A stretch of DNA of 47,096 nucleotides from Minwuia sp. (lineage in GTDB: Bacteria > Pseudomonadota > Alphaproteobacteria > Minwuiales > Minwuiaceae): positions 101,729-148,824 of the forward strand of contig JARGNO010000001.1 in the NCBI GenBank assembly GCA_029213165.1, given 5' to 3'. The position numbers were made by a program, and so were the translations under genes. Below are positions 1 to 47,096 of this stretch, piece after piece. The notes below the pieces were generated by a model. The model was not told the DNA's origin. It saw only the letters and a program-made list of their open reading frames with translations, and made no database searches. The stretch's first letter is position 1, and each line of letters begins with the position of its first letter.

Positions 1-2
1 CA

Positions 3-368
3 GCCATTCACGAGGCGGTGGCGATCCGGCGCGCACTCATTATCTCACGTCCTGATGCCTTCCGTCCAAACCTGGCCACGTCCTGCGGCGTATACGGCCG
101 CGTGCTACGGAATGCAGACCGCAACGTTGATGCGGCCCGCCTCTTCCTCGAGGGGCTCAAGGTTATCGAGCCGATGTTCCTGGCCCTGCCGCAGCCTTTT
201 CAGCAACTGACCAGCGAGCTTCTGCAGGGTCATTTGAAATCCCTGCAGGAGGCTTCTCTGCAGCCGGACGAAGCGGCCTTGGCTCCGATCATCGAGAAGA
301 TGATCGAGATCGGGGCGATTCAGGACCCCCGGGGACCGGAGACGATCCCGACTGTAAGGAGAACGTGA
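3..368 (+). CDS. C-terminal end of a tetratricopeptide-repeat protein (5' end outside window)
   Basis: The reading frame is open from the first bases of the window, so this is the tail of a longer gene. The visible 121 residues begin with AIHEAVAIRRALIISRPDAF and continue with a partly degenerate second helix pair. This spacing (EAV.I.R.L...RPDAF....LA) is typical of the TPR arrays that form the C-terminal sensor of bacterial STAND/NLR-like ATPases and related signalling proteins. The last 45 residues no longer fit a TPR and are probably a capping helix. The stop is followed two bases later by the ATG of the next gene, so the two are probably cotranscribed. The N-terminal effector or NTPase part lies outside the window, so calling it an NLR-like protein is inference. 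Confidence 0.7.
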   Translation, partial: AIHEAVAIRRALIISRPDAFRPNLATSCGVYGRVLRNADRNVDAARLFLEGLKVIEPMFLALPQPFQQLTSELLQGHLKSLQEASLQPDEAALAPIIEKMIEIGAIQDPRGPETIPTVRRT

Positions 369-370
369 CC

Positions 371-748
371 ATGGGTATTCTCGATCAGACCCTGGAGTAC
401 GCCCTGCCCGCGCTGCGCAAGTCGGGTGGCAAGGTGGTCGAGAAGTCACTGGACGTCTTTGGCGACAGGCTTGTCAGCTTTCTCAGGACACGGCTCGGGG
501 ACGAGGACGGACGCAGGGCAATCGCCAAGGTGGAGGCGAACCCCGATGCCCCTTCAAGCGCTTCCAGGCTGAAGACGGCGCTGCAGGAAAAGGCCGAAGC
601 CGAGCCGGCATTCCTGGAGGAACTGCGCGCGATCCTGAAGGAGGCACCGCCCACGGTGAACCAGACGCTCAACCAGACCGGCAACGGGATCACGGGCGGG
701 CAGGTCTCGGGGAACAACAACACCGTCAACATCAGGGGTGGAAGCTGA
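371..748 (+). CDS. small helical protein with Asn/Gly-rich, possibly amyloid-signalling C-terminal tail
   Basis: About 125 residues. The ATG at 371 is preceded by AAGGAG (357-362) at good spacing; an in-frame GTG at 365 is the alternative start. Residues 1-90 look mainly alpha-helical and charged. They are followed by a proline hinge (APP) and a tail containing NQTLNQTGNGITGGQVSGNN, then NTVNI. The tail has alternating polar and beta-branched residues around a central G-Q-V-S-G-N core. This recalls the RHIM-like and pseudo-palindromic amyloid motifs (BASS3 type) carried at the C-terminus of small helical partner proteins encoded next to bacterial NLRs. The gene directly follows a TPR gene, which fits such a pair. 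I do not recognise the helical domain; the amyloid reading is inference from composition and context. Confidence 0.65.
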   Translation: MGILDQTLEYALPALRKSGGKVVEKSLDVFGDRLVSFLRTRLGDEDGRRAIAKVEANPDAPSSASRLKTALQEKAEAEPAFLEELRAILKEAPPTVNQTLNQTGNGITGGQVSGNNNTVNIRGGS

Positions 749-892
749 CCGCCACTGACAGGGCCAACACCCGGGTAATGGGGAAGATGTGACGAAGGGG
801 CAAGACGGCGAGATATCAAACCACGAGCCGCATGGCGGCCACCCGTTGGCAGGCTTTCAGATCCACCCAATCGGTTCATCTGCCCCGATCAG

Positions 893-923
893 GGACCGCG
901 CGCCACGGGAGGGCGCGCGGTCC
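893..923 (-). terminator. GC-rich hairpin just downstream of icd
   Basis: A perfect 12-bp inverted repeat (GGACCGCGCGCC at 893-904, GGCGCGCGGTCC at 912-923) with a 7-nt loop lies 8 bp beyond the icd stop codon. There is no T-run after the stem on either strand, so it is not a classical intrinsic terminator. It may stabilise the 3' end or act with Rho. Confidence 0.45.
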
Positions 924-931
924 AGGATGGA

Positions 932-3130
932 TCAGGCAGGATTCCCGATGATGGCGTTCAACGTCTCGGACGGGCGCATGACAGCGGCGGTCCTTGCGGC
1001 GTCGGGGCGATAGTACCCGCCAAGCTCGGCCGTGCGTCCCTGGACAGCAGCAAGTTCGGAAAGGATCCGTGCCTCACCCGCCGCAAGCGCCTCCGCGATC
1101 GGCGCAAAATGAGCTGCAAGCCCGGCATCGTCGTCCTGAGCGGCCAGAGCTTCCGCCCAATACCGGGCAAACCAGTAATGGCTGTCCCGGTTGTCAGGCT
1201 CGCCGACCTTGCGCGAGGGGGACCGGTCATGGTCGAGAATGCCTTGCGTCGCCTTTTCAACAGCATTGCCGAGAACCCGCGCCTTCTCGTTGCCCTTGGC
1301 ATTGGCAAGGAAGATCAGGCTTTCACCAAGGGCGCAGAACTCACCCAGGCTGTCCCAACGCAGGTGGTTCTGCTCATTGAGCTGCTGAACGTGTTTCGGC
1401 GCGGAACCGCCGGCACCGGTTTCAAACAATCCACCGCCGTTCATCAGCTTCACGATCGACAGCATCTTGGCGGACGTTGCCAGTTCAAGGATCGGAAAGA
1501 GGTCCGTGAGATAGTCACGCAACACGTTGCCGGTGACCGCGATTGAATTCTCGCCCCTGGTAATGGTTTCAAGCGATGCGCGTGTGGCTTCCCGCGGGGC
1601 CATGATCCTGAACCTGTCCGCCACACCGCGCGCTTCAAGGATCGGCTTTACGTAGGCGATGAGTTCGGCGTCATGCGCGCGCGCCGCATCCAGCCAGAAG
1701 ATCGCTTCGCAGCCTTCAGCTTCCTGGCGCGAGATCGCAAGGTTGACCCAATCCTCGATCGGCGCCTGGCGTGCGGAAGAGGAGCGCCAGATATCGCCCG
1801 CTTCCACTGCGTGCTGGTGCAGGACGGTGCCATCATCAAGGATCATCTTGACCGTGCCGGCTTCAGCGATCTCGAACGTCGTCGGGTGAGAGCCGTATTC
1901 CTCGGCCTTCTGCGCCATCAGGCCGATGTTCTGGACCGTTCCGGCAGTGGCCGGGTTCAGCTTGCCGTTCTCCTTGAAGAAGGTGATCGCTTCGTCATAG
2001 ATCGACGCATATGACTGGTCCGGGATGACGCAGTTGGCGTCTGCTTCACTGCCGTCCGGGCCCCAGCCCTTGCCGCCTGCACGAATGAGGGCAGGCATCG
2101 AGGCGTCGATGATCACGTCGGATGAGACGTGCAGGTTGGTGATCCCCTTGTCGGAATCGACCATGTACAATGGCGGGCGCGCTGCCATGCAGGCGTCGAT
2201 GTCGGCGATGATTGCCGCGTTGTCCCTGACCCGCGCCAGCAGGTCACCGAGACCGGAATTGGGATTCACGCCCAGCGCGGCCATCGCATCCCCATGCTTG
2301 TCGAAAACGGGTGCCAGGAAGGCTCTTACGGCGTGGCCGAAGATGATGGGGTCGGACACCTTCATCATCGTCGCTTTCAGGTGCAGCGAGAAGAGGATGC
2401 CCTGTTCCCTGGTCTTGTCGATTTCGGCAGCGAGGAAATCCTTGAGCGCGGCAACACTCATGTAGGTCGCGTCAACGACCGTGCCTGCGGGATATTCAAG
2501 ACCCTCTTTCAGAACCGTCTCGCCCGAGGCAGTCTCCAGTACGATCCTTGCGCCGGTTGCGGCACCCAGCGTTGCCGAGGTCTCATTCGAGAAGAAGTCA
2601 TGCCCCGACATGGATGACACATGGGTCCGACTGTCGGCTGACCAGTCACCCATACGGTGCGGATTGGCCTTCGCGAAGTTCTTCACGGCTTTCGCGGCGC
2701 GGCGATCGGAATTGCCTTCACGCAGAACCGGATTGACTGCCGACCCCTTGATCGCGTCATACTTGGCCCGTGCGGCCTTCTCATCGTCGGTCTTTGGATT
2801 CTCCGGATAGTCAGGTATCGCAAAACCCTGCGACTGGAGCTCCTTGATTGCACTGACCAGCTGCGGCACGGATGCGGAGATGTTGGGCAGCTTGATCACA
2901 TTCGCCTCAGCGGTCTTCACCAGACGGCCCAGTTCCGCCAGATCGTCGGCCTGCCGCTGATCCTCGTTCAGATGTTCGGGGAAGGCCGCCAGAATGCGCC
3001 CGGAGAGGCTGATATCCTTCGTTCCAACGCTGACGTCTGCGGCTGCAGCAAATTTCTGGATGATCGGCAACAGTGAAGCGGAGGCCAGCTCCGGCGCTTC
3101 GTCAACCTTGGTGTAGATGATATTGGGCAT
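932..3130 (-). CDS. icd: NADP-dependent isocitrate dehydrogenase, monomeric type
   Basis: Cytoplasmic TCA-cycle enzyme that converts isocitrate to 2-oxoglutarate and CO2 with reduction of NADP. The 732-residue length matches the large monomeric family (about 740), not the 400-residue homodimer. The substrate-binding segment [17 protein letters not shown] at about residues 129-145 aligns in order with the family Ser/Asn/Arg/Arg contacts (here S130, N133, R137, R143). The catalytic-lysine region [16 protein letters not shown] and the C-terminal [11 protein letters not shown] are also present. The start is the ATG at 3130 ([13 protein letters not shown]); the longer frame would need a TTG at 3142. 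It is a single gene, with a tRNA upstream on the same strand and a strong hairpin just past its stop. Confidence 0.96.
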
Positions 3131-3369
3131 GGCGTGTTCCAACTTGCTGCATTTGAAGGTCTGATATCCTGAACGGTATAGAACGTCGTCGTTCCACAGT
3201 CGAATACAGCGTGACGTCGCTGACGTGATTCCGCTCCTTTCCCAGGCAGGGAACCCTGTCGGAAAGCTCCGGTTTCAGGCGATCCGGTTTCGAGGGGGCA
3301 GAGCACTGGAAGAGCGCATCGACTTCAGAAAAACCTGGCTGACAAACCTTCTGAACCGTTGGAAAGAAG

Positions 3370-3446
3370 TGGTGGGCCCGGCAGGACTCGAACCTGCAAC
3401 CAGACCGTTATGAGCGGTCGGCTCTAACCAATTGAGCTACAGGCCC
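3370..3446 (-). tRNA. tRNA with CAT anticodon (tRNA-Ile2 or elongator tRNA-Met)
   Basis: A full 77-nt cloverleaf can be folded: acceptor GGGCCTG/CGGGCCC, D arm GCTC...GAGC, anticodon arm GACCG-CTCATAA-CGGTC, and T arm GCAGG-TTCGAGT-CCTGC. The discriminator is A and the CCA end is encoded. The anticodon is CAT. It is not the initiator: position 1 pairs with position 72, and the anticodon stem lacks the three consecutive G-C pairs. The acceptor sequence resembles alphaproteobacterial tRNA-Ile2, whose C34 is modified to lysidine to read AUA. Sequence alone does not fully separate that from elongator Met. Confidence 0.93.
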
Positions 3447-3702
3447 AGCAGGGGCGATTTATACTGGTGCAGGGTCGGGCCGCAAGTCCGTTTCGATCAG
3501 CAGCGCACAGTTCCGGACCTGCGTGTGGACCGAAAGAAAAGATCAAAAAATGGTCATTTGCCCACGAAATATTCGCGAAAGCCGGACTTCGCGAAACATC
3601 AGCAATGCCGATGCGGCCTATTTACTCATCCCTGTTGCGAGCCGCCGATGCGCGTGCTCCACTTGCGGTCGATCCTGAATGTTTGAAGGGCGCCAGAACG
3701 CA

Positions 3703-5112
3703 ATGACACCCTATGACGAGATGACAGCCAGCGATGGCTCGGTACGCGAAGCCTATCGTGAGCTGGAGTACTGGCTGACCAATACCACCGTCGAGACATT
3801 CCAGAACAAGCGCAAGGAAGCTGACCTGCTGTTCCGCAGGCTGGGCATCACCTTCGCGGTCTATGGCGAGGGCGGGGACCCGGAGCGGCTGATCCCCTAC
3901 GACGTCGTACCCCGTGTCATCACCGGCGCCGAATGGGGCGCCATGGAAAAGGGCATGGAACAGCGGGTGAAGGCGATCAACGCCTTCCTGAACGATGTCT
4001 ACGGCGATCAGCAGATCTTCCGTGCCGGGCACATCCCGCGCGACATCATCGAGGCCAACGACGCCTTCGTGCCGTCGATGATGGGTGTGACGCCGCCCGC
4101 CGGGATCTATGCCCATATCGCCGGTGTCGACATGGTGAAGGCCGACGGCGAGTTCTACGTGCTGGAAGACAATGTGCGGACCCCGTCCGGCGTGTCCTAC
4201 ATGATGGGCAACCGGGAGGCGGAGATGCGCCTGTTCCCCGGCCTGTTCCGCCAGCACCGGGTGCGTCCGGTGGACCATTACGCCGACTTCCTGCGTGACA
4301 CGCTGCGGTCGGTCTCCCCCTACAAGGACCATGATCCGAAGGTGGTCGTCATGACTCCCGGCCGGTTCAACTCCGCCTATTTCGAACATGCCTTCCTGGC
4401 CGACCGCATGGGTATCGAGTTGGTGGAAGGGGCCGACCTGTTCGTGCGTGATGAAATTGTCTACATGCGCACCACGCGCGGGCCGCAGCGGGTGGACGTG
4501 ATGTACCGTCGCCTGGATGACGAGTTCCTGGACCCGCAGGCGTTCCGCAAGGACTCCCTGCTGGGCGTGCCCGGTCTGGTGGCCGCCTATCGCGCCGGCA
4601 ACATCGCCATCGCCAACGCCATCGGCAACGGCGTCGCGGACGACAAGGCGATCTATGTCTATGTGCCGGAGATGATCCGCTTCTATCTCGGCGAGGAGCC
4701 CATCCTGAACAACGTTCCCACCTACATGGGCCGCAGGGACGACGAGCTGAAATACATCCTGGAACACCTGGATGAACTGGTGGTCAAGGAAGTCCATGGC
4801 TCCGGCGGCTACGGGATGCTGGTGGGACCGGCCTCCACGAAGGCGGAGCAGGAAGCCTATGCCGAGCGCATCAAGGCGGACCCGACGGGCTTCATCGCCC
4901 AGCCGACGCTGGCACTTTCCACCTGCCCCACCTTCGTCGGGTCCGGCGTCGCGCCGCGCCATGTCGACCTGAGGCCCTTCGTGCTGAGTGGCGCGGACCG
5001 GGTGCGCATCGTGCCCGGTGGCCTGACGCGCGTTGCCCTGAAGGAGGGTTCGCTGGTCGTGAACTCCAGCCAGGGTGGCGGGACCAAGGACACCTGGGTG
5101 CTGGAGGACTGA
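3703..5112 (+). CDS. circularly permuted ATP-grasp protein (DUF404/DUF407 type), Anbu cluster
   Basis: About 469 residues. The opening (AYRELEYWL, then RRLGITFAVYGEGG.PERLIPYDVVPRVI) and the later NVRTPSGVSYM, VMTPGRFNSAYFEHAF and KEVHGSGGYGML segments are characteristic of the circularly permuted ATP-grasp family. These proteins are predicted peptide-bond-forming ligases found with alpha-E proteins and the proteasome-like Anbu. The glycine-rich VHGSGGYG is the expected nucleotide-binding loop. I chose the ATG at 3703 (MTPYDEM), with GAAGGG 12 nt upstream; an in-frame ATG at 3679 has no Shine-Dalgarno sequence. The stop lies two bases before the next start, so the two are translationally linked. 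The substrate is unknown. Confidence 0.9.
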   Translation: MTPYDEMTASDGSVREAYRELEYWLTNTTVETFQNKRKEADLLFRRLGITFAVYGEGGDPERLIPYDVVPRVITGAEWGAMEKGMEQRVKAINAFLNDVYGDQQIFRAGHIPRDIIEANDAFVPSMMGVTPPAGIYAHIAGVDMVKADGEFYVLEDNVRTPSGVSYMMGNREAEMRLFPGLFRQHRVRPVDHYADFLRDTLRSVSPYKDHDPKVVVMTPGRFNSAYFEHAFLADRMGIELVEGADLFVRDEIVYMRTTRGPQRVDVMYRRLDDEFLDPQAFRKDSLLGVPGLVAAYRAGNIAIANAIGNGVADDKAIYVYVPEMIRFYLGEEPILNNVPTYMGRRDDELKYILEHLDELVVKEVHGSGGYGMLVGPASTKAEQEAYAERIKADPTGFIAQPTLALSTCPTFVGSGVAPRHVDLRPFVLSGADRVRIVPGGLTRVALKEGSLVVNSSQGGGTKDTWVLED

Positions 5113-5114
5113 TC

Positions 5115-6125
5115 ATGCTTAGTCGTACAGCCGACGACCTTTTCTGGATGTCACGCTATGTGGAGCGCGCGGAGAATGTCGCGCGCCTGCTGGAAGTGGC
5201 CGACCGCATGGCCCTGATGCCGCAGGACGCGGGCGGAACCGATGAGTGGACCGCGGTGCTGATTGCCGGAGGTGTGGCGCCGCTCTACACGGAGCTTGTC
5301 GGCAAGGTCGAGGCTGATCCGACGCTCCGCTTCATGGCGCTCAGCCCGGAGAACCCGTCCAGCATCTACAATTGCTTCTCCGTCGCCCGGGAGAATGCGC
5401 GGGCCCAGCGTCACACGATCACACGCGAGCTGTGGGAAGCGATCAACGACACCTGGCACGGTATCCGGGACATGACACCGGAGAAGGTGGAGGGCATGGG
5501 CCACACCGCCTTCTTCGAATGGGTCAAGTCGCGGTCGCATCTGGTCCGTGGGGCACTGGCCGGCACGATGATCCGCGATGACGCCTACAGCTTCACGCGC
5601 CTGGGCACCTTCATCGAACGCGCTGATTCCACGTCCCGCATCCTGGACGTGAAGTACCACCTGATCCTGCCCACGGAGGAAGTCGTGGGCGGCGCGCCTG
5701 ATTATTACCAGTGGGCAGCACTGCTGCAGTCCGTCTCGGCGCAGGGCAGCTATCGCCGCATGTTCGGCGACCAGATCCGCTACACCAATGTGGCGGAACT
5801 GCTGGTCCTGCGGCCCGAAATGCCGCGATCCGTGCGCAGTTGCTATGACAACATCATGGAGAACCTGCAGAACCTGACCGACAGCTACGAGAGCCAGCCC
5901 CGCTGCCTCAGGATGGCGGGCAAGCTGCGCGCCAGGCTGGTCTACGGCGAGGTTGCCGAGTTCACCGGCCAGGAATCCGGCCTGCATGAATTCCTGACGG
6001 AGGTCGTGGGCACCAACCTGCAGATCGCCGCCCAGATCGGGAAGGATTTCCTGCTGACGCCGGAGAATGAGGACACACCGCTGGCATTCCCGGAAAATGC
6101 TCGACAGGAACAGACGATGGGGTAA
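5115..6125 (+). CDS. alpha-E domain protein (DUF403)
   Basis: 336 residues, nearly all helical. The opening MLSRTADDLFWMSRYVERAE followed by N.ARLLEV is the hallmark of the alpha-E family. Downstream, RLGTFIERADSTSRILDVKY and the WAALLQSVSA region are also conserved. GGAGG (5104-5108) precedes the ATG, and the gene is tightly coupled to the ATP-grasp gene. Alpha-E proteins are of unknown biochemistry but almost always occur with the circularly permuted ATP-grasp, a transglutaminase-like protease and often Anbu. They are thought to act with the ligase to make or modify a peptide tag. Here the transglutaminase gene is absent. Confidence 0.92.
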   Translation: MLSRTADDLFWMSRYVERAENVARLLEVADRMALMPQDAGGTDEWTAVLIAGGVAPLYTELVGKVEADPTLRFMALSPENPSSIYNCFSVARENARAQRHTITRELWEAINDTWHGIRDMTPEKVEGMGHTAFFEWVKSRSHLVRGALAGTMIRDDAYSFTRLGTFIERADSTSRILDVKYHLILPTEEVVGGAPDYYQWAALLQSVSAQGSYRRMFGDQIRYTNVAELLVLRPEMPRSVRSCYDNIMENLQNLTDSYESQPRCLRMAGKLRARLVYGEVAEFTGQESGLHEFLTEVVGTNLQIAAQIGKDFLLTPENEDTPLAFPENARQEQTMG

Positions 6126-6199
6126 GAACGGGTTCTACTGTTGGGGGAGCGGGCCAGTGCCGCCATCAAGCAGCCGAACGTTCCGGGGGAGCCTGAGCC

Positions 6200-6946
6200 G
6201 TGACCTATTGTGTTGGAATGCTTACTGCGGAAGGCCTGATGATGCTGGCCGATACCCGCACCAATGCCGGCATCGACAGCATTTCGACCTTTCGCAAGAC
6301 CACTGTCTGGCACCAGCCGGGCGAGCGGCTGGTCACGCTTCTGTCAGCCGGCAATCTCGCAGTCACCCAGGCGGTCGTCGGACACCTGCAGGAACTGATC
6401 GCCAGCCCGAACACCGACCCGTCCCAGACCATTCTCGGCGCGCCGAGCATGTTCGCCATCGCCCGTCTGGTGGGCGATGCGGTACGGCAGGTGCGCATGC
6501 TGGACGGGCCATCGCTGGATCAGGGGGCCGGGGGCTTCAATGCATCCTTCCTGCTGGGGGGCCAGATCGCGGGGCGGGAACTGCGGCTCTACCAGGTCTA
6601 TGCGGAAGGCAACTTCATCGAGGCATCGGAGGACACGCCCTTCTTCCAGATCGGCGAGACCAAGTACGGCAAGCCGATCCTCGACCGGGTGATGAATTTC
6701 AGCATGCCACTGGTGGAGGCGGTGAAGGTCGGCCTGATCTCCATGGATTCGACCCTGCGGTCGAACATGTCGGTGGGCCTGCCTGTCGATCTGCTGCTCT
6801 ATCGCCGCGATCATCCCGGCACCTGGCTGGAGCGGCGGTTCGAGGAAGGTGATCCCTATTTCGAGGACATCCGCAACCGCTGGTCGGACGCGTTGCGTGC
6901 CGCCTATCGCGAGATTCCCGACCTGGAACTGGATTTCACTGGATGA
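6200..6946 (+). CDS. anbu: Anbu: proteasome-type (Ntn-hydrolase) protease
   Basis: 248 residues. It begins MTYCVGMLTAEGLMMLADTR. Removal of Met would expose Thr as the N-terminal nucleophile, and Asp18 (ADTR) and Lys33 (FRKT) match the proteasome beta-subunit catalytic set. The length and the rest of the sequence fit Anbu, the HslV-related ancestral beta-subunit that forms open-ring cytoplasmic assemblies. The start is GTG at 6200, with GGGGGAG (6185-6191) upstream; no other start preserves the catalytic Thr at position 2. It shares the cluster with ATP-grasp and alpha-E genes, as in most genomes with Anbu. Its last four bases overlap the start of the following MoeB-like gene. Confidence 0.93.
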   Translation: MTYCVGMLTAEGLMMLADTRTNAGIDSISTFRKTTVWHQPGERLVTLLSAGNLAVTQAVVGHLQELIASPNTDPSQTILGAPSMFAIARLVGDAVRQVRMLDGPSLDQGAGGFNASFLLGGQIAGRELRLYQVYAEGNFIEASEDTPFFQIGETKYGKPILDRVMNFSMPLVEAVKVGLISMDSTLRSNMSVGLPVDLLLYRRDHPGTWLERRFEEGDPYFEDIRNRWSDALRAAYREIPDLELDFTG

Positions 6947-7698
6947 GCGGTCTGACCGACAGCCAGATCGACCGCTACGCCCGCCATATCGTCCTGAAGG
7001 AAGTCGGTGGCGCCGGCCAGCAGAAACTGCTGCGCGCGCGCGTGCTGGTCATCGGTGCCGGGGGACTCGGCTCTCCGCTGATCATGTATCTGGCTGCCGC
7101 CGGGGTGGGGACCATTGGTGTGGTGGATGACGATATCGTCTCCCGCTCCAACCTGCAGCGTCAGGTGCTGCATGGCGGCGACATGCTCGACCGGCCAAAG
7201 ACCGAGAGTGCGATCACGTCGGTTGCCCGTCTGAACGATGACGTGACCGTCCAGGCGCATCAGACCCGGATCAGCGCCGAAAATGCCGATGCTCTTGTCT
7301 CAGGCTATGATCTCGTCTGTGACGGGTCGGACAATTTCGCCACCCGCTTCGCGGTGCATGACGCCTGCTTCAGGAACCGCAAGCCGCTGGTATCCGCCGC
7401 AATCCTGCGCTTCGACGGCCAGCTTGCGACATGGCGGGGCTATGAGGATGGGCTGCCCTGCTACCGTTGCCTGTACCCGGAGATACCACCGGAGGAACAG
7501 ACCTGCGCACAGGACGGCGTGCTCGGCGCCATTGCCGGGGTCATGGGATCGATGCAGGCTGTGGAAGTGATCAAGGAATTGCTGGACCTGGGCGAGAGCA
7601 TGGCGGGTCAACTGCTGATCCATGACGCCCTGGCAGCGACGTTCCGCAAGGTCCGGGTCCGGCCCGATCCGGAATGCCCGTTGTGTGGCGGTGCCTGA
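6943..7698 (+). CDS. moeB: MoeB/ThiF/HesA-family E1-like adenylyltransferase
   Basis: 251 residues with a complete E1-like fold. It has the nucleotide loop GAGGLG (38-43), N70/R73 in SNLQRQ, K86 and D130 of the adenylation site. Zinc ligands are C173/C176 (CYRC) and C245/C248 (CPLC), and the candidate catalytic cysteine is C188 (QTCAQDGVLG). MoeB adenylates the C-terminal Gly-Gly of MoaD in molybdopterin synthesis; close relatives do the same for ThiS or other sulfur carriers. There is no rhodanese domain. The ATG overlaps the Anbu stop (ATGA), so translation is coupled. No carrier protein is encoded nearby. It may be the general MoeB carried in the operon or a dedicated E1 for this cluster; sequence alone does not decide. 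Confidence 0.88.
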   Translation: MSGLTDSQIDRYARHIVLKEVGGAGQQKLLRARVLVIGAGGLGSPLIMYLAAAGVGTIGVVDDDIVSRSNLQRQVLHGGDMLDRPKTESAITSVARLNDDVTVQAHQTRISAENADALVSGYDLVCDGSDNFATRFAVHDACFRNRKPLVSAAILRFDGQLATWRGYEDGLPCYRCLYPEIPPEEQTCAQDGVLGAIAGVMGSMQAVEVIKELLDLGESMAGQLLIHDALAATFRKVRVRPDPECPLCGGA

Positions 7699-7746
7699 AC
7701 AGCTCCGCTATCGTCACGAAGTTCTTTTTTTTGGGGAGAGAGAGAA

Positions 7747-8544
7747 ATGGCTGATCTGGAAGTAAGCATCGCCGACGGCATCGCCACCGTCACCATGAAC
7801 CGCCCGGAGGCACGCAACGCATTGTCGATGGAGATGCGGGCGCTGATGCGGACGGCAATGCACGAACTGGAATATGACGACGCGGTGCGTTGTGTCGTGC
7901 TGACCGGCGCGGGCGATCACTTCATGGCCGGTGGCGACGTGAAGGGCATGCACGAATATCTCGGCACGGCGTCCGAGAGCGAGATCCAGGCCTATTTCGT
8001 CAACCGCATCCATGACCTGCATCCGATCATGTATTCCATGCGCCGGATGCCGAAGCCGATCATCGCCAAGGTGCGCGGCGCTGCAGCCGGTGCCGGTGTC
8101 TCGATGGCTGCGGCCTGTGACATGGTGGTCTCGGCGGAGAGTGCCTTCTACACCCTGGCCTATGTCCACATCGGCACCACGCCGGACGCATCCTCCAGCT
8201 TTCACCTGCCCCGCGCCGTCGGGATCAAGAAGGCGATCGAGATGACCATGCTGGGCGACCGGCATACCGCACAGCAGATGGCCGATGCCGGACTGGTCAA
8301 TTTCGTCGTCCCGGACGCTGATCTGGACGCCGAGACCGACAAGCTGGCCACGCGGCTGGCCAATGGCCCGACCTTCGTGCTGGGTCAGGGCAAGCGCCTG
8401 ATGTACCGCAGCCTGGAGAATGAATTCGAGAGCCAGCTCCAGTTCGAGGCGGAGTGCTTCGCCGAATGCGCAAGACGCGAAGACTATCGCGAGGGCGTCA
8501 ATGCCTTCGTCGAGAAGCGCAAGGCGAAGTTCACCGGCAAGTAG
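7747..8544 (+). CDS. enoyl-CoA hydratase/isomerase (crotonase) family protein
   Basis: 265 residues of crotonase fold. The VTMNRPEARNALS entry is followed by the first oxyanion-hole loop HFMAGGDVKG (58-67) and the second, RGAAAGAGVSMAAACD. The usual first catalytic Glu (PE motif) is replaced: the segment reads LAYVHIGTTPDASSSFHLPR. An Asp is present where PaaG-type isomerases carry their acid. An isomerase-like activity on an acyl-CoA is therefore more likely than classical hydration, but this is inference. A purine-rich ribosome site (GGGGAGAGAGAGAA) precedes the ATG. The next gene starts about 50 bp downstream on the same strand and may be cotranscribed. Confidence 0.9.
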   Translation: MADLEVSIADGIATVTMNRPEARNALSMEMRALMRTAMHELEYDDAVRCVVLTGAGDHFMAGGDVKGMHEYLGTASESEIQAYFVNRIHDLHPIMYSMRRMPKPIIAKVRGAAAGAGVSMAAACDMVVSAESAFYTLAYVHIGTTPDASSSFHLPRAVGIKKAIEMTMLGDRHTAQQMADAGLVNFVVPDADLDAETDKLATRLANGPTFVLGQGKRLMYRSLENEFESQLQFEAECFAECARREDYREGVNAFVEKRKAKFTGK

Positions 8545-8593
8545 GACTCCCCACAACCAGCGGATTGCGAGAAGAGAAGAGGCGGAAAAGCCC

Positions 8594-10318
8594 ATGTCCA
8601 GCAACGAGATGACTGGCGGTGAAGCCCTGGCGCGGATGTTCCAGGCCTTTGGCGTCGGACCGATGTTCGGCATGGGTGGTTTCCAGCTTCTGCCCTTCTA
8701 TGACGCGGTGCGCAGGCTGGGGCTCGGCCACAATCTGGTGAATGACGAACGCTTCGGGGCCTTCGCGGCTGACGCCTACGCCAAGGTTTCCGGGCGGGTC
8801 GGCGTGATCGACGCGACGCTGGGGCCGGGGGCAACCAATCTTGTCACTGGCCTGGTGGAATCGCTGAACAGCGGCACCCCCGTCGTCGCCCTGGTCGGCG
8901 ACAGCCACCGCGCCCATTCCTGGAAGAACATGACCCAGGAATCGCGCCAGACCGAGATACTGGCTCCAGCCGCCAAGGAAATGATCCGGGTCGAGCGGAT
9001 AGAGCGCATTCCCGAACTGATGACGCGCGCCTTCGCTGTTGCCACATCGGGCAGGCCGGGGCCGGTGGTGATCGACGTGCCGGAAGACATTGCCCATGAC
9101 ACATTCCCCTTCGACCCCGCCGACTTCGAGGTTGATCCCGCCTATCAGTCGGCGCCGTCCATCCGGTCACGCCCGGCGCGGGGGGATGTGGAACGCGCGG
9201 CGGCGCTGATCGCCGGGGCGCGCAAGCCAATGATCCTGGCCGGTGGCGGGGTGCATATCTCGCAGGCCTGGGATGCGCTGCATCGGCTGGCCGCCACCGC
9301 CGCGCTGCCGGTGGCGCACACCATGACCGGCAAGGGCGCCATTGCCTGCACCGATCCCCTGAGTGCGGGGCTGTTCGGGCGCTATGACCGGATCGCCAAC
9401 AGCATGATCGGGGAAGCCGACGTACTGCTGGTCATCGGCTGCAAGCTGGGCGAGATCGCGACCAAGCGCTACGTGCTGCCCGGTGCTGGCAAGACCATCA
9501 TCCACCTGGATATCCTGGCGGAGGAGTTCGACCGGACCACAGCCGCAGACGTCCGGCTCTGGGGTGATGCGCGGGAGGGTTGCCAGGATCTGGCAGATGT
9601 CCTGTCCGACTCGCGCCCGGATGCGGACCGCCGCGCCTGGGCCGACAGCGTGCCGGTGCGGATGGCCGAATGGCGGGCGTCCGTGCAGGACCGCCTCACC
9701 TCTGCCGAAGTGCCGGTCAACATGGCGCGGATGCTCAACGAGTTGAACGGGACGCTGCCCGACGACGCCCTGCTGGTGGCTGATGGCGGTTTCGCGGCGC
9801 ATTGGGGCGGGCTGCTTTATGACCAGCCGCGTGCCGGGCGGGGGTTCGTGCCTGACCGGGGCTTCGCCTCCATCGGCTATGGTCTGCCGGGCGCTGCCGG
9901 GGCGAAGCTGGCTGCGCCGGAGCGGACGACCTTTGCCATCACCGGCGACGGCGGTTTCAACATGATGATCGGCGAGTTGGAGACTGCGCGGCGTCTGGGC
10001 ATCGGATTTGCCCTGATGGTGGTCAACAACGCCGCTTCCGGCTACGTCAAGGCACTGCAGCATCTGATGTACGGTACCGATGCCTACCAGTCTTCTGACC
10101 TGAAGGAAGTGAACTACGCGAAGGTGGCGGAGGCCATGGGTTGCCGTGGCATCCGGGTCGAGCATCCTGACCAGCTTCAACCGGCGATCGCAGCCGGGAT
10201 CGAGACCACGGATGGTCCCTGCGTCATCGATGTGGTCGTGACCCGCGACCCCGCAAGGATGTTGCCCGCCGTCGACAACAGGACTGTTCAGGCGAAGAAG
10301 GGTGATCGCGTCGCCTGA
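8594..10318 (+). CDS. thiamine-diphosphate-dependent enzyme, acetolactate-synthase-like
   Basis: 574 residues with the three domains of the AHAS/benzoylformate-decarboxylase superfamily. The N-terminal pyrimidine-binding domain has catalytic Glu52 (NDERFGAFAADAYAKVSG). The central domain contains MILAGGGVHIS. The C-terminal pyrophosphate domain has the ThDP motif GDGGFN (from residue 451) ending in NN (478-479). It resembles acetolactate-synthase large-subunit paralogues that act alone in catabolism. No small regulatory subunit gene is adjacent, which argues against branched-chain amino-acid biosynthesis. I used the ATG at 8594 (MSSNEMTGGEAL), which follows a purine-rich stretch; the frame is open further upstream but runs into the preceding gene. 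Substrate unknown. Confidence 0.88.
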   Translation: MSSNEMTGGEALARMFQAFGVGPMFGMGGFQLLPFYDAVRRLGLGHNLVNDERFGAFAADAYAKVSGRVGVIDATLGPGATNLVTGLVESLNSGTPVVALVGDSHRAHSWKNMTQESRQTEILAPAAKEMIRVERIERIPELMTRAFAVATSGRPGPVVIDVPEDIAHDTFPFDPADFEVDPAYQSAPSIRSRPARGDVERAAALIAGARKPMILAGGGVHISQAWDALHRLAATAALPVAHTMTGKGAIACTDPLSAGLFGRYDRIANSMIGEADVLLVIGCKLGEIATKRYVLPGAGKTIIHLDILAEEFDRTTAADVRLWGDAREGCQDLADVLSDSRPDADRRAWADSVPVRMAEWRASVQDRLTSAEVPVNMARMLNELNGTLPDDALLVADGGFAAHWGGLLYDQPRAGRGFVPDRGFASIGYGLPGAAGAKLAAPERTTFAITGDGGFNMMIGELETARRLGIGFALMVVNNAASGYVKALQHLMYGTDAYQSSDLKEVNYAKVAEAMGCRGIRVEHPDQLQPAIAAGIETTDGPCVIDVVVTRDPARMLPAVDNRTVQAKKGDRVA

Positions 10319-10332
10319 CCCGCAACCCCGGC

Positions 10333-10357
10333 TTGCCGCCGAACCAGTTGGCGGCGA
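10333..10357. terminator. small GC hairpin between convergent genes
   Basis: GCCGCC (10335-10340) and GGCGGC (10350-10355) pair around a 9-nt loop, in the short gap between the convergent thiamine-diphosphate enzyme and LysR genes. There is no T-run, so it is only a possible bidirectional stop. Confidence 0.25.
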
Positions 10358-10360
10358 CCG

Positions 10361-11272
10361 TCAGGTCTCGTGCAACCGCTCCTCGGCCGCCGCCGTGACT
10401 TCCATCAGCCAGGTCTCGAAGGCTTTCAGCCTCGGCCGATCCGCGCGACCTACCGGGTAGACCAGATAATAGCCGCTCCTCACCGCCAGATGGAAATCAA
10501 GCGGCTCGATCAGGGTACCGGCCTCCAGTTCCGGACGCACGAGACTGGGATTGACCGGCACGATACCAAGGCCCTGAATTGCACCCTGCACGGCGAGATT
10601 GGTGGTATCCAGCTTCAGCCCCCGGTCGGGATCGACCCCGGTTTCCCCAACCGCAGTCAGCCACTGTCGCCAGGTGTCGGGGCGGTTGACGTCATGCAGC
10701 AGCGGGTAATGCACCAGGTCGGCTGGCGTCTTCAGCTTCGGGCGCCCTTCCAGCAGGCTCGGGCTGCAGACGGGCACGATCTCCTCCCGCAGCAACAGCT
10801 TTGCCGTCAGCCCCTTCCAGTCGCCGACACCATAGCGGATAGCCGCATCCGCCTCCACGCGGCTGAAGTCGATGGCCTCCACATTGGTGGTCATCCGCAC
10901 CTCGATCTCCGGATGCCGCTTCTGGAAGGCGGACAGTTGCGGCACCAGCCAGCGCATGGCGAATGTCGGCAGCACATTGACAGTCAGTGAACCGGAACTG
11001 TCCTCGGCCTTCAGGGCCTCCGTCGCCTCGTTCATCTGATCGAACGCCTGCCGCAGTGTGGGGTAATAGCGTCCACCGGCGGCGGTCAGCATGACCTTGC
11101 GCTGCCGACGCTCGAACAGTTTCACACCCAGCAGGTCTTCCAGCCCCTTGATCTGGTGACTGATGGCGGACGGCGTCAGGTTCAGTTCATCGGCAGCGCG
11201 CGTGAAACTCAGGTGACGCGCCGCTGCCTCGAACACCCGCAGGGCGTTGAGCGGGGGCAGTCTTCTGGGCAT
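10361..11272 (-). CDS. LysR-family transcriptional regulator, GcvA-like
   Basis: 303 residues. The N-terminal winged helix-turn-helix (about 1-62) contains PPLNALRVFEAAARHLSFTR and ELNLTPSAISHQIKGLE, the pattern of the GcvA subgroup. The C-terminal two-lobed effector-binding domain follows, with MRWLVPQLSAFQKRHPEIEV. AGGAG lies 9 nt before the ATG at 11272. The gene is divergent from the first of two duplicated miniprotein genes. The 191-bp gap between them holds a palindrome in the usual LysR recognition position relative to the miniprotein promoter. An identical arrangement stands before the second copy, so this regulator is the best candidate activator of both. The effector molecule is unknown. 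Confidence 0.93.
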   Translation of the reverse strand: MPRRLPPLNALRVFEAAARHLSFTRAADELNLTPSAISHQIKGLEDLLGVKLFERRQRKVMLTAAGGRYYPTLRQAFDQMNEATEALKAEDSSGSLTVNVLPTFAMRWLVPQLSAFQKRHPEIEVRMTTNVEAIDFSRVEADAAIRYGVGDWKGLTAKLLLREEIVPVCSPSLLEGRPKLKTPADLVHYPLLHDVNRPDTWRQWLTAVGETGVDPDRGLKLDTTNLAVQGAIQGLGIVPVNPSLVRPELEAGTLIEPLDFHLAVRSGYYLVYPVGRADRPRLKAFETWLMEVTAAAEERLHET

Positions 11273-11329
11273 GACCGGCTCTCCTGAAAGGCTTGTGGTT
11301 CATGTTGCAGTGCATCAATTGCCAGAGCA

Positions 11330-11344
11330 ATGAATTAGATTCAT
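11330..11344 (+). promoter_or_regulatory. palindromic operator, unit 1 (candidate LysR site)
   Basis: ATGAAT-TAG-ATTCAT is a perfect 6-bp inverted repeat with a 3-bp centre. It lies 22 bp upstream of the promoter -35 element, about 60-70 bp before the inferred transcription start, where LysR activators normally bind. The same palindrome precedes the second miniprotein gene at the same distance. Confidence 0.6.
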
Positions 11345-11366
11345 CTATGTGATGAGAAATCATCCT

Positions 11367-11395
11367 TTGTCAAGCGTCAGCATCATTGACATATT
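11367..11395 (+). promoter_or_regulatory. promoter, unit 1
   Basis: TTGTCA (11367-11372), a 17-bp spacer and CATATT (11390-11395). The same two hexamers with the same spacer occur in unit 2. The -10 is weak, which fits an activator-dependent promoter. The predicted start, about 7 bp later, coincides with the first base of the pseudoknot. Confidence 0.55.
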
Positions 11396-11402
11396 CCAAT
11401 CA

Positions 11403-11445
11403 GTCAGACGTTGAGCGAGGGACGCCTGACCCGAAGCACCCTCGC
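11403..11445 (+). ncRNA. 5'-leader RNA element, predicted H-type pseudoknot, unit 1
   Basis: Four segments occur in the order A1-B1-A2-B2. A1 GTCAGACGT (11403-11411) pairs with A2 ACGCCTGAC (11422-11430): eight Watson-Crick pairs and one A-C mismatch. B1 GCGAGGG (11415-11421) pairs perfectly with B2 CCCTCGC (11439-11445). Loop lengths of 3, 0 and 8 nt suit an H-type pseudoknot with coaxially stacked stems. It begins at the inferred transcript 5' end and ends five bases before the AAGGAG ribosome site, so it could control translation. I do not recognise it as a known riboswitch. Confidence 0.6.
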
Positions 11446-11463
11446 TGAGCAAGGAGTATCAAG

Positions 11464-11655
11464 ATGCAGTACCAGCAGATCAACATCAATGATTTCAACG
11501 AACTGAAGCAGTCCAGCCCCGTTGATGCGGAGGCCCATGTCCTCGCCGCCATCGACCTGAACCAGATCGAGCAGCGTGCACATGCCGCCCGCGCCGCCGC
11601 TACCCTGGAAGGTATTGCCGGAATTCGCAGGGCTATGCTGCGTCTGTTCGCCTGA
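11464..11655 (+). CDS. 63-residue miniprotein, copy 1 of a tandem pair
   Basis: The ATG follows AAGGAG (11451-11456) at 7-nt spacing, a strong ribosome site. The protein starts MQYQQININDFNELKQ and ends with a basic helix, IAGIRRAMLRLFA; the middle (AHVLAAIDLNQIEQRAHAARAAATLEG) is predicted helical. It has no cysteines, signal peptide or membrane segment. The paralogue at 11955 shares the first dozen residues and the C-terminal pattern (I..IR.A...LFA), while the middle has diverged. Small helical proteins of this kind are common in Alphaproteobacteria, but I cannot assign a family. It is transcribed divergently from the LysR gene and probably controlled by it. A role as a small regulatory or stress protein is speculation. 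Confidence 0.75.
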   Translation: MQYQQININDFNELKQSSPVDAEAHVLAAIDLNQIEQRAHAARAAATLEGIAGIRRAMLRLFA

Positions 11656-11683
11656 CTCTACATCAACTTTTGATTAACGTTTT

Positions 11684-11717
11684 CGAACGCCGTCGCTTGG
11701 TATTGCGACGGCGTTCG
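11684..11717 (+). terminator. strong hairpin downstream of miniprotein copy 1
   Basis: A perfect 13-bp stem (CGAACGCCGTCGC at 11684-11696, GCGACGGCGTTCG at 11705-11717) with an 8-nt loop lies 28 bp after the stop. Only three T follow shortly after (11721-11723), so it is terminator-like rather than canonical. It separates the two transcription units. Confidence 0.6.
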
Positions 11718-11727
11718 GCGTTTATGC

Positions 11728-11749
11728 CGCAATGCAATATAGCATTGCG
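11728..11749. other. second hairpin between the duplicated units
   Basis: CGCAATGC (11728-11735) and GCATTGCG (11742-11749) form an 8-bp perfect stem with loop AATATA, 10 bp after the first hairpin. Role unknown; it may reinforce separation of the two units. Confidence 0.4.
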
Positions 11750-11819
11750 TTGAATGCATGGCCCGGAAGTCGGTTTGAAGCACTTCGCTCGCCCGCAGTG
11801 CTGCCGAATCCAGGATAAA

Positions 11820-11836
11820 GATGAATTTCATTCATC
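11820..11836 (+). promoter_or_regulatory. palindromic operator, unit 2 (candidate LysR site)
   Basis: GATGAAT-TTC-ATTCATC is a 7-bp inverted repeat. Its core ATGAAT...ATTCAT is identical to unit 1, and its distance to the promoter and pseudoknot is exactly the same as in unit 1. Confidence 0.6.
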
Positions 11837-11857
11837 TTTCTGGTGAGAAATGGTCTT

Positions 11858-11886
11858 TTGTCATTTTCGCATCGCCGCAACATATT
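11858..11886 (+). promoter_or_regulatory. promoter, unit 2
   Basis: TTGTCA (11858-11863), a 17-bp spacer and CATATT (11881-11886), identical hexamers and spacing to unit 1. The spacer sequence itself differs, so the elements appear to be conserved by selection. Confidence 0.55.
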
Positions 11887-11893
11887 GGTTTCA

Positions 11894-11936
11894 GTCAGAC
11901 GTCGGGCGAGGGACGCCTGACCCAACAGACCCTCGC
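11894..11936 (+). ncRNA. 5'-leader RNA element, predicted H-type pseudoknot, unit 2
   Basis: Same arrangement as unit 1: A1 11894-11902, B1 11906-11912, A2 11913-11921, B2 11930-11936. All four stem strands are identical to unit 1, whereas the 3-nt loop (CGG versus TGA) and the 8-nt loop (CCAACAGA versus CCGAAGCA) differ. Stem conservation with loop drift supports a structural role. Confidence 0.6.
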
Positions 11937-11954
11937 TGAAGATGGAGAGTTCAA

Positions 11955-12146
11955 ATGCAGTATCAGCAACTCAACCTCAATGAATTCAACGCAGTGAATC
12001 GCACGTCCGGCAGTGAGATGCACCTGCGCGAAGATGGCTCCATCGACATGGACTATTATATGGCACGCGCACAGAATGTCCGGGCAGCCGAAACGGCGAA
12101 GGGTCTGCTGGCGATCAGGAAAGCGCTCACGGCACTCTTTGCCTGA
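11955..12146 (+). CDS. 63-residue miniprotein, copy 2 of a tandem pair
   Basis: Paralogue of the gene at 11464 with the same length. It begins MQYQQLNLNEFNAVN and ends LLAIRKALTALFA, with a helical centre containing IDMDYYMARAQNVRAAETAK. GGAGA (11944-11948) precedes the ATG. Compared with copy 1, the N-terminal dozen residues and the C-terminal helix are conserved and the middle is not, so the two have probably specialised after duplication. It has no signal peptide, cysteine or membrane segment. It converges on the amidase gene that ends at 12187. Function unknown. Confidence 0.75.
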   Translation: MQYQQLNLNEFNAVNRTSGSEMHLREDGSIDMDYYMARAQNVRAAETAKGLLAIRKALTALFA

Positions 12147-12186
12147 AATGAAATCAACTGAATGGAGGATGGCCAGGCACTGCCGG

Positions 12187-12969
12187 TCAGCTTGTCATCA
12201 GCCTCTCGACGACGCCGATACGGGACACCGTGTCGGCGTCTGCCGTTCCGGTCACCTGATCCGGCAGGAAATGTTGCTGGAAAGCCGCAATGACCGATTG
12301 TGTCTCTTCGCCCGCGATGCCGTCGACCCGCAGCCCATAGCCGATCCGCGCAAGTGCCGCCTGTACCTGTCCAACATCCAACAGCTCCGGTGCGGTCGGC
12401 CCCGGCGCGGCGGGTGCGGCGGGTCCGGTCACGGACGACCAGAGACCGATCCCGGCACCCGCCAGACGCGCCCAGGGGAAATGCGCGCCCGGATCCTGCT
12501 TGCGCCGGGGCGCCACATCCGAATGCCCCAGGATGCGCCGGTCGGGTATGGTGTGACGGCGCCGGATATCCCGGACAAGGCCGACAAGCGCGGCGATCTG
12601 GGGCTCCGGATAGGCTTCCGGTCCATCCGGCCCGACGCTGGAATGTCCCCGGTTCTGCAACTCGATACCGATGGAACAGGCGTTGATGTCCGCCGCGCCG
12701 CACCATGAGGCAACACCGGCGTGCCAGGCGCGGCGATCCTCCGCGACCAGCGCATGAACCAGGCCATCGGATTCTATAAGGTAATGTGCCGAGACCCTGG
12801 TATCGGGATCGGTCAGCAGGCCGAGCGCCGTCGCCGCATCCGGTGTGTCGGTATAATGCAGCACCAGCATGTCGACAGCCGCGCCCTTGCGGTCATCATG
12901 ATTGGGGGACAGGTGGTCCCGGATGATCGTCAGCCCCTGATCTGCCGGCGCCAAGGGTGCAGGCGCCAT
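12187..12969 (-). CDS. N-acetylmuramoyl-L-alanine amidase (AmpD/AmiD type) with peptidoglycan-binding domain
   Basis: 260 residues. The amidase_2 domain (about 12-175) has zinc ligands H38 (VLHYT), H149 (GHSDVAP) and D159 (KQDPG), with K157 and E103 as likely catalytic residues. WHAG at 82-85 is also conserved. It cleaves the bond between MurNAc and the L-Ala stem peptide. A C-terminal peptidoglycan_binding_1 domain (about 190-255) contains VQAALARIGYGLRVDGIAGE. I see no clear signal peptide, so it may act in the cytoplasm on recycled anhydro-muropeptides, as AmpD does, although the extra binding domain is more usual in AmiD. Its ATG overlaps the stop of the DjlA-like gene (ATGA), so the two are cotranslated. 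Confidence 0.9.
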   Translation of the reverse strand: MAPAPLAPADQGLTIIRDHLSPNHDDRKGAAVDMLVLHYTDTPDAATALGLLTDPDTRVSAHYLIESDGLVHALVAEDRRAWHAGVASWCGAADINACSIGIELQNRGHSSVGPDGPEAYPEPQIAALVGLVRDIRRRHTIPDRRILGHSDVAPRRKQDPGAHFPWARLAGAGIGLWSSVTGPAAPAAPGPTAPELLDVGQVQAALARIGYGLRVDGIAGEETQSVIAAFQQHFLPDQVTGTADADTVSRIGVVERLMTS

Positions 12970-13736
12970 CAGCTGAACCCGCGTTCCTTCGAGATCCGGT
13001 CGTAGGCCGCATTGATCTTTGCAAGCTTCTCATTGGCCACGGCCACGAATTCCTCTGGCAGCCCCTGCGCAATCACCCGGTCCGGATGGTTGGCCTTGAT
13101 CAGCTTGCGGTAGGTCGCCTTGACCTCCGCATCCCCGACGTCGGTTCCTATGCCGAGCACCGCATAGGGATCTTCCTCATCCAGCCCGAGATAGGTGGCG
13201 TGAAGCCGACTGTAGGCGGCATGGCTGATCCCGAAGATCTCGGCAATGGCCTTCAGGAATGTCACTTCGTTCGGATGAATCACATTGTCCGCACGGGCGA
13301 TGTGCATCAGTCCGGCCAGCAGATCCTCCAGCACTTCCGGGTTGCCCTGGAACATTCCGGCGATCTGCTCCGCATAGGGTTCGAAGCCGGTCGCCTCCCG
13401 CTTTGCCTGATTGAAGACCCGGGCGACATTGCGCATCTCGTCCGGCGGGACCTGAAACACTTCCCGGAAGGCAAGGATCTCGTCCTTGGTGACCACGCCA
13501 TCGGCCTTGGCCATCTTCGCGCCCAGCACGATGACCGCAATGGTGAAGGCGACCTTCTTGGTCGCGGCCGGACGTCCCCCCTCCGCGCCATCCTGCAGCA
13601 GCGCGTCGGCCTCTTCCTCGTCGGTTTCACGGATACGATCGACAGCATGGCCTGCCAGTCCACCCACGATCGCACCGATCGGCCCGCCGACGGCAAAGCC
13701 CAGTCCGCCGCCGATCAGTTTTCCCCAAACGCTCAT
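12969..13736 (-). CDS. djlA: DjlA-like protein with TerB and C-terminal J domain
   Basis: 255 residues from the ATG at 13736 (MSVWGKLIGGGLG). The N-terminus is a glycine-zipper stretch (LGFAVGGPIGAIVGGLAG), probably membrane-associating. A TerB-like helical domain follows (about 55-170; VIVLGAKMAKADGVVTKDEI). The C-terminal J domain (about 185-255) contains the HPD motif in KANHPDRV, which stimulates the ATPase of DnaK. This layout matches DjlA-type co-chaperones of Alphaproteobacteria. An upstream in-frame ATG at 13793 adds a low-complexity leader with no ribosome site. It overlaps the amidase gene by four bases, an association often seen in this class. Confidence 0.9.
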   Translation of the reverse strand: MSVWGKLIGGGLGFAVGGPIGAIVGGLAGHAVDRIRETDEEEADALLQDGAEGGRPAATKKVAFTIAVIVLGAKMAKADGVVTKDEILAFREVFQVPPDEMRNVARVFNQAKREATGFEPYAEQIAGMFQGNPEVLEDLLAGLMHIARADNVIHPNEVTFLKAIAEIFGISHAAYSRLHATYLGLDEEDPYAVLGIGTDVGDAEVKATYRKLIKANHPDRVIAQGLPEEFVAVANEKLAKINAAYDRISKERGFS

Positions 13737-13884
13737 CTGCTCGCCAATCCCGTCACCTGCCGCAGGCTGTCTGCCGTCGGCGTGCGACGCCAAATCCCAT
13801 CTACATGAAGCCTAGCCACCTTGCATGACAACGCAAAGCGTCCGATTGTCTCCCCGTCTTTTGCCTGAACCCGGAGATCCGTTC

Positions 13885-14544
13885 GTGTCCCTGAACCAGC
13901 TTCTGGATGGATATCACGCCTTTATCGAGGATGGATTCGCGACAAATGCCGACCGCTATCGGCAACTCGAGGCACTTGGCCAGTCACCAGGTACCATGAT
14001 CATTGCCTGCGCCGACAGCCGCGTCGATCCTGCCACGATATTCAATGCCGGCCCTGGCGAGCTGTTCGTCATCCGCAATGTCGCCAATGTCGTGCCGAGC
14101 TATGCCCCCGATGGAAGGGCACATGGCGTCAGTGCGGCGCTCGAGTTCGCGGTCAAGGTGCTGCAGGTCAGCGACATCGTCGTGCTGGGCCATGCGCAGT
14201 GCGGCGGCGTCAAGGCGCTGCTGATGGACGAGAAGAACACGGACGGGATCGGCGAGTTCGTGGCCCCGTGGATGGCGAATTCCCGCGGCATTCTGGACCG
14301 GGTGATGGGGCATTCCGCCGGACATGATGTCGAGACCATCCTGAGCCGGATGGAGGAGGAGAACATCCGCCTCGGGCTGGCCAACCTGATGACATTCCCC
14401 TGGATTGCCGAACCCGTGAAGGCAGGCAGCATCGCCCTGCATGGCATGCATTTCGGCATAGCCGAGGGGCGTCTGGCCCGCCTCAATCCGGAGACCGACA
14501 CGTTCGTCACCGTCGGAACGGGCGCTGCGGCGTTGCCGGGGTGA
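13885..14544 (+). CDS. beta-class carbonic anhydrase
   Basis: About 219 residues from GTG 13885, which has GGAG 8 nt upstream; an ATG at 13825 would add 20 residues but lacks a ribosome site. Zinc ligands are C42 in ACADSR, H103 and C106 in GHAQCGG, and the D44/R46 dyad is present. The enzyme interconverts CO2 and bicarbonate in the cytoplasm. Its stop codon overlaps the GTG of the following SLC13-like transporter, so the pair is made together, which suggests a link between bicarbonate supply and anion transport. It is divergent from the DjlA-like gene. Confidence 0.94.
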   Translation: MSLNQLLDGYHAFIEDGFATNADRYRQLEALGQSPGTMIIACADSRVDPATIFNAGPGELFVIRNVANVVPSYAPDGRAHGVSAALEFAVKVLQVSDIVVLGHAQCGGVKALLMDEKNTDGIGEFVAPWMANSRGILDRVMGHSAGHDVETILSRMEEENIRLGLANLMTFPWIAEPVKAGSIALHGMHFGIAEGRLARLNPETDTFVTVGTGAAALPG

Positions 14545-15923
14545 GGTTGCGGCTCGGTCCATCGGTTGCCGGCATTTTCATGCTGGCGGGTGCATCGCTG
14601 CTGTTCATCCCTGTCGAGGGGCTCTCGCGGGAAGCCGCCATGGGCGGTGCGCTGGCACTCGCGGCAATCGGCCTCTGGGCGACCAATGCCATTCCGGAAC
14701 ACCTGACGGCCCTGCTGTTCTTCCTGATCGCCATGGTGGCGGGGGTAGCCACGGCACCGGTCGTGTTCTCCGGTTTCGCGTCATCCGCTTTCTGGCTGCT
14801 GTTCGGCGGCATGATCGTGGGCGCTGCCGTGCGCGATACCGGACTTGGCGCCCGCGTTGCGGGGGCGCTGGCGCGACAGATGGGTGTCAGCTATCTCGGA
14901 ATTCTGACCGGCGTGATGTGCGTGGCGCTGGGGCTCGCCTTTGTCATGCCCTCATCCGTTGGCCGCGTCGTGTTGCTGATGCCCGTCGCGCTGGGCCTGG
15001 CGGATGTCTTTGGTTTCGGGGAGGGTTCGCGCGGACGCATCGGCATCGCCATGACCGCCGGTCTCGGAGCCTTCCTGCCCGGCTTTGGTGTCATGCCCGC
15101 CAATGTTCCCAATCTGGTGATGATTGGTGCCGCGGATACACTCTATGGCCTGAAGCCGGTCTATGGCGATTACCTGCTGCTGCATTTCCCTGTGCTGGGA
15201 TTGCTGAAGGCCATCACGGTCGTCGCGGTTGTCCGGTTCCTGTTCCCCGACCGGATCCGCGCCGATGTCAGCGCCGCACCTGCGCCGGGTCCTCTCTCCC
15301 CGGCAGAACGGCGGCTGGCCGTGATCCTGGCCACAGCGCTGGCGCTCTGGGCGACGGACTTCCTGCATGGCATCTCACCGGCCTGGGTGGCGCTCGGGGC
15401 CGGCATTGCCTGCATGCTGCCGCCATTCCGTCTGATCGATCCGGCGAAGATGACCGACGCGGTCCAGTTTCGCCCGCTGCTCTATATCTCCGGCGTCCTG
15501 TCGTTGGGTGCCGTTGTTGCGGCCACGGGCATCGCCGACCACATGGCCAGTGGCTTCCTGCGGCTGGCGGAGCTGGAGCCTGGCAAGGATGCATGGAACT
15601 TCTTCGCCGTCGTCGCCGCCTCCATTGGTGTCAGCCTGCTTGGCACCGCCCCCACCGTGCCGGCGGTACTGACGCCCCTGGCGGAACAGCTCTCGGTCGC
15701 CATGGGCTTGCCGCTGGTCACCACGCTGATGATGCAGGTTCCGGCCTATTCGACGGTCCTCTTCCCATTCCAGGGACCGCCCGTCGTCGTGGCGATGCAG
15801 CTCGGCAAGGTGCCCATGCGGGACGGTATCCGGGCGACACTTGCGGTCGCTGTCATCACCATCGTGGTTCTGTTGCCACTCGACTATCTCTGGTGGCAGG
15901 TGCTGGGGCGGTTCGATGGCTGA
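14541..15923 (+). CDS. SLC13/DASS-family anion transporter
   Basis: 460 residues, very hydrophobic, about 12 membrane segments. Early features include LWATNAIPEHLTALLFFLIA and FASSAFWLLFGGMIVGAA, which match the divalent-anion:sodium symporter fold. The second half repeats the topology (LLYISGVLSLGAVVAATGIA; a Thr/Pro-rich re-entrant stretch LLGTAPTVPAVLTPLA). Relatives carry dicarboxylates, citrate or sulfate into the cell with sodium. The usual SNT signature of DASS proteins is not obvious, so substrate and coupling ion are uncertain. The start is a GTG overlapping the carbonic anhydrase stop. The gene also overlaps the next start by 8 bp, giving a tight three-gene operon. Confidence 0.87.
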   Translation: MRLRLGPSVAGIFMLAGASLLFIPVEGLSREAAMGGALALAAIGLWATNAIPEHLTALLFFLIAMVAGVATAPVVFSGFASSAFWLLFGGMIVGAAVRDTGLGARVAGALARQMGVSYLGILTGVMCVALGLAFVMPSSVGRVVLLMPVALGLADVFGFGEGSRGRIGIAMTAGLGAFLPGFGVMPANVPNLVMIGAADTLYGLKPVYGDYLLLHFPVLGLLKAITVVAVVRFLFPDRIRADVSAAPAPGPLSPAERRLAVILATALALWATDFLHGISPAWVALGAGIACMLPPFRLIDPAKMTDAVQFRPLLYISGVLSLGAVVAATGIADHMASGFLRLAELEPGKDAWNFFAVVAASIGVSLLGTAPTVPAVLTPLAEQLSVAMGLPLVTTLMMQVPAYSTVLFPFQGPPVVVAMQLGKVPMRDGIRATLAVAVITIVVLLPLDYLWWQVLGRFDG

Positions 15924-16362
15924 CAAGGGCGCCGGGGCGGACCCGCAGGGGGTGGTTCATCTGCTGAAGATCTGCGTCGGCGTCGATCAGGTGGAGCAGT
16001 TGGAGCTCTGGCAGGGCCAACGCGTTGCAAGAGGCGAGCAGTTGCGTCATGTGACCCGGAACCGGCCCCGACGGGACGCGGAGGTGCTTGCCGGTGGGTC
16101 ACTCTACTGGATCATTGCGGGCGCGATCCGGGTACGGCAGCGGATCGTGGAACTGGAACGGGTGCAAACCGATACGGGCACGAAATGCGGCCTGATACTG
16201 GCTCCCGAACTGGTCCGGACGGAACCATGGCTGCGTCGTCCGCACCAGGGATGGCGCTATCTGGAGGCGAAGGATGCGCCACCCGACCTCGCGGCACACG
16301 CGGGCGCGGAAGAACTGCCGCCGGATCTGCAGGTGGCCCTGCGCGACATCGGGGTCTACTGA
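15916..16362 (+). CDS. DUF1489 family protein
   Basis: 148 residues from the ATG at 15916. The opening VVHLLKICVGVDQVEQLELW is typical of DUF1489, a family largely limited to Alphaproteobacteria. Other recognisable parts are HVTRNRPRRDAEVLAGGSLYWIIAG, with the conserved T.N.P.R..E...GGS.YWV.KG pattern, and the C-terminal ELPPDLQVALRDIGVY. It is cytoplasmic and its biochemical role is unknown. It overlaps the preceding transporter by 8 bp and is probably cotranscribed with it. Confidence 0.9.
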   Translation: MADKGAGADPQGVVHLLKICVGVDQVEQLELWQGQRVARGEQLRHVTRNRPRRDAEVLAGGSLYWIIAGAIRVRQRIVELERVQTDTGTKCGLILAPELVRTEPWLRRPHQGWRYLEAKDAPPDLAAHAGAEELPPDLQVALRDIGVY

Positions 16363-16369
16363 AGAACAG

Positions 16370-16948
16370 TCAGTCGCTGGCGGGAGATGGCGATCCAACG
16401 CCCTGGTTGGCCGAAGTGTCGTGGACCAGGCGAAGCCCTGTCGGAATCCCCGTCCGCCAATGCCAACGCCAGTAGCCGATCAGGAAATCGACACGGTCGC
16501 CCGTGCCGAGAAAGGGCACCAGGACCCGTTCATAGGCCTCAGGCTCCAAAGTCGGCATCAGACTGCGCCGATGCCAGTAGTGTGGCTGGCGGCTGTGGAT
16601 CACACGATTGAAGACCGGCTCGAGTACCCCCATTTCGGCGGCAGGAAGCGTTTCATCCATGAACCGGCCGCTGAACGATGCGCCGTTGACGTGGTCATGG
16701 TTGGTGCCAAGGAACCTGTAAAGGAAGCGGTTCTCCCGACCCTCTTCGCGAATGACCTCGATCACGGCGATACCGCGCCAGAGCCGGGCGACATCCAGCG
16801 GGTCGAACTCACTCTTGCGCGGCGTACCACCGCATTCTCTCTCGAGAGACTGCCAATAGTCGAGGAATGACTGCAGCCCACTTTCCAGTGCGTCGGGAAT
16901 TCCGGTGGACTTGCTGACCTCCGTCCATAGCATCGATTCTGTCGACAT
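16370..16948 (-). CDS. PAS-domain protein (PAS_5 type), single domain
   Basis: 192 residues from ATG 16948 (MSTESMLWTEV), with GAGGG close upstream. The central FDPLDVARLWRGIAVIEVIR, then FLYRFLGTNHDHVNGASFSG, and LVPFLGTGDRVDFLIGYWRW match the PAS_5 family common in Rhodospirillales, usually free-standing and without an output domain. These are presumed sensory or partner proteins; the ligand is unknown. The gene converges on the DUF1489 gene with only 7 bp between the stops. Confidence 0.85.
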   Translation of the reverse strand: MSTESMLWTEVSKSTGIPDALESGLQSFLDYWQSLERECGGTPRKSEFDPLDVARLWRGIAVIEVIREEGRENRFLYRFLGTNHDHVNGASFSGRFMDETLPAAEMGVLEPVFNRVIHSRQPHYWHRRSLMPTLEPEAYERVLVPFLGTGDRVDFLIGYWRWHWRTGIPTGLRLVHDTSANQGVGSPSPASD

Positions 16949-17069
16949 GCGTCCCTCATTCCCCCTGCCCCCCCGGCACTGCTTTCCCATACGACAGGTG
17001 CCGAAGCTTGTGGACTCCTAATGCGGGTATCTGGAGTATGTGGACACCAAAAGGGGAATAATTCTGCCC

Positions 17070-17927
17070 ATGTTTCGTTCGAAATCCGTTCTGTTGCGGT
17101 TTTGCCTGTTTCTTGTGCTCTCTTTCCTGGCCCCGGTTTCCCAGGCGGCAACCGCTGAAGCACCCGACGACCAGCTGCCCGATTCAAGGGCCGCCTATGG
17201 GTCCGGAATGATTGCGGCGGCATGGCTCGGACAGCCGGTGCGCAGATACGGGCATGGTGTCCTTGGCGACCGGATCGAGGCCGGGACGCTCTACGCGCGT
17301 CTTTCCAACGGTCGTGTCATCGGACACCGGCTGGACAGCCGCTCCGTGTTCGAGGATCTGACCGTCCGGCTGGCAGACCTGAACGGCAACGGCCAGGACG
17401 AACTGGTTGTGGTGCAATCGCATCTGGAGAAGGGTTCCGCACTCGCGGTTCTCGGCTTGCGGGCCGGACGCCTGCAGGCCATCGCGCGGACGCCCTGGAT
17501 CGGTACCGCCAACCGGTGGCTCAACCCGGCAGGCATCGCCGACTATGACGGCGATGGCAGGTTGGAGGTCGCTCTGGTTCGCACTCCCCATATCGGGGGA
17601 ACCCTGCAGTTCTGGCAACTGGCCGAGGGGAAGCTGCTCGCAAAGGGCGAACTCCACGGCTTCTCCAATCACCGGATCGGCAGCCGGATCCAGGACCTGA
17701 GTGCGACACTCGACTGGGATGGCGACGGCGTTGCGGATCTGCTGCTGCCCGAAGTCGGGCGACGGTCACTGGCCGTCGTCAGGCTTTCGGGCCGCACCGT
17801 GCAGGTTCTCACCACATTGCCGATGCCGGCAGAGGTGAAAGGTCCACTGACATTCGACGCCGGGAGCCGGACAGTGCAGGTGCCGCTTGAGAGCGGCGAG
17901 ACCGTTACCGTCGGCCCCGGTTCCTGA
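17070..17927 (+). CDS. exported FG-GAP/VCBS-like repeat protein
   Basis: 285 residues from ATG 17070, with AGGGGAA upstream. It has a clear signal peptide (MFRSKSVLLRFCLFLVLSFL, then APVSQAATA with likely cleavage after SQA or ATA). The mature part contains three calcium-binding-like Asp-rich loops: LNGNGQDELVVV, DYDGDGRLEVALV and DWDGDGVADLLLP. These are typical of FG-GAP/VCBS beta-propeller blades. It is therefore a secreted or periplasmic propeller with unknown partner. A GTG at 17040 would extend the start but spoils the signal peptide. No operon partner is evident. Confidence 0.85.
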   Translation: MFRSKSVLLRFCLFLVLSFLAPVSQAATAEAPDDQLPDSRAAYGSGMIAAAWLGQPVRRYGHGVLGDRIEAGTLYARLSNGRVIGHRLDSRSVFEDLTVRLADLNGNGQDELVVVQSHLEKGSALAVLGLRAGRLQAIARTPWIGTANRWLNPAGIADYDGDGRLEVALVRTPHIGGTLQFWQLAEGKLLAKGELHGFSNHRIGSRIQDLSATLDWDGDGVADLLLPEVGRRSLAVVRLSGRTVQVLTTLPMPAEVKGPLTFDAGSRTVQVPLESGETVTVGPGS

Positions 17928-17981
17928 GTCCCTCCCCCAAAGGGAGTCCGGCCGGATTCACTGGGTGATATTTACACTCTA

Positions 17982-18188
17982 TTACCGGATTCCGCCTGGT
18001 GGCAGGGTCAGCGAGTAGTCGCCAGGCATCTCGCCGCAACTGTTACACATGCGGTGATGCGCACCGAGGCTCATGATCTCATTCCCGCATTCCTGGAAAT
18101 TGAGGCATTTCCTGCGGGTACGCCCCGTTCTCGGACCCAGGATAGTTCGGCGACGTTCGTCGCGGTACGGACCTCTGCGCTTGCCCAT
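17982..18188 (-). CDS. 68-residue zinc-ribbon-like protein
   Basis: Basic N-terminus (MGKRRGPYRDERRRTILGPR) followed by a four-cysteine cluster C28-x5-C34-x13-C48-x2-C51 (CLNFQEC ... HRMCNSCG). This is the pattern of small DNA- or RNA-binding zinc ribbons seen widely in Alphaproteobacteria and their phages. GGAGG lies about 9 nt before the ATG at 18188, and a good sigma70-type promoter lies upstream. No family name can be given. The charged arm and ribbon suggest a nucleic-acid-binding regulator. Confidence 0.72.
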   Translation of the reverse strand: MGKRRGPYRDERRRTILGPRTGRTRRKCLNFQECGNEIMSLGAHHRMCNSCGEMPGDYSLTLPPGGIR

Positions 18189-18216
18189 GCGTCATTCCTC
18201 CGGTTGTGATACCGAA

Positions 18217-18245
18217 AGAATAGCGAGGTATTTTTACCGTTTCAA
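18217..18245 (-). promoter_or_regulatory. sigma70-like promoter of the zinc-ribbon gene, overlapping a direct repeat
   Basis: Reading the minus strand: TTGAAA (18245-18240), 17 bp, TATTCT (18222-18217). AAAAATACC(TC)GCTAT occurs across the spacer and -10, and again just upstream of the -35 without the TC. The local sequence is much AT-richer than its surroundings. The repeat could be an operator. Confidence 0.55.
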
Positions 18246-18265
18246 GCCTGATAGCGGTATTTTTC

Positions 18266-18712
18266 TTATTTTCTCTTCGGTATTACCGCATAGACCAGCG
18301 TCGCCTGGGCCGCAGGTTTCGCCTGCTGACCCTCGGCATAGAGGATGCAATCGCCGAACATCATGCTGCGCCCCTCCTTGGTGACCTGTGCCTCACAGAG
18401 CAGGTCCGTATCCGCGACAGCGCGGAAGAAACTGGTGGATTGCTGCACGGTCGCAATGTCTGCCTCCCCGCGCAGCGCGGAGCGGACGGCAAAGACCATC
18501 GCGGTATCCGCCACGGCCATCATGGCCTGACCCGAAAGGATGCCACCAACCCGGTTCAGCCGGTCATTGTTCGGCAGCCGGACCCGCACGAAGCCCGGCC
18601 GGATCTCCTCCACGACCAGACCCAGGTCCTTTACCCAGGGCGCGAACCACGTCTCGGCAGCCTTGCGTGCCTTCGCCAGTGTGAATCCTTCGCCCTGCGT
18701 CTGTTCCGTCAT
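18266..18712 (-). CDS. PaaI-family hotdog thioesterase
   Basis: 148 residues from ATG 18712 (MTEQTQGEGF), preceded by GGGGGAGG. The hotdog core includes FVRVRLPNNDRLNRVGGILS and GQAMMAVADTAMVFAVRSAL, with the active-site region around GGILSGQAMMAVAD typical of PaaI/YigI-type acyl-CoA thioesterases. These cytoplasmic enzymes hydrolyse aryl- or acyl-CoA esters and often relieve CoA sequestration in catabolic pathways. The acidic residue D in VADTAM fits the family nucleophile or base position. The gene is transcribed in the same direction as the EamA transporter upstream, about 80 bp away. Substrate unknown. Confidence 0.88.
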   Translation of the reverse strand: MTEQTQGEGFTLAKARKAAETWFAPWVKDLGLVVEEIRPGFVRVRLPNNDRLNRVGGILSGQAMMAVADTAMVFAVRSALRGEADIATVQQSTSFFRAVADTDLLCEAQVTKEGRSMMFGDCILYAEGQQAKPAAQATLVYAVIPKRK

Positions 18713-18790
18713 GACGGCACCTCCCCCAATGCTCTCCGGCACATCATCGGCGAACCAGGCCCCGACGACAATGCCGCCGGGCGGCGCAGA

Positions 18791-19651
18791 TCACGCGAAG
18801 CGGCGCGCCCCGGCAACACAGGCCACGACAGCGAGGCTGACGAGTGCCATCGCCAGACTGACATCCTCCCCCAGCAGTCCCGCCGCCAGCATCAGCCCCA
18901 TGAAGGGTTGCAGCAACTGCAACTGCCCCACCGCCGCGATCCCGCCCTGCGCCAGTCCCCGATACCAGAACACGAAGCCGATCAGCATGCTGAACAGGGA
19001 GACATAGCCGAGCGCGATCCAGGCCGGGCGGGTGATGCCGTCATAGGTTTCCGGCTGGGCCAGCAGCGCCAGCGGCAGCATGACCGGCAGGGCCAGCACC
19101 AGCGCCCAACTGATTACCTGCCAGCCACCAAGGGTCCGCGACAGCTTTGCCCCCTCCGCATATCCCAGACCACAGACCAGGATCGCCGCAAGCATCAGCA
19201 GATCGCCGCCCCAGGATGCCGACAGGTCCTGCACCAGCGCAAATCCGGCGACCAGGGCCGCCCCGACAACCGCGAACAGCCAGAACACCGCGCGCGGCCG
19301 ATCACCGGCCCGCAACACGGCGAACAGTGCCGTGGCGAGCGGCAGCAGACCAATGATGACCATAGAATGTGCCGAGGTGATGCGTTCCAGCGCCAGAGCG
19401 GTCAGCAACGGAAAGCCGATGACCACGCCAAGCGCCGTGATCAGCAGGGACGGCATGTCGCCACGTCCCGGACGCTTCTGGCGCAGCAACAGCAGACAGG
19501 CACCGCCCACCAGACCCGCGATCGCCGCCCGCACCAGGGTCAGGAACACCGGATCGAACTCCGCGACGGCCACCCGTGTGGCAGGCAGGCTGCCGCTGAA
19601 GATGGCGACACCGGCAAAACCATAGATCCAGGCAACTGTCCTGCTGTCCAT
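18791..19651 (-). CDS. EamA/DMT-family transporter
   Basis: 286 residues from ATG 19651 (MDSRTVAWIYGF), with AGGGAGC upstream. Two EamA repeats give ten predicted membrane helices: the first half has GSLPATRVAVAEFDPVFLTL and the second has LFSMLIGFVFWYRGLAQGG. Members export amino acids or other small metabolites in the drug/metabolite transporter superfamily. It is divergent from a MocR regulator, with a long palindrome between them, so its expression is very likely set by that regulator. This arrangement is common for amino-acid or vitamin-related efflux. Substrate unknown. Confidence 0.9.
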   Translation of the reverse strand: MDSRTVAWIYGFAGVAIFSGSLPATRVAVAEFDPVFLTLVRAAIAGLVGGACLLLLRQKRPGRGDMPSLLITALGVVIGFPLLTALALERITSAHSMVIIGLLPLATALFAVLRAGDRPRAVFWLFAVVGAALVAGFALVQDLSASWGGDLLMLAAILVCGLGYAEGAKLSRTLGGWQVISWALVLALPVMLPLALLAQPETYDGITRPAWIALGYVSLFSMLIGFVFWYRGLAQGGIAAVGQLQLLQPFMGLMLAAGLLGEDVSLAMALVSLAVVACVAGARRFA

Positions 19652-19714
19652 CGGAGGCTCCCTTTGTTCCGCCGGGACCATGGCGGATTGAGCATGGCGA
19701 TGCCAGATACAATT

Positions 19715-19740
19715 CAGTACACTTTGGTCAAACTGTACTG
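19715..19740. promoter_or_regulatory. 26-bp operator between eamA-like and mocR-like genes
   Basis: CAGTACA (19715-19721) and TGTACTG (19734-19740) are perfect inverted arms, and the centre TTTG-GT-CAAA is itself symmetric; 22 of 26 positions obey dyad symmetry. It sits between the two divergent starts, 18 bp from the MocR start codon. It is the expected binding site for autoregulation by the adjacent MocR protein. Confidence 0.65.
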
Positions 19741-19758
19741 GAACGATTGGCGGAACAG

Positions 19759-21201
19759 ATGAGCATTCAGAGCCACGGTCCGACGAAAGCCGGGTCACTG
19801 GTGGATCAGGTGATGCAGGCGGTCAGGCAGCAGATAGCCAGTCGCGAGATGACGCCGGGCATGCGGCTGCCCTCGATCAGGGGTCAGGCGGATCGGATGG
19901 GGGTGTCCAGATCCACCATCGTCGACGCCTATGACCGGCTGATGGCCGAGGGCGTGATCCAGTCCAGGCGGGGGTCGGGTTTCTATGTCACCGGGCACCC
20001 GCCTCCATTCTCCATCGCCGACACCGCGCCGGAACTGGAGCGAGACGTGGACCCGCTCTGGATCGCGCGGCAGTCGCTGGACGCGGACGGAACCGCACCA
20101 AAGCCGGGGTGCGGCTGGCTGCCGCGCACATGGATGCCGGAGGAAGAGATCCGCCGCGCCCTGCGCCGCGTTGCAAGGGATACGGACTTCGGCCTGAGCG
20201 ACTACAGCACATCGCAGGGTCTGCCCGCCCTGCGTCAACTGCTGTCGCGGCGCCTTGCCGACCGGGGGGTGATCGCCGCACCCGGCCAGATCATGCTGAC
20301 CGAGTCGGGCACGCAGGCCATAGACCTGCTCTGCCGCTTTTTGCTGCAACCGGGTGACACCGTCCTGGTCGACGACCCGTGCTACTTCAATTTCCACGCC
20401 ATGCTGCGTGCGCACCAGGTGCAGGTCGTCGGCGTACCCTATACCCCGACCGGACCGGACCTGCCCCGGTTCGAACAGGCCCTGAAACAACACGCACCGC
20501 GGCTCTACATGACCAACTCGGCGCTGCAGAATCCGACGGGCGCGACGCTGTCGCCAGCCGTGGCGCACAGGGTCCTGAAACTGGCGGAAGCCCACGGTCT
20601 GATCATCATCGAGGATGACATCTTCGCGGACTTCGAGCATGAGCCCGCGCCCCGGCTGGCCGCCTTTGACGGGCTGGACCGCGTCATCCACATCGGCAGC
20701 TTCTCCAAGTCCCTTTCCGCTGCGATCCGCACCGGTTTCATTGCCGCGCGCCCGGACTGGACAAGCGAACTGGTGGACCTGCGCATCGCCACCTCGTTCG
20801 GCGGCGGCGCGCTTTCGGCGGAACTGGTGCTGGCCGTGCTGCAGGACGGCGCGTGGCGCAGGCACACGAGCGGCCTGCGAACCCGGCTGGCCACGGCCAT
20901 GGAGACCGTCAGCAGGCGGCTGGGCAGCCTGGGCATGAAACCATGGATCGAACCCGGGGCCGGCATGTTCCTCTGGTGCCGGTTGCCGGACGGGCTGGAT
21001 GCCGCCGATGTTGCCCGTGCAGCCCTGCGGCAGAGCATCGTGCTGGCACCCGGCAATGCCTTCAGCCTGGGTCAGGATGCCAGCGGCTTCATGCGTTTCA
21101 ACGTTGCTCAGACCCTGGACCCGGGCATCATCCCGGCCATCGAGCGCGCGATGCAGCAGGCCCGGAACACGGGATCAGGTATCAGCCAAGCTTCGCCCTG
21201 A
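19759..21201 (+). CDS. MocR/PdxR-type GntR regulator with aminotransferase domain
   Basis: 480 residues from ATG 19759 (an in-frame TTG lies at 19747). A GntR winged helix (about 10-75; GMRLPSIRGQADRMGVSRST) is joined to a fold-type I aminotransferase domain (about 115-475). The PLP-binding lysine is K317 in IGSFSKSLSAAIRTGF, and NPTGATLSP and DDIFADFEHE are the usual cofactor contacts. Such proteins use PLP or an amino-acid adduct as effector rather than acting as enzymes. The divergent EamA transporter and the shared palindrome identify its likely target. Its 3' end overlaps the convergent dienelactone hydrolase gene by 20 bp. Confidence 0.93.
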   Translation: MSIQSHGPTKAGSLVDQVMQAVRQQIASREMTPGMRLPSIRGQADRMGVSRSTIVDAYDRLMAEGVIQSRRGSGFYVTGHPPPFSIADTAPELERDVDPLWIARQSLDADGTAPKPGCGWLPRTWMPEEEIRRALRRVARDTDFGLSDYSTSQGLPALRQLLSRRLADRGVIAAPGQIMLTESGTQAIDLLCRFLLQPGDTVLVDDPCYFNFHAMLRAHQVQVVGVPYTPTGPDLPRFEQALKQHAPRLYMTNSALQNPTGATLSPAVAHRVLKLAEAHGLIIIEDDIFADFEHEPAPRLAAFDGLDRVIHIGSFSKSLSAAIRTGFIAARPDWTSELVDLRIATSFGGGALSAELVLAVLQDGAWRRHTSGLRTRLATAMETVSRRLGSLGMKPWIEPGAGMFLWCRLPDGLDAADVARAALRQSIVLAPGNAFSLGQDASGFMRFNVAQTLDPGIIPAIERAMQQARNTGSGISQASP

Positions 21202-22066
21202 AGAACGCGACCGTCCGGGACCAGGCAAGCTCCGCCGCCTCTGCGCTGTATCGCGGCGTCGAGTTGTTGTGGAAGCCATGCCGTGTGCCGGGATATTCAT
21301 GCATCGTGTAGTCGGCTTTGCTGGCCTTCAGCGCCGCCTCGAAGTCCGGCCGCATGGCGTTGATGCGGGGATCATCGGATGCGAAGTGCACCAGCAGTGA
21401 TGCCCTGATCCGCGGCACGTCTGCCGTCGCCGGGGCCGCACCATAGAAAGGCACAGCCGCCTGCAGTTCCGGACCCATCCGTACCGCAAGGAAATTCACG
21501 GCCCCGCCCCCGAAGCAGAAGCCCGTTGCCCCCAGCTTGCCGGTGGAAAGTGGGTGCGACTTCACGTGGCGCGCACTGTTCAGCAGGTCGGTCAGCAGTT
21601 CGTCCCTGTCCAGGCTGCGCTGCAGTTCCTTGCCGGCGTCGTCATTGCCCGGATAGCCCCCGACCGGCGACAGGCCATCAGGTGCCAGGGTCAGAAACCC
21701 CTCCACCGCCATGCGTCGTGCCACATCCTCGATATGCGGATTCAGGCCCCGGTTCTCATGGATCACCAGCACGGCGGGGAAGGGTCCGTCGCCTTCGGGT
21801 TTCACCAGATAGCCCCGCATCCGCCCTGACGTCCCGCCCGGGGAGTCATAGTCGATGTATTGCGGCGTGATGCGCGGGTCGGTGAAGGAAATCTGCTGCG
21901 CCTCCGCGTAGCGCGGCAGCAGCGCCTGCGCCATGGCCGTCGCGGAAATTCCCCCCACCAGCGTCAAGGCGGCGGCCCGTTCCAGAAACTCCCGCCGCGA
22001 CATTTCCGTGTGGCAGTACTCATCATAGAGATCGAAGACCCGGGGATCGATTTCGTCCTGTTTCAT
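21182..22066 (-). CDS. dienelactone hydrolase family protein, Tat-exported
   Basis: 294 residues from ATG 22066 (MKQDEIDPRVFDLYDEYCHT), with GAGGAG upstream. A twin-arginine motif SRREFLE (23-29) and hydrophobic stretch (AAALTLVGGISATAMAQA) follow an N-terminal extension, so it is exported folded by Tat. The alpha/beta-hydrolase catalytic triad is C184 (GFCFGGG), an Asp at 231-232 (ASDDPRI) and H263 (TRHGFHN), as in dienelactone hydrolase/carboxymethylenebutenolidase. The periplasmic YghX-like subgroup has this layout. The natural substrate is not known. The stop overlaps the end of the convergent MocR gene. Confidence 0.92.
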   Translation of the reverse strand: MKQDEIDPRVFDLYDEYCHTEMSRREFLERAAALTLVGGISATAMAQALLPRYAEAQQISFTDPRITPQYIDYDSPGGTSGRMRGYLVKPEGDGPFPAVLVIHENRGLNPHIEDVARRMAVEGFLTLAPDGLSPVGGYPGNDDAGKELQRSLDRDELLTDLLNSARHVKSHPLSTGKLGATGFCFGGGAVNFLAVRMGPELQAAVPFYGAAPATADVPRIRASLLVHFASDDPRINAMRPDFEAALKASKADYTMHEYPGTRHGFHNNSTPRYSAEAAELAWSRTVAFFRAKLG

Positions 22067-22208
22067 GGCCTGACTCCTCGCCTGTTTCGCCCATTGTGCG
22101 CCTTCGCGCCGATGTTTCACATCACGGATCGGAGAGCCGGACCGGCTTTGCATCCTCTCCTGAGCGGCGTAAGGATCATGCGGGGCTTGAACACAGGGGA
22201 GAACAGGC

Positions 22209-22973
22209 ATGAACGACACTGTCAGAACGGAGATGCGGGGCGAGATCGCCCTGCTGGTCCTGAACCGGCCGGACGCGCTGAATGCCATCAGCGCCGATCT
22301 GGCGCGTGGCCTTGCCGAGGCACTGGTCCGGCTGGATGCCGACCCGGCGGTGAAGGGTATCGTGCTGACCGGTGCCGGGGACCGGTCGTTCTGCGCCGGT
22401 GTCGACCTGCAGGAAGCCCGGGACGTGCAGGTGCATGAGGTGGAGGACTGGTTCGGTCGGGTCTGCAACTGCTATCGCCAGATCCTGATGACAGAGAAAC
22501 CGGTCATCGCGGCCCTGAACGGCGTCACCACCGGCGGCGGGTTCCAGTTGAGCCTGGTCTCCGACCTGCGGGTCGGGCATCCCGGTGTCCGCCTGGGTCA
22601 GCCGGAGATCAATGCCGGCATCCCCAGCATCATGGGGTCATACTGGATGAGCCTGCATCTCGGCTGGTCGATGAACCAGGAACTGTCGATGACGGGGCGG
22701 ATGATGGATGCGGGGGAGGCGGAGCGCCTGGGCCTGCTGAACCGCGTCGTCGCACCGGAGGCCGTCGTTTCCACCGCTTCCGACCTCGCCAGCCAGCTTG
22801 CGGGGAAGCTGCCCACCGCCTGGGCCCGCACCAAGCTGCGGTTCCGCGAAGTGGCGCTGAAAGGTTTCGACGAAGCGTTCCGCGCTGCCGTGCTGGGCCA
22901 GCAGGAAGCCTTCGCCAGGGGCGAACCGCAGGGTTTCATCGACGCCTTCTTCGCGGCCAGGAACCGGGGATAG
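22209..22973 (+). CDS. enoyl-CoA hydratase/isomerase family protein
   Basis: 254 residues. The crotonase entry is LVLNRPDALNAIS. Oxyanion-hole loops are SFCAGVDLQ (60-68) and LNGVTTGGGFQLSLVSD. Glu133 in GQPEINAGIPSIMGS matches one catalytic Glu, whereas the second position is not acidic, so isomerase or a specialised hydratase is possible. AGGGGAGAACAGGC precedes the ATG. It stands alone between a divergent Tat hydrolase and a convergent flavin-fold gene. The exact CoA ester is unknown. Confidence 0.92.
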   Translation: MNDTVRTEMRGEIALLVLNRPDALNAISADLARGLAEALVRLDADPAVKGIVLTGAGDRSFCAGVDLQEARDVQVHEVEDWFGRVCNCYRQILMTEKPVIAALNGVTTGGGFQLSLVSDLRVGHPGVRLGQPEINAGIPSIMGSYWMSLHLGWSMNQELSMTGRMMDAGEAERLGLLNRVVAPEAVVSTASDLASQLAGKLPTAWARTKLRFREVALKGFDEAFRAAVLGQQEAFARGEPQGFIDAFFAARNRG

Positions 22974-23016
22974 CAGCGTCCAGTCAGGCTGCTTCCGATT
23001 GCTTTCGCGCCCGCCG

Positions 23017-23640
23017 TCAGTCCTCGTCGAGCATGTCGCGGTGCGGGTCGTCCCGGGGCAGGCTGTCACGGAACTCGGGCATCTTCTTCCAGCTGGGGAC
23101 CGGCGGCGTGCCCTGTCCCGGACGCGGGACGTGCCGTGCAGGCGTGCCCTGCTCGAAATCCGGGATGTAACGGGTGCAGTTCGGATAGATCTCGCAGCTG
23201 ACGCGCACCACGAACCGCGCCCCGTGATGGCGCGACAGGCTCTCGGCATCCTGCAGGATCGTGGCGCGGCCATTGATCCGCATCCGCAGGGTCCGCCCGT
23301 CGAACTTCACGAACAGCATTCCGATGTTCGGGTTCTGCCGGATGTTCCCGAGGGTGCGGTACATGGAGTTGCCGTCATACTCCGGATACTCCAGCACGCC
23401 CGGACCGACGATCCTCACGAAGCCGGGATCGCCGGACTTCATGCTGCAGTCCACATGATCCTTCCAGGCGCTGGCGATGAAGACGCAGGGGGCCTCCGCG
23501 ATCAGCTTCCGGTCGGCCTCGGAGAACTCGGAATGGCGCACCGCCGCGACGATGGCATCCGCCGTCCGCCGCCCGTCCATCTGATCCTGCAACGCGCGCA
23601 TGCCTTCGTGAAAGAAAGGCCGTTCACCGGTTTCATCCAT
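23017..23640 (-). CDS. pyridoxamine 5'-phosphate oxidase-fold (split-barrel flavin) protein
   Basis: 207 residues. Motifs such as PCVFIASAWKDHVDCSMKSG, VLEYPEYDGNSMYRTLGNI and NPNIGMLFVKFDG match the FMN-binding split-barrel proteins related to PPOX. The C-terminal VVRVSCEIYPNCTRYIPDFE is typical of the larger PPOX-like group that may bind F420 or FMN rather than true PdxH. GGGGAG precedes the ATG at 23640. A redox or flavin-sensing role is likely; substrate unknown. Confidence 0.87.
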   Translation of the reverse strand: MDETGERPFFHEGMRALQDQMDGRRTADAIVAAVRHSEFSEADRKLIAEAPCVFIASAWKDHVDCSMKSGDPGFVRIVGPGVLEYPEYDGNSMYRTLGNIRQNPNIGMLFVKFDGRTLRMRINGRATILQDAESLSRHHGARFVVRVSCEIYPNCTRYIPDFEQGTPARHVPRPGQGTPPVPSWKKMPEFRDSLPRDDPHRDMLDED

Positions 23641-23771
23641 GCCGCGTCACTCCCCGTACTGTCGCCCGGAACCGGATCACACGGTCCCATGTCCCGCTGC
23701 GTTGTTATGGCGCTGAAACGGGAAATGCAATCGACGGGCATCCGGCCCATAGTCACAAGGTGTATCAGGCA

Positions 23772-24263
23772 ATGCCGGAGTTCTCCTTCATGGTCCGCCA
23801 CCCTGCCGTGACCACGACACCCCTGCCGCAGCAGAGCCTGCTGCATGCGCGGGCCGCCCCGACGGATTTCCTGGATTGCTACTCCGTTGCCTCCGACCTG
23901 CCGCCCCGCCAGGCTGCAGGGATCATCACCGCCTTTCCCGGCTGGGTGCAGGTCCTGATGCGCCTGCGCGGGGTGCTGACCGCGCCATTCGGCCTGGCAA
24001 AAGAAGGCCCGAAGACGCGGGACAGCATCGGCATCTTCCCCGTCGAGACGGAAACGGCGGAGGAGATCATCGCCGGCTTCAACGACCGGCACCTGAATTT
24101 CCGGATCTCCGTGCAGTCGCGCGAGGGGCGGGTGTTTCTCGCCACCTGGGTGCATCCGCACAATCCCGGCGGTCGTCTCTACCTGCGCATGATCATGCCG
24201 TTCCACATCCTGATCTCGCGCAATGCGCTGGCACGGGTGGCCACGCAGGCAGCCGCGACCTGA
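23772..24263 (+). CDS. DUF2867 family protein
   Basis: 163 residues. HARAAPTDFLDCYSVASDLP, GWVQVLMRLRGVLTAPFGL and TRDSIGIFPVE match DUF2867, a family often encoded near SDR or methyltransferase genes. NDRHLNFRISV and the C-terminal FHILISRNALARVA are also usual. I used the ATG at 23772; a GTG at 23760 is in frame. It is followed 16 bp later by the methyltransferase gene, so they form a probable two-gene operon. No biochemical role is established. Confidence 0.85.
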   Translation: MPEFSFMVRHPAVTTTPLPQQSLLHARAAPTDFLDCYSVASDLPPRQAAGIITAFPGWVQVLMRLRGVLTAPFGLAKEGPKTRDSIGIFPVETETAEEIIAGFNDRHLNFRISVQSREGRVFLATWVHPHNPGGRLYLRMIMPFHILISRNALARVATQAAAT

Positions 24264-24278
24264 CAGGAGGCCGGCGCC

Positions 24279-25013
24279 ATGCCCGCAGCCTATGACACCA
24301 TTGGCATCAACTACGCCAACCTGCGCCAGCCGGACACGAGGATCGAAGCGGCGATCGGTGCGGCGCTCGGCGATGCGGCCACGGTGCTGAATGTCGGCGC
24401 GGGGGCCGGATCCTACGAACCGACCGACCGGGCCGTCACCGCCCTGGAGCCCTCCATCGCGATGATCCGCCAGCGCCCCGCCGGTGCCGCCCCCGTGGTC
24501 CGGGGCGTGGCCGAGGACCTGCCCTTCGCCAACAATTCCTTCGATGCCGTGATGGCCGTCCTGACCGTGCACCACTGGTCGGACCAGCCGAAGGGCCTGG
24601 CCGAACTGCGCCGGGTCGCCCGCGGCCCCGTGGTCATCCTGACCTTCGACCCCGACCACCGGGGCTTCTGGCTGACCGATTACCTGCCGGAACTGATCAC
24701 CATCGACGCCGCCCAGATGCCGACCATGGACAGCTACGCCACCGCCCTGGGCCCGGTGCAGATCACCCCCGTCCCGATCCCCCACGACTGCGCCGACGGC
24801 TTCCTCGCCGCCTACTGGCGCCGCCCCTCCGCTTACCTCGACCCCCGCATCCGCGCCGCAATCTCGTGTTTCTGGGCGATAGAGGATGTGCGGGTGAAGC
24901 TGGAGCGGCTGGCGCGCGACCTGGAGACCGGGGCATGGGCGGAGAAGTACGGGGATCTGCTGAGACGGGAGAGTTGTGACCTGGGGTATCGGTTGGTGGT
25001 GGGGAGGGGGTGA
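24279..25013 (+). CDS. class I SAM-dependent methyltransferase
   Basis: 244 residues. Motif I is VLNVGAGAGSYEP (about 36-48), followed by the acidic position in TALEPS, GVAEDLPFANNSFDAVMAVL (motif II/III) and VHHWSDQPKGLAELRRVARG (typical of methyltransf_11). The beginning, AYDTIGINYANLRQPDTRI, is the usual opening of this small-molecule methyltransferase group. AGGAGG precedes the ATG. It is probably cotranscribed with the DUF2867 gene; the acceptor is unknown. Confidence 0.92.
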   Translation: MPAAYDTIGINYANLRQPDTRIEAAIGAALGDAATVLNVGAGAGSYEPTDRAVTALEPSIAMIRQRPAGAAPVVRGVAEDLPFANNSFDAVMAVLTVHHWSDQPKGLAELRRVARGPVVILTFDPDHRGFWLTDYLPELITIDAAQMPTMDSYATALGPVQITPVPIPHDCADGFLAAYWRRPSAYLDPRIRAAISCFWAIEDVRVKLERLARDLETGAWAEKYGDLLRRESCDLGYRLVVGRG

Positions 25014-25028
25014 GTGCATGAAGTGGGG

Positions 25029-25054
25029 TTCCAAAAAACCAAGGTTTTTCGGAA
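25029..25054. repeat. 26-bp palindrome, left copy, flanking the FRG gene
   Basis: TTCCAAAAAACC-AA-GGTTTTTCGGAA: arms of 12 bp with one mismatch. A sister copy lies at 26361-26386. Together they bracket the low-GC FRG gene. It could also serve as a terminator for the methyltransferase gene (stem followed by T-rich arm), but its close match to the other copy argues for a shared origin. Confidence 0.65.
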
Positions 25055-25092
25055 TGCCTGTCTGTGGTGAAAGCCTCGGCAAACGAAGCTTG

Positions 25093-26271
25093 TTAAGCCC
25101 CAGCGGGCTCCGCAAAGTCGGTCAGCCCCCGACGAACGTGATCATAGGTGTTGCGTTTTAAGGCTGCGAGGAAAAGATCGTCCTGATCTGACGGGAACAG
25201 GTCTGCCGCGGTCAATCGCTCCGGCTCTGTCATATCAAAGTTCAGGCAGATGGCAGCCACAAGAAAATCGCCCGCTAGGTTCATTGCAAACTGATTGGTG
25301 GGCAACACAACGCACGCTTGATGTTTTGGTCGCAGTGGATCTAGCATTTCCAACATCTTTGTCCGTTGATACTGAACAGTTTCGTGTAAATCTTGACGAA
25401 TTACGTAAATAATTGCTTTATGATCATTAGTTCTAACAAAATTGTAGAAACATTTTTCACTTTCCCTTGAAAATTTCTGTGTAGCAAAAAAAATCGCAAC
25501 ATCTAAACCGGTCGTTAGGTCAAGAACTGGTGAATATAGACCGTAATGCTGTAATAAAGTCAAAAACTTTTCATTAGAACCCATGCCGTATTCATTGAGA
25601 AATGATTGACGATGTGCGTGAAAATCCCGCAGTATCTGAGGATACTTCGCATCTTGCAAACTATCTTCATACTCAATTTCATAATTGAATCCAAATAATT
25701 TCTCTTTTTCATGAACTTCTTGAATGTTGAAGAGATCGTATATGATAGTGGACCACTCAAACATCGAAAGGTCACGGAATTCATGCCATACATTCATTCG
25801 ATGCTGAAGAACCTGCCGCCAAACTGAGGGCAATAAGGAAATCTCGCCTAATTCTCCTTGAACAAAGGACGGATTAGGGACAGGCCGTTTCAGCGAATAA
25901 TGAGCCGTTTGGCCCCGAAAAATAAGCGTTTGCGGATGAGATGAGCGAAGGTCATCGACCAAACTATAGAGCTCGGAAATACTTTGCACTCGGTAGGTCG
26001 GCTGATGGTTTGGTACCGTGCCGAACAGCTCTTTGAAATTCGAAAGCGAGAAACGCGTCTTCATGTCATAGGTACTGAGTGCTCCGCCGTAGAAACGGTC
26101 GATCACAAACTCGTCAAGGAGGACACAGTATCCCGAAGCGACAAGATTGGTCGCCTCTACGTCGCTAAACCCGGCTTCGGAAAATTTGTGATAGCTGTTA
26201 GCGAGGATGGTTTTCCCGCGCGGGTCGTCTTCGAAAATGATTTCCGGCTCAAAATAGCTGTGATAGTCCAT
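25093..26271 (-). CDS. FRG-domain protein
   Basis: 392 residues from ATG 26271 (MDYHSYFEPEIIF); the frame could extend to a TTG at 26304. The FRG domain is marked by LIFRGQTAHYSLKRPVPNPS (the F-R-G signature) and LLQHYGLYSPVLDLTTGLDV followed by AIFFATQ, in the correct order. The N-terminal 100 residues are unassigned. FRG proteins are common in mobile or defence-related neighbourhoods and their activity is not established. The base composition is far more AT-rich than the flanking genes. The gene is bracketed by two related palindromes and lies next to a ParDE pair, which points to horizontal acquisition. Near the C-terminus is a basic stretch, LKRNTYDHVRRGL. Confidence 0.87.
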   Translation of the reverse strand: MDYHSYFEPEIIFEDDPRGKTILANSYHKFSEAGFSDVEATNLVASGYCVLLDEFVIDRFYGGALSTYDMKTRFSLSNFKELFGTVPNHQPTYRVQSISELYSLVDDLRSSHPQTLIFRGQTAHYSLKRPVPNPSFVQGELGEISLLPSVWRQVLQHRMNVWHEFRDLSMFEWSTIIYDLFNIQEVHEKEKLFGFNYEIEYEDSLQDAKYPQILRDFHAHRQSFLNEYGMGSNEKFLTLLQHYGLYSPVLDLTTGLDVAIFFATQKFSRESEKCFYNFVRTNDHKAIIYVIRQDLHETVQYQRTKMLEMLDPLRPKHQACVVLPTNQFAMNLAGDFLVAAICLNFDMTEPERLTAADLFPSDQDDLFLAALKRNTYDHVRRGLTDFAEPAGA

Positions 26272-26360
26272 GCAAAGATTTCCACATTCTTTGGTTCTGA
26301 CCAATCCATAGTATAACTTAAATAAAATCCGATTTCAGGCTAGCATCACCCTATCTCTCG

Positions 26361-26386
26361 TTCCGAAAAACCTGGGTATCTCGGAA
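26361..26386. repeat. 26-bp palindrome, right copy, flanking the FRG gene
   Basis: TTCCGAAAAACC-TG-GGTATCTCGGAA: 12-bp arms with two mismatches. Aligned with the left copy (including the preceding G and following TGC) about 25 of 31 positions agree. It lies 90 bp upstream of the FRG start. Confidence 0.65.
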
Positions 26387-26523
26387 ATGCTCAGCGGAAT
26401 ACCTGCTTCACCTGCCATCCAGAGAGAACCGGCCCGTCAACTGTTTCCAGAAAGGACGGTTTCCGGGAACCTGATGACATTCGGTTTTGGCAATGCGCAA
26501 TGGGCCGAATTGAGCCATCACAA

Positions 26524-26817
26524 TCAGGCCAAATGGCGACCTGGATCCATTCGGCTGTGCAGGATCCGCAGCACCCGGATGCCGTTCGCGACGGGGCGAT
26601 AGTAGATGGCGTGCGAAACGCACTCGAAGCGGCGCAGGTTCGCCCGGATGAAGCCGTAGTCGGACCCGACCGTGTGGTGCTCGGCCACGAACATGATCCC
26701 TGCGTTCAGCGTCTCTGAATACCGCTTCGCCTGAGCCGGACCGAAATGCTCGACGCTGTAGAGATAGATATCGATCAGGTCGCGTTCCGCGTCAGCGGTG
26801 AGTTCAACCCGCGTCAC
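26524..26817 (-). CDS. parE: ParE/RelE-family toxin
   Basis: 97 residues. RVELTADAERDLIDIYLYSV and ERF..SHAIYYRPVANGIRV...LHSRMDP form the RelE/ParE fold; the C-terminal RILHSRMDPGRHL is typical of ParE, which poisons DNA gyrase. It starts at GTG 26817, overlapping the end of the antitoxin gene by 14 bp in the usual antitoxin-first order. The toxin is predicted to be neutralised by the adjacent ParD. Confidence 0.92.
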   Translation of the reverse strand: MTRVELTADAERDLIDIYLYSVEHFGPAQAKRYSETLNAGIMFVAEHHTVGSDYGFIRANLRRFECVSHAIYYRPVANGIRVLRILHSRMDPGRHLA

Positions 26818-27070
26818 GCAGCAGGCCCTTCTGCCGCGCCTCCCGGCGTGCGGCTTGGAGCACTTCAGGAAGCGACAGTCGGCTCATGCCACTGGCCTCG
26901 GCGCGATCAAGCAGGGCGCGCAGTTCGGCGAGGGCGCTTTCCCGGACCTCCTGATCCCGCCGCACGAGGTCGCGAAAATACTCGCTGACATTACCGTAGC
27001 GGCCTGAGCTGACCTGGCTCTCCACCCAGTCATTCATCTGGTCAGGCATCGAAATGGTCAGTCGGGACAT
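26804..27070 (-). CDS. parD: ParD-family antitoxin
   Basis: 88 residues. The ribbon-helix-helix start MSRLTISMPDQMNDWVESQV and the GNVSEYFRDLVRRDQE segment are the classic ParD DNA-binding domain. The C-terminal part (LDRAEASGMSR...) wraps the toxin. AAGGAG precedes the ATG at 27070. Two GATCATA repeats one helical turn apart, just upstream, are a likely self-operator. The operon is parD-parE on the minus strand. Confidence 0.93.
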   Translation of the reverse strand: MSRLTISMPDQMNDWVESQVSSGRYGNVSEYFRDLVRRDQEVRESALAELRALLDRAEASGMSRLSLPEVLQAARREARQKGLLRDAG

Positions 27071-27090
27071 GGCATAACTCCTTCATATTG

Positions 27091-27107
27091 GATCATACCA
27101 GATCATA
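27091..27107 (-). promoter_or_regulatory. direct repeat upstream of parD (candidate operator)
   Basis: GATCATA at 27091-27097 and again at 27101-27107, 10 bp apart, 20 bp before the parD start. Ribbon-helix-helix antitoxins usually bind such phased repeats. Confidence 0.5.
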
Positions 27108-27156
27108 AATACTCACGCCATTCTGTCGCCACCGGACTTTCGGGAACGCATCCGGT

Positions 27157-28620
27157 TCACTCGAACCCCGGCGGCACGTGGCAGCCGCCGAAGGCTTCCT
27201 CGATCAGGCCGGCGAAGCGGATGGTTGTGAGGTCGCCCATCCAGGGGCCGATGATCTGCACGCCGACGGGCAGGCCCGTGATGCCGCCCGGACCCAGCGG
27301 GGCGACGGTGCCGGGCAGATAGACGGAGCCGGAGATACCGGCCCAGAAGAGCTGGTCGTTGTATTCGACCTCATGGCCGTTGACCGTGATCATGCGGTGT
27401 TCGCGGGGGATCGTCTCCTCCCGCGGGAAGGCGGCACAGGCGGCGGCGGGGCAGAGCAGCAGGTCATAGTCCCGGAAGAATCCGTTCCACTGGTCGCGAT
27501 AGCCATAGCGGCGGCGGTCGGCGGCGGCCCATTCGTAGTAGGTCTCGGTCGCGGCCTTGATGTTCATGCCGTTGTAGCTGCGGTCGTCGTCGGCGATGCC
27601 GGGACGCTGCGCCAGCCAGCCGTCGAAGACCTCCTGCGGCAGGCGGCTGTGGGTGACGGGGCGGAACAGGCGGAAATAGTCCTCGTGGTACTGCAGCCAG
27701 TCGACCTCGAACGGGTCGCGCTCATCCACCGTGACACCCGCCTGGCGCAACTGGTCGGCCAGGGTGAGCAGCTTCGCCTTCACCTCGTCATCCACTTCGG
27801 AGGCCGGGGAATCCAGCATCAGGGCGACCTTGAAATCACCCAGATCATCCTTCTTCGGCTGCGGCAGGGTCAGGTGCCAGCCCTCCCCATAGACCGGGTC
27901 GGCCCCGGCGACGGCCAGCAGCGCCGCCTCCAGGTCAGACGCGGAGCGGGCCAGCGGGCCGCAGACGGCAACATCGCTGGGCTGGTTGGAGGCGACCTTG
28001 CCATGGCCGCGCGGCGGCACGATGCCCCAGGTCGGCTTGTGCCCGAAGACACCGCAGAAATGCGCCGGATTGCGGATGGAGGCACCGATGTCGGAGCCGA
28101 ACTCCAGCCCCGTCAGCCCCGCCGCCAGCGCCGCCGCCGAGCCGCCGGAGGAGCCGCCGGGGGTGCGCTCCGCATTCCAGGGATTGCCGGTGCCGCCGTA
28201 GACATCATTGTAGGACTGCCAGTCGGTCAGGTTCAGCGGCACATTGGTCTTGCCGAAGACCACCGCACCCTGCCGCTTGATCCGCTCCACCACCACGGCA
28301 TCCCCGCTGGCGACATTGCCGATGTAGTCCGTGTCGCCCCAGGTGGTCTGCAGGCCGGTGACGTTGTAGCTTTCCTTCACCGTCATCGGCACGCCGTGGA
28401 AGGGGCCGAGGCGATAGCCGCGCCGGTTGAGCTGGTCCATGCCCGCCGCCGCCTCCCGCGCCGCGGCATAGTCGGTGGCGATGACCGCGTTGATGGCCGG
28501 GTTCAGCCGCTCCGTCCGGTCGATGAAGACTTCCAGCATCTCCGCCGATGTGGTCTCGCCGTCGCGGATCGCCGCGCCGATCTGCAATGCCGACGCGTGA
28601 TGCAATGCCCGTGTAGCCAT
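27157..28620 (-). CDS. amidase signature (AS) family hydrolase
   Basis: 487 residues from ATG 28620 (MATRALHHASAL), with GGGGAGG upstream. The Ser-cisSer-Lys triad is visible: K82 in TVKESYN, the cis-Ser at 157-158 in GGSSGGSA, and nucleophile S181 in GSDIGASIR. It is related to GatA but has no GatB/GatC neighbours and a C-terminus of the general amidase type (LPVGVQIIGPWMGD). It should cleave small amides in the cytoplasm; the substrate is unknown. It is divergent from a thiolase gene, with a palindrome in the gap, and may share its regulation. Confidence 0.92.
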   Translation of the reverse strand: MATRALHHASALQIGAAIRDGETTSAEMLEVFIDRTERLNPAINAVIATDYAAAREAAAGMDQLNRRGYRLGPFHGVPMTVKESYNVTGLQTTWGDTDYIGNVASGDAVVVERIKRQGAVVFGKTNVPLNLTDWQSYNDVYGGTGNPWNAERTPGGSSGGSAAALAAGLTGLEFGSDIGASIRNPAHFCGVFGHKPTWGIVPPRGHGKVASNQPSDVAVCGPLARSASDLEAALLAVAGADPVYGEGWHLTLPQPKKDDLGDFKVALMLDSPASEVDDEVKAKLLTLADQLRQAGVTVDERDPFEVDWLQYHEDYFRLFRPVTHSRLPQEVFDGWLAQRPGIADDDRSYNGMNIKAATETYYEWAAADRRRYGYRDQWNGFFRDYDLLLCPAAACAAFPREETIPREHRMITVNGHEVEYNDQLFWAGISGSVYLPGTVAPLGPGGITGLPVGVQIIGPWMGDLTTIRFAGLIEEAFGGCHVPPGFE

Positions 28621-28789
28621 GCCGATGGTCCTCCCCGAAGTGTCCCGCTGTCTGTTCGTGGCCCCGATCATACGGATGTTTCATGGCGGGGTGTAAGCAC
28701 CTGCTGCGCCAGCATGACGATTACCAATGGCTGCCCTGCATTTGTCTTGTCTTTGGCGTCGCAGAAATCATGTTACAGTGCGATCAAGT

Positions 28790-28802
28790 ATGTTCTGAAC
28801 AT
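28790..28802. promoter_or_regulatory. palindromic operator upstream of the thiolase gene
   Basis: ATGTTC-T-GAACAT is a perfect 13-bp palindrome, 12 bp before the GGGAGG ribosome site of the thiolase gene. A partner arm ATCATGTT (28767-28774) mirrors AACATGAT (28798-28805). It could bind a repressor acting on the amidase/thiolase divergent promoters. Confidence 0.4.
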
Positions 28803-28828
28803 GATGTATCGACCGGGAGGATTTGACG

Positions 28829-30031
28829 ATGGCGTCAGGGATTCGTGACAAGGTAGCCATTCTGGGGATGGGCTGCTCCAAGTTCGGTGAGCGCTGGGAC
28901 TGCGACGCCGAAGACCTGATCATGGAAGCCTATGAGGAATGCGTGAAGGACGCGGGGATCGAGACCAGCCAGATCGATGCCGCCTGGTTCTCCACCGCGA
29001 TCGAGGAAGTGCATGTCGGCAAGTCCGCCGTGCCGCTGTCCGTCGCGCTGCGCCTGCCCTACATTCCGGTGACCCGTGTCGAGAACATGTGCGCCTCCGG
29101 CACCGAAGCCTTCCGCGGCGCTGTCTATGCCGTCGCCTCCGGTGCCGCTGACATCGCCCTGGCGGTCGGCGTCGAGAAGCTGAAGGATACCGGTTACGGC
29201 GGCCTGCCGCAGCGTGGCCGTGGCCCCCTGAACGACATGATCAACCCGAACGCCTCCGCGCCCGGCAACTTCGCCCAGCTTGCGACCGCCTACCGCCAGA
29301 AGCACGGCGTGCAGGCCTCCGACCTGAAGCGCGGCATCGCCCAGGTCTCGGTGAAGAGCCATGAGAACGGTGCCAAGAACCCGAAGGCGCATCTGCAGAA
29401 GGCCGTGACCATGGACACGGTGCTGAACGCGCCGATGATCGCGGAGCCGCTGGGCCTGTTTGATTGCTGCGGCGTCTCCGACGGTTCCGCAGCCGCCATC
29501 GTCACCACGCCGGAAATCGCGCGCAAGCTCGGCAAGAAGGATCTGGTGACCGTGAAGGCGCTGCAGCTCGCCGTCTCCAACGGCACCGAGTCCTCGCACA
29601 GTTCCTGGGACGGGTCGTACTTCATGACCACCCGCCAGGCCGCGCAGCGTGCCTACAAGGAAGCCGACATCACCAACCCGCGCGAGCAGGTGTCGATGTT
29701 CGAATGCCATGACTGCTTCTCCATCACCGAGCTGGTCACGGCGGAAGACCTCTACATCTCCAAGGAAGGCGAGGCCTGGAAGGATTTCCTGGACGGCTTC
29801 TACAATGCGGACGGCAAGGTTCCGGCGCAGATCGACGGCGGCCTGAAGTGCTTCGGTCACCCGATCGGTGCCTCCGGCCTCAGGATGCTGTACGAGATGT
29901 ACCTGCAGCTGCATGGCCGCGCCGGCGCCCGCCAGCTCTCCAACCCGAGCATCGGCATGACCCACAACCTGGGCGGCGCCCCGCACCAGAACGTCTCCTC
30001 CATCGCGATCGTCGGCCTCTACAACGGCTGA
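28829..30031 (+). CDS. thiolase family protein (acetyl-CoA acetyltransferase-like, SCP-x type)
   Basis: 400 residues from ATG 28829, with GGGAGG 8 nt upstream. The nucleophilic cysteine is C88 in VENMCASGTEAFRG. The C-terminal HDCFSI and GGLKCFGHPIGASG carry the other active-site Cys/His. The sequence fits the SCP-x/non-decarboxylating thiolase subgroup, which cleaves or joins acyl-CoA chains in beta-oxidation or related catabolism. It is followed 28 bp past the stop by a strong intrinsic terminator, so it ends its transcription unit. Confidence 0.92.
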   Translation: MASGIRDKVAILGMGCSKFGERWDCDAEDLIMEAYEECVKDAGIETSQIDAAWFSTAIEEVHVGKSAVPLSVALRLPYIPVTRVENMCASGTEAFRGAVYAVASGAADIALAVGVEKLKDTGYGGLPQRGRGPLNDMINPNASAPGNFAQLATAYRQKHGVQASDLKRGIAQVSVKSHENGAKNPKAHLQKAVTMDTVLNAPMIAEPLGLFDCCGVSDGSAAAIVTTPEIARKLGKKDLVTVKALQLAVSNGTESSHSSWDGSYFMTTRQAAQRAYKEADITNPREQVSMFECHDCFSITELVTAEDLYISKEGEAWKDFLDGFYNADGKVPAQIDGGLKCFGHPIGASGLRMLYEMYLQLHGRAGARQLSNPSIGMTHNLGGAPHQNVSSIAIVGLYNG

Positions 30032-30059
30032 CCGGCGACGACAGTGACGTGAAGAACGA

Positions 30060-30091
30060 AGCCCGGCGGACGAAAGTTCGCCGGGCTTTTT
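30060..30091 (+). terminator. intrinsic terminator of the thiolase gene
   Basis: A 12-bp stem (AGCCCGGCGGAC/GTTCGCCGGGCT, one G-T wobble) closes a GAAA tetraloop and is followed by TTTTTC. This is a textbook Rho-independent terminator, 28 bp after the stop. Confidence 0.95.
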
Positions 30092-30118
30092 CGCTGGATT
30101 TCACCCCAAGGGCACGTC

Positions 30119-30195
30119 GCACCCGCACTTGATGCGGGTGCCCATGGTGCCGCACGAACACTGGAGAACCGGGCACCCTGATCAAGTCAGGGTGC
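30119..30195. repeat. inverted pair of related hairpins (REP/BIME-like element)
   Basis: Hairpin 1 (30119-30141) has arms GCACCCGCA/TGCGGGTGC with loop CTTGA. Hairpin 2 (30173-30195) has arms GCACCCTGA/TCAGGGTGC with loop TCAAG. Hairpin 2 is the reverse complement of the same unit as hairpin 1; the paired differences preserve base pairing. Flanks (CACGYC before, CC after) are also shared. This fits a dispersed palindromic element family. Confidence 0.65.
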
Positions 30196-30239
30196 GGCGT
30201 GGTTGTGGGTCGGCGGATGCGGCTTGCCAGGCCCGCTCC

Positions 30240-30758
30240 TTACAGCACCTTCTGCATTGTCAGTACATCCAGCCAGCGGTCGAACTTGGAACCGATCTGA
30301 CGGGCGGTGCCGATGGGTTCGAAGCCGAGGGCGCGGTGCAGGGCGACGGAGCCGGTGTTGGTGTCCGGGTCACCGACGATGCCGATCAGGTTGCGGCAGC
30401 CGAGATCGCGGCAGGTGTCGATCAGGGCGGTGAGCAGTGGGCGACCGATGCCGGTGCCGACCGCGTCGGGAGCCAGATAGATGGAGTCCTCCAGCGTGAA
30501 GCGATAAGCCGGGCGGGGGCGGTAGAGACCGGCATAGGCATAGCCGACCAGCGCGCCGTCGCGCATCGCGGCGAGCCAGGGAAGGCCCTTCTCCATCAGG
30601 GCGGCGAAACGGCTGTGCATCTCGGCTTCGTCCGGGGCCTGAAGCTCGAATGAGGACGTTCCGACCGCTACCCAATGGCCATAGATCGCGGTGATCGCCG
30701 GAATGTCGTCGGCGGTCGCCATTCGGATATAGATGGCATTACGATCCAGCTGCGTCAT
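30240..30758 (-). CDS. GNAT-family N-acetyltransferase (phosphinothricin-acetyltransferase-like)
   Basis: 172 residues. The acetyl-CoA motif A is present as VGTGIGRPLLTALIDTCRDL, and IYGHWVAVGTSSFELQAPDE plus ALFFE-like positions fit the pat/MnaT group that acetylates amino-acid-like amines. The C-terminal NTGSVALHRALGFEPIGTAR is the usual motif B. It starts at ATG 30758. It lies next to a low-GC two-gene island but has normal composition itself. Substrate unknown. Confidence 0.9.
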   Translation of the reverse strand: MTQLDRNAIYIRMATADDIPAITAIYGHWVAVGTSSFELQAPDEAEMHSRFAALMEKGLPWLAAMRDGALVGYAYAGLYRPRPAYRFTLEDSIYLAPDAVGTGIGRPLLTALIDTCRDLGCRNLIGIVGDPDTNTGSVALHRALGFEPIGTARQIGSKFDRWLDVLTMQKVL

Positions 30759-30850
30759 TCATTTTTGCTCTTTAACTGACTTTGCTAAAAAAGCTATACG
30801 ATGCAAGCAATTGAAACCTGCTGACCCATCATAGGAAATGCGCAACAGCC

Positions 30851-31768
30851 CTACCCACAGCCAACAATTTGTTGGAGTTTTTCAAAATGATCACTCTCGA
30901 AATTCAAAATCACAAGATCTTCACCAAAATTCGATTCATTTTTGTGCTGTACCTCTTTGACAATATATTTAACCTTTGAACAATCTTCATCGCCAATACT
31001 ACGAATGATAGCATCATCAACGACGGCATAATTTGCGGCAATCACAGCGAAATTACCCCATACACTGCTGGGATCTGCGCGAGCACCATTGCCCAAGTAT
31101 TCTTCCACAATATGTCTTGGAATTTGGATAGAGTCTTCTGAACGAAATGATTTCGCCAACTGCAAAATCGCATCAAACCGCATTCTCGCCCAACGACGCT
31201 TCACCGGCGCTTTAAAATGAAAATGCTGGTAGCCTATAGAGCTGGCTAAGTACTTTTCAAAAATTCTCGACCTCAAAGCTCGGTCTGTGGTCTTCAATTC
31301 ATCAAGATAATCTTTCGACTCCTTGCCATAACGCCTTGGTATATTAACATCAAATCCAATCCTTGTGTTTGTAAATTTTCTAAATCGTATCGGGAGATGA
31401 ACTCGCACAGGTGATTTCTCTATCATTCTATGAATACTAAACTTTCGCGGTAAGCGAATTATATCAATAAAAACAAGCATATCTTCGTGATAACTATCTC
31501 CATGCTTTATTTCCAAAGAAAAAATTTCCTTATTCCCCAAAATCTTTCTGTCGAACAATGTAACATTCTGGTCACTATAGTCAATAGTGCCAAATTCAAA
31601 CGAGCCCTTAGGAAAAATATCAAGATCCACACGGAACTCCACATGGTGTCGTGACCGGGTCTCAACAGAACCCCCATTGACGTCAAACCCAGCGTGAGCA
31701 GGACTCAAAACCCAAAAACAAATAAGAACCAGACCGACCAACGCATTGTGAAATATTCTCTCAGTCAC
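30851..31768 (-). CDS. predicted exported protein of unknown function, low-GC island
   Basis: 305 residues from GTG 31768, with AAGGA 10 nt upstream. A signal peptide (MTERIFHNALVGLVLICFWV, then LSPAHA) probably ends at AHA. The mature part is rich in beta-forming segments (HHVEFRVDLDIFPKGSFEFG) in its first half and helical later. A pair of cysteines (EDC and the C-terminal VGCG) could form a disulfide. I recognise no family. It overlaps the upstream membrane-protein gene by 8 bp, so the two are coupled. GC content is much lower than that of the neighbours, suggesting transfer. Confidence 0.7.
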   Translation of the reverse strand: MTERIFHNALVGLVLICFWVLSPAHAGFDVNGGSVETRSRHHVEFRVDLDIFPKGSFEFGTIDYSDQNVTLFDRKILGNKEIFSLEIKHGDSYHEDMLVFIDIIRLPRKFSIHRMIEKSPVRVHLPIRFRKFTNTRIGFDVNIPRRYGKESKDYLDELKTTDRALRSRIFEKYLASSIGYQHFHFKAPVKRRWARMRFDAILQLAKSFRSEDSIQIPRHIVEEYLGNGARADPSSVWGNFAVIAANYAVVDDAIIRSIGDEDCSKVKYIVKEVQHKNESNFGEDLVILNFESDHFEKLQQIVGCG

Positions 31769-32261
31769 GATAAAAAATCCTTCTGCCTTGCTTAGAAATT
31801 GTCCCCCTAATTATTGCCTGCAACCAAATTCCGCTCAGAGCCGCCAATGCCATTGCGATACAAACACGCATACCATCAACCGCCGTCCTAACCGTCTTCA
31901 CAATAGCATCTGACTGAACGACATTAGAATCAAGATCATTAGCAACCAGAACATGAATTCCATCATCTTTCACAAATGATGTAAAATGCACATACATAAA
32001 ATATATCATCGTGAACAGCAGAATATACAACAATAAAGACCCTCGCTGCGCATACTTGTTAGGTGCAAATACAATGATAAAGGCGGTAAATGCCGTTGGC
32101 GATAGGTCGCCCAATATCTGAGCATCATCAGAAATCGTGGGAGCATGTTTTCCTACAAAAATCACAAAACTACCCGCTCCGCCGAACAAATCACCTACGA
32201 CAAGGAAATAAATAGCCACAAACACGGCAATAACTACAGAATAAACAACGTGTCCAGACAA
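31761..32261 (-). CDS. small membrane protein of unknown function, low-GC island
   Basis: About 166 residues with roughly four hydrophobic segments: near 6-38 (VVIAVFVAIYFLVVGDLFGG), a weaker one near 56-67, 76-93 (LLLYILLFTMIYFMYVHF) and 133-152 (CIAMALAALSGIWLQAII). The longest frame starts at TTG 32261; no ATG precedes the first membrane segment, so the start is uncertain. No family recognised. The 8-bp overlap with the following exported-protein gene and the shared low GC content indicate one transferred two-gene unit. Confidence 0.65.
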   Translation of the reverse strand: MSGHVVYSVVIAVFVAIYFLVVGDLFGGAGSFVIFVGKHAPTISDDAQILGDLSPTAFTAFIIVFAPNKYAQRGSLLLYILLFTMIYFMYVHFTSFVKDDGIHVLVANDLDSNVVQSDAIVKTVRTAVDGMRVCIAMALAALSGIWLQAIIRGTISKQGRRIFYRD

Positions 32262-32432
32262 TGAGAGTTTGTTTCCAACCTAAGTTCTTCAGGCATTTTA
32301 TGAGCGCCTGCGGATTGTCATGTTCATGCGATATGCAAGAATCATCAGATTAACAAGCATAGATTGGCCAAAAATGGGCGGAATTGGCAACTAGAACAAA
32401 GATAGAACATTAACTCCGGCTTCTTCCCAGTA

Positions 32433-33629
32433 TCAGAGACCCAGCACCGCCTTGGCAAGAATGCCGCGCTGCACCTCCGACGTGCCGCCCGCGATGGTAT
32501 AGCCGCGATGATGCAACTGCCCCGACGTGATACCGACAGCGTGGTCCGGTCCCACGGGCAACTGGTTGCCACCCCGGAACAGGAAATCGGAATGATCCGG
32601 CGCGCCGTAGTAGCCGATGGCCTGGTACAGCACCACGTCCAGGTCCTGCACCATGTGACTGCCCAGCAGCTTGGTCATGGAGGGTTCCGCGCCGATGCGT
32701 CCGCCCTCGGTCGCGCGGGAGAGGATGCGCAGGCTGGTCATCTCCAGCGCGTTCAACCGCGCCTCCAGATCCGCGATCTTCATGGCGAAATCCGGGTCGC
32801 CGATCAGCGACTCGCCATCGGCACGCTCCGTCGCCGCGACTTCCTTGACGATGCTGAGGACCCGGGCGTTCTCCGACACGCGGGAGACGAACAGCCGTTC
32901 GTCACCCAGCAGCTTCTTGGCCACCGTCCAGCCCTCGTTCTCCCCGCCCAGGATGTTCTCCACCGGCACCCGGACATCATCGAAATGCACCGTGTTCCAG
33001 AGCCGCCGCCCGTTCAGGGCGATCAGCGGCCGGACCTCCACCCCCGGCGTATCCATCTCGATCAGCATGAAGGTGATCCCCTCCTGCTTCTTCGCCTCCG
33101 GGTCGGTGCGGACCAGGCAGAAGATGTGGTTCGCCTCCTCCGCCGCGCTGGTCCAGATCTTGGAGCCGTTGACGACATAGTGGTCGCCGTCGCGCACCGC
33201 CCGCGTCTGCACCCCGGCCAGGTCGGATCCCGCCCCCGGCTCCGAATAGCCCTGGCACCACCAGTGCTCGTCGGAGAGGATCTTCGGCAGGTAATGCTCC
33301 TTCTGCTCCGGTCGCCCGAAGGCGATCAGCGCCGGGCCGATCATGTTGAAGTTGAAGGCGATCAGCGGCGGCGCATGGGCCAGGCGGCATTCCATGTCGA
33401 AGATGTGGCGCTGCATGATCGACCAGCCCGGTCCCCCGGCAGACTTCGGCCAGCTGGCCGCCAGCCAGCCCCGCGCCCGCAATGGCTCGTGCCAGCGCAG
33501 CATGTCCTGCCGCGCCACCGGCAGGCCCCGCTTCACCCGGTCGGCGATATCCGCCGGCAACTCCGCCTTCAGGAAGTCGCGGACCTCCGACTGGAAGGCC
33601 TGTTCGTCGGCACTCAGTGCGAGTTCCAT
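32433..33629 (-). CDS. acyl-CoA dehydrogenase family protein
   Basis: 398 residues. The FAD/substrate segments WWCQGYSEPGAGSDLAGVQT and YVVNGSKIWTSAAEEANHIF are the family signatures, and the C-terminal YTIAGGTSEVQRGILAKAVL is standard. This is the smaller ACAD type used for branched, aromatic or steroid side-chain acyl-CoA. GGGAGGAG precedes the ATG. It is followed downstream on the same strand by no partner but preceded 18 bp upstream by an enoyl-CoA hydratase, so the two form an operon (hydratase first) for successive steps of an acyl-CoA oxidation. Confidence 0.94.
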   Translation of the reverse strand: MELALSADEQAFQSEVRDFLKAELPADIADRVKRGLPVARQDMLRWHEPLRARGWLAASWPKSAGGPGWSIMQRHIFDMECRLAHAPPLIAFNFNMIGPALIAFGRPEQKEHYLPKILSDEHWWCQGYSEPGAGSDLAGVQTRAVRDGDHYVVNGSKIWTSAAEEANHIFCLVRTDPEAKKQEGITFMLIEMDTPGVEVRPLIALNGRRLWNTVHFDDVRVPVENILGGENEGWTVAKKLLGDERLFVSRVSENARVLSIVKEVAATERADGESLIGDPDFAMKIADLEARLNALEMTSLRILSRATEGGRIGAEPSMTKLLGSHMVQDLDVVLYQAIGYYGAPDHSDFLFRGGNQLPVGPDHAVGITSGQLHHRGYTIAGGTSEVQRGILAKAVLGL

Positions 33630-33647
33630 CTGCGTTGTCTCCTCCCG

Positions 33648-34472
33648 TCAGCGGCCCGTGAACTGCGGTGCGCGCTTCTCCTGCCAGGCGGCGATGCCTT
33701 CGCGGAAATCGTCCGATTTCAGGGCACTGGCCAGTTCCTCTGCGGCCTGGTCCTGCGCCGCATCCATCGACTGCTCCATCGCCCGCAACACCAGATCCTT
33801 CATGATACGGGTGGAGCGGGGCGAGACATTGACCGCGATATCGCGCGCATAGTCCTGTGCTGTCTGCAGCACCTCGGCGGCGGGCACGACCCGGTCGACC
33901 AGGCCCATGCGCTGTGCCTCTTCACCCTGAATGATCCGGGCCGAATAGAGCAGGTCGAGGGATCGCGATGGCCCAATCAGGCGCGGCAGCAACCAGGCGA
34001 GGCCATACTCGGCGACCATGCCACGCTTCGCGAAGGCGGTGCCCATCTTGGCTTCGGTTGCCGCGATCCGCACGTCGCAGAACAGTGCCATGACCAGGCC
34101 GACACCGACCGCCGCGCCATTCATGGCGGCAATCAGCGGCTTCGGCACCGTGCTCAGATAGGCATATTTGGCGTGAAACCCCTGCGGCAGGTCCAGCCCG
34201 CCCCGGATCGCCCCGTGATTGGGCAGGGGTTCCTGTTCCTTGCCGCCACTGGCTGTGTTGGACAGCCGTGCCGCATCGGCACCGGCGCAGAAGCCGCGCC
34301 CCGCGCCGGTCAGCACGATGGCCCGAACCGCTTCATCCTCGGAAGCGGTCTGCATCGCGTGCCGGACCTCCCCGCCCATCTGCAGGGTCATGGCGTTCAT
34401 CCGGTCCGGACGGTTCATGGTGACGGTGGCAACACCGCCCGCCACTTCATAGAGAATCTGTTCGTAGTCCAC
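33648..34472 (-). CDS. enoyl-CoA hydratase family protein
   Basis: 274 residues from GTG 34472, with GGGGAGG upstream. Oxyanion-hole loops are GFCAGADAA and MNGAAVGVGLVMALFCD. A Glu occurs in GMVAEYGLAWLLPRLIG, matching one catalytic acid. It lies directly upstream of the acyl-CoA dehydrogenase in the same direction with an 18-bp gap; hydration would follow dehydrogenation in the same pathway. A 12-bp hairpin upstream of the start separates it from the preceding gene. Confidence 0.93.
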   Translation of the reverse strand: MDYEQILYEVAGGVATVTMNRPDRMNAMTLQMGGEVRHAMQTASEDEAVRAIVLTGAGRGFCAGADAARLSNTASGGKEQEPLPNHGAIRGGLDLPQGFHAKYAYLSTVPKPLIAAMNGAAVGVGLVMALFCDVRIAATEAKMGTAFAKRGMVAEYGLAWLLPRLIGPSRSLDLLYSARIIQGEEAQRMGLVDRVVPAAEVLQTAQDYARDIAVNVSPRSTRIMKDLVLRAMEQSMDAAQDQAAEELASALKSDDFREGIAAWQEKRAPQFTGR

Positions 34473-34591
34473 GTCCGGCCCTCCCCGACCCTGAAGTCAT
34501 GGGCTTTCTTATGCCGGGGAAGTCGTTTTGAGACAAGTGCATTAACGCGACCCACCGCATGACATGCAGGGATCTGCGCAGGGGAGAGGTA

Positions 34592-34630
34592 GGGGAAGCC
34601 CGGTTCGGTCGGGGGGACCCGGGCTTCCCC
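34592..34630. terminator. long-loop hairpin between two minus-strand genes
   Basis: GGGGAAGCCCGG (34592-34603) and CCGGGCTTCCCC (34619-34630) form a perfect 12-bp stem with a 15-nt loop. It lies between the end of the unknown gene at 34762 and the enoyl-CoA hydratase start. No T-run, so factor-assisted termination or mRNA protection is possible. The rest of 34473-34761 shows nothing else clear. Confidence 0.4.
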
Positions 34631-34761
34631 GCCAGATGAATGCCGTCTGGGAAAGGAGGGGGCGACAGCATCATCTGGTCCGTTGGCACGCCGACGGTGG
34701 GACCAGCCGGTGCGGCACAACGAACCTGTTGGCGGTCAGGGACCTCTGCGGCCTGACCGGA

Positions 34762-35511
34762 TCAGTGGATGATGGCGACCGGCGGCGTCAGCCTGGACCG
34801 GTCCAGCAGTGTCAGCGCCGCGCCTTCGATGGCGTAGAGCACGTCACTGGCCAGGAACCTGTCACAGGGACCGGTATCGGACATCAGCAGGGCCAGCCGA
34901 TAACCGTCGGGCCGCTTGCTGTCATGCTGGCGGACCTGCTCCCGCCGGAACGCCGGATCGGTGACAAGGGTGTCGAGGCCATGGATGATGTCCATCGTGG
35001 CTTCAAGCAGGCTGTTGTGGCGTGCGCGGCTGATGCCGCCCGCCGCGCGAACCGCATCCAGACCCAGGCCATAGGGGACCGTCAGGGTCTCGGGGTAGGG
35101 ATTGCTGGCCTTGCCGCCTGACAGATCGCTGCCCCAGTCGGTCACCGCCGCGGCCAGTCCGATCAGCAGCGACGGCGGCAGGTCACTGGGGACCGCGGGG
35201 GCTGCGGCACCGGCCTGCGCGCGGGCCACCGCGTCGCGCACTCCCACGATCTCGTTGGCGCGCAGGACGACCGGCAGCATGATACTGACGAATGCCTGCT
35301 GGCGTTCGGTCATGCGGCGACCCTGTGCGATATCGCCAGGCAGCGAGGCCGCGAACCGGCGCGGTATCCGCATACCCGCCCGGATCGCATGGTAGGGATC
35401 GTAGTCCAGTTCCTGCAGCGCACGACGGGTGGTCGCGGGGCTGTATGTGGCACCACCGACCGAAACGCCGAACTGGCCGAGCGGATGATCCTGCAGAGCT
35501 GCGAAGTACAT
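34762..35511 (-). CDS. uncharacterised protein, possibly related to the N-terminal part of Bax-like glucosaminidases
   Basis: 249 residues from ATG 35511 (MYFAALQDHPL), preceded by GGAAGGA; MEGRNM at 35526 is an alternative. RFAASLPGDIAQGRRMTERQ followed by QAFVSIMLPVVLRANEIVGV resembles the segment before the glucosaminidase domain of Bax-type proteins, but that domain itself is absent. The rest (AAAVTDWGSDLSGGKAS; helical stretch ARHNSLLEATMDIIHGLDTL) is unassigned. There is no signal peptide. The frame stays open upstream to 35889 with low-complexity Arg/Pro/Gly-rich sequence that I do not count as coding. Divergent from dprA. Confidence 0.7.
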   Translation of the reverse strand: MYFAALQDHPLGQFGVSVGGATYSPATTRRALQELDYDPYHAIRAGMRIPRRFAASLPGDIAQGRRMTERQQAFVSIMLPVVLRANEIVGVRDAVARAQAGAAAPAVPSDLPPSLLIGLAAAVTDWGSDLSGGKASNPYPETLTVPYGLGLDAVRAAGGISRARHNSLLEATMDIIHGLDTLVTDPAFRREQVRQHDSKRPDGYRLALLMSDTGPCDRFLASDVLYAIEGAALTLLDRSRLTPPVAIIH

Positions 35512-35918
35512 GTTGCGTCCTTCCATTTGGCTTGCGTCCGAACCCGTGTCGTCCGTTCGCCGGTTGGGGGGCAGATCGGTCGCCCGTCGCTGAACATTGA
35601 TCTGGGGGGCCGGACGTGACCGGTCAGCGTCGCGGCTGTGGCCGATCTGTGACCGATGTTCACCGGCCCCTTCTGCACCGAACCGGGCGCCTTCCCCCGC
35701 CGCGCCATGCGGGTGCGTACCCGCAGCCGTTGCAATGTCCGGGGTTCCGATCAGTCGCCGGGCGATCTCGTGCTGCTTTTCCATGCCACCATGATCGCCG
35801 GTCGACCGTGGCATCGGTGTGAAACAAGGGGGGCAATATCGGGGCGCGGGAACGGGGTGCCGGACCGTTGGCGGACGCGGGACTGGCACAGGTCACGGGC
35901 GTCTGGCAGGATCGGCGG
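35512..35918. other. 407-bp divergent intergenic region before dprA
   Basis: No convincing gene: several short frames run through it but have neither ribosome sites nor protein-like composition. It holds the upstream region of the unknown gene (minus) and of dprA (plus). I see no clear promoter hexamers, repeats or terminator. Confidence 0.5.
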
Positions 35919-37103
35919 ATGAACAGCCTTGCCGACATGCAACCAGAGGAGGAAGCAGCCGCATTGCCGGAGGCGGAGCGGCTGGCGCGGCTGCGGCTGA
36001 TCCGCAGCGAGAATATCGGCCCCGCCACCTTCCACGGGCTGCTGGCCCGCTACGGGTCCGCGCGCCAGGCGCTGGAGGTGCTGCCCGGGATCGCGGCGCG
36101 GGCGGGCCGCCGGAAGCTGCGGATCGCGTCAGAGGCGGATACCGAGCGGGAATGGCAGGGACTGGCCCGGCTTGGCGGCAGTTTCCTGATGGTCGGCGAC
36201 CCGGACTATCCGGCCCCCCTTGCCGCGATCAGCCAGGCGCCGCCCGTACTCGCAACCGTCGGCAGGCGGGAACTGCTCTCCCGTCCGATGCTTGGTGTGG
36301 TCGGTGCCCGCAACGCCTCTGCCAACGGCAGGACTTTTTGCCGCCAGATCGTGGCAGCGGTGGGCGATGCCGGCATCACGGTCGTTTCAGGACTGGCCCG
36401 CGGTATCGACGGGGAGGCGCATCGCGCCAGCCTGGCAACGGGAACCGTCGCTGTCGTGGCGGGCGGGATCGACGTCTTCTACCCGCCGGAGAACCGCGAA
36501 TTGCAGGCCGCGATCGGTCACGAGGGTCTGGTCATTGCGGAGGCACCGCTGGCCGCGGAACCGATGGCCCGGCATTTTCCCCGGCGCAACCGGATCATCT
36601 CCGGCCTTTCACTGGGTGTTCTGGTGATCGAGGCGCAGTTGCGCTCCGGCACCCTGATCACCGCGCGACTGGCCGGGGAACAGGGTCGGGAGGTTTTCGC
36701 CGTACCGGGATTCCCGCTTGACCCGCGCGCCCGTGGCGCCAACCGGCTGCTGCGGGAAGGTGCCACCCTGGTCGAGACAGCGGAGGATATCATCGAGCCG
36801 CTGCACGCCGCGCACCGTCTGGCAGGATCCGGCAACCCGGACATGCCCGAAGGCCCCTCGTCCCTGTTCGAGAACCCGGGCGGCGCGACTTACGATGCCA
36901 TCGCAGGCGATGAGGGGCAGGATGATATCGGCACGGCCCGCAACAGCCTGCTGGCCGCGCTGTCTGCGGAACCGTCATCCGCAGATCACCTGATGCGCGC
37001 GGCGGGCCTGTCCGCGCCCGTGTTTCACGCTGCCGTGCTGGAACTGGAGATCGCCGGGCGGGCCACCCGACATGCGGGAAACAGGTTCTCCCTGGTTCTG
37101 TGA
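35919..37103 (+). CDS. dprA: DNA-processing protein DprA
   Basis: 394 residues from ATG 35919 (a TTG at 35868 is in frame). An N-terminal helix-hairpin region (LRLIRSENIGPATFHGLLAR) is followed by the extended Rossmann fold: VVGARNASANGRTF, SGLARGIDGEAHRASLATGT, FPRRNRIISGLSLGVLVIEA, and VFAVPGFPLDPRARGANRLL. The C-terminal winged-helix-like region (about 330-394) ends the protein. DprA loads RecA on incoming single-stranded DNA during transformation. It precedes topA in the same direction, a conserved order in this group. Confidence 0.96.
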   Translation: MNSLADMQPEEEAAALPEAERLARLRLIRSENIGPATFHGLLARYGSARQALEVLPGIAARAGRRKLRIASEADTEREWQGLARLGGSFLMVGDPDYPAPLAAISQAPPVLATVGRRELLSRPMLGVVGARNASANGRTFCRQIVAAVGDAGITVVSGLARGIDGEAHRASLATGTVAVVAGGIDVFYPPENRELQAAIGHEGLVIAEAPLAAEPMARHFPRRNRIISGLSLGVLVIEAQLRSGTLITARLAGEQGREVFAVPGFPLDPRARGANRLLREGATLVETAEDIIEPLHAAHRLAGSGNPDMPEGPSSLFENPGGATYDAIAGDEGQDDIGTARNSLLAALSAEPSSADHLMRAAGLSAPVFHAAVLELEIAGRATRHAGNRFSLVL

Positions 37104-37246
37104 ACGGTCGCAGGATAGCCGCCGCAAGCAGGACAGTGGCATGTCACGTGACGGCGGCCCCGTTGACAGGCTGAAACGCTTTGCCCATGTTCCAGCCGCC
37201 CGAGGTGACAGGCATAGCGCGTCACCCGAAGCCAAGCAGAGGTTCC

Positions 37247-39865
37247 ATGGACGTCGTCGTCGTCGAGTCGCCTGCCAAGGCGAAAACCATCGGTAAGTAT
37301 CTTGGCCCGGGCTATACCGTCCTGGCGTCATTCGGTCATGTGCGCGACCTGCCGTCGAAGGACGGCTCGGTGCTGCCGGATGAGGATTTCGCCATGACCT
37401 ATCAGGCGGATCCGAAGTCCGCCAAGCACCTGAAGGCCATTGCCGATGCCATGAAGGGGGCCGATCGCCTGATCCTGGCAACGGACCCGGATCGCGAGGG
37501 CGAGGCGATTTCCTGGCATGTGCTGGAGGCCCTGCGGGCCAAGCGCGCGGTGAAGAAGGACGTGGGTGTCGAGCGGGTGGTGTTCAACGAGATCACCAAG
37601 CGCGCCATCCTGGCCGCGATGCAACAGCCGCGCGACATCGACATGGATCTGGTCAATGCGCAGCAGGCCCGCCGCGCCCTGGACTATCTGGTGGGCTTCA
37701 CGCTCAGCCCCGTGCTCTGGCGCAAGCTGCCCGGTGCCCGCTCCGCCGGTCGTGTGCAGTCGGTCGCCCTGCGTCTGATCGTCGAGCGCGAGCTGGAGAT
37801 CGAGAAGTTCGTGCCGCGTGAATACTGGTCGATCCGCGCCGTGTTCAGGACCGCGAACGGCGAGGAGGTCAGCGCCCGCCTGACCCAGATCGACGGCAGG
37901 AAGCTGGACAAGTTCGATATCGCCAACGAGGGCCAGGCAATGGAACTGGCCGCCCGCGCCGCGCAGGGCAGTTTCAGTGTTGCCGGGATCGAGACGCGCC
38001 AGACCCAGCGCCGACCCCAGCCGCCCTTCATCACCTCCACCCTGCAGCAGGAAGCCGCCCGCAAGCTCGGTTTCAGTGCCAAGCAGACCATGCAGGTGGC
38101 CCAGCGTCTCTATGAAGGCGCCGACATCGGGGGCGAGACGGTCGGCATGATCACCTACATGCGGACCGACGGCGTGCAGCTGGCGGCGGAGGCGGTGAAT
38201 GCGATCCGCAGCACCGTGCAGTCGACGTTCGGCAATGCCTTCCTGCCCGGCAAGCCGCGCGAATGGTCGACCAAGGCCAAGAACGCGCAGGAAGCGCATG
38301 AGGCCATCCGCCCGACCGATATCAGCCGCACCCCCGACGAGATGAAACGCGTGCTCTCGGCGGAGCAGCACCGGCTCTACGAATTGATCTGGAAGCGCAC
38401 GGTCGCCAGCCAGATGGAAAATGCCCGCCTGGCCCAGACCGGCGTCGACATCACGGCGGAGAACGGTCTGACGTTCCGCGCGAACGGCACGGTGGTGGAA
38501 TTCCCCGGCTTCCTGAAACTCTATGAGGAAGGCCAGGACGACCGCTCGGACGATGATGACGAGAGCCGCCTGCCGAAGATGACGGAAGGCCAGCCGCTGG
38601 ATCGGGAGAAGATAGAGCCGAAGCAGCATTTCACCGAGCCGCCGCCGCGATTCTCCGAGGCCAGTCTGGTGAAGAAGCTGGAGGAGCTGGGTATCGGTCG
38701 CCCGTCGACCTATGCCTCCATCCTGTCCGTGCTGCAGGAACGCGACTATGTCCGGCTGGACAAGAAGCGTTTCATTCCCGACGACAAGGGACGGCTGGTG
38801 ACCGCGTTCCTGATCAATTTCTTCGAGCGGTATGTGGAGTTCGACTTCACCGCCACGCTGGAGGAGGAACTGGACGACATTTCCGCCGCCAAGATCGACT
38901 GGAAGGAAGTGCTGCGCCGGTTCTGGACCAATTTCCACGCGGCGGTGGAGGAAACCAAGGACCTGCGCATCGGTGAGGTGCTGGACGCGCTGAACGAGTT
39001 CCTGGCGCCGTCGCTGTTTCCGCCGAAGGAGGATGGCAGCAATCCGCGCACCTGCCCGAAGTGTGCCGTCGGCGAACTCAGCCTGCGGCTGGGCAAGTTC
39101 GGCGCGTTCCTCGGCTGTTCGAATTATCCCGACTGCAAGTTCACCCGGAAACTGGGCGGCGACCCGTCGGATGTCGAGGCGCAGGCCGGTGAGGACCGGG
39201 AGATGGGCATCGACCCGGCAACGGGCGAGATGATCTGGCTGAAACATGGCCCCTACGGCCCCTACCTGCAGTTGGGTGAACCGGTGGAGAAGGGCCAGAA
39301 GCCGAAACGCGTTTCCCTGCCCAAGGGGCTGGAACCGGATGCGGTCGAACTGCCGCTGGCGATCCAGTTGATTTCCCTGCCCCGCGAGGTCGGCAAGCAC
39401 CCGGAGACCGGCAACCCCATCAATGCCGGCCTGGGACGCTATGGCCCCTATGTGGAGCATGAGAAGAAGTACGGACGGCTGAGCGACTGGCGCGAGGCGC
39501 TGGAGGTCGGCCTGAACCGGGCTGTCACTGTGCTGGCAGAGGCCAAGGGGCGTGGTGGACGCACCGCCGCCAAGCCGCTGAAGGTGCTGGGCGAGCACCC
39601 GGACGGCGGCGGCGAGGTGCAGGTGCTGGACGGGCGCTATGGCCCCTACGTCAAGCACGGCAAGATCAACGCGACGATCACCAAGGGGATCGAACCGACC
39701 GAGATCACCATGGACCAGGCGGTGCAGCTGATCGCCGAACGCGCCGCGAAATCCGGCAAGAAGGCCCCTGCGAAGAAGAAGCCGACAGCGAAGAAGCCTG
39801 CCGCGAAGAAAGCGCCCGCAAGGAAGAAGGCCGCGCCGAAGAAGAAGGCGGAAGGAGAATCGTGA
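37247..39865 (+). CDS. topA: DNA topoisomerase I
   Basis: 872 residues from ATG 37247 (MDVVVVESPAKAKTIGKYLG), with AGAGG just upstream. The TOPRIM domain (about 1-115) has DPDREGEAISWH. The catalytic tyrosine is Y304 in GMITYMRTDGVQ. A zinc-finger domain has CPKC...CSNYPDCKF (one C4 finger), followed by several glycine-rich topoisomerase C-terminal repeats (GPYGPYLQLG, RYGPYVEHEKKYG, RYGPYVKHGK). The last 30 residues are a Lys/Ala-rich basic tail, typical of Alphaproteobacteria. It relaxes negative supercoils through a 5'-phosphotyrosine intermediate. Followed closely by rnr. Confidence 0.97.
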   Translation: MDVVVVESPAKAKTIGKYLGPGYTVLASFGHVRDLPSKDGSVLPDEDFAMTYQADPKSAKHLKAIADAMKGADRLILATDPDREGEAISWHVLEALRAKRAVKKDVGVERVVFNEITKRAILAAMQQPRDIDMDLVNAQQARRALDYLVGFTLSPVLWRKLPGARSAGRVQSVALRLIVERELEIEKFVPREYWSIRAVFRTANGEEVSARLTQIDGRKLDKFDIANEGQAMELAARAAQGSFSVAGIETRQTQRRPQPPFITSTLQQEAARKLGFSAKQTMQVAQRLYEGADIGGETVGMITYMRTDGVQLAAEAVNAIRSTVQSTFGNAFLPGKPREWSTKAKNAQEAHEAIRPTDISRTPDEMKRVLSAEQHRLYELIWKRTVASQMENARLAQTGVDITAENGLTFRANGTVVEFPGFLKLYEEGQDDRSDDDDESRLPKMTEGQPLDREKIEPKQHFTEPPPRFSEASLVKKLEELGIGRPSTYASILSVLQERDYVRLDKKRFIPDDKGRLVTAFLINFFERYVEFDFTATLEEELDDISAAKIDWKEVLRRFWTNFHAAVEETKDLRIGEVLDALNEFLAPSLFPPKEDGSNPRTCPKCAVGELSLRLGKFGAFLGCSNYPDCKFTRKLGGDPSDVEAQAGEDREMGIDPATGEMIWLKHGPYGPYLQLGEPVEKGQKPKRVSLPKGLEPDAVELPLAIQLISLPREVGKHPETGNPINAGLGRYGPYVEHEKKYGRLSDWREALEVGLNRAVTVLAEAKGRGGRTAAKPLKVLGEHPDGGGEVQVLDGRYGPYVKHGKINATITKGIEPTEITMDQAVQLIAERAAKSGKKAPAKKKPTAKKPAAKKAPARKKAAPKKKAEGES

Positions 39866-39896
39866 TCTCTCCTCAGGCTGCTGGCCATGGGAACCC

Positions 39897-42203
39897 ATGG
39901 TAAAGTCCGTTCCCCCGCACCTGCCGTCGAAGCAGGAAATCCGGCGTTTCATCGACGAATCCGGTGGCAGGGCGGGCAAGCGCGAGGTCGGCAAGGCCTT
40001 TGGCATCAAGGGTCAGGACCGGATCTGGCTGAAGCGTCTGCTGAAGGAAATCACCGCCGAACGTGATGCGGAGGGACTGGCGGGCCGCAAGGACCATCCG
40101 CCACGGGAACGGCGGGAGTCCGGTGGCAGGCAGCAGCGACTGCCCCCGGTCGGCGTCATCGAGGTCACGGAAGTCGATGACGACGGGGAGCTGCTGTGCC
40201 GCCCGCTGAAGTGGGAGTCCGACGCTCCGCCCCCGCGCATCGAACTGGTGGAGAAGACCGTGCGCGGCCCCGCCGCCAGACCCGGTGACCAGTTCCTGGC
40301 CCGCCTTGGCCGGGATGGCCAGATGTACCAGGCCCGGGTGCTGCACCGGCTGGAAGTCACCGCGCGCAAGATCTTCGGCGTGTTCCAGCAGGCGGTGCCA
40401 CCAGGCCGGGGCGGACGGGTACAGCCGACCGACCGGAAGCTGCGCCAGGAAATGATTATCGAACCGGGCAATGACGGCGGCGCCACCAGCGGCGATCTGG
40501 TGCTGGTGGAAACCCTGCCCGGTCGCGCGCTCGGACCCCGGCTCGGCAAGGTGGTGGAGGTCGTCGGCAGTTTCGACGATCCGCGCGCGATCTCCCTGCT
40601 GGCACTGCAGACCCACGAGATTCCGCGCGAATTCTCGCCCGAGGCGCTGGGTGCGGCGGCGGAGGCCACGCCGGTGACCGAGCTGGGCAAGCGCACTGAC
40701 TTGCGCGAAACGCCCCTGGTCACCATCGATCCGCCGGACGCCCGCGATCATGATGACGCGATCCATGCGGTCGCTGACGATGATCCGGACAATCCGGGCG
40801 GATTCCGGCTGACCGTCGCCATTGCCGACGTCGCCTGGTACGTGCGGCCGGAAAGCGCCATCGACCGGGACGCCCAGGCACGCGGTGTCTCCGTCTATTT
40901 CCCGGACCGCGTCGCGCCGATGCTGCCGGAACGGCTGTCGGCAGACCTCTGTTCGCTGATGCCGGGGGAGGACCGCCCGGTGATGGCGGTGGAGATGGTC
41001 ATCGACGCCACGGGCCGGAAACGCCGTCACAGGTTCTTCCGCGCCATGATGCGCTCCGCCGCCAACATCGCCTATGCCGATGCGCAGGCCGCCATTGACG
41101 GCGACCCGCGCCCGGAACTGGATGGACTGCTGGACACGGTGCTGAAACCGCTGTTCGCGGCATGGGCACTGCTGGATCAGGCGCGGCAGCGCCGGGGACC
41201 GCTGGAACTTGACCTGCCGGAGCGCAAGGTGCTGCTGGGCGACGACGGCTACATTGCCGGGATCGTGCCGCAGGAGCGGCTGGACGCACACCGGGTGGTC
41301 GAGGAGTTCATGGTGCTGGCCAATGTCTGTGCCGCCGAGACGCTTGAGCGGCGCGGCAAGCCCTGTGTCTATCGCGTGCATGAACCACCTGACCCGGAGC
41401 GGCTGCGCGGCCTGAAGGATTTCCTGGGTACGCTGGGGCTGTCGTTCAATGCCGGGGATGTCGTGAAGCCCGCGATGTTCAACCGGGCCCTGTCGAAGGT
41501 TGCGGGCCGGGAAACCGCGCCGATGGTCAGTGAGGCGGTACTGCGGGCGCAGACTGCGGCCTATTACGACACGGAGAATCTCGGCCATTTCGGTCTGGCG
41601 CTGCGCCGCTACGCCCATTTCACCTCCCCTATCCGGCGCTATGCCGACCTGCTGGTGCACCGCGCGCTGATCGATGCCATGGGCGCAGGTGCGGGCGGGC
41701 TTGGCGACACGGAGCCGGATACGGTGCAGCGGCTGGCGGAACAGACCTCAACGTTCGAACGGCGCGCGATGCTGGCGGAGCGTGATGCGCTGGACCGCTT
41801 CACCGCCATCTTCCTGCAGGACCAGGTGGGCGGACAGTTCGCCGCCCGGATCAGTGGCATCACACGTTTCGGCATGTTCGTGGCGCTCTCGGAAACCGGT
41901 GCCTCCGGCATCATCCCGATGCGCAGCCTCAGCAGCGATTTCTTCGACTTCGACGAGGCGGCGATGCAGCTTGTCGGTCGCCGCACGGGCAAGGTCTGGC
42001 AGTTGGGCGAGCGCGTCACAGTGCGCCTGAAGGAGGCATCCCCGGTCACTGGAGGTCTGGCGTTCGAGATCATTGATCCGAAGGGCGACAGTGGCAGCAG
42101 CCCCGGCGGCAGGGGCAGCCTGAAGGGGCCAGGTCGCGGCAGCCTGAAACCGCATCGTCCGCCCCCCGGACAGAAACGCGGGAAGCCAAAGAGACGGCGC
42201 TGA
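39897..42203 (+). CDS. rnr: ribonuclease R
   Basis: 768 residues. An N-terminal winged helix (about 10-60; EIRRFIDESGGRAGKREVGK) and cold-shock-type regions are followed by the RNB exonuclease domain. The metal-binding loop TIDPPDARDHDDAIHAV carries the conserved aspartates, and HFTSPIRRYADLLVHRAL is the usual signature. The S1 domain (about 640-715) contains FAARISGITRFGMFVALSET. The C-terminus is basic and low complexity (KPHRPPPGQKRGKPKRRR). It degrades structured RNA 3' to 5'. The ATG lies 31 bp after topA, inside a CCATGGGAACCCATGG palindrome; the ribosome site is weak. Confidence 0.96.
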   Translation: MVKSVPPHLPSKQEIRRFIDESGGRAGKREVGKAFGIKGQDRIWLKRLLKEITAERDAEGLAGRKDHPPRERRESGGRQQRLPPVGVIEVTEVDDDGELLCRPLKWESDAPPPRIELVEKTVRGPAARPGDQFLARLGRDGQMYQARVLHRLEVTARKIFGVFQQAVPPGRGGRVQPTDRKLRQEMIIEPGNDGGATSGDLVLVETLPGRALGPRLGKVVEVVGSFDDPRAISLLALQTHEIPREFSPEALGAAAEATPVTELGKRTDLRETPLVTIDPPDARDHDDAIHAVADDDPDNPGGFRLTVAIADVAWYVRPESAIDRDAQARGVSVYFPDRVAPMLPERLSADLCSLMPGEDRPVMAVEMVIDATGRKRRHRFFRAMMRSAANIAYADAQAAIDGDPRPELDGLLDTVLKPLFAAWALLDQARQRRGPLELDLPERKVLLGDDGYIAGIVPQERLDAHRVVEEFMVLANVCAAETLERRGKPCVYRVHEPPDPERLRGLKDFLGTLGLSFNAGDVVKPAMFNRALSKVAGRETAPMVSEAVLRAQTAAYYDTENLGHFGLALRRYAHFTSPIRRYADLLVHRALIDAMGAGAGGLGDTEPDTVQRLAEQTSTFERRAMLAERDALDRFTAIFLQDQVGGQFAARISGITRFGMFVALSETGASGIIPMRSLSSDFFDFDEAAMQLVGRRTGKVWQLGERVTVRLKEASPVTGGLAFEIIDPKGDSGSSPGGRGSLKGPGRGSLKPHRPPPGQKRGKPKRRR

Positions 42204-42347
42204 ACCTCCGGACCGTCAGAAATCTGTCCAGAAACGTCACCATTGTCGGGGAAATCGCAACAAGGTTGCCCCCGGAAACATCGCGCCGCATGATGCGGCA
42301 ACAGGGAATTCGACAGCACGAATGTGCGTCAAACAGGGAGAACTGGC

Positions 42348-43934
42348 ATGTCAGACGAACTGAAGTATCTGAGTGATCGCGTGGCACGTGGTCTGATGGA
42401 TCGCCGCGCCTTCATGGGACGGGCTGCGGCTCTGGGCGCGGGCGCGACACTGGCCGGTTCGATGCTGTCCAGTGCGGCCTTTGCGGCCGGACCGCAGAAG
42501 GGCGGCATCCTGAAGGCCGGCATGGTCGGCGGCGAGTCGACCAACAGCCTCGATCCCGCAACCTTCGCCAGCCAGGTGCCCTTCGCCTTTGGCCGGTCCT
42601 GGGGTGACACACTGGTCGAGACCTCGCCCACCGGCGGAGTTGTCAATCGTCTTGCGGAAGAAGTCAGCGCGACGGCCGACGCGCGGGTCTGGACCTTCAA
42701 GATCCGGTCTGGCGTGACCTTCCACAATGGCAAGACCCTGACCGCCGCCGATGTCGTCGCGACCCTGCAGCGCCATTCCGGTGAGGAAACCAAGTCCGGC
42801 GCGCTGGGCATCATGCGCGGTATCGAGACCATCAGCCAGGATGGCAACAACGTCGTCGTGGCGCTGAAGAACCCCAACGCCGACTTGCCCTATCTGATGG
42901 CCGACTATCACCTGATCATCCAGCCGAACGGCGGCATGGATGCACCGGATGCCGGTATCGGCACCGGCCCCTACAAGGTGGTGGTGAACGAACCCGGCGT
43001 GCGCTACGTCGGTGAGCGCTTCGCCGACTACTGGGATGCGCCGAACCGCGGCCATGCCGATCAGATCGAGATCATCGTCATCAATGACGCCACGGCCCGC
43101 ACGGCGGCGCTGCAGGGCGGCCAGGTCCACATGATCAACCGCGTGGAACCGAAGATCGTCGATCTGGTGAAGCGGGTTCCGGGCGTCACGATCCAGAACG
43201 TCGGTGGTCGTGGCCACTATGTCTTCATCATGCATTGCAACACCGCACCGTTCGACAACAACGACCTGCGGCTGTCGCTGAAGTACGCCATGGACCGGGA
43301 GCAGATGGTCGACAAGATCCTGCGCGGCTATGGCTCCATCGGCAACGACATGCCGATCAATGCGGCCTATCCGCTGTTCGACGAAGGGATCGAGCAGCGC
43401 GCCTACGACCCGGACAAGGCGAAATTCCACTTCAAGAAGTCCGGGCATGACGGACCGGTGCTGCTGCGCACCTCTGACGTGGCTTTCCCCGGCGCGGTCG
43501 ATGCCTCCCAGCTCTACCAGGAAAGCTGCCAGAAGGCCGGCATCACGCTGGAGATCAAGCGGGAGCCGGGTGACGGCTACTGGTCGGAAGTCTGGAACAA
43601 GCAGCCGTTCTGCACGTCCTACTGGGGTGGCCGTCCGACGCAGGACCAGATGTATTCCACCGCCTACCTTTCGAGTGCGGACTGGAACGACACCCGCTTC
43701 TTCGATGAGCGTTTCGACAAGCTGCTGCTGGAAGCGCGTGCCGAGCTGGACCTGGCGAAGCGCAAGGAACTCTATTCGGCCATGGGCACGATCGTCCGTG
43801 ACGAGGGCGGGCTGATCACGCCGATGTTCAACGATTTCATCGACGCCGTCTCCGACAAGGTTGCCGGTTATGCCGTCGATCCGGGTGCGGAACTGATGAA
43901 TGGCTACGCCCTGACCAAAGCCTGGATGGCCTGA
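42348..43934 (+). CDS. ABC transporter substrate-binding protein, family 5 (peptide/nickel type), Tat signal
   Basis: 528 residues from ATG 42348, with AGGGAG 7 nt upstream. A twin-arginine signal (LMDRRAFMGRAAALGAGATL) with cleavage near AFA indicates Tat export to the periplasm. The mature domain has PEP/SBP_5 landmarks: VWTFKIRSGVTFHNGKTLTA, IGTGPYKVV and NNDLRLSLKYAMDREQMVDK. It probably binds peptides, opines or another medium-sized solute; specificity cannot be read from sequence. It heads the operon with two permeases and an ATPase. Confidence 0.93.
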   Translation: MSDELKYLSDRVARGLMDRRAFMGRAAALGAGATLAGSMLSSAAFAAGPQKGGILKAGMVGGESTNSLDPATFASQVPFAFGRSWGDTLVETSPTGGVVNRLAEEVSATADARVWTFKIRSGVTFHNGKTLTAADVVATLQRHSGEETKSGALGIMRGIETISQDGNNVVVALKNPNADLPYLMADYHLIIQPNGGMDAPDAGIGTGPYKVVVNEPGVRYVGERFADYWDAPNRGHADQIEIIVINDATARTAALQGGQVHMINRVEPKIVDLVKRVPGVTIQNVGGRGHYVFIMHCNTAPFDNNDLRLSLKYAMDREQMVDKILRGYGSIGNDMPINAAYPLFDEGIEQRAYDPDKAKFHFKKSGHDGPVLLRTSDVAFPGAVDASQLYQESCQKAGITLEIKREPGDGYWSEVWNKQPFCTSYWGGRPTQDQMYSTAYLSSADWNDTRFFDERFDKLLLEARAELDLAKRKELYSAMGTIVRDEGGLITPMFNDFIDAVSDKVAGYAVDPGAELMNGYALTKAWMA

Positions 43935-43950
43935 TCGGACGGTCGGTCCG

Positions 43951-44910
43951 GTGAGTCCCGCCATTCTGAAGTTGATTGCCCAGCGCCTGGCGCTGGGCAT
44001 TCTGCTGCTGCTCGCGGTCTCGGTGCTGATCTTCGTCGGAACTGAGCTGCTGCCCGGCGATGTGGCGCAGGCGATCCTGGGACAGACGGCAACACCGGAG
44101 GCCCTGGCCAACCTGCGGGCGGAGCTGGGGCTGAACGACCCGGCATATCTGCGTTACTTCGATTGGCTCGGCGGGGTTCTGACCGGTGATCTTGGCACCG
44201 CCCTGTCCAATGGCCAGAACATTTCCGAGGCCCTGGGCAAGCGCCTGTCCAACACCCTGTTCCTGGCCATGTGGGCGGCAATCATTTCCGTCCCGCTGGC
44301 CATCCTGCTTGGCCTGGTGGCGGTACAGCACCGCAACGGCTTCATCGACAAGCTGATCTCGGCGACGACACTGACCTCGATCTCGTTGCCGGAGTTCTTC
44401 ATCGGCTATCTGCTGGTCTATTTCATCGCCGTGGAACTGCAGTGGGTCCCCAGCGTCTCCACCGTCTATGACGGCATGGGGTTCGCCGACCGAATGTCGG
44501 CCATCGCCCTGCCCTGTGCCACACTGACCCTTGTCGTGCTGGCGCACATGATGCGCATGACCCGCGCGGCGATCCTGAACGTCATGCAGTCGGCCTATAT
44601 CGAGACGGCGGAACTGAAGGGACTGAGCCCGTTCCGGATCATCCTCCGGCACGCGTTCCCCAATGCCATCGCGCCCATCGTCAATGTGGTGATGCTCAAC
44701 CTCGCCTTCCTGGTGGTCGGCGTCGTGGTGGTGGAGGTGATCTTCGTCTATCCCGGCATGGGCCAGTATCTGGTGGATCATGTGTCGAAGCGTGACATTC
44801 CGGTGGTGCAGGCCTGCGGCATGATCTTCGCCGCCGTCTATATCTCGCTCAACATCGTCGCGGATATTGTCGCCATCATTGCCAATCCGCGCCTGCGGCA
44901 TCCGAAGTAG
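43951..44910 (+). CDS. ABC transporter permease, DppB/OppB type
   Basis: 319 residues from GTG 43951. The opening ILKLIAQRLALGILLLLAVS, the conserved LPGDVAQAILGQTATPEAL and LGLNDPAYLRYFDWLGGVLTG, and the EAA loop TAELKGLSPFRIILRHAFPN are typical of the inner-membrane permease of peptide/nickel importers. There are about six membrane helices. A short hairpin (CGGAC 43936-43940, GTCCG 43946-43950) abuts the start codon, which may reduce its translation relative to the binding protein. Confidence 0.93.
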   Translation: MSPAILKLIAQRLALGILLLLAVSVLIFVGTELLPGDVAQAILGQTATPEALANLRAELGLNDPAYLRYFDWLGGVLTGDLGTALSNGQNISEALGKRLSNTLFLAMWAAIISVPLAILLGLVAVQHRNGFIDKLISATTLTSISLPEFFIGYLLVYFIAVELQWVPSVSTVYDGMGFADRMSAIALPCATLTLVVLAHMMRMTRAAILNVMQSAYIETAELKGLSPFRIILRHAFPNAIAPIVNVVMLNLAFLVVGVVVVEVIFVYPGMGQYLVDHVSKRDIPVVQACGMIFAAVYISLNIVADIVAIIANPRLRHPK

Positions 44911-44920
44911 GGGCCGGAGC

Positions 44921-45751
44921 ATGCTTGAACTCAGAACCATACCCTGGAGCGCCCGCATCGGCCTGGTGCTGACCTTCCTCTTCGTCTTCGTCGCCGTCTT
45001 CGCCGATCTGGTGGCCCCCTATTCCAATACCGAGGTCGTGGGCGATGTCTGGGAGCCGGTCTTCGGCGCCCACATCCTCGGCACCGACAACCTGGGCCGC
45101 GATCTGCTGTCGCGCATGATCTACGGCGCCCGCACGACGATCTTCGTGGCTGCCATGGCAACGGCGCTTTCCTTCTCGCTCGGCTCGATCCTGGGTTTCA
45201 CCGCCGCCGTCATCGGCGGTGTGGTCGATCAGGCCATGTCCCGTTCCGTCGATCTGCTGATGGCGATTCCGACGCTGATCTTCGCGCTGGTCGTGCTCTC
45301 CGTCCTGCCCGGCACCCTGATCGTGCTGATCATGGTCATGGGCATCCTCGACTCGACCCGAGTCTATCGCCTGGCACGTGCCGTGGCGGTCGATATCACC
45401 GTGATGGATTTCGTCGAGGCCGCGCGACTGCGCGGGGAGGGGCGGATATGGATCATCTTCCGGGAGATCCTGCCGAATGCCCTGTCGCCGCTGGTGGCCG
45501 AGCTTGGGCTGCGCTTCATCTTCGCGGTGCTGTTCCTGTCGGCGCTTTCGTTCCTCGGCCTTGGCGTGCAGCCACCGGACGCGGACTGGGGCGGCATGGT
45601 GAAGGAGAACAAGGAAGGCATCGTCTTCGGCATTCCGGCGGCGCTGATCCCTGCCGCCGCCATTGCGGCACTTGCCATCTCCGTCAATCTGGTGGCCGAC
45701 TGGATACTGAACCGCACCACGGACCTGAAGGGAGGACGCGGCAGTGGCTGA
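44921..45751 (+). CDS. ABC transporter permease, DppC/OppC type
   Basis: 276 residues from ATG 44921. LVAPYSNTEVVGDVWEPVFG followed by HILGTDNLGRDLLSRMIYGA is the standard opening of DppC-type permeases, and the EAA loop is EAARLRGEGRIWIIFREILP. Six membrane helices. It is the second permease of the importer. It overlaps the following ATPase gene by 8 bp, so translation is coupled. Confidence 0.94.
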   Translation: MLELRTIPWSARIGLVLTFLFVFVAVFADLVAPYSNTEVVGDVWEPVFGAHILGTDNLGRDLLSRMIYGARTTIFVAAMATALSFSLGSILGFTAAVIGGVVDQAMSRSVDLLMAIPTLIFALVVLSVLPGTLIVLIMVMGILDSTRVYRLARAVAVDITVMDFVEAARLRGEGRIWIIFREILPNALSPLVAELGLRFIFAVLFLSALSFLGLGVQPPDADWGGMVKENKEGIVFGIPAALIPAAAIAALAISVNLVADWILNRTTDLKGGRGSG

Positions 45752-47096
45752 TTCAGCCGACGAAACCCTGCTCGACATCCGCAACCTGCGGATCGAGGCA
45801 ACGGTGTACCCGCCGGGCGAGGACCCGCATGACATCACCATCGTCGATGATGTCTCGCTGACTCTCGGTCGCGGGCGGGTCTTGGGCCTGATCGGGGAGT
45901 CCGGTGCCGGCAAGTCCACCATCGGCCTCTCCTCCATGGGCTATGGCCGGGGTGGTGTACGGATCACGGGTGGCGAGGTGCTGCTGAACGGGCGCGACAT
46001 CCTGAAGGGCGGCATGGCCGGACTGCGGGGCGTGCGCGGGCGGGAGGTCTGCTACGTGGCCCAGTCCGCCGCCGCCGCCTTCAACCCGGCACATCGGCTG
46101 ATGGACCAGGTGACGGAGGCAGCGCTGAAACATGGCAGCGCCGACCGCCAGACCGTCCAGGCCCGCGCCATCGACCTGTTCGGGCAGCTTGGCCTGCCGG
46201 ACCCGGAGACCATCGGCCAGCGCTATCCGCATCAGGTCTCGGGCGGGCAGTTGCAGCGCGTGATGACGGCCATGGCGCTCGCCTCCGGCCCCGACCTGAT
46301 CGTGTTCGACGAACCCACCACGGCGCTGGACGTGACGACCCAGATCGACGTTCTCGCCGCGATCAAGCTGGCGATCCGCAAGACCGGCGTCGCCGCGCTC
46401 TACATCTCCCATGATCTCGCCGTCGTGGCGCAGGTTTCCGACGAGATGATGGTGCTGCAGGGCGGCAAGCTGGTGGAGCATGGGGAGACCCGGCAGGTGA
46501 TCGAGGCCCCGCGGGAGGAATATACCCAGGCACTGGTCTCCGTCCGCTCCATCCGGCATGAGGAAAAGCCGCCGTCACCCGAGCCGGTGCTGACCATCCG
46601 GGGCGTCACCGCGGCCTATCCCGGCACCAGTGTCGATGTGCTGCGCGATATCAATGTCGAGGTGCATCCCGGCCAGACCCTGGCCGTGGTCGGCGAATCC
46701 GGCTCCGGCAAGTCCACGCTGGCGCGGGTCATCACCGGCCTGCTGCCCCCGCGGGAGGGCGAGGTTCAGTTCGCCGGACGCACCCTGTCGGCAGCGATGG
46801 AAAAACGCAGCCGCGACGACCTGCGCGAGTTGCAGATGATCTATCAGATGGCGGATGTGGCAATGAACCCGCGCCAGACCGTCCGCACCATCGTCGGGCG
46901 CCCGCTGGAGTTCTACTTCGGCCTGCGCGGCAAGGAAAAGGAACGCCGCATCGCGGAACTGCTGGACGAGATCGAGATGGGCGAAGGCTTCATCGACCGT
47001 TATCCGGCGGAACTTTCCGGCGGTCAGAAGCAGCGCGTCTGCATCGCCCGCGCGCTGGCGGCCAAACCCAGCTTTATCCTGTTGGACGAACCGCTC
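45744..47096 (+). CDS. ABC transporter ATP-binding protein with two nucleotide-binding domains (3' end outside window)
   Basis: 451 residues visible; no stop before the window end. Starts at GTG 45744 with GGGAGG 8 nt upstream. The first ATPase domain has Walker [11 protein letters not shown]-loop AQSAAAAF, signature VSGGQLQRV and Walker [14 protein letters not shown]. The second has Walker [11 protein letters not shown] and signature [16 protein letters not shown], ending in LLDEPL at the edge. This is the fused DppDF/GsiA type that drives both permeases. Domain 2 lacks only its last part because the window ends. Confidence 0.95.

What the first reader, a model, noticed from the sequence alone, without database searches (positions are those of the whole stretch)
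11403..11936. Duplicated 5'-leader RNA that folds as an H-type pseudoknot
Both miniprotein leaders contain four complementary segments in the order A1-B1-A2-B2, with stem strands identical in the two copies (11403-11445, 11894-11936). Stem A has 8 of 9 Watson-Crick pairs and stem B has 7 of 7. Loops of 3, 0 and 8 nt fit an H-type pseudoknot, and only the loops vary between copies. The element begins where transcription should start and ends close before the ribosome site, so it may be a translational switch or ligand-sensing RNA. I do not recognise it as a described riboswitch class.
Basis: partly seen in the sequence, partly recalled or inferred. Interest (0 to 1): 0.8.

Follow-up and report, generated by a model that had tools for sequence, protein, structure and literature searches.

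The report
Pseudoknot leader on duplicated miniprotein mRNAs
Two neighbouring small genes of a Minwuia-type alphaproteobacterium begin their messenger RNA with the same small knotted RNA fold, which related species keep through paired mutations; it is a new, narrowly distributed RNA element that most likely guards the start of the message, and nothing found here suggests that it senses a chemical.

Summary
Both leaders (11403-11445, 11894-11936) hold A1-B1-A2-B2 with identical stem strands and loops of 3, 0 and 8 nt. Nine leaders from five genomes of one genus (Minwuia) support it by covariation: 126 of 128 cells paired, 4 of 16 pairs changed on both sides, against 32-45% paired when partners are slid. 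Read on the other strand pairing is 91.4%, so the transcribed RNA is selected. The spacing to the promoter is fixed (CATATT-N5-CAG, 9 of 9), so the fold starts within about 2 nt of the expected transcription start. No Rfam family matches; apart from rejected hits, a covariance model found it only in this genus among 385 class and 398 phylum genomes. The 63-aa proteins are RSP_7527-type relatives of DUF1127 proteins beside a GcvA-type LysR gene. Ligand sensing is not supported: 1 of 12 unpaired core columns is invariant and the Shine-Dalgarno lies outside the fold. Most likely it is a 5'-terminal cap slowing 5'-end-dependent mRNA decay, perhaps also tuning initiation (0.45). The fold is well supported; the mechanism is inferred.

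The parts
11403..11411 (+). copy 1, stem A 5' strand (A1)
   Evidence: pairs counted
11414..11421 (+). copy 1, stem B 5' strand (B1; 7-bp core 11415-11421 plus A11414)
11422..11430 (+). copy 1, stem A 3' strand (A2)
11431..11438 (+). copy 1, third loop (8 nt), variable between copies and species
11439..11446 (+). copy 1, stem B 3' strand (B2; core 11439-11445)
11453..11456 (+). copy 1, Shine-Dalgarno GGAG, outside the pseudoknot
11464..11655 (+). miniprotein 1, 63 aa, RSP_7527-like (22.7 bits, below the curated cut-off of 26)
11367..11395 (+). copy 1 promoter-like TTGTCA-N17-CATATT
11354..11369 (+). copy 1, shared DNA motif GAGAAA-N3-TC-N-TTTG overlapping the -35 (candidate regulator site; function inferred)
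11894..11902 (+). copy 2, stem A 5' strand (A1)
11905..11912 (+). copy 2, stem B 5' strand (B1; core 11906-11912)
11913..11921 (+). copy 2, stem A 3' strand (A2)
11922..11929 (+). copy 2, third loop (8 nt)
11930..11937 (+). copy 2, stem B 3' strand (B2; core 11930-11936)
11944..11947 (+). copy 2, Shine-Dalgarno GGAG
11955..12146 (+). miniprotein 2, 63 aa, RSP_7527 family (28.6 bits, cut-off 26)
11858..11886 (+). copy 2 promoter-like TTGTCA-N17-CATATT
11845..11860 (+). copy 2, shared DNA motif GAGAAA-N3-TC-N-TTTG
10361..11272 (-). divergent LysR-type regulator, GcvA subfamily (362.2 bits, cut-off 288)
11684..11717 (+). 13-bp hairpin after miniprotein 1 (possible terminator or 3' end of a UTR-derived RNA); the terminator scan, which asks for a T run, lists none here
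   Evidence: read directly

Best explanation
Each miniprotein mRNA starts with a 5'-terminal H-type pseudoknot of about 45 nt. Shown here: two crossing stems kept by compensatory changes, on the transcribed strand, at a fixed distance from a promoter-like site, in nine leaders of one genus. Inferred: while the RNA is made, stem A (A1-A2) closes first with B1 in its loop, then B2 arrives and pairs with B1, and the two helices stack with no nucleotide between them. Because A1 begins at or within about 2 nt of the expected start, the 5' end is tied up in a helix. This would hinder RppH and RNase E, which rely on a single-stranded 5' end, and so lengthen the life of a short mRNA; the edge of the fold, 6 nt before the Shine-Dalgarno, may also set the initiation rate. 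When the gene is on would be decided by the promoter and perhaps the GcvA-type regulator, not by the RNA.
For: Covariation: 126 of 128 cells paired, 4 of 16 pairs with double changes, 0 of 500 shuffles reach the covariation score, slid controls 32.0-45.3% paired. Strand: the same structure read on the other strand has 91.4% paired. Constant spacing CATATT-N5-CAG in 9 of 9 pseudoknot leaders. Of 12 unpaired core columns one (A38) is invariant, of 32 paired columns 18, as expected for a mechanical rather than a ligand-binding part. [quoted passage not shown]
Against: No transcription start, half-life or probing data for this organism were found; the start is inferred from a 9-of-12 match. A plain hairpin would suffice to tie up a 5' end, so the cap idea does not explain why a pseudoknot is kept, nor why position 8.25 is not a standard pair in 9 of 9 rows (A.C six, C.U, C.A, G.G). 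Two further Minwuia leaders (L015, L016) have a stem B of other letters but only 3-4 bp of stem A. RppH loss affects only about 10% of E. coli mRNAs (PMC3997798, passage), so 5'-end-dependent decay is not general. Distantly related leaders (e.g. L023) show plain hairpins. The leader of RSP_7527 itself was not examined.
Confidence: 0.45

Rival explanations
1. Protein-bound leader: a protein (the miniprotein itself, an RNA chaperone or another regulator) recognises the pseudoknot and blocks or delays initiation, as in ribosomal-protein operators.
For: 18 of 32 paired columns are invariant, and a non-pair at 8.25 is kept in 9 of 9 rows although its letters change, which would suit protein recognition; the fold ends 6 nt before the Shine-Dalgarno.
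Against: Both miniproteins are near neutral (pI 6.0 and 6.5), not basic; the invariant 5' strand is also the first transcribed DNA, which may conserve it without a protein.
Confidence: 0.2
2. Metabolite-sensing riboswitch: ligand binding stabilises the pseudoknot and changes translation, as in the SAM-II or preQ1 classes.
For: Compact H-type fold next to a ribosome site; not in Rfam, so a new class is possible.
Against: Loops are variable (1 of 12 unpaired core columns invariant); the Shine-Dalgarno is not in the fold; the gene encodes a small protein of unknown function, not a transporter or enzyme; found in one genus only.
Confidence: 0.1
3. Two mutually exclusive hairpins (A or B) rather than one pseudoknot: the leader switches between them.
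For: Covariation supports both helices but cannot show that they coexist; nested folding gives B. In the two divergent leaders L015 and L016 the nested ensemble pairs most of GGAG (unpaired 0.02-0.29), so some leaders may hide it.
Against: Loops of 2-3, 0 and 8 nt allow both helices at once, and the estimated pseudoknot energy is about as low as the nested optimum (-21.2 against -20.3 and -18.9 kcal/mol for copies 1 and 2, crude model). For the five element-bearing leaders tested, GGAG stays partly to mostly open with or without the element tied up (lowest values 0.05 and 0.04 at the last G of G006_2, 0.13 at the first G of copy 2 in the nested case).
Confidence: 0.12
4. RNA thermometer that melts on heat stress, in line with heat induction of the Rhodobacter relative.
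For: RSP_7527 RNA is induced at elevated temperature (PMC6238624, passage).
Against: The Shine-Dalgarno is outside the stems, and the nested fold is still at -13.6 and -11.7 kcal/mol at 55 deg C.
Confidence: 0.05
5. A DNA-level operator, or a chance fold carried along by the gene duplication.
For: The two copies are sister sequences; energies this low occur in 211 of 31360 windows.
Against: Compensatory changes between species and G-U preference on the transcribed strand.
Confidence: 0.05

Closest known systems
5'-terminal stem-loops that stabilise bacterial mRNA (e.g. papA; ompA recalled)
   Same: structure at the very 5' end of the transcript (principle and references in PMC3997798, passages)
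   Different: here a pseudoknot kept by covariation, not a simple hairpin; effect on half-life untested
H-type pseudoknot riboswitches SAM-II and preQ1 (fold recalled; SAM-II in Sinorhizobium: PMC9373788, search listing with start of abstract)
   Same: small H-type pseudoknot in a bacterial leader
   Different: no match in Rfam at gathering and none spanning either element at E up to 5; variable loops; ribosome site outside the fold
Ribosomal-protein pseudoknot operators such as E. coli rpsO (recalled; PMC8470358 seen only as a search listing)
   Same: pseudoknot before the start codon
   Different: the gene is not a ribosomal-protein gene; in rpsO the ribosome site is part of the operator (recalled)
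RSP_7527 / UdsC transcript of Rhodobacter sphaeroides (PMC6238624, PMC8625941, PMC9779115; passages)
   Same: small protein of the same NCBIfam family, short mRNA
   Different: there the promoter is called RpoHII-dependent and the studied RNA part is the 3' UTR sRNA UdsC; the word pseudoknot does not occur in PMC9779115; sigma factor here unknown
VtlR/LsrB-type LysR regulators and their small-protein targets (PMC7486931, PMC12595884; passages)
   Same: a LysR regulator together with small DUF1127-type proteins
   Different: here the regulator gene is divergent and adjacent, Pfam finds no DUF1127 in the two miniproteins, and regulation is untested

Membership tests
Conserved H-type pseudoknot RNA | two crossing helices with loop lengths that allow both | tested here: met
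   loops 2-3, 0, 8 nt in the window copies
Conserved H-type pseudoknot RNA | compensatory changes in both helices | tested here: met
   helix A 1 pair, helix B 3 pairs with double changes; 98.4% of cells paired in each
Conserved H-type pseudoknot RNA | both helices present in one molecule at once | not testable with these tools
   needs probing
Rfam riboswitch classes | score above a curated family threshold | tested here: not met
   only a tRNA in the whole window; (11250-12200, E up to 5): four sub-threshold matches, none spanning either element, one (E 3.1) touching the first 7 nt of copy 1
Riboswitch (any) | conserved ligand-binding nucleotides in loops or junctions | tested here: not met
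   1 of 12 unpaired core columns invariant in 9 rows; stems could still bind something
Riboswitch (any) | ligand-dependent change of expression | not testable with these tools
   bench test
5'-terminal mRNA stabiliser | structure begins within a few nt of the transcript start | tested here: inconclusive
   start only predicted; spacing to the -10 constant in 9 of 9
5'-terminal mRNA stabiliser | longer mRNA half-life | not testable with these tools
   bench test
RSP_7527 small-protein family (NF046098) | score above 26 bits | tested here: inconclusive
   met by protein 2 (28.6), not met by protein 1 (22.7)
DUF1127 (PF06568) | Pfam match | tested here: not met
   none in either protein at E up to 10; relatives at L062, L075 and L077 carry it behind a similar N-terminal segment

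The most novel reading that the evidence does not exclude
A pseudoknot, not a hairpin, as a built-in 5' cap is a recurring architecture of this LysR-miniprotein divergon: in a second alphaproteobacterial family (f66) leaders with unrelated letters can also form A1-B1-A2-B2 near the expected start (L070/L073, L072, perhaps L071), so that layout and position would be selected while the sequence is replaced.
Probability: 0.2. Interest if true: 0.65.

Novelty: new member of a known kind. Interest (0 to 1): 0.45.

Why it matters
It adds an RNA element, supported by covariation and matched by no Rfam family, to a group of tiny proteins (RSP_7527/DUF1127 relatives) whose roles are little understood, and gives a natural test case of whether a 5'-terminal pseudoknot protects bacterial mRNA and why a pseudoknot would be kept where a hairpin could do.

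Tried and rejected
Third own-genome match of the A1-B1 pattern (L001): chance; the second half of the element is missing and the protein search finds only the two window copies. Covariance-model hit in G169 (L035, E 2.6e-4): stretched to 83 nt and lying in what reads as coding sequence; rejected. Phylum-level hits in 5 of 398 genomes at E 0.0025-0.047: about 20 would be expected by chance at E 0.05 per genome; looked at, the best pseudoknot score among them is -12.7 (window copies -21.2) and only one of the five holds both GTCAG and CTGAC; rejected. Rfam matches at E 0.3-3.1: none spans an element. DnaB_bind match of protein 1 (E 0.02, below cut-off): ignored. RNA thermometer: see rivals. Pseudoknot in leaders L074, L079, L080 and L023: hairpins are clear, but the crossing helix is weak, of other topology or long-range (0, 10, 21 and 7 of 100 shuffles reach the score). 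Viral contigs: 0 matches to one exact pattern of the element. Plasmid, phage and E. coli collections and metagenomes were not searched.

Rows dropped before the main count: of 11 Minwuia leaders, L015 and L016 were left out of alignment A3 because stem A is not evident; two of the nine rows kept (window copy 1 and G008_1) are identical and counted once. In the energy test 17 leaders were used; L011 (core identical to copy 1), L073 (near-identical to L070), L075, L076, L077, L078, L081-L084 and the further NF046098 relatives, whose upstream sequences were printed, were not tested.

Full report
What is there. The window lies in a 4.12 Mb genome (G000). Four genomes that the genome search puts in the same genus have the same contig places as named records: Minwuia thermotolerans DHS20C03, Minwuia sp., Kordiimonadales bacterium IMCC3096 and an uncultured alphaproteobacterial MAG, so I call the window Minwuia-like (Minwuiales; inference). 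Two 63-aa ORFs, 11464-11655 and 11955-12146, stand in tandem between a divergent GcvA-type LysR gene (362.2 bits, cut-off 288) and a convergent amidase-like gene (best NCBIfam hit AmpD, 107 bits, below its cut-off).

Chance. Under a simple stacking model with fixed loop penalties that I wrote for the purpose, the pseudoknot energy of copy 1 is met by 0 of 3000 and that of copy 2 by 1 of 3000 dinucleotide shuffles; but 211 of 31360 windows of 58 nt on both strands of the 47-kb window reach it too. Single-sequence folding is therefore weak evidence in this GC-rich DNA.

Relatives. A protein search found the gene in 7 of 9 genomes of the family, all seven of the window's genus. Their 11 leaders fall in two groups. 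Nine (window 1 and 2, L011/L028, L012/L029, L013/L030, L014/L031, L017, L018, L019; five genomes) carry the element. Two (L015, L016; proteins 35 and 31% identical to miniprotein 1, GTG starts) carry a 7-bp stem B of other letters and at most 3-4 bp of stem A; 1 and 2 of 100 shuffles reach their pseudoknot score. A different genus of the family (L023) has two plain hairpins instead.

Covariation. In the nine-row alignment A3 (8 distinct rows), 126 of 128 cells form standard pairs. Pairs 11-22 (U-A to C-G), 14-46 (A-U to G-C), 16-44 (C-G to U-A) and 20-40 (G-C to A-U) change on both sides; the covariation score is not reached by any of 500 shuffles; sliding the partners drops pairing to 32.0-45.3%. 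One measure, the number of further pair types, is not above the shuffles (218 of 500), and the shuffles ignore relatedness within this one genus. Nine cells are G-U on the transcribed strand; counted on the other strand the same structure has 91.4% paired. This points to the transcribed RNA, not to a DNA palindrome or an antisense RNA. Both helices are supported; whether they coexist covariation cannot tell. Position 8.25 inside stem A is not a standard pair in any of the nine rows, 18 of 32 paired columns and 1 of 12 unpaired core columns are invariant. In G005 (L014/L031) stem A has 7 of 9 pairs, and the energy model prefers another stem A there.

Position. TTGTCA-N17-CATATT is the only + strand promoter-like match listed in 11200-12300 for each copy, and CATATT-N5-CAG is constant in 9 of 9 element-bearing leaders (read). 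With the usual 6-7 nt from the -10 to the start (general knowledge), transcription begins at about 11402-11403 and 11893-11894, at or next to A1. The Shine-Dalgarno GGAG follows the extended B2 after 6 nt. In the nested ensemble its four bases are unpaired with probability 0.32-0.97 in copy 1 and 0.13-0.83 in copy 2; in L015 and L016 they are mostly paired (0.02-0.29), and open to 0.52-0.99 if the element is tied up.

Distribution. No Rfam family matches. A covariance model of the element with stem B (R1) finds it in 3 of 385 class genomes, all of this genus (G000, G004, G005), besides one rejected hit, and not in G003 of the same genus (stricter filters; G006 and G008, which carry the element, are not listed and were presumably not drawn). 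At phylum level it finds the window's genome and low-scoring hits in 5 others of 398, rejected on inspection. The model needs similar letters, so unrelated sequences of the same shape would be missed.

Gene context. Protein 2 passes the RSP_7527 family cut-off, protein 1 does not. In 29 of 385 class genomes a member passes E 1e-5. Some relatives carry a similar N-terminal segment followed by a DUF1127 domain (L062, L075, L077), so the miniproteins look like DUF1127-type proteins without that segment (inference). In a script over 19 loci of this gene in three families a DNA motif GAGAAA-N3-TC-N-TTTG stands upstream in 18 of 19 (3 of these, L023, L077 and L080, in a looser form; none in L074), and a LysR helix-turn-helix motif on the opposite strand was found in 14 of 19 (narrow pattern; in L070 and L073 the near copy looks degenerate and a second copy lies further upstream). 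LysR regulators of the VtlR type activate small DUF1127-type proteins in other Alphaproteobacteria (PMC7486931, PMC12595884, passages). The Rhodobacter relative RSP_7527 is called RpoHII-dependent (PMC9779115, PMC8625941, passages) and its mRNA is described as degraded by 5'-end-dependent RNase E action (PMC6238624, passage).

Mechanism. A fold locked to the expected start site, free loops, a ribosome site outside the fold, and a gene family whose mRNA in one studied species decays from the 5' end make a protective 5' cap the most economical reading. It is an inference; I found no expression data. A protein-recognition role is the main rival because of conserved stem letters and the preserved non-pair.

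Lead beyond the genus. In family f66 the leaders L070/L073 and L072 can form GGACAT/ATGTC(C or T) crossed by GCCG(T or C)/GCGGC (0 of 100 shuffles for L070 and 1 of 100 for L072 reach the score; L073 not scored), and for L071 the program prefers a different layout (5 of 100). By eye they begin close to where the start would be expected, but the -10 boxes there are unclear. With three distinct sequences this is not covariation evidence; it is a lead.

Literature. DUF1127 with pseudoknot gave one paper, a cysteine database, unrelated by title; the search for pseudoknot, riboswitch and RNA-motif terms with Alphaproteobacteria listed five papers, none on this gene by title and start of abstract; nine papers name Minwuia, none on leader RNA by title. 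The library holds open-licence papers only.

Noticed in passing
window 11354-11369 and 11845-11860; L011-L016, L023, L070-L073, L075, L077-L081: A DNA motif GAGAAA-N3-TC-N-TTTG overlapping the -35 stands upstream of this gene in 18 of 19 loci examined in three families, often beside a divergent GcvA-type LysR gene: candidate operator of a conserved regulator-miniprotein divergon.
   Followed up: partly
window 11684-11717: 13-bp hairpin after miniprotein 1; in Rhodobacter the 3' UTR of the related mRNA is cut into the sRNA UdsC.
   Followed up: no
window 11351-11364 and about 11821-11839: AT-rich palindromes (GATGAGAAATCATC; GATGAATTTCATTCATC) before the promoters, of a kind regulators may bind.
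   Followed up: no
L062, L075, L077: Relatives join the RSP_7527-type segment to a DUF1127 domain, so the miniproteins may be DUF1127-type proteins without the C-terminal segment.
   Followed up: partly
L070, L071, L072, L073 leaders: Possible second pseudoknot of unrelated sequence at the same place in another family.
   Followed up: partly
window 11408/11425 and 11899/11916 (A3 columns 8 and 25): One position inside stem A is not a standard pair in any of the nine leaders although its letters change.
   Followed up: partly
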